Source: Myxococcales bacterium (GTDB taxonomy: Bacteria > Myxococcota > Myxococcia > Myxococcales > JAJYLH01). Taken from it: a stretch of 43,515 bases of DNA. The notes under the pieces are model-generated. The model made no database searches. It worked only from the letters and a program-made list of their open reading frames with translations, and was not told the DNA's origin. Every line of letters begins with the position of its first letter. The first letter of the stretch is position 1. This document shows positions 1 through 43,515 of the stretch, one piece after another. A program made the translations under genes and the position numbers. Location of the stretch: the NCBI GenBank assembly GCA_021787845.1, contig JAJYLH010000048.1:1-43515 (forward strand), given 5' to 3'.

Positions 1-10
1 GCCACCCTCG

Positions 11-88
11 CGCTCGCCCTTCGAGGCCCGCGCATGCTTGCCGTGCTCCATTCATGCTCCGTGGGCGCGGGCACCTCAGGGTGAGCGG
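11..88. repeat. Inverted repeat of the CGCTCRCCCT...AGGGTGAGCG type
   Basis: The left arm at 11-26 (CGCTCGCCCTTCGAGG) pairs with the right arm at about 74-87 (CCTCAGGGTGAGCG), with a loop of about 45 nt. The same arm pair recurs at 12500-12531 with a short loop, and a weaker version lies near 21390-21420, so this is a dispersed intergenic element. No gene is visible in the first 528 bases. Confidence 0.5.
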
Positions 89-134
89 ATCGGGGACCAA
101 GACACCTGAGGTGTCTGGATACCCAGACTCCATA

Positions 135-308
135 AACGTTAGCGGGGGTATCTCCTTCGTTCAGGTCGGAGCCCGGCTCCCATTTTCTTGTGGCACGGGC
201 GTCCCCGCCCGTGTAGCCTTCGTTGTGGCTTTCACAGGCGAGGACGCCTGTGCCACGGGAGAAGAGCCCGCGCTGAACCTGAACGAAGCCGATACCCCCA
301 AAACGTTA
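135..308. repeat. Nested palindromic (MITE-like) element
   Basis: The outer arms are AACGTT + AGCGGGGGTATC + CCTTCGTTCAGG at 135-165 and the matching CCTGAACGAAG..GATACCCCC..AACGTT at 278-308. Inside lies a second inverted repeat of the GTGGCACGGGCGTC / GACGCCTGTGCCAC type, near 190-260. The nested symmetry and the lack of coding signal suggest a non-autonomous mobile or structural repeat. No transposase is nearby. Confidence 0.55.
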
Positions 309-338
309 ACCCACAATCCAGGTTCGGAGGAGCTCAGC

Positions 339-416
339 TCGTAGGATGGGTGGAGCGGAGCCCATCGGCGAGCGCCGCAATGATGGGCTTCGCTGCGCTC
401 TGCCCATCCTACGAGT
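339..416. repeat. GTAGGATGGG palindromic repeat
   Basis: The left arm CTCGTAGGATGGG (339-351) is matched exactly by CCCATCCTACGAG at the right end. Imperfect pairing continues inwards through the GGAGCGGAGCCCATC / GATGGGCTTCGCTGCGCTC segments. Related arms (CAGTAGGATGGGCAGTCC) flank 22169-22347, so it belongs to a dispersed family. Confidence 0.6.
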
Positions 417-528
417 TCGCGCGCCGCGTCGAGAACCTGCGCGCCGCGCGAGCCTTTCGAGGCTTGGTAGATCAGGGCGAGCGGTTTCTCGCTCAGGGGC
501 CACAATGTTGGAGACTTTCCGGGCTGTG

Positions 529-2067
529 CTACGGTTCGCGCCAGAGCCAGACGCCGCTGCCGAGCTCGGGAGGCGTGCTGCTGCTGCCGTCGTTCACGAA
601 GGACATGTACAGCTTGTCGTTACCGGCGAAACGCACCGAGACGTAGCTGCCGGTGACCGCCTTGGAGTTGTTGTCGTCCGAGCTGCAGGTGGTCCAGATG
701 GACAAGTCGCTCGAGCGTGCCAGCTTGGGATTCCCGCAGGTGGCGTCGCCGGCGCCGCCCCCGGATTCGTAGGCGATGGCGCCCTCGCCGCTGGAGCTGA
801 TGACTTCGGCGGTGGCTGAACCGGGAAGGGCGCTGTGATCTCCAGGCACCTTGTCGGGCGCGGCGAAGGTCAGTCCGCCGTCGGGCGAGGGGGAGACCCA
901 AACCGCTGCGTCTGCGTTCGGATCGAGCTGCGCGGTGAAGGCGACGACCGGGTTCGTCCCATGGAACGCCAGGGCCACCGACGGATTGTCGTTCTGGACG
1001 TTGTTCGTGTCGGCGACCTTCACGGTCGCAAGGTTGCCGGGCCGCCCAAAACCGAGGACGCTGCTGGCGCTCGAGCCATTGGTGTCGGGATCGCTCCAGA
1101 AGGCGAGCCCGGGTTGCCCGGCGGAGTCCAGCGCGAAGCCCACCGGGACTTGCGTGGCTCCGCCGGCGCCGCCCGGCTCCGGCACCCGGACGTCGTTCCA
1201 GGAGCCGCTTCCCGTCCCGCTGGAAACCCGGATGCGGGAGCAGCCGGAGGTACCGCAGGCATCGTAGTCGTGCCAATACGCGATCCAGATCTTCCCACCG
1301 GCCATCAGGAGGCTCGGAACAGCCGCGAATTGGATATCGGCGGGGCGCACGGTCGCCTTCGTCCAGGTGGCGCCGCCATCGGTGGAGCGCGCAAGCACGA
1401 TGTCCGCTCCGTCGCCCGCGTTGGCCGGCACCCTCTGGTAGGCGATGCCCAGCGTGTCGTTCGACGCATCGAACGCCATCGAGACCTGGCGCTCGCCGGG
1501 ATCGGTATCGATGCCGCCGACGGTGTCGATGCGCACCGGCGCGTTCCACTTGTACTTGGCCCGGTTCCAGGTGACCGCGTAGAGGGTCGAGTCCGAGGGG
1601 TCGGTGTCGCCATTCGGATCGACAAAGACGTAGCCGAGCACCGGGTCATCGTTGGCGTCGAGGGTCATCGCCAACTGGGACCCGAAGGCGCTCGGAGCCA
1701 CCCCGCGGGGAAGCGCCACCGCCAGGTCGAAGCCGGTCGGCGGCGGCCCCACGGTGACCGTGTTGGAAGCCGCCGAGATGCCCTGCGCGTCGATTGCCTT
1801 GACCTCATAGACGTACGTCGCGTACCCGTCGGTCAAGGCGTCGGTGAAGGTGGTGGTGCCGCTGGTGGCGAGCTTGGCGAAGCTGCCGCCGAGCGGTTCG
1901 CGATCGATTTCGTAGGTGACCCCGCTCGAGGCGCTGGGCGTCCAGGAGAGCACGGCCTGGCTCTTCGAAGCCGAGGTGCAGACGAGTCCGGTGGGCGCCG
2001 CTGGGCCGTTGCCGGCCGAGCTGCAGGCCACCGCCAGTCCCACGAGGAAGATCAGTGTTCGACGCAT
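529..2067 (-). CDS. Lipoprotein with fibronectin type III and Asp-box (sialidase-like) repeats
   Basis: The start codon at 2067 follows a strong AAGGAG site. The N-terminus (MRRTLIFLVGLAVACSS) is a lipoprotein signal with Cys15 as the likely lipidation site. Residues about 25-110 form one fibronectin type III domain (APTGLVCTSAS ... YEVKAID ... SNTVTV). The rest looks like a beta-propeller of the BNR/sialidase kind, with Asp-box motifs STDGGATW near residue 226 and SPDGGLTF near 391. The Arg triad of true sialidases was not identified, so a binding or structural role on the cell surface is more likely than glycan cleavage. It is about 510 residues and is transcribed away from the next lipoprotein gene across a long intergenic region. 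The open frame continues upstream of this start, but that part spans the minisatellite and has no signal peptide. Confidence 0.85.
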   Translation of the reverse strand: MRRTLIFLVGLAVACSSAGNGPAAPTGLVCTSASKSQAVLSWTPSASSGVTYEIDREPLGGSFAKLATSGTTTFTDALTDGYATYVYEVKAIDAQGISAASNTVTVGPPPTGFDLAVALPRGVAPSAFGSQLAMTLDANDDPVLGYVFVDPNGDTDPSDSTLYAVTWNRAKYKWNAPVRIDTVGGIDTDPGERQVSMAFDASNDTLGIAYQRVPANAGDGADIVLARSTDGGATWTKATVRPADIQFAAVPSLLMAGGKIWIAYWHDYDACGTSGCSRIRVSSGTGSGSWNDVRVPEPGGAGGATQVPVGFALDSAGQPGLAFWSDPDTNGSSASSVLGFGRPGNLATVKVADTNNVQNDNPSVALAFHGTNPVVAFTAQLDPNADAAVWVSPSPDGGLTFAAPDKVPGDHSALPGSATAEVISSSGEGAIAYESGGGAGDATCGNPKLARSSDLSIWTTCSSDDNNSKAVTGSYVSVRFAGNDKLYMSFVNDGSSSTPPELGSGVWLWREP

Positions 2068-2985
2068 AGGGCGTGCTCCTTGGGACGCGGTTCCCGAGAG
2101 TCCGCGTCGGGGTGAAGTGAATCCGGTCCGGCGGACAGCTCCTGCCGAACCGCGAGACAGTGGCTTCGAAAACCTGTGAAGAGAGCGCCGATCCCGAGCG
2201 GCGGCCAAGGTAGCACACCGCTTCACGGCCGTCAAGCGGGCCGGCGGGCGGGACAGGGGGCAGGCCGGGTGCCATTCCCGTTGGCCTCCAGCGGAGACGG
2301 ATGGAAGCTTCGCCTCGAGGCTCCAGCCGTGGCTCGGCGATCGCGCGCTCTGTCGTTGGATGTAGGCCGCCGGGCCCCGTCGGCGGACTCGCCAACGATG
2401 TGGGATGACGTGGGGAACTCGAAGCAACGATGCCCGAGACGGGCGGCGGGGGTCCGGGAACCGCTGGCGGGGCTCCGATCGCCGTCGGCGAGATTCCGGT
2501 CACTGTCGGCCGGTTTCTGGTTACTGTCGGCGGGTTTCCGGATGCTGTCGGCGGCTTTCCGGATGCTGTCGGCGGGTTTCCGGATGCTGTCGGCGGGTTT
2601 CCGGATGCTGTCGGCGGCTTTCCGGATGCTGTCGGCCGGATTCCGGTTACTGTCGGCCGGATTCCGGTTACTGTCGGCGCTCCGTCGGTCGGCGGAGGCT
2701 CGACGTGGCGGAGCGCCAGAAGGATGCGAGGCGCATCGCCACCGCAGCGCCACCCGCGGGCGTGATCGAGCATCGACATCGAGTCGGAGCGCGGACGTCG
2801 CGTCCGCCCTGGGGTGCTGGGTATCCTGCCGGCGTCGGGCGGGACGCCCTCGATCCCCGGGGCGGGCAAGATGCCCGCGCGCCGTGAAGCGTCAACTCGC
2901 GGGCGCGCTGCGGGGCGTGCGCTCGACGGGGGTCGTGGCAGCGGCGGCGTTTGTGGCGCGGGAAGGTTGCGGCTATGATGCGCGA
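2068..2985. other. Long divergent intergenic region
   Basis: This stretch of about 900 bp lies between two divergently transcribed lipoprotein genes and must hold both promoters. It carries the 21-bp tandem array at 2471-2680 and a GC-rich segment around 2790-2885 with GGCGGGCAAGATGCCCGCGC-type symmetry. Long open frames cross it on both strands only because the 21-bp unit and the high GC lack stop codons. None has a convincing start or domain. Confidence 0.6.
2471..2680. repeat. 21-bp tandem repeat (minisatellite), about 10 copies
   Basis: Ten consecutive 21-bp units start at about 2471. The core is TTCCGGATGCTGTCGGCGG; the outer copies read ATTCCGGTTACTGTCGGCCG. Central copies (2534-2638) are nearly identical and flanking copies diverge, as expected when an array expands from its middle. 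The period is a multiple of three and stop-free, so it would read as a heptad (FRMLSAG-like on +, ADSIRKP-like on -) if translated. No start, signal or domain supports translation. Confidence 0.9.
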
Positions 2986-3996
2986 GTGCGGACCCCAAGG
3001 GCGGTCCTGATTCTTGCGCTCGCCGCCGCGGGATGCGGAGCACGCGCTCCCCGGACCTCCGGTGGCGCGGCTGCTCGGCGCGACGGCGGTGAGCCTCCCG
3101 ACGCGGGCGCCGTCGCCGACGGGGGCGGCGACGCCGGGACGCCGGATCGGGACGGCGGGCAACCCGACGCGGGGCCGACGGCGGACGCAGGGGTGGACGG
3201 CGGGACGGTCGCGCCGGCGTGCACGGGTGACACCCTCGACAGTAACCGCAATCGCCTCCTTCAAAGCTACTACGAGTTTCTCGAGGCTCACGCCGCGACC
3301 CCGCAGACCAACGGGCTCGACGCGAGCAACGTCGCGAGCGCGCTCGATGTCTGGACGAAGCTCGATCCGTCGAGCCGCGCGGTGTTCCTCACCCTGACCG
3401 CGAGGATGCAAGGCAGCCTCCTCGGAAGCGACTCGAGCTCGATGCTCTCCCACGTCACCCGCGTCTACCGAATCGCGGGCGGCCAGGGAGCGACCGCGAC
3501 CAATCCGGGAAGCTGCGGAGGCGGTGAGTACAACCGGATGCTGATGTCGATGGATGCGACCCTGCAAGCGGCGCAGCTCGCTGCGAACCGCCATCACGGC
3601 GCCCGGCAGCCGAATGGCCGCTACGACATCAGCGACGTCGTTCCCACGAGCTACTGGCGAGACTCCCACGACCTGGGCGGCCCCCACTCGCCTTTTGACC
3701 TCAGCGACGAAACCAATGCCGGCGCGCCGCGAGGACAGACACAGTACTTTTCCGACCCCGCCTCGACGCGGGCGAGCTCGCCGCTCGGCCGGCAGGACCT
3801 TTCGACGCTCGTCGATCCCTACGCGCTGGAGATGGACCAGGATTACGACTGCCCGCACAACTCGAACCCGCTGTGCACCTACACCACCTACGGGCCTCTG
3901 TGCATGCTCGAGCCGGCGGAGCCCGGCACCCAGATCTTCACGGATTCCTACGGGAGCTTCGAGCCCGACTGGCAGCCACAAACCTGCGGGCGGTAA
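2986..3996 (+). CDS. Lipoprotein of unknown function with Asp/Gly/Ala-rich linker
   Basis: The GTG start gives MRTPRAVLILALAAAGCGA, a lipoprotein signal with lipobox LAAAGC and Cys17. Residues about 25-80 are a low-complexity D/G/A/P linker typical of myxobacterial surface lipoproteins. The remaining 250 residues look folded and contain several Cys (CTGDT, SCGGG, DYDCPHNSNPLCTY, GPLC, QTCGR), which suggests extracytoplasmic disulphides. The segment NRHHGARQPNGRYDISDVV is rich in His/Arg/Asp, but I recognise no family. No good ribosome-binding site precedes the GTG. The start was chosen because it gives a clean signal peptide and no in-frame ATG is near. It probably acts at the outer membrane or cell surface. 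Confidence 0.75.
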   Translation: MRTPRAVLILALAAAGCGARAPRTSGGAAARRDGGEPPDAGAVADGGGDAGTPDRDGGQPDAGPTADAGVDGGTVAPACTGDTLDSNRNRLLQSYYEFLEAHAATPQTNGLDASNVASALDVWTKLDPSSRAVFLTLTARMQGSLLGSDSSSMLSHVTRVYRIAGGQGATATNPGSCGGGEYNRMLMSMDATLQAAQLAANRHHGARQPNGRYDISDVVPTSYWRDSHDLGGPHSPFDLSDETNAGAPRGQTQYFSDPASTRASSPLGRQDLSTLVDPYALEMDQDYDCPHNSNPLCTYTTYGPLCMLEPAEPGTQIFTDSYGSFEPDWQPQTCGR

Positions 3997-4011
3997 CAAA
4001 AACAGCGGCTA

Positions 4012-4162
4012 TCCGGTTCGTTGCATGCCTATCCGGTTGACACACTTGGAGGCGGACATGTCAGTGTCCGGGTCGGATGCGGCGTCCCGAGCCAACCCGG
4101 GCACCGACGTGCCCTGCTCCAACGTCGGGCAAGTGTGTCAACCAGATAAGCAGACGAACCGG
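4012..4162. repeat. Palindromic intergenic element, best copy (TIR-bearing)
   Basis: TATCCGGTTGACACACTTG (4030-4048) is mirrored by CAAGTGTGTCAACCAGATA (4130-4148), 18 of 19 positions. The symmetry continues outwards imperfectly to CCGGTTCGT / ACGAACCGG at the two ends. Inside are GGAGGCGGACATGTCAGTGTCCGGGT and its partial mirror ACCCGGGCACCGACGTGCCC..CTCC. Related copies occur at 8834, 26862, 38030 and 38295. It lies just after the stop of the upstream lipoprotein gene, so it could also act as a transcript-end hairpin. Confidence 0.75.
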
Positions 4163-4212
4163 GAAGCTCTTCAAACGAGAGCCCATGATTCGTCGCGCGC
4201 GATGGCGCCCGG

Positions 4213-4401
4213 TCAGCCCGCGCCCGACGGCGGCTGCCGGTCGCGCCGGACGACGAGCGCCGGTTCCTCGCGCCGCCGCGGCTTGAGAAAGAACATCACG
4301 AAGGGCACCACCGGCATCGGCAGCACCGCCATCGCGAGCAGGAAGAGAATGAGCGCCGCCCGCGCGAGCACGAATCGGAGGCGCCGGAGCCATCGCTTCA
4401 T
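4213..4401 (-). CDS. Small single-pass membrane protein
   Basis: This 62-residue protein starts at 4401 behind an excellent AAAGGAGATTCACC-ATG ribosome-binding site. The N-terminus is basic (MKRWLRRLRFVLAR), followed by a hydrophobic segment (residues 13-38, AALILFLLAMAVLPMPVVPFVMFFL) and a charged, Arg-rich C-terminus. This predicts one membrane span, or a short hairpin broken by the prolines. Function is unknown. The minus-strand frame that ends at 4452 could be co-transcribed upstream of it. Confidence 0.6.
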   Translation of the reverse strand: MKRWLRRLRFVLARAALILFLLAMAVLPMPVVPFVMFFLKPRRREEPALVVRRDRQPPSGAG

Positions 4402-4451
4402 GGTGAATCTCCTTTGCGAGGTTCAGGACCGACAACGACGTCGGCCGGATC

Positions 4452-4751
4452 TCAGCGAAGGAGCGCGCGATGTCGGACGAACAGTCGCGGGGGCGCGCGC
4501 GAGTGCGCACACGCATGCGGGCGCGACGCGAGCCGCCGGACGACGGCGCGCGCGGGCGTGAGGCGACCGGGAGCGGCGACGGCACGCCGATCGACGCGGG
4601 GAGTTTCGCGCGAGGGCGGCTTGGCACGCTCGACCAGCTCGACGACAGGTCCGGTGTACGCATGCGCCTGCGCGCTCGTCGCAACGACCGGAGCGACCGT
4701 CAGCGCCAGCCAGACCAGCAGCATGCGAAGGAGCCGGACCATCGCGGCCAT
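4452..4751 (-). CDS. Possible small secreted protein
   Basis: From the ATG at 4751 (or 4742) the product begins MAAMVRLLRMLLVWLALTVAPVVATSAQAHA, a good signal peptide with an AHA cleavage site. A short Arg/Ala/Pro-rich tail of about 70 residues follows with no recognisable domain. There is no clear Shine-Dalgarno site, and the composition of the tail could be chance in high-GC DNA. The support is the signal peptide and the position 50 nt upstream of the well-initiated 62-residue membrane protein. Confidence 0.35.
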   Translation of the reverse strand: MAAMVRLLRMLLVWLALTVAPVVATSAQAHAYTGPVVELVERAKPPSRETPRVDRRAVAAPGRLTPARAVVRRLASRPHACAHSRAPPRLFVRHRALLR

Positions 4752-4928
4752 CGTAGCCACGCCGCGAGGCCTGTCAAGCCCGGCGGGCAGCACGCGCGAG
4801 TATCCGCGTCCGTCGTGCCGCCCGAATCCGCGCAGCGGCTGGAGGAAACGGGGCGCTGGTCACAGGCGCGCCGATGTGGTATCGAACGGGCCGGTCTTGG
4901 TCAGCGCGAGGCGCGCGAGGAGCGAGCG

Positions 4929-7313
4929 ATGTCGGCGAAGCGGATCTTGGGTTTGGCGGCGGGTCTGGCGCTCGTCGCGGGCGCGGCGTGGGCGGACGAG
5001 CCGTTCGTCCCGCAGGCGCTGGTCCAGCAGGGGCGCCTGTTGGATTCGAACGACCAGCCGGTCAACGGATCGGTCAGCATGACCTTCAACCTCTACCATC
5101 AAGCGACCGGCGGCACCGCGGTCTGGACTGAGACGCAGTCGATCCAGGTCGCAAACGGCTACTACGCGGTCCGGCTGGGCGATCCTGCCGACGCGAACGC
5201 GCAGCCGATCACGACCGACGACCTCGCCGGGCCGACGTATCTCGGCATCACCATCGACAACAACGAGCTCCTGCCGCGGCTTCAGCTCGCGACGGTGCCC
5301 TACGCCCAGCGCGCCGACCTCGCGAACCGGATGCAGGGCGGAACCATCGACGGCGCGACCATCACCAACTCGAGCGTCGACGCGACCTCGGTCTCTGTCG
5401 GCGGCCACCCGGTCATCGACTCGAACGGCAACATCGTGAACCTCGCGCAGCAGCTCCAGGGCGCCGGCATGGTGGCGTCGGATTCGAGCGAGCTCGGCGG
5501 CAAGCCCGCGTCGGACTACGTGACGAGCGACGTGCTGGGACAGTACGCGACCTCGGCCGACCTCGCGGCGCAGGAGTATGACAACCGGGTGCGCAACGGG
5601 TCCTTCGAGCTCGGCAGCCCGGGCGATCTGCCGACGGATTGGGTGACCCTCGGCAGCGGAACCGGCACGCGTGCGCAGGTGGCGGACCCGCTCTTCGGCG
5701 CGAGCGCGCTGGAGATCAACGACTCCGATTCCAGCGGCCAGGTCGCGGTGCAGCAAACGATCATCGCCTCGAGCGACATCGCGGGAGCCATCGGCGAGAC
5801 GTTCACGGCCTCGGTCTATGCCAAAAGGAAGGCCGGCTCGACGCAAGGACGAGTCTGCTTGGAGGACGACGGCGGCACCGACTGCGCGCCGCTGACGACC
5901 GGCAGCACCTACGCCCGCGCGAGCGTGAGCCATGTCATCACGAGCGGCGCGACCTCGCTCGTCCTCGTGCTCGACAGCGGCACCATCCCCGGCGACGCGA
6001 ACGACTATGTCTTCGACGGCGCGATGGTCACCCGCGGGAAGCTCGTGGTGGATTTCGCGCCCCAGATGGGCGAGCAGATGCCGTCGCTGCTGCCGGACGC
6101 GAGCATCCCGGCATCCAAGCTCGTCATGGGACCGGGCTCGGGGCTCAACGCCGACCTGCTCGATGGCATCGACTCGACGGGATTCGTGCAGACGCAGGGA
6201 GATCAGACTGTCGGCGGGACGAAGACGTTCACGAGCCCGGTCTCCGCGCCGAGCTTCACCGGCAGCGGCTCCGGCCTGACGAACATCCCGGATGGCGCGT
6301 TGTCGTCGAACATCCCGCGGCTCGACGGGAGCGATGACTTCAAGGGTGCGGACACGTTCTCGACCGCGCCGACCTTCGCCGCTCCCGGCGGCCAGCCGTT
6401 CACCGTGTCGAACGCGAACGCGCAGACCGTGACCAACCTGAGCTCGGACAAGCTCGATGGCATCGACTCGACGCAGTTCATGCGGTCGGACACCGACACG
6501 TCGACCAGCGGCAACCTTTCGGTCTCCGGCAATGTCAGCGCCGCGGGCGTCGTGACCGGCGACCGGTTCAAGAGCTCCGACACGCTTCTGCTCTCCAGCT
6601 ACCAGACCGCCAATCCCTCGAGCAACGTGGGGCTGTACTCGGCGCCGGGCGACCGCGATTCATGGGTGTTCTTGGACAGCGCCGACACCTCGACGAACTG
6701 GGGAATCTACCACCGGCAGATCGACACCCCGCTGGCCATCGCGGGCCAGGCGACTTTGGAGCCCAACTCCATCGCCTTCGTCGGAGGCGGCACCAGCACC
6801 TTGCAGGCGTTCGTCGGCCTCGGCACAGGCAACGCATACTTCAAGGGCAACGTCACGATCGGCGGAAGTATCTCCGCGTCCGGGAACCTCATCCTGTCGC
6901 TCTTCCCGACGCCGCAGATCAAGGAGTTCAGTTTCGCTGGCTTGCAAAACTTCGACGTGGCGCTGCCCGCCGCCGTCCAACCGGGGATGAAGGCCATCCT
7001 GGCGGACGTGTTCGCGACGGCTGATTCAAACGATCACCAGGTCTTCGTGCTCGGGAACGGCTGCACCTCGTATCAACGGGACTGGATCGACACCCGGGGA
7101 ACGCAGCCGAGCACCGTCTTCGGCGACCTCGCGACGCAGTGCATCCACCTCGTCTACAACGGCGAGGCCGACGGGTACACTTCGAACTACGGCCTCTGGT
7201 ACTCGAGCCAGGTCATTCCCCTCAAGTCCAACGGCCACATCGACTTCAGCAACTTCGCCAACTCGGGTTCCAACGGCTGGATCTACATGGTCATCCGCGG
7301 GTACTTCCAGTAG
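4929..7313 (+). CDS. Large secreted tail-fibre-like / carbohydrate-binding surface protein
   Basis: The ATG at 4929 follows GAGGAG and encodes a signal peptide (MSAKRILGLAAGLALVAGAAWA). Residues about 25-125 resemble the domain seen at the start of many bacterial fibre-like proteins: 'QGRLLDSNDQPVNGSVSMTFNLYHQATGGT..WTETQ..VANGYYAVRLGD', ending in VPYAQRADLA. Near residue 220 NGSFELGSPGDLPTDWVTLG begins a CBM4/9-like jelly-roll module. The C-terminal half has fibre-type repeats LLDGIDSTGFVQTQGDQTVGGTKTF and KLDGIDSTQFMRSDTDTSTSGNLSVSGNVSA, then a terminal domain. The 794-residue length and module order suggest an exported adhesin or fibre that binds polysaccharide. There are no phage structural genes around it, so a prophage origin is not supported. 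The frame is open upstream, but only this start gives a signal peptide. Confidence 0.8.
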   Translation: MSAKRILGLAAGLALVAGAAWADEPFVPQALVQQGRLLDSNDQPVNGSVSMTFNLYHQATGGTAVWTETQSIQVANGYYAVRLGDPADANAQPITTDDLAGPTYLGITIDNNELLPRLQLATVPYAQRADLANRMQGGTIDGATITNSSVDATSVSVGGHPVIDSNGNIVNLAQQLQGAGMVASDSSELGGKPASDYVTSDVLGQYATSADLAAQEYDNRVRNGSFELGSPGDLPTDWVTLGSGTGTRAQVADPLFGASALEINDSDSSGQVAVQQTIIASSDIAGAIGETFTASVYAKRKAGSTQGRVCLEDDGGTDCAPLTTGSTYARASVSHVITSGATSLVLVLDSGTIPGDANDYVFDGAMVTRGKLVVDFAPQMGEQMPSLLPDASIPASKLVMGPGSGLNADLLDGIDSTGFVQTQGDQTVGGTKTFTSPVSAPSFTGSGSGLTNIPDGALSSNIPRLDGSDDFKGADTFSTAPTFAAPGGQPFTVSNANAQTVTNLSSDKLDGIDSTQFMRSDTDTSTSGNLSVSGNVSAAGVVTGDRFKSSDTLLLSSYQTANPSSNVGLYSAPGDRDSWVFLDSADTSTNWGIYHRQIDTPLAIAGQATLEPNSIAFVGGGTSTLQAFVGLGTGNAYFKGNVTIGGSISASGNLILSLFPTPQIKEFSFAGLQNFDVALPAAVQPGMKAILADVFATADSNDHQVFVLGNGCTSYQRDWIDTRGTQPSTVFGDLATQCIHLVYNGEADGYTSNYGLWYSSQVIPLKSNGHIDFSNFANSGSNGWIYMVIRGYFQ

Positions 7314-7370
7314 CGGGGTGAGCGAACGTCGTCGGGGTCCGGCGCGAGGGGCCCCCAGAGGGAGCGCGCG

Positions 7371-7796
7371 ATGGTCGGCTGGATGGCGTACCTCGTGCTG
7401 GTGGCGCCCGTCACCGTCCTCGTCGTCACGCACCGGGCGCTCGGCACCACGCCAGTCGCGATCGGGTTCCAGCTCGCCGGGCTCGCCTTGGTCGTCTGGG
7501 CGCGGCTCGCCTTCGGCTGGCGCAGCTTCTACGCCGGGTCGAGCCCGACCGCCGGCCGGCTCGTGACCACCGGTCCCTATCGCTTCGTGCGAAATCCGAT
7601 CTACCTCGGCGTCCTCATCGCGTTGGGCGCGGCGGTGGCGACGCATCTCGACTGGACCTCCATCGTCTGCGGAACCGTCGCCGCCGGCGCCATCGCGGTC
7701 CGCATCGGCAGCGAGGAACGTCACGTCGCGGCGCGGTTTCCCCAGTACCGCGACTACGCCCGCAAGACGCGCCGGCTGATTCCCTTCGTGTTCTGA
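7371..7796 (+). CDS. Isoprenylcysteine carboxyl methyltransferase (ICMT/PEMT)-family membrane protein
   Basis: This 141-residue integral membrane protein has three to four hydrophobic spans (MAYLVLVAPVTVLVV, AIGFQLAGLALVVWARL, IYLGVLIALGAAVATH, IVCGTVAAGAIAV). It carries the hallmark C-terminal motifs of the family: TTGPYRFVRNPIYLG (about residues 64-78), then EERHVAARFPQYRDYARKTRRLIPF, which form the S-adenosylmethionine pocket. The start has a GAGGGAG site. In bacteria such proteins methylate small hydrophobic acceptors or are of unknown substrate; specificity cannot be assigned here. It lies 57 nt downstream of the fibre-like gene on the same strand and converges with the PilZ gene. Confidence 0.85.
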   Translation: MVGWMAYLVLVAPVTVLVVTHRALGTTPVAIGFQLAGLALVVWARLAFGWRSFYAGSSPTAGRLVTTGPYRFVRNPIYLGVLIALGAAVATHLDWTSIVCGTVAAGAIAVRIGSEERHVAARFPQYRDYARKTRRLIPFVF

Positions 7797-7811
7797 AAGC
7801 CGCGCCGTTTC

Positions 7812-8507
7812 TCACGGGGCCGAAAGCTGCCGCAGATGCCGGAACCAGGTTTCCGTCGCCTGCGTCAGCCGCATCCCGTGCACCTGCTCGCCGGCCAAAG
7901 TGCGCGTCCAGAGCACGACCCCGGTCCCTTGCAACGAACCTCCGGGCCAGTCGGCGGCGAAGTGCAGCGGCGTGCCCACCGGAATCCGCCCCGTCGCGCG
8001 AAAGGACAGGCCGCTCGCGGAGACGTTGAGCAGTCGTCCGGTCAGGAAGAGCGCACTCGTGGTGCCGAAGCGGAACGGCAGCTCGGAAGCATACCGGTCG
8101 GCTCGCGTCCGCACGCCGCGCGAGGATCCGGCAGCGCTGCCGCCAGGCGAAGCCGAAGCGGCCGCCCGGTCGCCGTCGAAGCCCGGGAGCTTGCCCAGGA
8201 ACCGAAAGAAGCTTTCGTCGGCCCCGGTGATCTCGACACCCAGCGTGCTCGGCAACCCCATCGCGGGCGCGCCGCGCAGCGCCCAGGCGACGACGCCGCC
8301 GACCCGAATCAGGTCCTCGCCCGGCAGGCGCAGCTCCAGCACCAGCGTCGTTCCCGGCTTGAACACGCTCGACGCGGACATCGCGAGGCCGCGCGGAGAA
8401 ACGTTGGTGGTGAAGCCAGTCCCCAAGAGCGGATACGCCGGTCCGTACCGCACGGCTATCCGCTTCTTGATCCGCTGCGTGCGTGCAACCCGCGAGCCGT
8501 TCGCCAT
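7812..8507 (-). CDS. Tandem PilZ-domain protein
   Basis: This protein of 231 residues has two PilZ-like halves. The first (residues about 10-105) has both c-di-GMP-binding signatures: RxxxR at 12-16 (RIKKR) and (D/N)xSxxG at 35-40 (NVSPRG). The second (about 138-230) keeps NVSASG at 161-166, but its arginine motif is not canonical (TRADRYASEL). It is therefore probably a c-di-GMP receptor with one active and one degenerate module, as in many delta-proteobacterial PilZ proteins. The start at 8507 was chosen for a GGGGGAG site and because the domain begins directly after it; an in-frame ATG lies at 8561. There is no output domain, so it likely acts through protein partners, for example in motility or pili. 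Confidence 0.85.
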   Translation of the reverse strand: MANGSRVARTQRIKKRIAVRYGPAYPLLGTGFTTNVSPRGLAMSASSVFKPGTTLVLELRLPGEDLIRVGGVVAWALRGAPAMGLPSTLGVEITGADESFFRFLGKLPGFDGDRAAASASPGGSAAGSSRGVRTRADRYASELPFRFGTTSALFLTGRLLNVSASGLSFRATGRIPVGTPLHFAADWPGGSLQGTGVVLWTRTLAGEQVHGMRLTQATETWFRHLRQLSAP

Positions 8508-8541
8508 CCCCGCCGCTCCCCCTCTCCCACCCCGGACGATG

Positions 8542-8569
8542 CGCATAACATGGACTTGCAAAAGTGCAA
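8542..8569 (-). promoter_or_regulatory. Possible sigma70-type promoter of the PilZ gene
   Basis: Reading the minus strand, TTGCAC (8569-8564) is followed after 16 nt by TATGCG (8547-8542), about 35 nt upstream of the preferred start codon. This is in a locally AT-richer patch. The assignment rests on position and partial consensus only. Confidence 0.3.
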
Positions 8570-8833
8570 ACCGAAAAACATACCGGCCGTCCGGTTGCCC
8601 GTCCTTCGACTATGCCTAGCGCGGGCTGACGCCTGCGACCCAACCGCACGAGCCACGACCAGTCGTGTCCGCCCTCCGGCCGGGCACGACGACGACGGGC
8701 CAGAGGGCCGGCACTACTACCCCGACGCTGCGCATCGAGAATCCGCGCGTGCCGACAAGACTTTTCGGGTTGGTAGTTCAGGACGGGCGGTCGGGAGCTC
8801 ACGCGACGTGCGATCACCCTTGATTGAGCAAGC

Positions 8834-8900
8834 CATGCCTATTCCGGTTGACGCACTTGGAGCGGACCTGGAGCCAGACACTGACGTGTCCGCCTCCACC
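8834..8900. repeat. Palindromic intergenic element, partial copy
   Basis: The left end ATGCCTATTCCGGTTGACGCACTTGGAG matches the end of the element at 4012-4162 and the reverse complement of the end at 38295-38393. It is followed by GGACCTGGAGCCAGACACTGACGTGTCCGCCTCCA, a degraded form of the inner palindrome. The right arm is not recognisable, so this is a decayed copy. The rest of 8508-8947 holds no gene that I can support. Confidence 0.6.
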
Positions 8901-8947
8901 ATCAGGGCGAGTGCATCGACCGGCCTCGATGCCTCGGGTTGGCGGGC

Positions 8948-11488
8948 TCAGGCGAAGGCCACCCGCCACGACACGACCTGGCCCTGCTGACCCGGCGAGA
9001 GCGCGAACTCGAGGCGGACGACCTCCCCATCCTGCGTCAGGGTAGCGGCAGCGACGCCGTCTACCTGCGCCGCTTTCGCCGAGTAGGGCGCCGGCGCGTA
9101 GAACGCCAGCCGGTAGCTCCACGGCGCCCGCTCGGTTCCGACGGCGCCCGCGAGCGTGCCCGACAGCGTCTTCGAACGCCCATCCCAGGTCACCTTGCCC
9201 AGGTCCGTCGCGCCCATCGTCACGTGGCGATTCGTGCTGAGCAGTTGGGGAACCCCAGAGGGGGTGCGCAGCGCCAGCACTTCAGCGCTGTGGAAGGGCA
9301 CGGTGATCGCAATCGATCCCTTCTGGCGCCCGAGGAACCGCTCGCTCCAGAAGGCCCAGACCAGCATCTCCTCGGGCAGCTCGACGGTGAACGACCGCGG
9401 CTCGGTGTCGCTCAGCACGACCTCGGGCTTCACCGAGAAGTCGCGGTTCTTCCCCCAGTGGAAGAGGCCGATGAGGTCCCACTTCCCCGCTGGCGCGTCG
9501 ATCGCGAGGTGCCAGCGCTCCGGATAGTCGCGCTCCATCACGTCGAGCGGCACCGCTCCGGCCGGCCACGCGGGCAAGAGGCGCCGCGCGATGTCGATCC
9601 ACTCGGGGTGCCCGGCCAGGTCCACGAGCTTGTCGCCCATGGTCACGTTGCCGCCGCCGAGCGCAATCCAGGTCGCGAACGCGCGGCTCTCCTCCAGCGT
9701 CAGGGGCGGCACGCCGCTCGCCTCGGGCGCCGAACGGAAGAAGACGAGGTCGTCGTCGTTGACCCAGACGCGGTTTTGGTAGAACCAGCGCCGAGAGCCG
9801 GTGCGCACCGTCGCCTTGAACGAGTTGACGGTCGAGAACACGTCGTCCGGGTCGACCTCGTCCCAGCGCGGCGCGTTGTCCAGGGTCAGCCGCATCGCGT
9901 CGAGGGTGCCGATGTTCGCGCCCATCACCCCGATGCCGAGGATGAACGTCTCGCTCCCCAGCGCCGCTCTGATGGAGCGGTAGCCCTCCCGCCAGGCTTC
10001 GATGGCGGTCAGGGTCTGGTCGTGGTGCTGGCCGAGGATGTCCCAATAGGTGAAATCGACCTTCGCCCACTTCCAGCTCTCCTGCCGGAGGGTGCCGAAG
10101 GTCTGGCCGAGCCAGTCGTCGACCGCGGGCAAGGAGCAGTCGACGGTGAGGCGGTCGCCGAGCACGACGCCCGGCAGGCCGGTCTCCGGCTTCTGCAACC
10201 AGTCGGGATGATCGTGCGCGAACTGGCTCTTCGCGTCCGGCGTCATCGGAGCGATCCAGAGGCCGGGGGTCAAACCGGCTTGCCGAATCTGCTCGGCGAG
10301 CCACGCGCCGCCGTGCGGGAAGCGGTCCGCCCGCCACTCCCAGTCGCCGTAGAGCGGCTCCCAGCCGTCGTCTATCTGGAACCACGCTCCCCCGAAGGGC
10401 TGCAGCTCCTTGACCCAGACGTCGAGGTTGGCGAGGAACGTCGGCTCGTCCATGTCCTGGCCGTACCCGCCGGTGCCCGCGCCGCCGGTCCAGGAGTTCC
10501 AGCCGCTCGGCGAGGGATGGCCAGGGCCGCGCTGCGACCAGGGAACGATGCCGTGCTCGGCTTGGATGGCGTCGGCCAGCGCTTCGAGGGCCGAGAGCGG
10601 ATCCGCTGGGCGTGGTGCGAGCCAGAACTTTTCCGACGCGAGGGTGCCGCCGGGCGCGAGGGGCTTGCCGTGGAAGACGAGAGCGCATTCGGCGGCCCAG
10701 AGCGTAAACGGTCGGCGACCGGCGGAATCGGCCGGCGCGGCGCTCGGGTCGAAAGCGATGCCGAGGGTGGGCACCGCCCGGTCGAAGGTGAGCCAGCCGG
10801 CGACCAGCGACTGGTCGGGCTCGTCGATGCTGGCGACCGCGTGGCTCCAGTTGGAGACCGAGTTGCCGCGCAAGGGAATCGGCAGCGCTTGTGCCCACAG
10901 GAAGGGCTGCACGTCACCCCACTGGGCCTGCGCGGCGACGTCGAGGGCGACGAAGCAGCCGTTCTCGAGGATGCGATGGCGCGCCGGATCTTTGCCCAGG
11001 TGCAGCGCTCCGCCGCGGCTGGCATCGACGACGATCGGCGCGAGGCGAAGGATGGTCACCGCGCGCGAGCCGGTGTTCGTCACCTCGAGCCGCGCGCGAA
11101 CGGTGCCGTCAGCGGCGGCGGAAAGGCTCAGGGTGAGCGTCACGCCGGTCGTCTCGAACACGTAGACGCCCGGCTCGGGATTGGTGCGCGTGCCCTCGTC
11201 GGTCAGCGCGAAGAGCTTCGGTCCGCCGGGCGAGCCGTCGTCGACGAGCACATCGGCGGTCGCTCGCTCGAGCACCACGGCGCCGTCGGCAAGGATGTCG
11301 AAGGTCCCGTCGGCCAGGCGGAAGCGGATGTCGACCGGCTTCGGTTTCGAGGGGCTGCGGGCGCAACCGAACCCCGGCGTGAGGGTGCCCAGGAGCGATG
11401 CCGCTGAGCCAGCGAGAAACGCCCGGCGGGAGAAAATCCAGGGGGGGCCCACGGGGCGAGCGTAGGCGCGGCGGGCGCTCGGCGGCAA
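8948..11488 (-). CDS. Exported alpha-galactosidase-like glycoside hydrolase (GH36/melibiase type)
   Basis: The protein has about 846 residues and an N-terminal twin-arginine signal (SRRAFLAGSAASLLGTLTPGFGC), possibly lipidated on that Cys. An N-terminal beta-sandwich domain is followed by the (beta/alpha)8 barrel: GWNSWTGGAG near 328, FQIDDGWEP near 370, WKWAKVDFTYWD with the likely nucleophile Asp478, and AMRLTLDNAP with the likely acid/base Asp537. The 59-residue spacing suits GH36. A C-terminal beta domain closes the protein. It should hydrolyse alpha-galactosides or related sugars outside the cytoplasm. The first usable codon is TTG at 11488; a GTG at 11452 gives a more typical Tat n-region, and neither has a clear ribosome-binding site. 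No sugar transporter or regulator is adjacent. Confidence 0.85.
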   Translation of the reverse strand: MPPSARRAYARPVGPPWIFSRRAFLAGSAASLLGTLTPGFGCARSPSKPKPVDIRFRLADGTFDILADGAVVLERATADVLVDDGSPGGPKLFALTDEGTRTNPEPGVYVFETTGVTLTLSLSAAADGTVRARLEVTNTGSRAVTILRLAPIVVDASRGGALHLGKDPARHRILENGCFVALDVAAQAQWGDVQPFLWAQALPIPLRGNSVSNWSHAVASIDEPDQSLVAGWLTFDRAVPTLGIAFDPSAAPADSAGRRPFTLWAAECALVFHGKPLAPGGTLASEKFWLAPRPADPLSALEALADAIQAEHGIVPWSQRGPGHPSPSGWNSWTGGAGTGGYGQDMDEPTFLANLDVWVKELQPFGGAWFQIDDGWEPLYGDWEWRADRFPHGGAWLAEQIRQAGLTPGLWIAPMTPDAKSQFAHDHPDWLQKPETGLPGVVLGDRLTVDCSLPAVDDWLGQTFGTLRQESWKWAKVDFTYWDILGQHHDQTLTAIEAWREGYRSIRAALGSETFILGIGVMGANIGTLDAMRLTLDNAPRWDEVDPDDVFSTVNSFKATVRTGSRRWFYQNRVWVNDDDLVFFRSAPEASGVPPLTLEESRAFATWIALGGGNVTMGDKLVDLAGHPEWIDIARRLLPAWPAGAVPLDVMERDYPERWHLAIDAPAGKWDLIGLFHWGKNRDFSVKPEVVLSDTEPRSFTVELPEEMLVWAFWSERFLGRQKGSIAITVPFHSAEVLALRTPSGVPQLLSTNRHVTMGATDLGKVTWDGRSKTLSGTLAGAVGTERAPWSYRLAFYAPAPYSAKAAQVDGVAAATLTQDGEVVRLEFALSPGQQGQVVSWRVAFA

Positions 11489-11930
11489 CCGCGGGAGATG
11501 GGCTTTCCGCCTCGCTCAGGTTGGCGGTGAGTCGGCCTCCCCCGCAGCCGCGCGCCCCCTCATCCCGACGATCGGACTGTCGGGACGCGAGGGGACTCAG
11601 GGCGCCGAAACTCGGTAACCACTTCCAGCTCTCTGAGCCCCCTCGCGTCTGCGCGCCGCTCATCCCGAGACGTCATGAGCCGATGGCTCAGCATGGGCGA
11701 TGAAAAAGGGTCCGGGCGAAGTGCAGGACTTTCGCGGGGTTACGGGCCTTTTTTCATGGCAGCGAAGTCGAGGGATCGCGCAGATGAGAGGGCGCGCGAC
11801 AGCCGGGGGTGAGGGCCTGGCAGCAGCCGGCCTGAGCGACGTGGAAAGCCTGGCACCCGAGAATTGATTCGCTCCGGTGTTCGCGGCAGCATCCGCTCCG
11901 ACGCCGAACGAGCGTCGTGGGTGCCCACGG
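11489..11930. other. Intergenic region with several hairpins, no gene seen
   Basis: This region lies between the divergent galactosidase and TfoX genes. It contains an imperfect inverted repeat CGCGAGGGGACTCAG (11585-11599) / CTGAGCCCCCCTCGCG (about 11632-11647). It also contains the ATGAAAAAGGG / CCTTTTTTCAT hairpin at 11700-11757. CTCATCCCGA-type words recur here and at 12435 and 21410. Open frames crossing it have no start signals or domains. Confidence 0.5.
11700..11757. repeat. A/T-tract hairpin
   Basis: ATGAAAAAGGGTCCG (11700-11714) pairs with CGGGCCTTTTTTCAT (11743-11757) at 13 of 15 positions, with a 28-nt loop. It resembles a bidirectional terminator. However, the genes on both sides are transcribed away from it, so it is not clearly the terminator of either and may be another intergenic repeat. 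Confidence 0.4.
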
Positions 11931-12305
11931 ATGGCAACGGATCAGAGCTTCGCCGACTTCGTGATCGACCAGCTCGACGGCGCCGGCGCGGTACGCAGCC
12001 GCAAGATGTTCGGCGAGTACGGCGTCTACTGCGACGAGAAGATGGTCGCCCTGATCTGCGACAACCAGCTCTTCGTCAAGCCGACCGATGCGGGCCGGCG
12101 CTTCATCGTCAAGCCGGTCGAGGCGCCGCCCTATCCCGGAGCGAAACCGTACTTCCTGATCGGGAGCACTCTCGATGACCGCGAGTGGCTCGTCGAGCTC
12201 GTCCGCGTCACCACCCGCGAGCTTCCGGCGCCAGCCGTGAAGGCGCCGAAGAAGAAGCCTGCCCGCCAGCGCGGCGGAAGCTCAACGCGTCCGCGCGCGC
12301 GGTAG
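11931..12305 (+). CDS. TfoX N-terminal domain protein
   Basis: This 124-residue protein starts MATDQSFADFVIDQLDGAGAVRSRKMFGEYGVYCDEKMVALICDNQLFVKPTD. That is the typical TfoX/Sxy N-terminal fold: the RKMFGEYGVY motif, then PPYPGAKPYFLI and a final helix WLVELVRVTTREL. A Lys/Arg-rich tail (KAPKKKPARQRGGSSTRPRAR) could bind nucleic acid. Stand-alone TfoX_N proteins are widespread and mostly uncharacterised; a role in competence should not be assumed without the C-terminal domain. The ATG at 11931 was chosen because the domain starts there; the ribosome-binding site is weak. Confidence 0.85.
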   Translation: MATDQSFADFVIDQLDGAGAVRSRKMFGEYGVYCDEKMVALICDNQLFVKPTDAGRRFIVKPVEAPPYPGAKPYFLIGSTLDDREWLVELVRVTTRELPAPAVKAPKKKPARQRGGSSTRPRAR

Positions 12306-12499
12306 GACGCGCCGAGCTCCGGGCGCCCGCGCTCGATGGGTTCAGGTGGCCTGGCACTGCGGGTCGAGTCTCGGCCGGCGCCACAGGACGCGGGAAGAAA
12401 TTGGTTGAACATGTTCGTATCGAGTCGGGTTTCCGCTCATCCCGAGCGGTCATCTCGAGCGCCAGTCGGAGGACGCGGGATCGGCGGGACCGCCCTGAT

Positions 12500-12531
12500 C
12501 GCTCGCCCTTCGACTGCGCTCAGGGTGAGCG
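12500..12531. repeat. CGCTCGCCCT...AGGGTGAGCG inverted repeat
   Basis: Arms CGCTCGCCCT and AGGGTGAGCG (9 of 10 positions pair) surround a 12-nt loop. It is the same arm pair as at 11-88. It lies about 45 nt past the 3' end of the aldehyde dehydrogenase gene, where it could serve as a transcription end or mRNA-stabilising stem. The preceding bases (12306-12499) hold further CGCTCATCCCGAGCG-type symmetry and no gene. Confidence 0.55.
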
Positions 12532-12575
12532 GTCCAGGGCTACGTGACTTGTGCATGTTACTCTTTTCCAACGAC

Positions 12576-14069
12576 CTAGCGGTCGTGGCGGATCCAGACG
12601 CTCTTGACCTGCGTGTACAGCTCGAGCGCCTGCGCGCCCATCTCGCGGCCCCAGCCGCTCTGGCCGTAGCCGCCGAACGGGCTCGCCGCGTCGAAGGCGT
12701 TGTAGTCGTTGACCCACACCGTGCCGGCCTTGAGCGCTCTCGCTACCCGTAGCGCCCGCCCACCGTCGCGCGTCCACACCCCGCTCACCAGCCCGTAGAT
12801 CGTCGAGTTCGCGAGCCGCACCGCCTCGGCCTCGTTCTCGAACGTCATCACGGCGAGCACCGGCCCGAAGATCTCTTCCTGCGCGATCTTCATTCCTGGC
12901 TGCACCTCGTCGAAGACGGTCGGCCGGACGAAGTAGCCGCCGGCGCGCTCGGGCGCCGTGTCGCGCTCGCCTCCCGCGACGAGCTTCGCGCCCTCGGTGC
13001 GACCCAAGTCGACGTAGCCCATCACCGTGCGCAGTTGGTGCTCGCTGACGAGCGGGCCCATCTCGACGCCCGGCGCGAACGGGTCGCCGATTCTCATCCG
13101 CGCCGCGCGGTCGACGAGCCGCTGGACCAGCTCGTCGTGGACCGTCGCTTGGACGAGCAGCCGCGACCCGGCGGCGCAGACCTCGCCCTGGTTCATGAAG
13201 ACGCCCCAGAACGCGGCGTTCGCCGCCGCCTTGAGGTCGGCGTCCTCGAAGACGAGGTGCGGGCTCTTGCCGCCCAGCTCGAGCGACAGCTTCTTCAAGT
13301 TCGACTCGGCCGAGGCTTGCAGGAGCGCTCTCGCTGTGCGCGTGGAGCCGGTGAACGCGAGCTTGTCGACGTCCGGGTGCCGGGCGAGCGCCTCGCCCGC
13401 GACCGGGCCGTAGCCGACGACCACGTTGACGACGCCGGCGGGAAAGCCCGCTTCGCGCGCCAGCTCGGCGAGCCGGAGCGCGGTCAGCGGCGTCAGCTCG
13501 CTCGGCTTCAGGACCACGGTGTTGCCGCAGGCGAGCGCCGGCGCGATCTTCCACGCGGCCATCAGAATCGGGAAGTTCCAGGGGATGATCTGCCCGCAGA
13601 CGCCGACCGGCTCGCGCAGGGTGAAGTTCACGTACGGCCCGTCGACCGGGACGGTCTCGCCGCGCAGCTTGGTCGTCCAGCCGGCGTAGTAGTGGAAGAT
13701 TTCGGCGGTCTCCGGCAGGTCGCCCTTGAGCGATTCGCGGTAGGCCTTGCCGTTGTCGGCGCTCTCGAGCCGCGCCAGCTCCTCGCGATGCTGGTCGATG
13801 AGGTCGCCGAGCCGCCGGAGCAGACGCGCGCGCACGCTCGGCTCGACCCGGCTCCACTCGCCGGACAGCGCCTCACGCGCCGCGGCGACCGCGCGATCGA
13901 CGTCGGTCGCGTCCGCTTCCTGGACCTCGCACATCACCTCGCCGGTCGCGGGATTGCGTACGGGAATGGTCCGGCCGCTCGCCGCGTCGACGGGCGCGCC
14001 GCCGATGAACGGCCTGAGGTCCGGGAGCGGTATCGCTGGGCGGTAAGCGGTAGCGGGGAGCGTGGGCAT
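12576..14069 (-). CDS. NAD(P)-dependent aldehyde dehydrogenase
   Basis: This 497-residue protein has the normal length for the ALDH superfamily and shows all its key motifs. These are PWNFPILMAAWKIAPALACGNTVVLKPSE (cofactor binding), FTGSTRTARAL, LELGGKSPHLVFEDAD with the general base Glu264, and NQGEVCAAGSRLLV with catalytic Cys298. EEIFGPVL and PFGGYGQSGWGREMG follow near the C-terminus. It oxidises an aldehyde to the acid in the cytoplasm. The overall pattern resembles betaine-aldehyde / broad-specificity ALDHs, but the substrate cannot be fixed. The start at 14069 follows a GAGG site. It appears monocistronic; the next gene on this strand ends about 150 nt upstream. Confidence 0.95.
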   Translation of the reverse strand: MPTLPATAYRPAIPLPDLRPFIGGAPVDAASGRTIPVRNPATGEVMCEVQEADATDVDRAVAAAREALSGEWSRVEPSVRARLLRRLGDLIDQHREELARLESADNGKAYRESLKGDLPETAEIFHYYAGWTTKLRGETVPVDGPYVNFTLREPVGVCGQIIPWNFPILMAAWKIAPALACGNTVVLKPSELTPLTALRLAELAREAGFPAGVVNVVVGYGPVAGEALARHPDVDKLAFTGSTRTARALLQASAESNLKKLSLELGGKSPHLVFEDADLKAAANAAFWGVFMNQGEVCAAGSRLLVQATVHDELVQRLVDRAARMRIGDPFAPGVEMGPLVSEHQLRTVMGYVDLGRTEGAKLVAGGERDTAPERAGGYFVRPTVFDEVQPGMKIAQEEIFGPVLAVMTFENEAEAVRLANSTIYGLVSGVWTRDGGRALRVARALKAGTVWVNDYNAFDAASPFGGYGQSGWGREMGAQALELYTQVKSVWIRHDR

Positions 14070-14186
14070 CGGAAACCTCGCGAAAGGGTGCGGCAGGACC
14101 GTAACGGCGCCAAGCGCGGGCGGCAAGCTCGACAGGAGACAGACACAGGCATCCGGGTCCGCCTCGCCGGCGTCCCGCCGCGACAT

Positions 14187-14209
14187 CGGACCGATCGGAC
14201 GGATCGGTC
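14187..14209. repeat. GATCGG-type repeat
   Basis: CGGACCGATCGGACGGATCGGTC shows the same 8-9 bp unit as the longer arrays at 33497-33541 and 35111-35159. It sits between the aldehyde dehydrogenase start and the PEGA gene stop. Confidence 0.5.
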
Positions 14210-14220
14210 TTGTCGCCGAG

Positions 14221-14538
14221 CTACTTCCCCGGCGTCAGCCCGACCTCGTAGCGGGTGCGCAGGTGCGGCTCGATGCTCACCTGCCCGAGGTTCGGCGCGT
14301 ATCCCGGCTTTCGCAGCAGAATCCAGTGCTTCCCTGGTTCAACCCGTACCGTCGCGGGGGTGACGCCGACTTCCTCGCGGTCGACGACGATCGTCGCCCC
14401 TTCGGGAGCGCTCTTGAACTGCACCGGCACTCCCGTGGGGCTCGTGCGCGTTCGCGCAGACGCGGGCGCGGGCGCGCGATGGTGACACGCGGGCGCGAGC
14501 GCGAGCAGAAGCGACAGCGGAAGCGAACGGCGCAGCAT
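14221..14538 (-). CDS. PEGA-domain lipoprotein
   Basis: This 105-residue protein has a lipoprotein signal (MLRRSLPLSLLLALAPACHH, Cys18), a short Ala/Pro/Arg linker, and one PEGA domain (about residues 37-100). The domain reads VPVQFKSAPEGATIVVDREEVGVTPATVRVEPGKHWILLRKPGYAP. PEGA domains are small surface-layer or glycan-associated beta modules. It begins 17 nt after the stop of the beta-barrel gene and is probably the last gene of the GbsR/ABC operon, so it may be an accessory outer-membrane lipoprotein of that system. Confidence 0.8.
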   Translation of the reverse strand: MLRRSLPLSLLLALAPACHHRAPAPASARTRTSPTGVPVQFKSAPEGATIVVDREEVGVTPATVRVEPGKHWILLRKPGYAPNLGQVSIEPHLRTRYEVGLTPGK

Positions 14539-14555
14539 CGTCCGATTATCAGGGA

Positions 14556-16196
14556 TCAGAACGCCTCGATGAAGCCCACCCCCACGTCCCAGATGTCGGC
14601 CGTCGAGAGCTGTGCGGTGGCGGTCCCGGTCGGCAGGCCGGCGGTCGCGCCGGCGAGGGCGAACTTGAGCTCTCCGTAACGCCCCCAGTGGTAGTTCGCG
14701 AAGGCGCGGAAGGTCAGGTTCGTCAGGACGACCACGCTGTAGTCGAGCCGGGTCAGGAACGACCAGTCGCTCAGGTTCGCGAGCTGCGAGAGGGTGAAGC
14801 TCGTGTTGTCCCAGGTCCCCGGGTTCGGTACCGACACCGACAGCGCCGCGTAGTGCTCGCCCAGGTAGAACGGGGTGAAGGCTCCCTCCGCGATGAGCGT
14901 CGGGTAGAGGTTCGGGTCGGAATAGCCGAGGCCGTTGTAGAAGTACTCGCCCGCGACGTCGATGATGCCCTGGTCGCCGTACCGGAGCGAGACGTCCGCG
15001 CCGACCACCGCCTGGGGCACCCATTCGGCGTCGACGTAGTGCGCGCTCGGCGGCTGGAAGGTGAACGTCGTCGGGTCGACCGCGAACGGCTTGTCGAAGA
15101 CGAGCGACTTGAGCCCGTGGGAGACGGCGACCTCCGCGTGGACGTCGAACGGCCCGACGCCGGCCGAGATGTCCGCGCCAAGCTGCGTCTGGGTGGTCAC
15201 GCCCGAGTGCGCGGTCGGGGTCGCCCGGGCGAGCTCCTGCTCGATGGTCGGCGCCAAGCCATCGGGAATCTGCGCCGCGAGGTAGCTCGGGAGAGTGAGC
15301 TGCTGTGGCGGCGCCGCCTTGCGAAACGCGGCCGAGAGCGCGAGCTCCGCGGTGCCGAAAGTGAACTCGCCGCGAAAAGCGGTGCCGACATGGTCCGGGG
15401 TGCTCGCGTTCGGCAGGTCGGCGATGGCGTAGAAGTTCCAGCCGAGCTTCTCCACCGGCACCTCGATTTTCAGCATGTCGGTACCGAGGCGGGTGTCGAC
15501 CAGCGCGAGCGCGTTGAGCTTCTGGGGATTCAAGAAATCGGTGGGGTTCCAGAAGACGCCGGAGCCCCACTTGATGCGCTGGCGGCCGAGGGTGAAGAAG
15601 ACTTTTCGGTAGATGTCCCACTTGAGCCAGAGCTGATCGAGCGCGACGGAGAGCGGCTGCGAGGAGCCGAAGCCCGGCAGCGCCGGCGCCGAGCCCACGG
15701 TCGGGTCGTACTGGACGCGGCCGAGCGCGAAGATCCGTACCCGGTCGCTGGGACGGCCGTCGAGGTAGACGTCGAGCAGACTCGGGAGAGAAAGCTGCGA
15801 GTTCTGGAGCGAGGCCTTCTCGTGCCAGGAAATCTGGTCCTGGTTGAAGAACCGGCCGCCGATTTGGAGCTTGTTGTTGGTCTTGATCGCCTCGGCGATC
15901 AGAGCGTTCTCATCGATCGGCGCGAGGCCCGACGGCGTCGAGGAAGCCGCGGGCGCAGACGCAGAAGCGCTGGAGGGCGCGGGCGTCGTCTGGACCGGCG
16001 CGGGTCCGCCGAACATCTCGTCTTCCGCCGCCGCGTGGTCGTTCGACTTCTTCGGAGCGCTCGATGGGGAGCTCTTGGCATCACCCTGCGGCGCGCCGAA
16101 GAGGTCCGCTTCCCGCTGCGCGTCGGTCTCGCCCGCATGGGCCGGCAGGGCGGCGACGACCAGCGCGAGGGCCGACAGGTAAGCCAGCGCGCGCAT
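14556..16196 (-). CDS. Outer-membrane beta-barrel protein (DUF1302/alginate-porin-like)
   Basis: The 546-residue protein has a signal peptide (MRALAYLSALALVVAALPAHA). An Ala/Pro/Ser-rich, charged linker follows (about 22-100), containing two similar acidic motifs, EADLFGAP and EDEMFGGP. A long beta-barrel region runs from about 110 with alternating amphipathic strands (QLWLKWDIYRKVFFTLGRQRIKWGSGVFWNPTDFLNP). It ends in ...VGVGFIEAF, a C-terminal Phe as expected for BAM-assembled barrels. Its start codon overlaps the stop of the LolA-like gene by one base (TGATG), so translation is likely coupled. In analogous clusters a barrel of this kind accompanies a lipid or lipoprotein exporter; here it is the likely outer-membrane component. 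Confidence 0.8.
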   Translation of the reverse strand: MRALAYLSALALVVAALPAHAGETDAQREADLFGAPQGDAKSSPSSAPKKSNDHAAAEDEMFGGPAPVQTTPAPSSASASAPAASSTPSGLAPIDENALIAEAIKTNNKLQIGGRFFNQDQISWHEKASLQNSQLSLPSLLDVYLDGRPSDRVRIFALGRVQYDPTVGSAPALPGFGSSQPLSVALDQLWLKWDIYRKVFFTLGRQRIKWGSGVFWNPTDFLNPQKLNALALVDTRLGTDMLKIEVPVEKLGWNFYAIADLPNASTPDHVGTAFRGEFTFGTAELALSAAFRKAAPPQQLTLPSYLAAQIPDGLAPTIEQELARATPTAHSGVTTQTQLGADISAGVGPFDVHAEVAVSHGLKSLVFDKPFAVDPTTFTFQPPSAHYVDAEWVPQAVVGADVSLRYGDQGIIDVAGEYFYNGLGYSDPNLYPTLIAEGAFTPFYLGEHYAALSVSVPNPGTWDNTSFTLSQLANLSDWSFLTRLDYSVVVLTNLTFRAFANYHWGRYGELKFALAGATAGLPTGTATAQLSTADIWDVGVGFIEAF

Positions 16197-16972
16197 CAGC
16201 GGCTCCGGGATTCGACGAAGGCCTTGGTGAAGATGGAATCGTCCAGCTTCGAGAGGTCGACCTGGCGGATGACGATGGTGGTCGAGTTCCCCTTCTGCAC
16301 TTCGTCGTAGACCCGAATCTGGTCGGGCACGTAGACGTAGTCCCCCTTCGACTGCGAGTAGAGCTTCTCCCATTGCGGGTAGTAGGTCGTGCGCATCAGC
16401 TTGCCGCTCAAGGCGAACTCCTGGCGCTTCAAGACGTTGCCGGTCGCCTGGTCGAGCCACAGCTCGATGACCGGGTAGGGCACGTCGGCGCCCGGCCGCT
16501 GGGAAAGGTGCAGGTGGTAGACGTCGAACCGGCCGAGCTTCTCGTTGGCGACGAACTTCGCGAAGAAGTCCGTGTGCAAGGTCGATTGATCGAAGTCGTT
16601 GCGGCGGGCGTCGGTGCCCGCGATGCGCTCGCGCTCGGTCCGCCGCTCCCACTTGCCCACCGTCGGGTCGTACATGAACAGGTTCTTGTGGACTTTCAGG
16701 TAGCCCTGACCGGCCTGTTCCTTGGGCTTCGTGATCAGAATGACGAGCTTGTCGCTCTTGTCGCGCCGGTAGACGTAGGCCTCGAGGATGGTGTCGTTCT
16801 TGTCGCGCTCCTTCTGCTCCATGTAGATGAGCGCCTTGTAGTCGCCGAAGTTCTTCTGACGTTCGTCGACCTGGGCCACCAGCTTGTCGACGGTGGCCTG
16901 GTCGAGCGCGCGCGCGCGCGGGACGGCGACGAGGGTCGCGGCCACCAAACCAAGAGCGAAGAGCTGACGCAT
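16196..16972 (-). CDS. LolA-like periplasmic 'outer membrane lipoprotein-sorting' protein
   Basis: This 258-residue protein has a signal peptide (MRQLFALGLVAATLVAVPRARA). The body is the LolA/LolB-like fold found with transporters: KLVAQVDERQKNFGDYKALIYMEQKERDKNDTILEAYVYRRDKSDKLVILITKP..GQGYLKVHKNLFMYDP, then VYHLHLSQRPG..YPVIELWLDQATGNVLKRQEF and a final KLDDSIFTKAFVES. The half-barrel is expected to shield a hydrophobic ligand during transit across the periplasm. The start at 16972 follows AAAGGA. It sits between the ABC permeases and the outer-membrane barrel, so it is the natural shuttle between them. It is distinct from housekeeping LolA in length and sequence. Confidence 0.8.
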   Translation of the reverse strand: MRQLFALGLVAATLVAVPRARALDQATVDKLVAQVDERQKNFGDYKALIYMEQKERDKNDTILEAYVYRRDKSDKLVILITKPKEQAGQGYLKVHKNLFMYDPTVGKWERRTERERIAGTDARRNDFDQSTLHTDFFAKFVANEKLGRFDVYHLHLSQRPGADVPYPVIELWLDQATGNVLKRQEFALSGKLMRTTYYPQWEKLYSQSKGDYVYVPDQIRVYDEVQKGNSTTIVIRQVDLSKLDDSIFTKAFVESRSR

Positions 16973-17016
16973 CGACGGTCCTTTTTGTGAGAGGTGGGTC
17001 CCCGCCAAGAGCGGCA

Positions 17017-18453
17017 TCATTCGACCTGCTGGATGGCGGTGACGGGTTGGAGGTTCGCGGCGCGCAACGCCGGCCAGAGCGCGGCAACGACGGTGATGAC
17101 CGTGAAGCCGACGACCGCGCCCAGCACCGCCGGAACGGTGATGTAGAGGGTGTACGTTTCCGAGAGGAGGAACATGCGCAGAGCTGCAACGGAGATGTGC
17201 AGGTGCGCCGCGTCGGCGGCAAGCGAGATGGCCGTGCCGACGAGGGCGCCGACACCCCCAGCGATGAGCCCGAGCAGCCCCGCCTCGGCGATGAACATCG
17301 CCAGCACCCGGCTACGCGACATCCCGATGGCGCGCAGGGTCCCGATTTCACCCGTCCGCTCGCGCACCGAAATCCACATCGCGTTGATGATCCCGACCAT
17401 GATGATCGCGAGCAGCACCGCCAAGAGGAACCCACCGAACCAGTGCTCCCCCTTGATGATGCTCGTGAACATGCTCGCTTCGTCTTCCCAGGTCGTGACG
17501 TCGAGCTTCTGCCCGCTCCAGCTCTCCTGGGTCTGCTCCTGGATCTTGCGCCAGAACGGCGTCGACTCGTGGTCCACCAGCCGGTACCCCTTGGCCGCGT
17601 AGACGTGACGCAGGTGGTTCATCACCTGGGTCGAATCGTCGATGTTCTTGAGATAGATCTGCACGGCGCCGGTGATGTCGGGCTTGAGCTGGTACAGGTC
17701 GCTGATGGTCTGATTGGAAACGAAGCTGGAGAACTGCGAGAGCAGGCCGAGGTCGTCGCAGATGGCGACCACGGTCAGGTCGAGCGAGTTCTGCGTGCCG
17801 TTCAGGGTCGGGTTGACGATGGTGACCACGTCGCCGACCTCGACGCCCCAGCGCTTGGCCTCGCCCGCGAAGATGACGATGGTGTGCGGCGTCCCGAGCT
17901 TCGACAAGTCGCCCTTGCGCTGGTCGCCGCCGCCCTTCTCGTAGTCCTTTTCCGGCGCCAGGGTGAGCGTCTTGAGCAGGCGGGTCTCTTCCTTCGGGTC
18001 GACGCCGCTCAGTCCGGTGAAGGAGGTGGTGGTGTCGCTGAACACCTGAGCGAAGCCCCGGTCGCGGGTGAGGATGTAGTCGACGCCCGGCGTCGATTCC
18101 GTCGCGATTTTCCGAATGTCCGCCGCGTGCAGGACGATGGGCGCGGCGAAGCTGTCGGGCGTCTGCTTGTAGAAGCCCGCGACGTTGACGTCGCCGCTGA
18201 TCAGCGTTCGGACGGAGTGGGTCATGCTCTGGCTCGCGCCGCTGACCAGCCCGTCGAAGACGATGAAGAGCACGGTGACCAGAGCGAGGGCCCCTCCGAG
18301 GAGGAGCGCCCGGCGCTTGGCCTGGACGAGGTTGCGGCCACCGATGGTGAGGTAGAGCGGCAGGTGCCGGACCAACTCGACCACGGCGGCGAAGAACAGG
18401 CCGAGGTTCGAAACCCAGCGGGCGAGGAAGAAGCGTTTCTCGTAAGGAATCAT
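17017..18453 (-). CDS. ABC transporter permease, FtsX/MacB/LolC-type (first)
   Basis: This 478-residue protein has a TM segment near residues 49-72 (LLLGGALALVTVLFIVFDGLVSG) and a periplasmic domain of about 270 residues. The FtsX core of three TM helices follows: FGGFLLAVLLAIIMVGIINAMWISVRERTGEIGTLRAIGMSRSRVLAMFIAEAGLLGLIAGG, ending in ALRAANLQPVTAIQ. RERTGEIGTLRAIG is the coupling-helix signature of LolC/E and MacB-like permeases, which extract substrates from the outer leaflet of the inner membrane rather than pump them through. The start lies four bases past the stop of the upstream permease gene, with GGGAG before it. The two permeases probably form a heterodimer with the ATPase. Confidence 0.9.
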   Translation of the reverse strand: MIPYEKRFFLARWVSNLGLFFAAVVELVRHLPLYLTIGGRNLVQAKRRALLLGGALALVTVLFIVFDGLVSGASQSMTHSVRTLISGDVNVAGFYKQTPDSFAAPIVLHAADIRKIATESTPGVDYILTRDRGFAQVFSDTTTSFTGLSGVDPKEETRLLKTLTLAPEKDYEKGGGDQRKGDLSKLGTPHTIVIFAGEAKRWGVEVGDVVTIVNPTLNGTQNSLDLTVVAICDDLGLLSQFSSFVSNQTISDLYQLKPDITGAVQIYLKNIDDSTQVMNHLRHVYAAKGYRLVDHESTPFWRKIQEQTQESWSGQKLDVTTWEDEASMFTSIIKGEHWFGGFLLAVLLAIIMVGIINAMWISVRERTGEIGTLRAIGMSRSRVLAMFIAEAGLLGLIAGGVGALVGTAISLAADAAHLHISVAALRMFLLSETYTLYITVPAVLGAVVGFTVITVVAALWPALRAANLQPVTAIQQVE

Positions 18454-18457
18454 GTCG

Positions 18458-20545
18458 CTACTCCCGCCGCTGCATCGCGACGACTGGCTGCACGTGGGCG
18501 GCGGTATACGCGGGATAGAGTGTGGCGATGAAGCTGACCAGGGCGATGCAGACGGCGCCCACCGCCACCGCCATCGCCGTCACGTGCGGGTGCAGGTGAG
18601 GTCCACCGAAGAGGACCAGCAAGATCATGTTGGTGCCGGCCGCCGGCCACCCCTTGGCCGACATCGCGTGGGCCACCAGGTCCGCGCCGAGGATGCCGAA
18701 CAAGGCCGCCCCCGCGCTCAAGACCGCGCTCTCCAAAAGGAACATCGCCAGGACGAACCGCCGCTGGGCGCCGATGGCCCGCATGGTACCGATTTCGATC
18801 ACCCGGTCCATCATCGACATCAGCATCGAGTTGTTGATGATCGCGAGCGAGACGATGAAGATGACCACGAACGAGACGACCAGGACGATGGTCAGCGCGC
18901 CGATGATTTTCCCGATCATGCCGGCGGCAGACTTCCAGTCGACCACCTGAATGCCCAGATGATCCTTGGCGGAGAGCTGGGTGATCTGCTGCATCGTCCG
19001 GTAGAGCTGGGTGCCGTTCTTCAGGAGGATGGCGGCGTTCAGCACCACCCCGTCGTCGATGTCCGCTTGCGTGAACGGCTTGTCGTTCGCGACCTTGGCG
19101 TGGACGACGGGCTGGGTGTCCTTGATGTCGGCCGCGGTGCCGGTGGTGACGAGCGCCGTGCTGTCGCCGCTGCCGAAGAGGTCCGCCTCCGCGTCCTTCT
19201 CCGACACGTCCTTGACCCCGACCTCCTTCTTGAGCGCCTGCAGCTCCTTGAGCTTCGCCGGCGTCATCAAGCCGTAGAGGTCGCGGAAGGTCATCATGTC
19301 CACCAGGTTGTAGGCGCTCGCGAGGATGGAATCATCCAGCCCCTTGAAATGGAAGATGCCGTAGACCTTGATGTTCGTCGCGTGGGAGTAGCCCGATTTC
19401 GACATCGCCTGGAGCGTGAGGATGCCGCCGACCTTGATCGAGTAGAGCTGGATTTTCGGGGCCACCACCCGGTAGAACTCGCGGTCGCGGGCGTCGAAGT
19501 TCTGGTCGTCGATCTTCAGGAGCTGCCGGAGCAGCTCTTTCAGGTCGCCCTTGGCCTGGGGCCCGAAGTACGCGCGCAGCTCCTTGGCGCAGGCGACCGA
19601 CTGCTCCGGGTCCATCTCGTAGACCAGCTTCGCCGACTGCTTCTGCATGTTGCGGACGGTCTCTTGCAGGACCGTGTCTGTCGCGATGGTCTTGTGATCC
19701 TTGTTGCGGGCGTCGCGAATGGTGTCCAGCTCCCGGGCGACCAGGTTCTTCGCCTGGCGGTCGTAGAACTCCTTGGAGAGGAGGATGCCCCGGTGGCCCT
19801 TGGGCACCATCGTTCCCTGGACGATCGCGAACTTCGAGAAGTCTCGGGCGAACGCGTCGAGATCGGTCCCGAGATAGCTCAGATAGAGCTGCGCCGAGTC
19901 GGCCTGGAGCGGGGCGAGGTTCTCGTCCAGCCAGTCGAGATCGTTCAGCGGGTTCGTCTGGAAGTCCGCCCAGAACGCATCGCTCATCGCCCGGTCGATG
20001 ACCGCGAGATCCTTGTCCAGCTCCTGGGTGTTCGACGACAGCTCCTTGCGGCCGAGGTAGTCCTGCTTCAAGAGCCCCGCGAGCTGGCGGACGCGCGCCT
20101 CCAAGCCGGGAATCTTCGCCTGATCGTTCTTCTCCACCGTGTCGCGCAGCTCGCCCAGCTTGTCGTCCAGGACGTTGCCGCCTTCCGCCGCCGCCTGCCC
20201 GCGGCCCATCGGCACCACCGCCCGGACGTTGGGAATCGTCAGGAGCGCCTTTCGCACCTTGGGGAAATCGTGGATGCGGCCGATGTCCGGCGTCTGTCCG
20301 AAGCCGCCGAAGAACGCGAGCTTGTCCTTGGCGTCCGACGAGTACACCTGCGCGTTGCCGATGAGCGCGCCGGTGACCGCGTGCTCCATCTCGCTCGTCA
20401 GGTTGTTCAAGAACGTCGTCGTCAGCACCAACAGAAACGTGCCGAAGGCGAGGATGCCGCCGACGATGAGGCTCTTGACCTTGTGGCTCGTGATGCTCCT
20501 GAGCGACAGGCGCACCAGCACTTTCAGCGTGTCCAGGCTGGTCAT
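18458..20545 (-). CDS. ABC transporter permease, FtsX/MacB/LolE-type (second, large)
   Basis: This 695-residue permease starts at the ATG at 20545 behind GGAGG. TM1 is near residues 24-46 (KSLIVGGILAFGTFLLVLTTTFLNN). A very large periplasmic region of about 500 residues follows, with long charged helices (ELRDTVEKNDQAKIPGLEARVRQLAGLLKQDYLGRKELSSN). The FtsX core is VVSFVVIFIVSLAIINNSMLMSMMDRVIEIGTMRAIGAQRRFVLAMFLLES, then two more TMs and YPAYTAAHVQPVVAMQRRE. Typical LolC/E proteins have about 400 residues, so the periplasmic domain is roughly doubled. It is 16 nt downstream of the ATPase gene and 4 nt upstream of the smaller permease gene. Confidence 0.9.
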   Translation of the reverse strand: MTSLDTLKVLVRLSLRSITSHKVKSLIVGGILAFGTFLLVLTTTFLNNLTSEMEHAVTGALIGNAQVYSSDAKDKLAFFGGFGQTPDIGRIHDFPKVRKALLTIPNVRAVVPMGRGQAAAEGGNVLDDKLGELRDTVEKNDQAKIPGLEARVRQLAGLLKQDYLGRKELSSNTQELDKDLAVIDRAMSDAFWADFQTNPLNDLDWLDENLAPLQADSAQLYLSYLGTDLDAFARDFSKFAIVQGTMVPKGHRGILLSKEFYDRQAKNLVARELDTIRDARNKDHKTIATDTVLQETVRNMQKQSAKLVYEMDPEQSVACAKELRAYFGPQAKGDLKELLRQLLKIDDQNFDARDREFYRVVAPKIQLYSIKVGGILTLQAMSKSGYSHATNIKVYGIFHFKGLDDSILASAYNLVDMMTFRDLYGLMTPAKLKELQALKKEVGVKDVSEKDAEADLFGSGDSTALVTTGTAADIKDTQPVVHAKVANDKPFTQADIDDGVVLNAAILLKNGTQLYRTMQQITQLSAKDHLGIQVVDWKSAAGMIGKIIGALTIVLVVSFVVIFIVSLAIINNSMLMSMMDRVIEIGTMRAIGAQRRFVLAMFLLESAVLSAGAALFGILGADLVAHAMSAKGWPAAGTNMILLVLFGGPHLHPHVTAMAVAVGAVCIALVSFIATLYPAYTAAHVQPVVAMQRRE

Positions 20546-20561
20546 CAAACGCCTCCGCTCT

Positions 20562-21254
20562 TTACGCGGCCTCTTGGCCGGAGCCGACGATCATCCCGTC
20601 AGCGAGCTCGATGACCCGGTCGGCCCGGGACATCACGTGCGGGTCGTGGGTGGAGAAGATGAAGGTGGTACCGGCCTTGTTCAGCTCCTTCATCGTGTCG
20701 AGGATGGTCGCGCCGGTCTTGGAGTCGAGGTTCGCGGTCGGCTCGTCGGCCAGCACCAGCCGCGGCCGGGTGACGAGCGCCCGCCCGATGGCGACCCGCT
20801 GCCTCTGCCCGCCGGAGAGCTCGCTCGGCCGCTGCCGGACCTGCGCCGCGAGCCCCACCTTCTCCACCACGTCATGGACCCGGGCCTCGCGCTCCCTCTT
20901 CGAGAGGCCCCCCTGCAACAGGAGCGGGAACTCCACGTTCTGGTAGACGTCCAGCACCGCCACCAGGTTGAAGGTCTGGAAGATGAAGCCGATCTTGTGC
21001 AGCCTCAAGTTCGTCAGCGCCCGGTCGCCCAAGCTCCCGGTCGACTCGCCGTCGACCCGGACGTCTCCGCTCGTCGCCACGTCGACGCAGCCGATGAGGT
21101 TCAACAGCGTCGTCTTCCCGCTCCCGCTCGGCCCCGCGATGCTGGTGAACTCCCCCGCGTCGATGTGGAGGCTCACCCCGTTGAGCGCCCGCACCGACAG
21201 GTGCCCGAGCGGATACTCCTTCACCACGTTCTCGATTTCCACGATGCGCGCCAT
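20562..21254 (-). CDS. ABC transporter ATP-binding protein, LolD/MacB family
   Basis: This 230-residue nucleotide-binding subunit has the normal LolD size. Walker A is GPSGSGKTT (41-49), the Q-loop FQTFN is near 93, the signature LSGGQ is at 146-150, Walker B is LVLADEPT (167-173) and the switch His is in STHD (203). The LGxLS-type spacing and the RPSELSGGQRQRVAIGRAL stretch are typical of the LolD/MacB/FtsE subgroup that pairs with FtsX-type permeases. It powers the exporter formed with the two following genes. The preferred start at 21254 places the domain directly at the N-terminus; an upstream ATG at 21284 is possible. It follows the regulator gene after a gap of about 200 nt. Confidence 0.95.
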   Translation of the reverse strand: MARIVEIENVVKEYPLGHLSVRALNGVSLHIDAGEFTSIAGPSGSGKTTLLNLIGCVDVATSGDVRVDGESTGSLGDRALTNLRLHKIGFIFQTFNLVAVLDVYQNVEFPLLLQGGLSKREREARVHDVVEKVGLAAQVRQRPSELSGGQRQRVAIGRALVTRPRLVLADEPTANLDSKTGATILDTMKELNKAGTTFIFSTHDPHVMSRADRVIELADGMIVGSGQEAA

Positions 21255-21458
21255 CGCCGCTCTCTTCTCCCGCCGCGTGCCCATGCTCGCGGCCATCACG
21301 TGCGCCCGAACAACCGTGCTTCTCCAAAGCGCTTCAGCTTGACTTGACCGCCCCCGCTTTCCACGATGAGCGGCAACCGCTTTCCGTTCCCCGCCCCTCG
21401 ACTGCGGTCGGGATGAGCGGCTTCGGTTCCGGTGCACCAGTACGACGAAATCGATCGC

Positions 21459-21971
21459 TCAACGCCCCTGCCCTCCGTGACCGCCCCTCCTCAGCTTGCG
21501 CTCCATCTCCCGGTGGAACCGCTCGAAGAGGCGCGGCAGCTCCCGCTCGAGGAACGCGTGCAGGTCGCGCAGGTGCACGAGCCTGGCCGCCCGCGGGCTC
21601 GCCTCGCCGCCCAGCGCCCGGATGCCGTGGTCCGCGAGCTCCCGCATCCGGATGAACCGGCGCGCCTGCTCCTCGCGCATCTCGCCCGGCTTCGGCTCCC
21701 GAAGCTGCACGCGCTCGCGCCGGTCGCCGGGCAGGCTGACCCGCCGGATGAACCCGATGCGCAAGAGCACCCGGACCATCGTCGAGATCGAGCCCTTCGA
21801 CGCCCGGAGCACGTCCGCGAGCTCGGCCTGCGTCTGCGCCATCGGCTCGCACACGAACAGCCACCCGAGGATGCGCCCCGCCATCGGCGGCAGGCCCAGC
21901 TCGCCGTAGACGATCGCCGCCTCCTCGACGAACGCCATCAGCTCTTCTGGTTTCGTTCGCGCCACGCTCAC
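21459..21971 (-). CDS. GbsR/MarR-family transcriptional regulator
   Basis: This 170-residue winged-helix regulator is of the GbsR subgroup: EELMAFVEEAAIVYGELGLPPMAGRILGWLFVCEP (dimer helix and conserved GLPPMAGRILG), followed by the HTH QTQAELADVLRASKGSISTMVRVLLRIGFIRRV and a wing SLPGDRRERVQLRE. The C-terminal helices (ARLVHLRDLHAFLERELPRLFERFHREMERKL) complete the dimer arm. The GTG at 21971 has GGGAG five bases upstream and is preferred over the GTG at 21983. It is the first gene of the ABC/LolA-like/beta-barrel operon and probably controls it and itself through the palindrome at 22016-22037. MarR-type proteins usually respond to small hydrophobic molecules; the ligand is unknown. Confidence 0.9.
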   Translation of the reverse strand: MSVARTKPEELMAFVEEAAIVYGELGLPPMAGRILGWLFVCEPMAQTQAELADVLRASKGSISTMVRVLLRIGFIRRVSLPGDRRERVQLREPKPGEMREEQARRFIRMRELADHGIRALGGEASPRAARLVHLRDLHAFLERELPRLFERFHREMERKLRRGGHGGQGR

Positions 21972-21999
21972 CCGCTCTCCCACCCCGCGACCGGGCGGA

Positions 22000-22037
22000 A
22001 GGATAACCGTTCCCAGAGTTCAGTCAAGCCTGAACTC
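22000..22037 (-). promoter_or_regulatory. Promoter and overlapping operator of the GbsR/ABC operon
   Basis: On the minus strand TTGACT (22027-22022) and TATCCT (22005-22000) are 16 nt apart, a good sigma70-type pair about 29 nt before the GTG start of the regulator gene. A perfect inverted repeat GAGTTCAG-6 nt-CTGAACTC (22016-22037) covers the -35 box, as expected for repressor binding. Additional GAACTC half-sites follow upstream (near 22050). Confidence 0.65.
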
Positions 22038-22168
22038 GCCGAACCCATCGAACTCGCTGAAATTCGGGGCATCGCCGTCGCGCGAGGGGGGCCTCGGGGA
22101 GGAAAGCGCGCGAGTCGCGCCGGAGCGTCTGGGCGCCTGCCGCGGTGTCGCCCTGACGGATCGACAGA

Positions 22169-22347
22169 CAGTAGGATGGGCAGTCCCGGAGCCCGCAGGG
22201 CTTCGGGCTGCCCGTCGTTCCAGAGCGAATGTTTGTCGGCGGGCCGATGCCGCTCGAGTCGCGCAGAAGATCCGGCGCGATCGCTCTCGGACGGACAGCG
22301 AAGCCGAGCGCGAAGAGCCGCGCTCGACGGGACTGTCCATCCTACTG
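22169..22347. repeat. GTAGGATGGG-type inverted repeat pair
   Basis: CAGTAGGATGGGCAGTCC (22169-22186) and GGACTGTCCATCCTACTG (22330-22347) are inverted copies with one mismatch. The 143 nt between them contain CCCGGAGCCCGCAGGGCTTCGGGCTGCCCG and no gene. It resembles the element at 339-416 and lies downstream of pilY1. Confidence 0.55.
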
Positions 22348-22399
22348 GCTTGTCCGCCCACCGCGGGTAGCAGCGGCGGTCTCGCTCGGCCTCTGGCGC

Positions 22400-25300
22400 T
22401 TACGGGCAGTTGGTCCCGAGGTGCCGGCACTCATGCATCTTCTTGGAAACCTCGAGCCACTCGACCGGGCCGATGACGCCGCCGCCGCCGATGACCAGGT
22501 TGGTCGGTTCGGTGGCGCCCGGGACGACGGAGATGCCGCCGTAGCTGACCGTGCCCGACACCGAGTTGACCGACACCACCGGGGTCGGCATCGGCGGCGG
22601 GACGATGGCGCTCTGGGTGGTGGAGCGTACGGTCGCCTGGGCGGTCGCGCCGGTCCCGCAAGCGATGGCGCCGGTGGTCGCGTCCGCCTGGTAGGTGTAG
22701 GCCGTGCTCTTGGGAATCGTCGTCGTCGAACAGTAGTTCGTCGGCGGCTGGGCCGGTAGGAGCGTGTTGACGATCGCGCAGCCGTCGAAGACCAGGACCT
22801 GGGAGGAAGTCTTCTCCGGCAGGTTGGCGTACTGGACGTAGTAGCCGTTGCCGGTCGCGGTGGCCGCCGTCGTGTCGGCGTTCACGAGGTCGGTGTCCGT
22901 GAGGGCGGCCGCATCGTAGGTCGCCGCGCTGGCGGCGTCCGTGAACGGCACACGGTTGGGGTTGTGGGTGGCGTTGTCGAACAAGAGAATCGAATAGAAA
23001 CGCGCCGGCTGCTGGGTGATGCTCGGCGTGTAGGTCAACTGCGTCGAGTCGGGCTTTCCGGAACCGGTGCACTCCGGCGTGCCCCAGTCGCAGGTGACGG
23101 CGTTCGAGTAGGTGGCGGCGACGCTGCCGCTGCCGCCGCTCCCGCAGGTGATGGTGGTCCCGATGTTCACCGTCGCCGCGTCCGTCGCGGCGTTGCCGTC
23201 GGCCGCGCCGCCGGTGCTGAAGCTGACCACCGACGGCGCCGTGGCTCCCGCGGTGTAGCTGAGCTCGGAATCGACATAGTGCGAGCCGCTCTGGAAGGTC
23301 TGCTGGTTCACGTCCACGCTGCAGTCGTCGCGCATGCAGCCATCCATGTCCGAGAGCTGGCAATCGGTGCCGCTCCAGTCGTCGATCGCATCGCGGTTCC
23401 CGCTCCCGAGATAGACCCGGATGGCGCCGTTGGGAAGAACGGCGGCGCTGGCCATCTGGAAGAACGGGCTGCGGTCATAGAACGGCGAGCTCTTGAACTC
23501 GATGAAGGCGCGCGCCGCGTTCCAGTTGGTGACGAGCCCATTCCCGCCTTCCGCGCCGGGCGTCATCATGTTGGTGACCCAGACCTGCCCGCCGACGTCC
23601 CCCACGACCAAGGTGTCGAAGAGACCGTCGCCGTCCCGGTCGATCATCGAAGGCGTCGCGGCGATGGGGAACATCGAGGCGCGCGGGTCTGAGCTGCCGG
23701 AAGGCACGTCGAGGCGGGTCGCGCGATAGATCTGCTGCCCCGTCCACGCGTCGAGGAGGTAGTAGCCAGCGCCGTTGATGTAGTTGGGGTCGTAGCCGCC
23801 GCCCACCGCCACCACCCAGACCTCTTTGGCCTTCTGGCCGGCGACGGTGAGGGGACCGTTCGGGTCGTTGATCGCGATGGGGCCGACCGGAGGCGGCGAG
23901 GGCGCGTAGTCGTCCCAGCTCCGCCCGGCGTAGAGCGCGGTCGTCGAGCCGGTGGGCGGCCACTCCCAGAGAAATTTCGGGTTCGCCGGGTCGGTCACGT
24001 CCAACGCGAAGTAGCTGCGTCCCCCGTCGCGCTCGCCGGTGATCGCGACGGTGTGGTACTCGTCCGCGTCCTTCTGGTAGGTCTTGTCGCTGGTGCTCGT
24101 GCCGCTGCCGTCGACCCAGATGTCCCTCACCATCGGCGTGCCGTCGACGAAGAGCTCATGCTTGGTGTCGATGGCGTAGAGGCGCAGCTTCGGCAAGAGA
24201 TCCGGCGGAATGAAGGCCCACATCTCCCGGCCGGTGCCGTAGTCGAACGAATGGTTCCCCGAGCCGTCCACCTGGTCGTCGCCGGCGTTGAACGCGTGGA
24301 GCATCCCGTCGTTGGCGCCGACGAGGAGCACCTGGGTCCGATACTCGTTCGTGGAGTCGGTCTGATAAGCGGTGTACGCGGCTTTTCCGTCGGGGGTGAG
24401 CGTGTCGCTGTACAGAGCCGCCTGGCATTGGGTGATCACGCCCAGGTCGCAGAGGAACGACGTGACCGGCGGCACCTCGAGGATGGGCGAGGAGTGAAAG
24501 ATGTCGCCGAGGATGTCCGGGCGCGCCGCCGGCGGGGTCGCCGCGCAACAGGCCCCGTTGTTGCAGGTGAGCCCTCCGGTGCAATCCGCGTTGGAGGCGC
24601 AGGTCGGCGCGGCCGGGCAGGAGTTCGTCTGGCACTCCGGGGTCTCCTTGAACAGATTCTGGCCACGAACGTACGCGATGAGGTCGGCCGCGCAGTCGCT
24701 GTCCTGCGTGTAGACATGACTGGTCCTAGCCGCCATTTCCTGGCAGAAGCTGCCGGTGTAGCCGCCGAGCTGCAAGAGCGGCGTGAGGATCGTGAGGTCG
24801 GTGGAGGCGGTATCGAAGGATATCAGGGCATCGGGGATGCCGTCGCCGTTGCTGTCGTAGGCCGTGTAGATGGTCCGGTGATCGGTGGAGGTGCCGGCGT
24901 CGACGGCGTCGACCCGGTCGGTGAGCACCTGGGAGGCTTCCCAGTAGGGCGCGGCGCACTGGTTGGCGAGGGTCTGGGTCCACGGATAGGGCTGCGAGGT
25001 GTCGAGCGGCCTGATGTTGCCCTGGTCGTCGTCACCGACGAAGGCGCCGTTCGAGTCGGTCAGATACACGTCGGAGCAGCTCGCGTCTCCGTTGGGGTTC
25101 TTGGAATCCTTGATGTTGTAGTCGGCCGCGGTGCAGCCATCCGCGAACTCGTTGAAGAGACCCAGGCGGTACAGCTTCCCGTTCCAGACGTTGCCCTGCG
25201 CCGGCGTGAACCGGGGGATGAAGGCGTAGGTCGACCCTCGGGTCTGCACGGTGGTGATCGCCGCCACCGAGAAGGAGGTGGTCCGCTGGATGATCTCCTG

Positions 25301-26830
25301 GAGGGTCTGTTTGAGGTTGGCCTCGAAGTCGTTGAAGTCGGTGGCTTCCAGGTAGCTGCCCTTGCCGGCATCCGCCACGTCGTGGAGAGCCGCCAACTTT
25401 CCCGCCCCGTAGGCGTTGGCGCTCGTGCCGATGGCGACCACGAAGCTGACGATGCTGCTGCCCGGCGAGGTCTGGAGCATGTCGTTGTGGGCCATCCAGT
25501 AGGCCACGTCGGGCGCGAAGTCGTCGGCGCAGACGTCGGCGTAGGTCGGCCACGCTTGGCCTGAGGGCAAGGTCGGCGGCCAGCCTCCCGCCTCGCCGGA
25601 ACCGAGGAAGTCGTCTCCGTCGTCTTCCAGGCCCATGCCCAACGTGCTGCACTGGGCCGCCTGCTGGCAGGGCACGGGCGGCGTTCCCGTCGACGTCGTG
25701 CAGTAGGGGTTCGCCGAGTCGCCGCGGCCATCGGAGAAGATGATGAAGAAGTCCTGATTGCACCCGGGACAGGGGCCGCCCTTGGTGTCCGAGCCCATGC
25801 TGGAGTTGAGCACGAACGAGTTGGTGAAATAGGGCGATGGCGACGCGCTCGAGCAGCACCAGGTCGAGTCCGTGCCGCTCTGGTAGTAGCCGTCGTTGAA
25901 GAGCATCTCCGCGAGCGGATACGCCGTGCTGGTGTAGGAGAGCCCCTCGACCGCCTGCAGCCTCGCCTGGAGGATACCCGAGCCGTTCTTGGCGCCCTGC
26001 CCCTGGCACGACTGCGGCAGGAGCTTCTGGATGACGTAGCCGCCCTTGCCGTCGGTCCCGTCGCCGCTCACCGCGCCGCCGGCGACCATCACTCCTTCGC
26101 GGTAGTGCGCGAGGGCTGGGCCGGCGACCATCCGCTTGTAGGCGAGCTTCAGGATTTCCCACTTCGGGGGATAGAACCGCAGCCAGTTGGTCGAGAAAAC
26201 CGCCGCATTGGGCGTGGTGTTGCTGGGTAGGGCCGCTGGGTTCAGCCAATAGCCGCTGTTGGAGAGACAGGTCTGACAGGCGGCGATCGCGTCCGCGCCG
26301 CCGGCGGTGGCGGTCACCGCGTTGGTACAGGCGGTTAGGGCCGATTCGTTCGTTCCGCTCTGCTCGGGCACCCAGTTTCGATAACGGTAGTAGCCGCTGA
26401 GGCCGGTCACGAGGCCGTCGCTCACCGGGTAATCGCTCGCCGCGTACGCCTCTTCCGGGTTCGGATACGTGGCGGTGGGCGAGTAGGGTTTTCCGGCCAG
26501 GCTGGAGTACGCGGTGTTCTGCGCGGGCAGTTGGTAGGTCAGGGCGTTCAGGTAGTTATTGGAGCAGTTGGCCTCGTCCGTCCCGCTGTTCTTGCGCATC
26601 TCGTAGAGCGCGAGGGGAAAACCCAGCATCGACGCCTTGGTCGGGTAGATGAGCACGATGACCCCCGATTGGGCCTGGACCGTGAAGAACTGGGCGTCCC
26701 CACCCTGGGGCGGGTTCGTGTAGTAGTCCATCCGCTGGAGGTTGCGGTTCCAGGAGCTGGAGTCGACCGCGGCCGAGGCCACGGGGCTCGCCACGAGCAG
26801 CGCGAGGAAGACCGTCAGCGACAAACGCAT
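22400..26830 (-). CDS. pilY1: PilY1/PilC-type pilus tip adhesin
   Basis: This 1476-residue secreted protein has the signal peptide MRLSLTVFLALLVASPVASA. The N-terminal half is VWA-like (DFFIIFSDGRGDS near 361-373, later LHDVADAGKGSYLEATDFNDFEANLKQTLQEIIQRT). A Cys-rich insert (CASNADCTGGLTCNNGACC) lies near 742-763. The PilY1 beta-propeller follows, beginning LLVGANDGMLHAFNAGDD near 835. Calcium-type loops are seen at about 657 (DSNGDGIPD) and 1062 (DRDGDGLFDTLVVGDVGG). PilY1 sits at the type IV pilus tip, primes assembly with minor pilins and mediates adhesion. Where a MIDAS DxSxS would be expected (residues 62-68), the sequence reads YPTKASM. The start at 26830 has GAGGAG at correct spacing; another ATG is two codons upstream. 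It is the last gene of the minor-pilin operon. Confidence 0.92.
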   Translation of the reverse strand: MRLSLTVFLALLVASPVASAAVDSSSWNRNLQRMDYYTNPPQGGDAQFFTVQAQSGVIVLIYPTKASMLGFPLALYEMRKNSGTDEANCSNNYLNALTYQLPAQNTAYSSLAGKPYSPTATYPNPEEAYAASDYPVSDGLVTGLSGYYRYRNWVPEQSGTNESALTACTNAVTATAGGADAIAACQTCLSNSGYWLNPAALPSNTTPNAAVFSTNWLRFYPPKWEILKLAYKRMVAGPALAHYREGVMVAGGAVSGDGTDGKGGYVIQKLLPQSCQGQGAKNGSGILQARLQAVEGLSYTSTAYPLAEMLFNDGYYQSGTDSTWCCSSASPSPYFTNSFVLNSSMGSDTKGGPCPGCNQDFFIIFSDGRGDSANPYCTTSTGTPPVPCQQAAQCSTLGMGLEDDGDDFLGSGEAGGWPPTLPSGQAWPTYADVCADDFAPDVAYWMAHNDMLQTSPGSSIVSFVVAIGTSANAYGAGKLAALHDVADAGKGSYLEATDFNDFEANLKQTLQEIIQRTTSFSVAAITTVQTRGSTYAFIPRFTPAQGNVWNGKLYRLGLFNEFADGCTAADYNIKDSKNPNGDASCSDVYLTDSNGAFVGDDDQGNIRPLDTSQPYPWTQTLANQCAAPYWEASQVLTDRVDAVDAGTSTDHRTIYTAYDSNGDGIPDALISFDTASTDLTILTPLLQLGGYTGSFCQEMAARTSHVYTQDSDCAADLIAYVRGQNLFKETPECQTNSCPAAPTCASNADCTGGLTCNNGACCAATPPAARPDILGDIFHSSPILEVPPVTSFLCDLGVITQCQAALYSDTLTPDGKAAYTAYQTDSTNEYRTQVLLVGANDGMLHAFNAGDDQVDGSGNHSFDYGTGREMWAFIPPDLLPKLRLYAIDTKHELFVDGTPMVRDIWVDGSGTSTSDKTYQKDADEYHTVAITGERDGGRSYFALDVTDPANPKFLWEWPPTGSTTALYAGRSWDDYAPSPPPVGPIAINDPNGPLTVAGQKAKEVWVVAVGGGYDPNYINGAGYYLLDAWTGQQIYRATRLDVPSGSSDPRASMFPIAATPSMIDRDGDGLFDTLVVGDVGGQVWVTNMMTPGAEGGNGLVTNWNAARAFIEFKSSPFYDRSPFFQMASAAVLPNGAIRVYLGSGNRDAIDDWSGTDCQLSDMDGCMRDDCSVDVNQQTFQSGSHYVDSELSYTAGATAPSVVSFSTGGAADGNAATDAATVNIGTTITCGSGGSGSVAATYSNAVTCDWGTPECTGSGKPDSTQLTYTPSITQQPARFYSILLFDNATHNPNRVPFTDAASAATYDAAALTDTDLVNADTTAATATGNGYYVQYANLPEKTSSQVLVFDGCAIVNTLLPAQPPTNYCSTTTIPKSTAYTYQADATTGAIACGTGATAQATVRSTTQSAIVPPPMPTPVVSVNSVSGTVSYGGISVVPGATEPTNLVIGGGGVIGPVEWLEVSKKMHECRHLGTNCP

Positions 26831-26861
26831 GGGCATTCTCCTCGAAGAGCAGCGGTGACAC

Positions 26862-26936
26862 TTGGAGCCGGACACGTCAGTGTCCGGGTTAGCCCAGCAC
26901 TCTGCCCGACCCGGACACCGACATGTCCGGCTCCAA
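26862..26936. repeat. Palindromic intergenic element inside the pilus operon
   Basis: TTGGAGCCGGACACGTCAGTGTCCGGGT (26862-26889) and its mirror (26909-26936) pair at 26 of 28 positions around a 19-nt loop. This is the inner palindrome of the family also found at 4012, 8834, 38030 and 38295. It lies between pilX and pilY1, about 30 nt before the pilY1 start, and would form a very stable hairpin in the operon mRNA. Confidence 0.85.
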
Positions 26937-27016
26937 CGATCGTTCGGGGAGCGCACGAACCGGTCAGTCATGCCTGTAAGAGCGGTCGACCCTCGAGCCT
27001 CGTCCATCGGCGCCTC

Positions 27017-27490
27017 CTAGATACCGAAACGCACCAGGAACTCCACCTCGTCCTGATGGGACCCGTCGGTGTCAGAGCAGACCACCGTCATGCGGTACAG
27101 CTTGCTGCCGAGGTGCGGAGAACCGCTGCGGTTGACCACGTCCGAAACCCCGACCGCGCCGTTGTCTCCGCTTCCGCCGGCGACCACCACCGATTTCAAG
27201 TCGAAGTTGTTGTAGTGCCCGCTGGTGTAGGTCTTGTCGCCGATCGTCGTATCGAGCGTCAGGTCGGTCGGCGCGACACCGTAGATGGAGAACTCGGCGA
27301 AGAGCAACTGGCGCGCCCCGTCGGCGCAGGAGGTCGCCGACGCGTAGTGGCGTACCGCTCCGGCCGCGTCGATTTCGTTCGCGTTGCGCGTCACCAGCCC
27401 CAGCGCGACGATCGTCAGGATCACCAGCAGAACCACGGTGACGATCAGCGCCGATCCGCGTTCTCGAGCTTTCCCCTGGCGGCGGGTCAT
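27017..27490 (-). CDS. pilX: PilX-type minor pilin assembly protein
   Basis: This 157-residue protein has the PilX N-terminal pattern MTRRQGKARERGSALIVTVVLLVILTIVALGLVTRNANEIDAAGAVRHYASATSCADGARQLLF. It has a short basic leader, a hydrophobic helix beginning GSALIVTVVLLVILT, and the conserved downstream stretch. The C-terminal globular part (residues about 70-157) contains the final YRMTVVCSDTDGSHQDEVEFLVRFGI. It is predicted to be inserted by its single N-terminal helix and to incorporate near the pilus tip with PilV, PilW and PilY1. GAGGAG precedes the ATG. Only 9 nt separate it from pilW. Confidence 0.85.
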   Translation of the reverse strand: MTRRQGKARERGSALIVTVVLLVILTIVALGLVTRNANEIDAAGAVRHYASATSCADGARQLLFAEFSIYGVAPTDLTLDTTIGDKTYTSGHYNNFDLKSVVVAGGSGDNGAVGVSDVVNRSGSPHLGSKLYRMTVVCSDTDGSHQDEVEFLVRFGI

Positions 27491-27499
27491 CGAGGCTCC

Positions 27500-28696
27500 T
27501 CAGAAGACGGCCAAGCTACGCGCCGACATGTTGTGCAGCGTCACGCTGGTGGAGATCGTATATCGGCGGTAGCGGCCCAGGTTGGTCAACTGAACGTTCC
27601 GATCTTCCGAGAGCTTCAGCGGGTCGCCCAGCCAGCCCTGGGGTTGGGAGGGATCCGGCTGGCTCGAACGGACCGAGAGCGTCACCCGCACCCCCACCAC
27701 GTTGGCCGGGTTCATGTTGAAGCGAGTCGGGTCGTTGTACGCCGTCGCGTACACCGGCGCGGCCACGGCCGGGTTCGGCTCCTCCAACACCCCCGAGGCG
27801 TCCCCGATTACCCAGTTGGTATTGGAATCCGGCGCGGTGAAGCCGTAGGGAGTGCCCACGTTCAAGAGATACGCGACCTGCATGTCCTCGACGTTGGCCG
27901 CCACGGGGCGCAGGTCGTCCGTGTCCCCCGTGCCCGGCGCCACTCCGTCCTGGTTCGGCGCCACCCCGTTCTGGTTCCAGTCGAGACCCTGGTCCAGCAT
28001 CAGGTAGGGCGTGTTGCCAAACGTCATGACGAAGAAACGGAAGCGGTCGACCAGGAAGAGCCCGACTCCGGCCTGGGTGTAGCAGGTCGGGGAAAAGTTG
28101 TTCTCCTGGTAGGGGTCTCCGCTGACCGCGGCGGTGAGCGGCAGGTCGAGGGGACCCGTGGCGGTGGCCTTGGTGGTCGTCGCGATGGTCGCCATCGTCG
28201 ACGCCGAGCCCTGGCTGCACACCACCTGGACTACCCGTCCCTTCAGGAACTGGTCGCCGACGTCCGCACTCACCGTGACGGAGGTGGTGCTCGTGGCCGA
28301 AACCGACCACGCGTGGCCACTGAAGCAGCCCCCCACCGTCGAACAACCGCTCACGCCATCGTCGACCCAGTAGTAGAGCGGGTTTCGGGCGACGAAGACG
28401 ATCTCGTCCGGTGCGTCGATGTGATCGCGGCAGTCGCACGGAGCGGTCGTGCAGGCACAGGCATAATTGCTGAAGTCGAGCGCGTAGCGCGGGTCGATGC
28501 CAAAACCCGCGCGACGCAGCGCCGGTTCCATGAACAGCAGGGCGTCTCGTGACGCGTCCTGCGCCGTGCGGGCGAGGTCGAGCGCCTGGTAGGACATCAT
28601 CTGGTTCACGAAGACGCCGATGCCGATGCCCAGGATGATGAGACCCAGGGCCATCGCGACCAGAAGCTCGACCAGGGTGTAGGCGCGGCGGCTCAT
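27500..28696 (-). CDS. pilW: PilW-type minor pilin
   Basis: This 398-residue protein starts MSRRAYTLVELLVAMALGLIILGIGIGVFVNQ, a type IV pilin-like methylation and helix motif (YTLVELLVAM), followed by a large globular domain typical of PilW. An internal Cys cluster (CACTTAPCDC, GCSTVGGC) suggests disulphides. The preceding residue at the expected cleavage point is Ala rather than the usual Gly, which is tolerated in some minor pilins. The start codon overlaps the pilV stop by 4 nt (ATGA), so translation is coupled. Confidence 0.88.
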   Translation of the reverse strand: MSRRAYTLVELLVAMALGLIILGIGIGVFVNQMMSYQALDLARTAQDASRDALLFMEPALRRAGFGIDPRYALDFSNYACACTTAPCDCRDHIDAPDEIVFVARNPLYYWVDDGVSGCSTVGGCFSGHAWSVSATSTTSVTVSADVGDQFLKGRVVQVVCSQGSASTMATIATTTKATATGPLDLPLTAAVSGDPYQENNFSPTCYTQAGVGLFLVDRFRFFVMTFGNTPYLMLDQGLDWNQNGVAPNQDGVAPGTGDTDDLRPVAANVEDMQVAYLLNVGTPYGFTAPDSNTNWVIGDASGVLEEPNPAVAAPVYATAYNDPTRFNMNPANVVGVRVTLSVRSSQPDPSQPQGWLGDPLKLSEDRNVQLTNLGRYRRYTISTSVTLHNMSARSLAVF

Positions 28697-29223
28697 CGAT
28701 AAAGCCCCTGGGGATTGGTCAGTACCGTGCTGAACGCCACCTGGCGCATGCCGAACCCCGGTTCGTTCCAGCGGACGATGATCTGTACCAGCTTGGCCGT
28801 GGTGCCACCGCTCAGGCTGAGAGCAAAGACGTTCCAATAGCGGTAGAAGCCCGAAGGCGAGGCGATTCCCGTGTACCCGGTCCCCAGGGCGCCGGACGTC
28901 GTCGCGTTGGTGTCGTTGGCGACCTCACCGAACTCCGCCTTGGTCGTCACCGTCACCAGCCGGCCCATGTCCCAGTGCGCGGTCACCGTCGGGTCCGTCG
29001 TCGATGTCACCGTCGCCAGCGGGTTGAGACGGCTGTCGGTGTAGGTCCACCCGTCCATGTTGGCCGACAGATCGTGCGCCAAGAGGGACGCCGTGGTGAT
29101 GTTGCGCGCGAAGTCGCGGCCCTTCACGCCGATCACCTGGAGCTCCGAAAGCCCCATGATGCCGATGGTCAGCACGGCCATCGCCATCACCACTTCGATC
29201 AGGCTGAACCCTCGCGCCTTCAT
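28693..29223 (-). CDS. pilV: PilV-type minor pilin
   Basis: This 176-residue prepilin begins MKARGFSLIEVVMAMAVLTIGIMGLSELQVIGVKGRDFARNITTASLLAHDL. It has a canonical short leader (MKARG), the methylation site F and Glu5 (FSLIE), and the PilV-like LTIGIMGLSELQ helix. The globular C-terminal region ends in MRQVAFSTVLTNPQGLYR. A GGGGTGAG site precedes the ATG. It is the second gene of the operon, 4 nt after fimT. Confidence 0.9.
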   Translation of the reverse strand: MKARGFSLIEVVMAMAVLTIGIMGLSELQVIGVKGRDFARNITTASLLAHDLSANMDGWTYTDSRLNPLATVTSTTDPTVTAHWDMGRLVTVTTKAEFGEVANDTNATTSGALGTGYTGIASPSGFYRYWNVFALSLSGGTTAKLVQIIVRWNEPGFGMRQVAFSTVLTNPQGLYR

Positions 29224-29227
29224 CAGC

Positions 29228-29932
29228 TCACCCCTGGAAGGTCCCGATGGCCCCGGTCATGCCCACGATCGCGATGGTGGTGGTGCCCCCCCCTCCGTCG
29301 CTGGCGGTGTTCTGGACCGTGAACGAGCCGCGCTGCGAGGGGGAACCTGTGAAGGTGGTACCGTCGCCGCCCGAGAAGGTGATGGCACCATAGGGCGGGT
29401 TCGACGAGCCGGCGCAGAAGGTGCAGGGATTGTTCGCCGGGACGGGAGAGAAAGGCTGTGGCAGCGAGTGCCCATAGCCGTTGGACGGGCCGAAAGCCGC
29501 GGAGCCTCCCAGCGTCCCGTTCACGAGCAACCGGTCCGGCGCCGGCGCCGGAGTGGCCGGGTTGAACGTGGCCAGACTGAAGTTGTCGGCGTCGTCTTCG
29601 ATTCCCCAGTACTGGCCGGTCGTCTGGTTGACGACGAAAACAGTGGAGTGGTCGTTGCCGAAGGAGTCCGCGCGGACGACCTCGATCGCCGCCTCGATGC
29701 CGGACACCGCCGAGGCGTAGTTCTTACGCGACTTGACCCCGTGGAGCATGGTGACGGAGATGGCGGCGAGGACCGCGGCGATCGCGAGCGTGATGGCCAT
29801 TTCGACCAGGGTGAAGCCAGGCGTCGCCGGCCACCCGGCCCGCACCGGCCGGCCAATCCCTCCGGCCGCCGGCGCCTCGCCGCGCCACCGCGCGACCGGG
29901 GCGGCGTCGAGCGGATGGCAAGATCCGATCAT
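29228..29932 (-). CDS. fimT: GspH/FimT-type minor pseudopilin
   Basis: This protein of 234 residues has the prepilin motif GFTLVEMAITLAIAAVLAAISV, followed by a GspH/FimT-like globular domain. The globular part contains a CTFC pair (about residue 180) and ends ...GGGGTTTIAIVGMTGAIGTFQG. The ATG at 29932 has AAGGA ten bases upstream, which gives an unusually long leader of about 37 residues before the Gly-Phe cleavage site. Such long leaders are known for some FimT proteins. It is the first gene of the minor-pilin operon. Confidence 0.85.
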   Translation of the reverse strand: MIGSCHPLDAAPVARWRGEAPAAGGIGRPVRAGWPATPGFTLVEMAITLAIAAVLAAISVTMLHGVKSRKNYASAVSGIEAAIEVVRADSFGNDHSTVFVVNQTTGQYWGIEDDADNFSLATFNPATPAPAPDRLLVNGTLGGSAAFGPSNGYGHSLPQPFSPVPANNPCTFCAGSSNPPYGAITFSGGDGTTFTGSPSQRGSFTVQNTASDGGGGTTTIAIVGMTGAIGTFQG

Positions 29933-30120
29933 CGCAGAAATCCTTCCTGGGCCGACGCTTCGAACGGCGGTGCCCGAACCCACATCGCCCGGGCCGATTC
30001 AAGAACCGAGCCACCGGGCGAATCCGCATCGTTTGGGGGTTCGGGAAGCGCGTCGGCTCGCGGCCCGGCCGGGCACCCCGCAACCGTTGTCGATCGGTGC
30101 GAAAAGTTTTCCGAGGTGCC

Positions 30121-31530
30121 TCACCCGCCTGGCGCGACCATCCAGCGAATGCGTAAGGCGTGGTCGGCGGCGGTGGCGGTGATGACGTCGGTGTCGCCGT
30201 CGTGGTCCAAATCGTCGAGGACGACGGCGTCGCCGCCGAGGTCCGGGGTCAATCCGAGCGCGGGGGTCTGGTCTTCGAACCCGGAGTCGGTTCCCAGGTA
30301 CAGCCGGTCGGCCGCGTCGGGGGTGGCGACGACGAGGTCCAGCCGCCCGTCGCGATCGAAGTCGGCGGTGGCGGCCGCGGCGGCGGTCGCGCGGCTGAAC
30401 GGCAGCCGGCTCCACGACTCGTCCGCGAAATGCCCGTGGCCGTCATTGACATAGAACGAGTCGGCCCCCTCGCCGGCCGCGAAGACGTCCGTGTTCCCAT
30501 CGCCCTCGAAGTCCGCCGGGACGAGCGCGTACGTTCGCGTCGCGCGCGGCGGAATCGTGCCTTCGTCGGTAAACACGAGCGACCCGTCCTTGGCCGTCGA
30601 GCGCATCCACGCGGCAAGCGAAGGCGTCGTGCCATCGGTGCCCGCCACGATGAGGTCGTCACCGCCGTCGCCGTTCAAGTCGGCGGCCGCGAAGGCATCG
30701 ACCGTCGGCGGAAAAGCGGGCGTCTCGACGGTCACCGCCTTGTAGGTCGAACCGGGCATCCACGCCTTCAAAGCGAGCCCCGAGTCCGTTTGCACGAGGG
30801 CATAGACCCAAGGGTTGTCCGGCTGCACCGAGCCCATCGCGAGCTTGACGCACGCGCCGCCCGGGTCCGCGCTCCCGTTGCCGACGAGCGAGCCCGCTTT
30901 GGCCTCCAGGAACTCGAGCGCCGGCGTCGCGTCGACGCAGACCGCGACCCGCAAGCCCGACGGCGCGCTCGCGAGGGCGAGGACCGCGGGCATCGTCGCC
31001 GCATCTGCGGAGCCACTGACGAGCGCGGTCACGGGCAGCGCCGAAACGGTGCCCTTCGCACAAGTGAGAAGGTCCAAGCCCCACGCGCCACCGGCGAGCG
31101 GCCCCGCGGCGCTCGAACCGAGCACGTCCACCGGCCCCGGGAGCTTCGGTAGCGTCCACGCCGGCGCCTCCGCGAAGTCGAGCGGCAACGGGGTGATGGT
31201 CAGCGCCGATTTCAGGGTCGCGGTACTGTCTTGTAGCTTGACCGTCACATCCGCCTTGCCGGCGTAGCTCGGCGGCATCGTCGCCTGGAGGGTCGAGCCG
31301 TCGACGACGTTGGCGGTCAGCGCCTGGTCGCGCACGAAGACCTGAACGCCATCGGAAAAGCCGCGGCCGCGCAGGGTCAGAGTCTCGCCGCCGCGGGCGG
31401 AGACGGTGCCCGGCGAAACGGAGTCGAGCTCCAGCGACGCGCCGGACAGGGAGCTCTGCGAGCAGGCGAAGATGGAGGAAACGAGGAGGCAGAGGAGTGC
31501 GAGGGGAAGGCACCGGCGCGCGCGCGTCAT
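30121..31530 (-). CDS. IPT/TIG plus FG-GAP repeat lipoprotein (second of a tandem pair)
   Basis: This 469-residue lipoprotein (signal MTRARRCLPLALLCLLVSSIFAC, Cys23) has one IPT/TIG domain (about 35-115: LELDSVSPGTVSARGGETLTLRGRGFSDGVQVFV). It then has FG-GAP/VCBS-like propeller repeats carrying calcium-type loops: DLNGDGGDDLIVAG, DFEGDGNTDVFAAG, DFDRDGRLDLVVAT, DLDHDGDTDVITAT. The architecture suggests an extracellular Ca-binding propeller for adhesion or ligand binding. Its start overlaps the stop of the preceding similar gene by 4 nt. No enzyme signature was seen. Confidence 0.85.
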   Translation of the reverse strand: MTRARRCLPLALLCLLVSSIFACSQSSLSGASLELDSVSPGTVSARGGETLTLRGRGFSDGVQVFVRDQALTANVVDGSTLQATMPPSYAGKADVTVKLQDSTATLKSALTITPLPLDFAEAPAWTLPKLPGPVDVLGSSAAGPLAGGAWGLDLLTCAKGTVSALPVTALVSGSADAATMPAVLALASAPSGLRVAVCVDATPALEFLEAKAGSLVGNGSADPGGACVKLAMGSVQPDNPWVYALVQTDSGLALKAWMPGSTYKAVTVETPAFPPTVDAFAAADLNGDGGDDLIVAGTDGTTPSLAAWMRSTAKDGSLVFTDEGTIPPRATRTYALVPADFEGDGNTDVFAAGEGADSFYVNDGHGHFADESWSRLPFSRATAAAAATADFDRDGRLDLVVATPDAADRLYLGTDSGFEDQTPALGLTPDLGGDAVVLDDLDHDGDTDVITATAADHALRIRWMVAPGG

Positions 31531-32939
31531 GGCCCGGCCTCGCACGCGGCGGCGCCGCCATAGCCGGGTTTGTCGTCCCAGGCGGCCGGCGCCCAGTTCT
31601 GGAGAAGATGATCGGCGCCGTCGGGGGCCAAGACAATCAGCTCCGGATCCGAGTCGCCGTCCAGATCCGCCGCGAAGACCGCGGTCGAGCAGCGCATCGC
31701 GTCGGGCACGGCCTGGACGGTGTAATCGAAAAAGTGCCCGGAGCCGTCGTTGCGCAGAATCGTCAGACCGTTCGCGCTGCCCACCCGATCGATCGCCGCG
31801 TCGGCGTCGACGTCGGCTTCGAACGCCGCGCGGGCGCCCGACGCTCCAAAGAGCTCGTTCGTCCGATCGGCGAAGATGCTCCCGGCGTTGCGCCAGGCGC
31901 GGTCGCCGTTCGCCGCGGCAATCACGATGTCCAGCCGGCCATCGACGTCCAGGTCCGCGAACCGCGCGGCGCCGGCCACCGAACCCGGCAAGGTCCCGGC
32001 CGCCGCGTCGCCGAACGCGCCGTGCCCGTCGCCGAGCAACAGCCGCGGCCCTTCGCTCGCGCCGCCCAGGAGCGCATCGACCGCCCCGTCGCCGTCGACG
32101 TCCGCCAGCGCGAGCGACACCGGCTGGAAAGCTCCCAAGTCGAACACGGTCTCGAGCGACGGCTTCTCGCCCGGCTCGAGCTTCGCCAGCGCGTAGCCGG
32201 AATCGCCATGCGTCACCGCGTACACGTCGTCCGCGCCATCGGCGAGCGGCCAGGTCGCGAGCGCGACAATCGCCGGCGCGCCGTCGACGGCGGTCGCGGT
32301 CAAGGTGCCGCCGCTGAGCTTGATGAGACTGAGCGTCGCGCCGCCCGCGACGATCGTCTCGCCTTTGCCGCCGAGCGACGCCACGACGAGCGAGGTCGCG
32401 GTCAGGGCGACGTCGGCTTTCTGTTTGAACCCGAGCTTGCCGTCGCCGATCAGCAGGATCACATGGTCGGCGGTCGCGGCGACGAGGTCGGTCTTCCCAT
32501 CGCCGTCGATGTCGCCCGCCGCGAAGATCGACGCGGTCACCGGCAGCGCTCCCTGGTCGACGAAGTGCAGATCCTCCGGTGCCATCCCGCGAAAGACGAA
32601 CGGCTGAGCCGAGGTCGCGCTGTTCTGGCCGGCGGTCACCTCGATGGTCACGCGCATCGGCTTCTTCGCGGCGGGAACCTGAACGTGCAGCGCGTCCGAG
32701 GTCGCCTCGAGCACCTTCGCCGGGAGCGGGCCGAACGAGACCTGGTCGTCGCGGGCAAAACCGCTGCCGCTGAGCGTGACCGTCGCCGCGGATCGGAAGC
32801 TCGTCGCGTCGGGCGTGACCGAGGTGATCGCCGGCGGCTTTCCACTGCCGGGGCTGGACGCGGAGCAGGCACCGGTCAGATGGACCGTCGCCAGCACGCA
32901 CGCCGCGAAAGCCGGGCGAAGGAAGCGGCGCACCTGCAT
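31527..32939 (-). CDS. IPT/TIG plus FG-GAP repeat lipoprotein (first of a tandem pair)
   Basis: This 470-residue lipoprotein (MQVRRFLRPAFAACVLATVHLTGAC, Cys25) has the same layout as its downstream neighbour. An IPT/TIG domain (ITSVTPDATSFRSAATVTLSGSGFARDDQVSFG) is followed by FG-GAP units with DIDGDGKTDLVAAT, DVDGDGAVDALLGG, DLDVDGRLDIVIAA, DVDADAAIDRVGSA and DLDGDSDPELIVLA. One residue separates the two proteins in length and the domain order is the same, so they look like an ancient tandem duplication. The long open frame upstream of 32939 is antisense to other genes and was not included. Confidence 0.85.
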   Translation of the reverse strand: MQVRRFLRPAFAACVLATVHLTGACSASSPGSGKPPAITSVTPDATSFRSAATVTLSGSGFARDDQVSFGPLPAKVLEATSDALHVQVPAAKKPMRVTIEVTAGQNSATSAQPFVFRGMAPEDLHFVDQGALPVTASIFAAGDIDGDGKTDLVAATADHVILLIGDGKLGFKQKADVALTATSLVVASLGGKGETIVAGGATLSLIKLSGGTLTATAVDGAPAIVALATWPLADGADDVYAVTHGDSGYALAKLEPGEKPSLETVFDLGAFQPVSLALADVDGDGAVDALLGGASEGPRLLLGDGHGAFGDAAAGTLPGSVAGAARFADLDVDGRLDIVIAAANGDRAWRNAGSIFADRTNELFGASGARAAFEADVDADAAIDRVGSANGLTILRNDGSGHFFDYTVQAVPDAMRCSTAVFAADLDGDSDPELIVLAPDGADHLLQNWAPAAWDDKPGYGGAAACEAGP

Positions 32940-33065
32940 CGGCGACGAGCTTATCGCACTTGCCGGGGTCCGGCGGCATCGGTCAGGCGGCCGATTGCCG
33001 CCGCGCTTCGGGCGGAGCCGAATCCTTCCGCGACTCCATGCCTCCAAGTCGCCCGGAGGTTCGCG

Positions 33066-33464
33066 ATGTCCGAGGTGTCCTACGCTTTCACCCGCACGCT
33101 TCCCGGCCGCGGCTTCACCGAGGTGGTCCAGCGCGCGCGCGACGAGCTGGCGGTCGAAGGGTTCGGCGTGCTGACCGAAATCGACGTGCAGGCGACGCTG
33201 AAGAAGAAGCTCGGCGTCGAGCGGCGGCCGTACCTCATTCTCGGAGCCTGCAACCCGCCGCTGGCGCACCGGGCGCTGACCGCCGAGCCGGCCATCGGCG
33301 TGCTCCTGCCGTGCAACGTCGACGTCGTCGAGGGCGAGGACGGCACGGTCAGCGTCCAGGCGGTGAACCCGCGCGAGCTGTTCAAGGTCGTCCGCCAGCC
33401 GGGCGTCGAGGAAATCGCCGAGCAGGTCGCGCAGAAGCTCGAGCGCGTGCTCGCCAGGATCTGA
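33066..33464 (+). CDS. DUF302 domain protein
   Basis: This 132-residue protein starts behind GGAGG at 33066. It is a single DUF302 domain: SYAFTRTLPGRGFTEVVQRARDELAVEGFGVLTEIDVQATLKKKLGVERRPYLILGACNPPLAHRALTAEPAIGVLLPCNVDVVEGEDGTVSVQAVNP. The motif YLILGACNPPLAHRAL is diagnostic. The fold is alpha/beta and is found in small cytoplasmic proteins often linked to oxidised-lipid or metal stress contexts; the biochemical role is not established. It is monocistronic, between divergent and convergent neighbours. Confidence 0.92.
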   Translation: MSEVSYAFTRTLPGRGFTEVVQRARDELAVEGFGVLTEIDVQATLKKKLGVERRPYLILGACNPPLAHRALTAEPAIGVLLPCNVDVVEGEDGTVSVQAVNPRELFKVVRQPGVEEIAEQVAQKLERVLARI

Positions 33465-33496
33465 CCGGCGTCGCCGCGCCCGTGGACGCGAAAAGC

Positions 33497-33541
33497 GGAT
33501 CGGACCGATCGGTCGGATCGGTCGGATCGGTCGGATCGGAG
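33497..33541. repeat. 9-bp tandem array GGATCGGTC x5
   Basis: Five consecutive 9-bp units (GGATCGGAC, CGATCGGTC, GGATCGGTC, GGATCGGTC, GGATCGGA-) lie just past the DUF302 stop and before the convergent stop of the SGNH gene. The 12-bp palindrome GACCGATCGGTC is included. Related arrays are at 35111-35159 and 14187-14209. Confidence 0.85.
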
Positions 33542-33589
33542 GGTGCGGGCAACTGGATAAGCAAACCACGCGAGTTGCACACGCCGTCT

Positions 33590-35011
33590 CTACGGCGGCG
33601 GCACGCACTCGAGCCCGTCGGCGCGCAGGTGCGCGGGCGAGAGCGCGTCGTTCTTCTCGACCTGGGCGAGGTCGATGTCCGGGATGCGCGCGTGGAGCAC
33701 CGGGTTCATCGCGTCGATGAAGACGTTCGCGAGAATCGCGTAGCCGGTGTCGGTGAAATGCACGTCGTCGAGGCTCAGCAGCCCGCCGTACGCCGCGACG
33801 GTCAGGTGCTCGCCGTTGACCTCGACGCCGTCCCGCTCGAGCTTCTCCGCGGCTGCCTTGAAATCGACCAGGTGCAGGTTCCGGTAGGGCTTCATCGCGT
33901 CCGCCAGCGCCTGGTCGTAGGCGTCGGTCTCCTGGTCGATCTGTTCTTTCTTGGCCTCGAAGCTCGCCTCGGTCTCCGTGCCCGCCGCGATGCTGTGGTC
34001 GTGAGCGATCTTCACATCCGGCAGGAACGTCAGCGACGGCATGTTCGCAATGAAGTACTGGCCGTGGAGCTTGCCGAGCCGCTGCATCATCTCGACGAGG
34101 AGCGGCTGCACCTGGTCGAGCGGCGTGATCTCTTCCGGGTGCACGTCGTCGGTCTGCGTCGCCGCCGGGTCGAGGTCGTTCGCCAAGAGGTCCGCCGAGA
34201 ACGCCACGTCCGGATCCTGCGCCTCGAGCCGGTCGATCTGCGAGGTCTTCACCGGAGCCATGAAATTGTTCGGACCCGACGTCATCGGATCTTCGACGAC
34301 GTGCTCCAGCAAGGCGAGATTCCCCGTCCCGCCGTTCAGGATCATCTTCACTGGCTCGCCGCCGATGGCGATGTCCCGCGGGGTCATCGTCGGGTCGATG
34401 CGCGCGAGAGCCAGGTCGATGTTGCCGTCGGGTCCGATGATCGACTGCGCCATCGACGGAATCATCGAGCCGAGCGTCGGCCCCACGCAGTCGGGCGTGA
34501 GCTGGGTCGGTTGAACCTGCGGCACGAACGCCGGCTGGAAGAGCGGCAGAGCCAGGAACACACCGGCGGCTTTCGCGAGCTGCCCGGAGTAGCCCCAAAT
34601 CTGCGAGTGCGGGTCGATGCCGCCGGACTGCGTGCCCTGGGTCAGGCTCGCGCCGAACGCCATCCACTCGAGCGGCACCCCGCGCGCCGCCGGGTCGTAG
34701 GTGAACAGCCCGTGGTCGAGCGCGTTCCCTCGCGAGCCGGTCACCTCGACGTCCACTGGCCCCGGCTTCGGCGCGCCCTGGAGCGTCACCGTCAGCGTCG
34801 TCGCGGTCGCCTGGAGGTCGTACGCCTCGATGCCGCCGAACTTGACGTCGGTAACCTGGCCGAGAGCGCTCACGTTGCCCGACAGCTTCACCTGGTACTG
34901 CCCGAACATCGAACCGTGCGAGGGCGACGCGGTCAGCGGCGGGCCGACGTTCTGCGGTCCGGAGCCACAGGCGGCGAGAACGGCGGCGAAAGCGAGGGCG
35001 AGGCGTCTCAT
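33590..35011 (-). CDS. SGNH/GDSL-family hydrolase lipoprotein with IPT-like domain
   Basis: This 473-residue lipoprotein (MRRLALAFAAVLAACGSG, Cys15) has an IPT/TIG-like beta domain (about 22-108: LTASPSHGSMFGQYQVKLSGNVSALGQVTDVKFGGIEAY). An SGNH-hydrolase domain follows. The block I serine is in AFGASLTQG (Ser122) and the block V Asp-His pair is in LDDVHFTDTGY (Asp415, His418). An Asn in the LNGGTGN stretch could be the block III residue. It is expected to hydrolyse esters (acyl, acetyl or lipid) at the cell surface. The domain is longer than usual, with a charged insert containing TETEASFEAKKEQIDQETD. The gene is bracketed by two GATCGG-type arrays. Confidence 0.85.
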   Translation of the reverse strand: MRRLALAFAAVLAACGSGPQNVGPPLTASPSHGSMFGQYQVKLSGNVSALGQVTDVKFGGIEAYDLQATATTLTVTLQGAPKPGPVDVEVTGSRGNALDHGLFTYDPAARGVPLEWMAFGASLTQGTQSGGIDPHSQIWGYSGQLAKAAGVFLALPLFQPAFVPQVQPTQLTPDCVGPTLGSMIPSMAQSIIGPDGNIDLALARIDPTMTPRDIAIGGEPVKMILNGGTGNLALLEHVVEDPMTSGPNNFMAPVKTSQIDRLEAQDPDVAFSADLLANDLDPAATQTDDVHPEEITPLDQVQPLLVEMMQRLGKLHGQYFIANMPSLTFLPDVKIAHDHSIAAGTETEASFEAKKEQIDQETDAYDQALADAMKPYRNLHLVDFKAAAEKLERDGVEVNGEHLTVAAYGGLLSLDDVHFTDTGYAILANVFIDAMNPVLHARIPDIDLAQVEKNDALSPAHLRADGLECVPPP

Positions 35012-35110
35012 CGGCCGGATCGGACAGGGGAAAGGACTTCGCGTCAAGTGGCGAGGAGGGACCGGGCTCAAGTTTCTCCCGTTCTCGGCGCGCCCTTCTC
35101 GGCCGGCCAA

Positions 35111-35159
35111 CGACCGATCAGACCGATCGGTCGGATCCGACTGATCGGTCCGATCGGAC
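35111..35159. repeat. GATCGG-type array upstream of the SGNH gene
   Basis: The stretch CGACCGATCAGACCGATCGG followed by TCGGATCCGACTGATCGGTC and CGATCGGACA repeats the 8-9 bp unit. It includes the palindrome GACCGATCGGTC seen in the array at 33497-33541. It lies about 100-150 bp upstream of the SGNH start, in the divergent region shared with the histidine kinase. Confidence 0.75.
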
Positions 35160-35275
35160 AGGTCACGGCGCGGGGACATGCGCGGAACCGGATGAAACCT
35201 ACCCCTGACGGGGATTTGTTCGGGCTCGGCCGGCCGCGTTACGCTCGACCGGATTCGTTCGCGCGGGGAGTCCTC

Positions 35276-36472
35276 TTGTCCGACCTTGCTCTCCCGCCGG
35301 AAGACGGCGGTCCGGCTCTCGACGGCGCTGACGGGCAGCGACAGGCCAGCCTCCATGCGGCAGGGCTGCTGTCGAGCCGCTTTCGCGCGGGGATGCGGCC
35401 GCTCGCCGTCGCGACCGGGCTGTTCGTCGCGCTCTCCGCGCCCGTCGCGGATTTCCTGCTCGAGCGCCACGACCTGACCCGCCGTTCACAAGCGCTCGCC
35501 CTCGACCTGGCGCGGACCGCCGGCGCACAACAGCAGGGCTTGCGCGAGGCACTGGAGCGCGCGGTTCGGACTCCACGCTCGGAAGAGATCGAGACGCTCC
35601 GGGTGGTCGGTTTCTTTTCCGGCCGGCTCCTCGCGCGAATCGCTCCGATGCCCGCCCGCGCCAGGTGGCCGACGGTCCAGAGCTCGGCGGCGTTCGTGCT
35701 CGACGGCCGGCCGGCGAAGCTCGAGGTCGTGGTCGGCGAGCCCGAATGGCTGCGCCGCGACCTGGTGCTCCTCGGCGTCTTCGGCGTGCTCGGCGCGGCG
35801 CTGGCCGTAGCGCTCTACTCGTTCCCGCTGCGGCTCTTGCGCGAGGAGGATCTGGTGCGGCTCTTCGCCTGGCGCTCGCAGCGCGCGGCGGAGGACGAAC
35901 GGCGGCGGCTCTCGCGCGACCTGCACGACGGCGTGGGGCAGGCGCTGGGCGCGGCGGCGGTGGCTCTCGTACGGTTGCAGGCGAAATCCGGACGCCCAGC
36001 AGAAGCGCTGGAGGCGAGCCGGCTGGTCGACGCCGCGTTGGACGAGGTCCGGCGGGTCGCGCGCGGCTTGCGCCCGCCGACGCTCGACGACCTGGGTCTG
36101 AGCGCGGCGCTGGAAGGGCTCGGGCGCGAGGCCTCGACGGCGGGGCTCCAGGTGAGCGTCGAGGCGGAGCCGCTCGGGCGGGTCGGCGCCGAGCTGGAGC
36201 AGGCGTGCTTTCGGCTTGCGCAGGAGGGGCTCGCGAACGTCGTCCGCCACGCGCGGGCGAAGCGCGCGCGGGTGCGCCTGTGGCGCCGGCGCGAAGAGGT
36301 GGTGCTCGAGGTCGAGGACGACGGGGGCGGGTTCGTGCCGGGGAAGGTGCTGGGCCTGGGGCTCGTTGGCGCGCGCGAGCGAGCGGAGCGGCTCGGCGGC
36401 CGCTTCACCGTCGACAGCGCTCCGGGGAAGGGCACCCGCTTGACGGCAGTGCTGCCGTGGTCGGAGGCTTGA
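35276..36472 (+). CDS. NarL/DegS-type sensor histidine kinase
   Basis: This kinase of about 398 residues has two TM helices (PLAVATGLFVALSAPVADFLL and LVLLGVFGVLGAALAVALYSFPL) enclosing a short periplasmic sensor of about 80 residues. A HisKA_3 dimerisation helix follows, with the phospho-acceptor in SRDLHDGVGQALG (His217). A HATPase_c domain follows: LAQEGLANVVRHARAKRARV as N-box, VEDDGGGFVP as G1, GLGLVGARERAERLGGRFTVDSAPGKGTRL as G2. It senses an unknown periplasmic signal and phosphorylates the response regulator encoded 1 nt downstream. The start is uncertain: TTG at 35276 has GGGGAG five bases before it; ATG codons at 35192 and 35394 are alternatives. Confidence 0.9.
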   Translation: MSDLALPPEDGGPALDGADGQRQASLHAAGLLSSRFRAGMRPLAVATGLFVALSAPVADFLLERHDLTRRSQALALDLARTAGAQQQGLREALERAVRTPRSEEIETLRVVGFFSGRLLARIAPMPARARWPTVQSSAAFVLDGRPAKLEVVVGEPEWLRRDLVLLGVFGVLGAALAVALYSFPLRLLREEDLVRLFAWRSQRAAEDERRRLSRDLHDGVGQALGAAAVALVRLQAKSGRPAEALEASRLVDAALDEVRRVARGLRPPTLDDLGLSAALEGLGREASTAGLQVSVEAEPLGRVGAELEQACFRLAQEGLANVVRHARAKRARVRLWRRREEVVLEVEDDGGGFVPGKVLGLGLVGARERAERLGGRFTVDSAPGKGTRLTAVLPWSEA

Positions 36473-36473
36473 G

Positions 36474-37085
36474 GTGGGCGAGAGCATTCGGGTGGTGCTG
36501 GTGGACGATCACCGGATCCTGCGCGAGGGCGTGCGGCGGCTGTTGTCGGAGTGGCCGGGCGCGCCGGCGATCGAGGTGGCGGGCGAGGCGGACTCCGGGA
36601 ACGAGGCGGTGCCGCTGCTCCAGAGGCTCGCGCCAGAGGTCGCGGTGATCGACCTGGCGCTGCCGGGCCTGGGCGGCGTCGAGGTGTGCCGGCTGGCGCG
36701 CGGGATGGGCATCCGGGTGGTGGTCCTCTCGATGCACGCGTCGGTCGAGCACGTGCGGCAGGCGCGCGGCGCGGGCGCGGGCGCGTACGTGGTCAAGGGA
36801 GCGGGGACCGCGGAGCTCGCGGACGCCATTCGCCAGGTTGCCTCGGGCCGCGAAGGGCCGTTCCCCGAGACCGGTCCCGACCCGCTGGCGCTCCTGACCG
36901 CCCGGGAGCGCGAGGTGCTCATCGAGGTCGCCCGCGGCCGGACGAACCGCGCCATCGCCCGGGCGCTGGGCATCTCCGCGCACACCGTCAACACCCACCG
37001 CACCCACTTGATGGACAAGCTCGAGGTCCACGACGCCATCGCCCTCGCGCGCCTCGCCGTCCGCGCGGGCCTATTGCCGTCGTGA
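36474..37085 (+). CDS. NarL/FixJ-family response regulator
   Basis: This 203-residue regulator has a receiver domain with the acidic pair Asp11-Asp12, phospho-acceptor Asp60 (VAVIDLALPG), a Ser/Thr position at VVLSMHAS and Lys108 (AYVVKGAG). A LuxR-type HTH covers about 137-195 (LTAREREVLIEVARGRTNRAIARALGISAHTVNTHRTHLMDKLEVHDAI). The GTG start follows the kinase stop almost directly, with GGAGG inside the end of the kinase gene, so the pair is translationally coupled. Targets are unknown. Confidence 0.95.
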   Translation: MGESIRVVLVDDHRILREGVRRLLSEWPGAPAIEVAGEADSGNEAVPLLQRLAPEVAVIDLALPGLGGVEVCRLARGMGIRVVVLSMHASVEHVRQARGAGAGAYVVKGAGTAELADAIRQVASGREGPFPETGPDPLALLTAREREVLIEVARGRTNRAIARALGISAHTVNTHRTHLMDKLEVHDAIALARLAVRAGLLPS

Positions 37086-37317
37086 CCGGGGGCGACGCGC
37101 CAATCCTGGGCGGTCCTTCCGAACGTGGTCGGACGAGCGATGAGCGCGGTGCCATCCGATTCGACCGAATCTTCAAACCGCGCTTAGTGGGCTGGCATGG
37201 CTTGAGGCGCGTGGCGAAAACGGAGCCGTCGAATCCGTTAGCGAACTTCCTGGGCTGCCCACGTAGAGGGTGTAGCCAAAGAGCGGATGCAAGCACAGGC
37301 CAGAACCGCTCGCCCCT

Positions 37318-37881
37318 TCAGAAGGGTAGCTCCGGCTCGACGAGCTGCGCGAGCTTGTCGAGGCTCTGGGCCCAGCCGTAGGGGGCGCCGTTGGCCATCG
37401 GGCCGACGGGGATGCCGGCCTGCTCGATGTCCAGCGTGGTGCCGCCCTCGACGGGGGTGAAGGCGATGGTGACCCGCAGCTCGCCGGGAGCCGACGGGTC
37501 GCCGGACTCGAAGCTGTCGGTGTGCACGAGGCGCCGGCCCGGAACCAACTCGAGGTAGCGACCGCTGAAAGTGCTGCTCCACGACTTGTTGACGGTGTAG
37601 AACGACACTCGGAACTTGCCGCCGACCCTCGCGTCCATCTCGTGCGTGCGCGCGACCATCCCGTGCGGCGGGAGCCAGGCGGCGAGCGCATCGGGATCGA
37701 CGAACGCGCTGTAGACCCGCTCGGCCGGCGCACAGAGCGTGCGCTTCAGGCGGAGCGTCACGGTCTCGTTGTCGTTCCGGGTCACGAGAGCGGTCGTCGC
37801 GCCGACCTCGAAGGGACGTCCCTCGGGCGGCGGCTGGGGCATGTCCAGATGGCTCGGGACCTTGGTCGGCTTTTGCGTCAT
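37318..37881 (-). CDS. SRPBCC / AHSA1-type (START-like) protein
   Basis: This 187-residue protein starts behind a near-perfect AAGGAGG site at 37881. The SRPBCC fold covers about 40-180: VTLRLKRTLCAPAERVYSAFVDPDALAAWLPPHGMVARTHEMDARVGGKFRVSFYTVNKSWSSTFSGRYLELVPGRRLVHTDSFESGD, then LRVTIAFTPVEGGTTLDIEQAGIP..GWAQSLDKLAQLVEPELPF. Members of this group (activator of Hsp90 ATPase homologue 1-like) bind hydrophobic ligands; many are uncharacterised. It stands alone, next to a repeat-rich region. Confidence 0.9.
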   Translation of the reverse strand: MTQKPTKVPSHLDMPQPPPEGRPFEVGATTALVTRNDNETVTLRLKRTLCAPAERVYSAFVDPDALAAWLPPHGMVARTHEMDARVGGKFRVSFYTVNKSWSSTFSGRYLELVPGRRLVHTDSFESGDPSAPGELRVTIAFTPVEGGTTLDIEQAGIPVGPMANGAPYGWAQSLDKLAQLVEPELPF

Positions 37882-38029
37882 CGCTGGCCTCCTTCTGTTC
37901 CTGCCGTTGCCGCGCGTCCGGTCGGGGCGCAGAGACGCGCCGGCGCCGACGAAGCTAGTCACGCTCGTCCCGGCGCGGAAGGGAGCCGCCAGACACGACG
38001 AGGAGAGTCTACCGGGTCGCGCACGGCGC

Positions 38030-38120
38030 CGGCCCAACCCCGACACGGACGTGCCCGGCTCCAAGAACGTCAGCCGGACGGGCACGCGATCAACCATGGC
38101 CATCCGGTTCACACGCTTGC
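38030..38120. repeat. Palindromic intergenic element, diverged copy
   Basis: CCGACACGGACGTGCCCGGCTCCAAGAACGTCAGCCGGACGGGCACG matches the reverse of the TTGGAGCCGGGCACGTCAGTGCC core. It is followed by GCCATCCGGTTCACACGCTTG, a diverged form of the terminal TATCCGGTTGACACACTTG. The copy is degraded and lies in the repeat cluster upstream of the radical SAM operon. Confidence 0.55.
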
Positions 38121-38208
38121 CGGTCGATCGTTGTAGGGCGGGACCTTATCCCATAAGCGCTGACCTATCGCCCGATTCGCTCGGATTCCCCGCGTTTCGC
38201 GCCATTCC

Positions 38209-38280
38209 GTAGGGCGGGGGCTTGTCCCCCGCCGCGATGCCGATGTCGCGGAAACGGCGGGGGACAAGCCCCCGCCCTAC
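38209..38280. repeat. Perfect 26-bp inverted repeat (GTAGGGCGGGGGCTTG family)
   Basis: The arms at 38209-38234 (GTAGGGCGGGGGCTTGTCCC...) and 38255-38280 are exact inverted copies over 26 bases, around a 20-nt loop. A partial degraded relative (GTAGGGCGGGACCTTATCCC) starts near 38134. Perfect pairing suggests a recent or conserved element. It is also able to form a strong cruciform or terminator-like stem. Confidence 0.9.
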
Positions 38281-38294
38281 GATCTTGCCGGTCA

Positions 38295-38393
38295 TTGGAG
38301 CCGGGCACGTCAGTGCCCGGGTCGACCCGGGACGCCGTATCCGACCCGGACACTCGCGTGTCCGCTCCAAGTGCGTCAACCGGATCGGCATGG
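38295..38393. repeat. Palindromic intergenic element copy with conserved right end
   Basis: TTGGAGCCGGGCACGTCAGTGCCCGGGTCGACCCGGG opens the copy, and CCGACCCGGACACTCGCGTGTCCGCTCCAAGTGCGTCAACCGGATCGGCAT closes it. Read in reverse complement, the end is ATGCCGATCCGGTTGACGCACTTGGAG, matching the left end of the copies at 4012 and 8834. It starts 15 nt after the 26-bp inverted repeat, as part of a cluster of three palindromes. Confidence 0.8.
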
Positions 38394-38447
38394 GATCAAC
38401 CAGGGCGACTTCTCGAGGCCCCCGGGTCTGAGGGCTCACGCGGCCAG

Positions 38448-38477
38448 TTGACTTCTGCACTGGCGAGCGCCTAACGT
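38448..38477 (+). promoter_or_regulatory. Possible promoter of the radical SAM operon, leaderless start
   Basis: TTGACT (38448-38453) and TAACGT (38472-38477) are 18 nt apart. A transcript start about 7 nt later would fall at or next to the GTG codons at 38486 and 38492. No Shine-Dalgarno sequence is present, consistent with a leaderless mRNA. Confidence 0.4.
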
Positions 38478-38485
38478 TGCCTCTC

Positions 38486-39874
38486 GTGTCGGTGCACGTA
38501 CTCTTGGTCAACCACCAGGCCAGCGTCACTCGCAGCCCCAACCTGGGCCTCGGGTACCTGGCTGCCGCGTTGGAGCAGGCCGGGCACGAGGTGACCGTGG
38601 CCGACGTGGCTCAGCGCCGCTGGACGCCGGCGCGCGTCCGGCGGATGGCGGTGGACCGGCGCTGGGACCTCGTCGGGATCCAGAGCTACTCGTGCGGAAT
38701 CGACGATGCCCGCCGGCTGGCGCGCTTCATCAAAGAGCGGCGTCCGGAGACCCGCATCGTCATCGGCGGGCGGCACGTGGATGCGCTCCCCGAAGAGACC
38801 CTGGCCGGCGAACGGGCTTTCGACTATGCGCTGACGGGCGAGTGCGAAGGGGCTTTGCCCGAACTCGTCGCGCGCCTCGACGATGGCGGGGCGGCGCTCG
38901 ATGAGGTCCCCAACCTGTACTACCGGCAAGGCGCGCTCGTCCAGCGCGGTCCGCACACCGCTCGGGCCGACCCGAACCATCCCGTGATGCCCGCCTGGCA
39001 CCACATCCCGCCGGCGAGCTACCCCGTCGCGCCCTTGGGGACCTTCGTCCGCGCGCTGCCCATCGCGCCCATCATCACCTCGCGCGGCTGCTCCTATCGC
39101 TGTCAGTTCTGCGCGGCGCCCTCCGCGGGACGGTCGCTTTGCCTGCGTTCACCCGAGGCGGTGCTGGAGGAGATACGTTATCTCGTCCGACATCACTCGG
39201 TGCGCGAGATCCAGATCCTCGACGACAACTTCACCTCCCGCAAGGCTCACGCCCGGGCGGTGTGCGAAGGCATCTTGAGGTCGGGCCTGAAGCTCGCACT
39301 TTCGCTTCCCAACGGGGTGCGGCTGGACCGGCTGGACGCCGAGCTGCTCGGGCTTCTCGAACGCGCCGGCTGCTACTCGGTCACCGTCGGGATCGAGTCG
39401 GGCGTCCCGCGGGTCCTGTCCGAGATGAAACGGGACGTGACCCTGGACACGGTCCGGCAGCAGCTCGATTTGATTCGGCAGGTGACCAGCATCCGGGTGA
39501 CTGGGAACTTCCTCATCGGCTTGCCGGGAGAGACGCTGGACGACATTCGGCAGACCATCGACTTCGCCTGTTCGGCGCCCCTCCACCGCGCCCAGTTCGC
39601 CGCCTTTCTCCCTCTGCCGGGCTCGCCCCTGTTCGACCGGCTGAGATCCGAGGGCAAGCTGCTCGATACCGACTTCTCGGCGCTGCGCTACGAAGCGGGG
39701 AGGTTCGCCTACGTGCCAGACGGCATGAGCGCCGGCCAGCTCAAGCGCGCGCTCTGGCGCGCCTTCCTTCGCTTCTACGGGCGCCCCGCGGTCCTGGCCG
39801 GGCTCGCGCCGGAGGTCCGAGGCGTCGGCCATCTCGGCCATCTCATGTCCCGGTTGAGGGCGAGATATTGGTGA
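38486..39874 (+). CDS. B12-binding-domain radical SAM enzyme (first)
   Basis: This protein of about 462 residues has an N-terminal cobalamin-binding Rossmann-like domain: SVHVLLVNHQASVTRSPNLGLGYLAAALEQAGHEVTVADV, then DLVGIQSYSCGIDDARRLARFIKERRPETRIVIGGRH. A radical SAM barrel follows, with the 4Fe-4S motif TSRGCSYRCQFCAAPS (Cys202, 206, 209 from the GTG start) and the later motifs IQILDDNF, VTVGIESGVPRVL and FLIGLPGETLDDI. Enzymes of this class (class B methylase-like, BchE-like) methylate or rearrange unactivated carbons; the substrate is unknown. Without a DxHxxG motif the cobalamin would be base-off without His ligation, as is usual here. A TTG at 38477 is an alternative start. The stop overlaps the next gene by 4 nt (GTGA). 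Confidence 0.88.
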   Translation: MSVHVLLVNHQASVTRSPNLGLGYLAAALEQAGHEVTVADVAQRRWTPARVRRMAVDRRWDLVGIQSYSCGIDDARRLARFIKERRPETRIVIGGRHVDALPEETLAGERAFDYALTGECEGALPELVARLDDGGAALDEVPNLYYRQGALVQRGPHTARADPNHPVMPAWHHIPPASYPVAPLGTFVRALPIAPIITSRGCSYRCQFCAAPSAGRSLCLRSPEAVLEEIRYLVRHHSVREIQILDDNFTSRKAHARAVCEGILRSGLKLALSLPNGVRLDRLDAELLGLLERAGCYSVTVGIESGVPRVLSEMKRDVTLDTVRQQLDLIRQVTSIRVTGNFLIGLPGETLDDIRQTIDFACSAPLHRAQFAAFLPLPGSPLFDRLRSEGKLLDTDFSALRYEAGRFAYVPDGMSAGQLKRALWRAFLRFYGRPAVLAGLAPEVRGVGHLGHLMSRLRARYW

Positions 39875-41406
39875 GGCGCGCTAGCGGAGGGTTGGTGCTG
39901 GCCGGGTTGCTGGCGCCGGACCTGCTCTTCGGTCCTCCGGGTCTGGCCGTGCCGCACCTCCTGCTGGTGCTCTTCCTGGTGCGAGCGACCCGGCCCCGGA
40001 CGATGGCGTGCTCGGGGCTGGGCAGGCGGGCATGGCGCGCGTTCCTGCTGGCTCTGGGCCTCGCCGGGACGCTCCTCTACCTGCCGGGATCGGTGCTGCT
40101 GACGACCTTTGATGCCCGCGTGGCGGTGTTGCTGGTGGTCGCCGCGTTCCTGATCTACGCGCTCTCGCATCCGGCGGGACCCCGCGCGTTCCGCATCACG
40201 CTGGGCCTGTTCTGCGCTTGCTCTTTCGGCTCCGTGGGCCTGTTGGCGAGCGCCTTCATCTTGCAGAACACGGAGCACCTGAAGCTGGCCCCGGCTCCGA
40301 GCCGCATGGCCGTCGGGGGATACCATCGGCCCCAGCGCCGGTACCGGTTCGCCTTTGGCGATGCCGGTCTGGTCCGCGTGTTCCTGCCCTACCGGCGTCA
40401 GGCCGAGACCTTCTCGCTTCTTCAGCCGGCGCTCCCGCCCACTCTCACCCGCTCCGGCGTCACCGCTCGCGTGGCGGCCCATTCGCCAGCGGGAACCATC
40501 ATCACGGTGGACTGGCTCGCGGGACCCCGGGTGCTGGACGCCCGGGACTTCCACACGCTTGCGGCCACGCACGTGGAGGGCGACCGGATGGAGGGCCGGC
40601 ATCACTTCGTCGGCGTGGCCTTCGATCCTCGGCGGAACCAAGTCGTCGCGGTGCAGGGTGGCTGCGGCATCCTGCGCTACTCGTTCCCGACCCTGGAGCC
40701 GGTGGGTCGCGAGACCTGCGCGGACGCGTCGTTGCGCCGAATGGCGCCCCTCTTCCTCGGCGAGCCGGTGGAGGACGCCGTCCTGACCGCGGAGGACCGG
40801 CTCATCATCACGACCTGGCCCGGATACGTGCTCGCCTATGACCTCTCCCGCGCCCGGACCACCGCCGTCACCTGGCTGCCGGGCCCCACCGGGAACGCGG
40901 TCTTGGCCCACGATGGACGGAGCATCTTCGTCTCGTCCGTCCTCACCGGACGCGTCTACCGGCTTCGGCTCCCCGATCTGGCCATCCTCGAGCGATACAC
41001 GCTCGAGCGAGGGATCCGCTACGCCACACGCGACCCGCGCAGCGACCTCCTCCTGGTGTCGAACTACTTCGACGGCGGTATCAGCGTCCTCGATCCGGCC
41101 GACGGCGATGTCGTGGCGCGCGTCACCGTGCCTCCCCGAGTCCAGTGGCTCCAGCCCTCCCCTGACGGATCTCTGCTGGTGGTGTCGCACTCCCAAGGCG
41201 TGACGCTGCTCGACCTGAAACGGCTCCTGGCCGAGCGCCCCGAAGAGAAGCCGCCGGTCACCTACCCATACTACCTTTCCCGGCCGAGTTACTTCCTCGA
41301 CTACGATCGCACCAACCTGCCTCTGAACGCGGAGACCATGCTGGCTTGGGTGCTCGCGGCGTTGGCAGTGATCTCTTTCGTTCGCCGCGAACCGGGTGTC
41401 CCGTGA
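39871..41406 (+). CDS. Polytopic membrane protein with beta-propeller domain
   Basis: This 511-residue protein starts GTG (MRRASGGLVLAGLLAPDLLFG) within the stop of the preceding gene (GTGA). The first about 130 residues hold four hydrophobic segments (about 6-36, 52-74, 79-96, 107-130). About 350 soluble residues follow that look like a WD/YVTN-type propeller: HFVGVAFDPRRNQVVAVQGGCGILRYSFPTLEPV, NAVLAHDGRSIFVSSVLTGRVYRLRLPDLAILERY, YATRDPRSDLLLVSNYFDGGISVLDPADGDVVARVTVPPRVQWLQPSPDGSLLVVSHSQGVTLLDL. A last TM (MLAWVLAALAVISFV) ends the protein. The topology would place the propeller in the periplasm. I know no named family for this combination; it may scaffold or sense for the two enzymes on either side. 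Confidence 0.8.
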   Translation: MRRASGGLVLAGLLAPDLLFGPPGLAVPHLLLVLFLVRATRPRTMACSGLGRRAWRAFLLALGLAGTLLYLPGSVLLTTFDARVAVLLVVAAFLIYALSHPAGPRAFRITLGLFCACSFGSVGLLASAFILQNTEHLKLAPAPSRMAVGGYHRPQRRYRFAFGDAGLVRVFLPYRRQAETFSLLQPALPPTLTRSGVTARVAAHSPAGTIITVDWLAGPRVLDARDFHTLAATHVEGDRMEGRHHFVGVAFDPRRNQVVAVQGGCGILRYSFPTLEPVGRETCADASLRRMAPLFLGEPVEDAVLTAEDRLIITTWPGYVLAYDLSRARTTAVTWLPGPTGNAVLAHDGRSIFVSSVLTGRVYRLRLPDLAILERYTLERGIRYATRDPRSDLLLVSNYFDGGISVLDPADGDVVARVTVPPRVQWLQPSPDGSLLVVSHSQGVTLLDLKRLLAERPEEKPPVTYPYYLSRPSYFLDYDRTNLPLNAETMLAWVLAALAVISFVRREPGVP

Positions 41407-42812
41407 CCAGAGTCCTGCTGGCGAAGATGCGTCACCGCACCTTTGGCAACGACCAGGTGGCACCACCGATGGGAGTCATGTATCTGGCCGCCACCCTCCG
41501 GAAGGCGGGCCATGAAGTCCACATCCACGACAGCGCGGTGAAGCCCGGCCGCCGCGCGTTGCTCGACGCGATCCGATCCTTCTCTCCGAACATGGTCGGC
41601 CTGAGCGCCTTGACCGTCGAGGCCGGAGCCCTCGAACGGGCCACCTCCGCCATCGCCGCTTCCTTCCCGGGCCTACCGATCATCGTCGGCGGGCCGCACG
41701 CGACCTCGTACCCCGAATGGGTCGCCCGACTTCCCGGCGTGGTGGCGGCGGTCCTCGGCGAGGGCGAATCGACCGTGGTCGAGCTGGTGCACGCCGTCTC
41801 GTGCCGCTCCGATCTCTCCGCTGTCAACGGGATCTGCTATCGGCAGGCGGACGCGACCCTGACGACGCCCGCGCGAGCGCTCATCGCGGATGTCGATTCC
41901 ATCCCCTGGCCCGCCTGGGATCTGGTGGATGTCGCCGCCTACAGCCGGCTGAGCCACATGGCCGAGGTCGGCGGCGAACGGTACGCCACTATCCTCACCT
42001 CTCGCGGCTGCGCCTACGACTGCGCCTACTGCCACAACATCATGGGCCGGCGATTCCGAGCCCGGAGCCCGGCGAGCGTGATGGCCGAGCTGGAGCACCT
42101 GGTCCGAGAGTTGTCGGTGCGAAACATCCTGGTGCTGGACGACGCCTTCAACCTCGACCGGCGGCGTGCCGGGGAGATCCTCGAGTGGGTGGCCGAGAGC
42201 GGATGGAGACTCGAGCTCGCCTTCCCGAACGGAGTGCGAGCCGATCTCTTGGACGACGACTTGGTCTCGCGGTTCCATCGAGCCGGCACCGTACACCTGG
42301 CGATCGCCGTGGAGACGGCCAGCCCGCGCTTGCAGACATCCATCGGCAGGCGCTTGGACCTGGACCGGGTCCAACGGGTGATATCGGCGGCGGCCCGACG
42401 GAGAATCTACACCACCGGCTTCTTCATGCTGGGCTTCCCCGGTGAAACGGCGGAGGAGATGCGGTCCACGGTCGACTACGCCGTGCGCAGCGAGCTCCAC
42501 CAGGCGCTCTTCTTCCTCGTCACCCTTTACGGAGGTACGCGGCTGTACCAGATGGCGCGCGAGGCCACGCCTGCGCTCGTCGCGCGGGAGCCCTCGTTCG
42601 AGTCCATGAACTACTTCCAGGCCAGCCGCGGGATGAGCGCGGTCTCGAACCGGGAGCTGCTACGCATGCAGAGGAATGCCTTCCGGCGATTCTACCTGGA
42701 CCCGGCACGGGTGGCGCGCATCGTCCGGGACCATCCCAATCGAAGGCGCCTCCCGCTGCAGGGCCTGCGAGTGCTGCATCGCCTCCTGCCCCGGTTCGAG
42801 CGCGACGACTGA
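41403..42812 (+). CDS. B12-binding-domain radical SAM enzyme (second)
   Basis: This 469-residue protein is related to the first radical SAM enzyme of this operon but clearly diverged. The B12-binding N-terminal domain reads TRVLLAKMRHRTFGNDQVAPPMGVMYLAATLRKAGHEVHIHDSAVKPG, then NMVGLSALTVEAGALERATSAIAASFPGLPIIVGGPHATSYPE. The cluster motif is TSRGCAYDCAYCHNIMG (Cys203, 207, 210), followed by RNILVLDDAFNLDRRRAGEIL, VHLAIAVETASPRLQ and FFMLGFPGETAEEM. The GTG start overlaps the stop of the membrane-propeller gene by 4 nt, so all three genes are translationally chained. Likely chemistry is radical methylation or ring formation on a hydrophobic substrate; the product is not known. Confidence 0.88.
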   Translation: MTRVLLAKMRHRTFGNDQVAPPMGVMYLAATLRKAGHEVHIHDSAVKPGRRALLDAIRSFSPNMVGLSALTVEAGALERATSAIAASFPGLPIIVGGPHATSYPEWVARLPGVVAAVLGEGESTVVELVHAVSCRSDLSAVNGICYRQADATLTTPARALIADVDSIPWPAWDLVDVAAYSRLSHMAEVGGERYATILTSRGCAYDCAYCHNIMGRRFRARSPASVMAELEHLVRELSVRNILVLDDAFNLDRRRAGEILEWVAESGWRLELAFPNGVRADLLDDDLVSRFHRAGTVHLAIAVETASPRLQTSIGRRLDLDRVQRVISAAARRRIYTTGFFMLGFPGETAEEMRSTVDYAVRSELHQALFFLVTLYGGTRLYQMAREATPALVAREPSFESMNYFQASRGMSAVSNRELLRMQRNAFRRFYLDPARVARIVRDHPNRRRLPLQGLRVLHRLLPRFERDD

Positions 42813-42934
42813 CCGGTTCAGCGAGTCGGTAAGGCTCGACAGGTAGCCGAGCGACGTCTAGCCGAGCGTGGTCGTGCGCGCGCCCTGGGAGATTGGGCGG
42901 AGAAATCCACGATCGACATTGAAAGCAAGCGTGG

Positions 42935-43381
42935 TCATCCGATATTTCGTTTGACGGCTTCGTCCACGCGGCGCCAGTCACGATGGGCAGGTCGAATGAT
43001 GATAGTCCTCTGCCCAGCGATCCGGAAGACAACGGTTCCGTTCCGACCCGTCGACACGCTTCGGATAGCGTGAAGTGGATACTTGGCGACTGTCCAGCGC
43101 CCGGCACGGACAAAAGTGATCGAATGTCGTCCAATAACAGCCGAAAGCATTGAATCATGCATCGCAATAGGTCCTGCAAGAAAGATCGGAACCAAAAGGA
43201 TCAAGAGAACAAGACTGCCGCAAGGCGCACGATGCAACGCTACCGCACGGTGCCAAGCAAGAAACAGGCGCAGCAACAAGGTACCAATACTTACGGTGAC
43301 GACCACGCCCATCGAGAAGTAGAGCCGTGACGGTGTTAGTCGCGTCTGACAGAGTTCTTTTGGCAGCCCGCTCGCCGACAT
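42935..43381 (-). CDS. Small membrane protein with PH-like C-terminal region
   Basis: This 148-residue protein has two TM helices (GVVVTVSIGTLLLRLFLAW and LVLLILLVPIFLAGPIAM). A short cytoplasmic-type beta domain follows, HSITFVRAGRWTVAKYPLHAIRSVSTGRNGTVVFRIAGQRTIIIRPAHRDWRRVDEAVKRNIG, reminiscent of small bacterial PH-domain membrane proteins. No good ribosome-binding site is visible at 43381; a second ATG is at 43312. Base composition and codon use here are noticeably less GC-rich than in the neighbouring operons, which could mean recent acquisition. Confidence 0.6.
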   Translation of the reverse strand: MSASGLPKELCQTRLTPSRLYFSMGVVVTVSIGTLLLRLFLAWHRAVALHRAPCGSLVLLILLVPIFLAGPIAMHDSMLSAVIGRHSITFVRAGRWTVAKYPLHAIRSVSTGRNGTVVFRIAGQRTIIIRPAHRDWRRVDEAVKRNIG

Positions 43382-43468
43382 CTTGCTAGGCCCTAGTTTC
43401 GCATCCGGGAGGGGCGACGGGCGGCTGGTGGGCGTTATTTCCTGGCGTTTGGGGCGGGGCCGGTGTAC

Positions 43469-43515
43469 ATGAAAGACATGCACACGTTCAGCCGGACGAT
43501 CAACGGGCAAGTCTA
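43469..43515 (+). CDS. Possible start of a gene cut by the window end
   Basis: An open frame begins at ATG 43469 (a second ATG at 43478) and reads MKDMHTFSRTINGQV to the end of the window without a stop. Spacing to a purine-rich stretch (GGGGCGGGGCC) is poor. Only 15 codons are visible, so no product can be assigned. Confidence 0.25.
   Translation, partial: MKDMHTFSRTINGQV

Follow-up and report, generated by a model that had tools for sequence, protein, structure and literature searches.

Two B12-binding radical SAM enzymes flank a membrane-anchored propeller protein in a myxobacterial gene trio: a candidate operon for lipid-linked sugar tailoring

The stretch of DNA analysed here (the window; 43,515 nucleotides) is an entire contig, and carries near its end three intact open reading frames, here called A, B and C, on the same strand. 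The trio spans positions 38486-42812, and both of its junctions are 4-nt GTGA overlaps (Table 1). The contig ends 703 bp past gene C, which limits the downstream context. The GC content at the three codon positions (0.71/0.49/0.87 in A, 0.71/0.51/0.86 in B and 0.68/0.49/0.86 in C) indicates that the three frames are coding and did not arise by chance. An earlier note on this DNA had reported the linked genes with their overlaps, and both the reading frames and the two overlaps were located as described. The note had also read the overlaps as a sign of tightly matched stoichiometry; they suggest translational coupling, but do not show stoichiometry.

Two features of the surrounding sequence can be recorded here. 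The third-position GC of the trio (0.86-0.87) is slightly below that of four neighbouring genes (0.90-0.95), possibly as a result of transfer. About 205 bp before gene A lies a 74-bp hairpin with a 27-bp stem (window 38208-38281, z -9.7), the 22-bp arm of which has 21 exact occurrences in the window's genome, partly as inverted pairs; we read this hairpin as an interspersed palindromic repeat.

Table 1. Genes and features of the A-B-C trio, in window coordinates
Feature	Position	Strand	Description	Basis
Gene A	38486..39874	+	462 aa, GTG start; B12-binding and radical SAM enzyme	Pfam matches, predicted structure
CxxxCxxC motif of A	39089..39112	+	CSYRCQFC	Read from sequence; alignment
GTGA overlap A/B	39871..39874	+	Start-stop overlap	Read from sequence
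Gene B	39871..41406	+	511 aa, GTG start; polytopic membrane protein with a propeller and a helix at the C terminus	
N-terminal transmembrane bundle of B	39880..40278	+	Approximately residues 4-136	Hydropathy, positive-inside count; helices in low-confidence model
Beta-propeller of B	40468..41214	+	Approximately residues 200-448, ends SQGVTLLDL	Model pLDDT ~50-90; terminal motif common to other TM-propeller proteins
C-terminal transmembrane helix of B	41329..41382	+	Residues 487-504	Structure model
GTGA overlap B/C	41403..41406	+	Start-stop overlap	Read from sequence
Gene C	41403..42812	+	469 aa, GTG start; B12-binding and radical SAM enzyme	Pfam matches, C clade in trees
CxxxCxxC motif of C	42009..42032	+	CAYDCAYC	Read from sequence

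The products of the two outer genes matched the Pfam models for B12-binding (74.5 bits for A, 88.1 bits for C) and Radical_SAM (81.7 and 76.7 bits, respectively), in all cases far over the gathering scores. Together with the CxxxCxxC motif present in each, these matches (PF02310 and PF04055) place both proteins among the B12-binding radical SAM enzymes, and the three cysteines of the A motif are invariant across a 24-sequence alignment of A. The two proteins share 33% identity and fall into separate clades, in agreement with the earlier description of two divergent enzymes. Judged from their sequences, A and C are intact enzymes of the B12-binding radical SAM type, with cobalamin use predicted; the lower-face residues differ among known B12-dependent radical SAM enzymes (PMC13331322).

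The predicted structure of A is confident (pLDDT 89.7), and the structures closest to it are AprD4, MgmA, CysS, OxsB and TsrM. AprD4, the radical SAM 1,2-diol dehydratase of the apramycin pathway, which acts on a sugar, is the top structural match (Z 32.9, 406 aligned residues, rmsd 2.8) and also the best PDB sequence match for both A and C. Despite this strong match in fold, AprD4 differs at the level of sequence (23% identity), its NCBIfam cut-off of 500 bits being far from the scores of A (72.2 bits) and C (93.2 bits), and we know of no membrane-linked operon that contains AprD4. Neither A nor C reached any equivalog cut-off in the NCBIfam scan. The top match there for A was HpnJ (152.8 bits; 117.8 bits for C; cut-off 577.6), and for C it was BchE, the anaerobic Mg-protoporphyrin cyclase (161.8 bits; 129.5 bits for A; cut-off 481.35). 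HpnJ is a radical SAM enzyme that acts behind a glycosyltransferase on the glucosamine headgroup of hopanoids, a glycolipid (PMC12583986). We rejected a hopanoid as the substrate of the trio, because the window's genome, which is 98% complete, gave no match to squalene-hopene cyclase (TIGR01507) at E <= 0.001.

The product of gene B combines an N-terminal transmembrane (TM) bundle, a beta-propeller and one C-terminal TM helix, an arrangement that the earlier note had recognized, albeit with about four N-terminal helices and a propeller of about 350 residues. In the structure model the propeller comprises only about 250 residues. That model was built from four sequences, and its TM part (pLDDT < 50) leaves the N-terminal region unreliable. 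Five N-terminal helices give a better reading than four, with lysine plus arginine counts of 2, 0, 4, 0, 2 in the loops; helices one and two make a short hairpin that turns at GPPG. Several relatives of B show the same alternation of loop charge, from which the propeller should face outward, and it probably lies outside the cytoplasm. A and C must be cytosolic; the charge pattern thus speaks against a membrane-held enzyme pair, as had been suggested, in which the propeller does the holding.

No Pfam family scored above its cut-off for B, the PQQ_2 and BamB propellers reaching 16 bits against a gathering score of 27.6. A Foldseek search with the model returned WD40 propellers such as G-beta, a likeness that says nothing about function. 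Searched as a single sequence, B had no relative in the genome-contig collection and none in plasmids, and a phylum-level search gave only weak propeller matches. Matches of low score to the profile of B were confined to the propeller and were set aside as probably generic propellers. The architecture of B does fit a group that we call TM-propeller proteins, with an N-terminal TM bundle and a C-terminal propeller that ends in a G-[VIL] motif; this is a grouping of the present analysis, with homology for the propeller part only and TM parts that lack a confident alignment. Some of these relatives have a closing disulfide between a cysteine after the TM bundle and a terminal CG[VI], which is absent from B.

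Genes for TM-propeller proteins were found in six genomes: that of the window (three genes), G165, G166, G167, G220 and the deltaproteobacterial genome G234. Of the two further copies in the window's genome (G000:C24; L080 and L174), one lies beside a B12 radical SAM gene and the other near a family 2 glycosyltransferase (GT2) gene. G234 (L212, L214, L220 and L221) has at least 23 copies, some of them in tandem. A genome-wide test in G234 placed five of its 23 TM-propeller genes no more than 2 kb from a B12-binding gene, where at most 5.5% would be expected (p 0.007); outside G234 proximity is biased, since several of the copies came to light through inspection of the surroundings of radical SAM genes.

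A phylogeny built from 84 radical SAM proteins assigns A to a 25-row clade (support 98/94) that covers at least ten phyla, and C to a small clade that is mostly myxobacterial and deltaproteobacterial. The A-B-C gene order was not found elsewhere in the genomes searched. Relatives of A and C do occur together, in G166, in L101 (where the C-A order is repeated) and in L123 (where an A-like gene lies between two C genes). The earlier note had held that absence of the middle protein beside homologous radical SAM pairs would refute its reading, and here the outcome was divided. Most A homologues have no middle protein beside them, and this applies to the closest pair (L087 and L119, with neither B nor C nearby and a phosphomannomutase gene near). 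Of the 40 genomes that contain A relatives, just four gave a full-length TM-propeller match, G234 being counted through its many propeller matches, whose TM bundles were seen separately. On the other side, G166 repeats the B-C order, with an enzyme next to its TM-propeller gene that joins the wider C group in a smaller tree (99.5/99), and both G234 and G220 have genes of the B type that adjoin a member of the A clade.

Genes immediately next to the A clade are most often sugar genes (GT2, GT-C, epimerases and phosphomannomutase). A GT2 gene lies directly upstream of A in five loci, four from Omnitrophota (L095, L098, L102 and L104) and one from G234, whereas none of the 31 further radical SAM genes at these loci has one there; the contrast is partly circular, as the GT2 profile itself derives from the same five. 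The scanned GT2 proteins rank closest to polyprenyl-phosphate glycosyltransferase families, and for those of L102 and G234 the best solved relative is dolichol-phosphate mannose synthase. GT-C proteins of the PMT_2 type adjoin A relatives in L090, L091, L093, L095 and L112.

Tentatively, and with somewhat less than even confidence, we propose that the operon tailors a lipid-linked sugar of the cell envelope, the best fit among the readings when judged by gene association in other genomes. This proposal draws on the spread of the A clade over at least ten phyla, on the GT2, PMT_2 GT-C and phosphomannomutase neighbours, on the structural match to AprD4 and on HpnJ as best NCBIfam match, as well as on the neighbouring A and C relatives, the B-C order in G166 and the proximity test in G234. 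In the cytosol, A and C would modify the sugar headgroup of a glycolipid, polyprenyl-phosphate-linked or similar, acting in sequence or at adjacent positions, by deoxygenation, ring change or C-methylation. At the inner membrane's outer face, the predicted site of its propeller, B would take up or position their product; this role of B is the weakest step. Against the proposal stand the lack of a glycosyltransferase within the operon itself (the contig stops soon after C), the closest A homologues, the few genomes with a TM-propeller match and the many TM-propeller genes of G234 that lie away from B12 genes.

Alternatively, the target of A and C could be the hydrocarbon portion of some unusual membrane lipid, an isoprenoid or other chain, rather than a sugar, with B helping to place or sense the lipid. 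One G166 contig (G166:C41; L073 and L074) has over ten genes of the B12 radical SAM type; there a side-by-side C-A pair stands in a row of radical SAM genes, accompanied by genes for UbiA, a CrtI-like oxidoreductase, GT2 and PMT-like proteins. A UbiA prenyltransferase gene also adjoins a C relative in G107, and UbiA makes up 3 of the 62 neighbours of the A clade. In favour of this alternative, too, a ladderane synthase is known among the non-methylating Cbl radical SAM enzymes, along with BchE and HpnJ (PMC13142503). The predominance of sugar genes beside the A clade argues the other way, and we regard this alternative as rather unlikely. The lipid-like or envelope target suggested by the earlier note gains only indirect support, from the polyprenyl-phosphate glycosyltransferase, PMT_2 GT-C, UbiA and CrtI-like genes beside the relatives.

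The trio could also be a loose operon: A and C would then work in other pathways, while B, as one copy of an expanded family of envelope proteins, has a task of its own. About three quarters of the TM-propeller genes in G234 lie away from B12 genes, for which reason B may have a wider role, and A often occurs without B or C. The two GTGA overlaps, the recurrence of A-C and B-C neighbourhoods in other genomes and the second TM-propeller gene that adjoins a B12 radical SAM gene in the window's genome weigh against such an arrangement, which we likewise consider fairly improbable. B12 radical SAM enzymes modify peptides in RiPP pathways, and ApyD and similar RiPP enzymes show distant similarity to those of the trio in the NCBIfam scan, but modification of a peptide or envelope protein is very unlikely here, given the sugar and lipid genes found as neighbours elsewhere and the lack of an evident precursor gene beside the trio in the list of open reading frames.

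Returning to the tailoring of a lipid-linked sugar, no system with this layout was found in the literature searched, in accord with the earlier note, although coverage of subscription journals was poor and this is weak evidence of novelty. To our knowledge, a substrate has been assigned to only a small number of B12-type radical SAM enzymes. It is possible, if doubtful, that a membrane family with an outer propeller and no Pfam model works with B12-type radical SAM enzymes in making and placing a lipid-linked sugar, or a lipid, of the bacterial envelope that has yet to be described. The A clade, spread over at least ten phyla and partly beside polyprenyl-phosphate glycosyltransferases, would offer a substrate class open to testing, with the TM-propeller proteins representing a new link of radical chemistry to the cell envelope.
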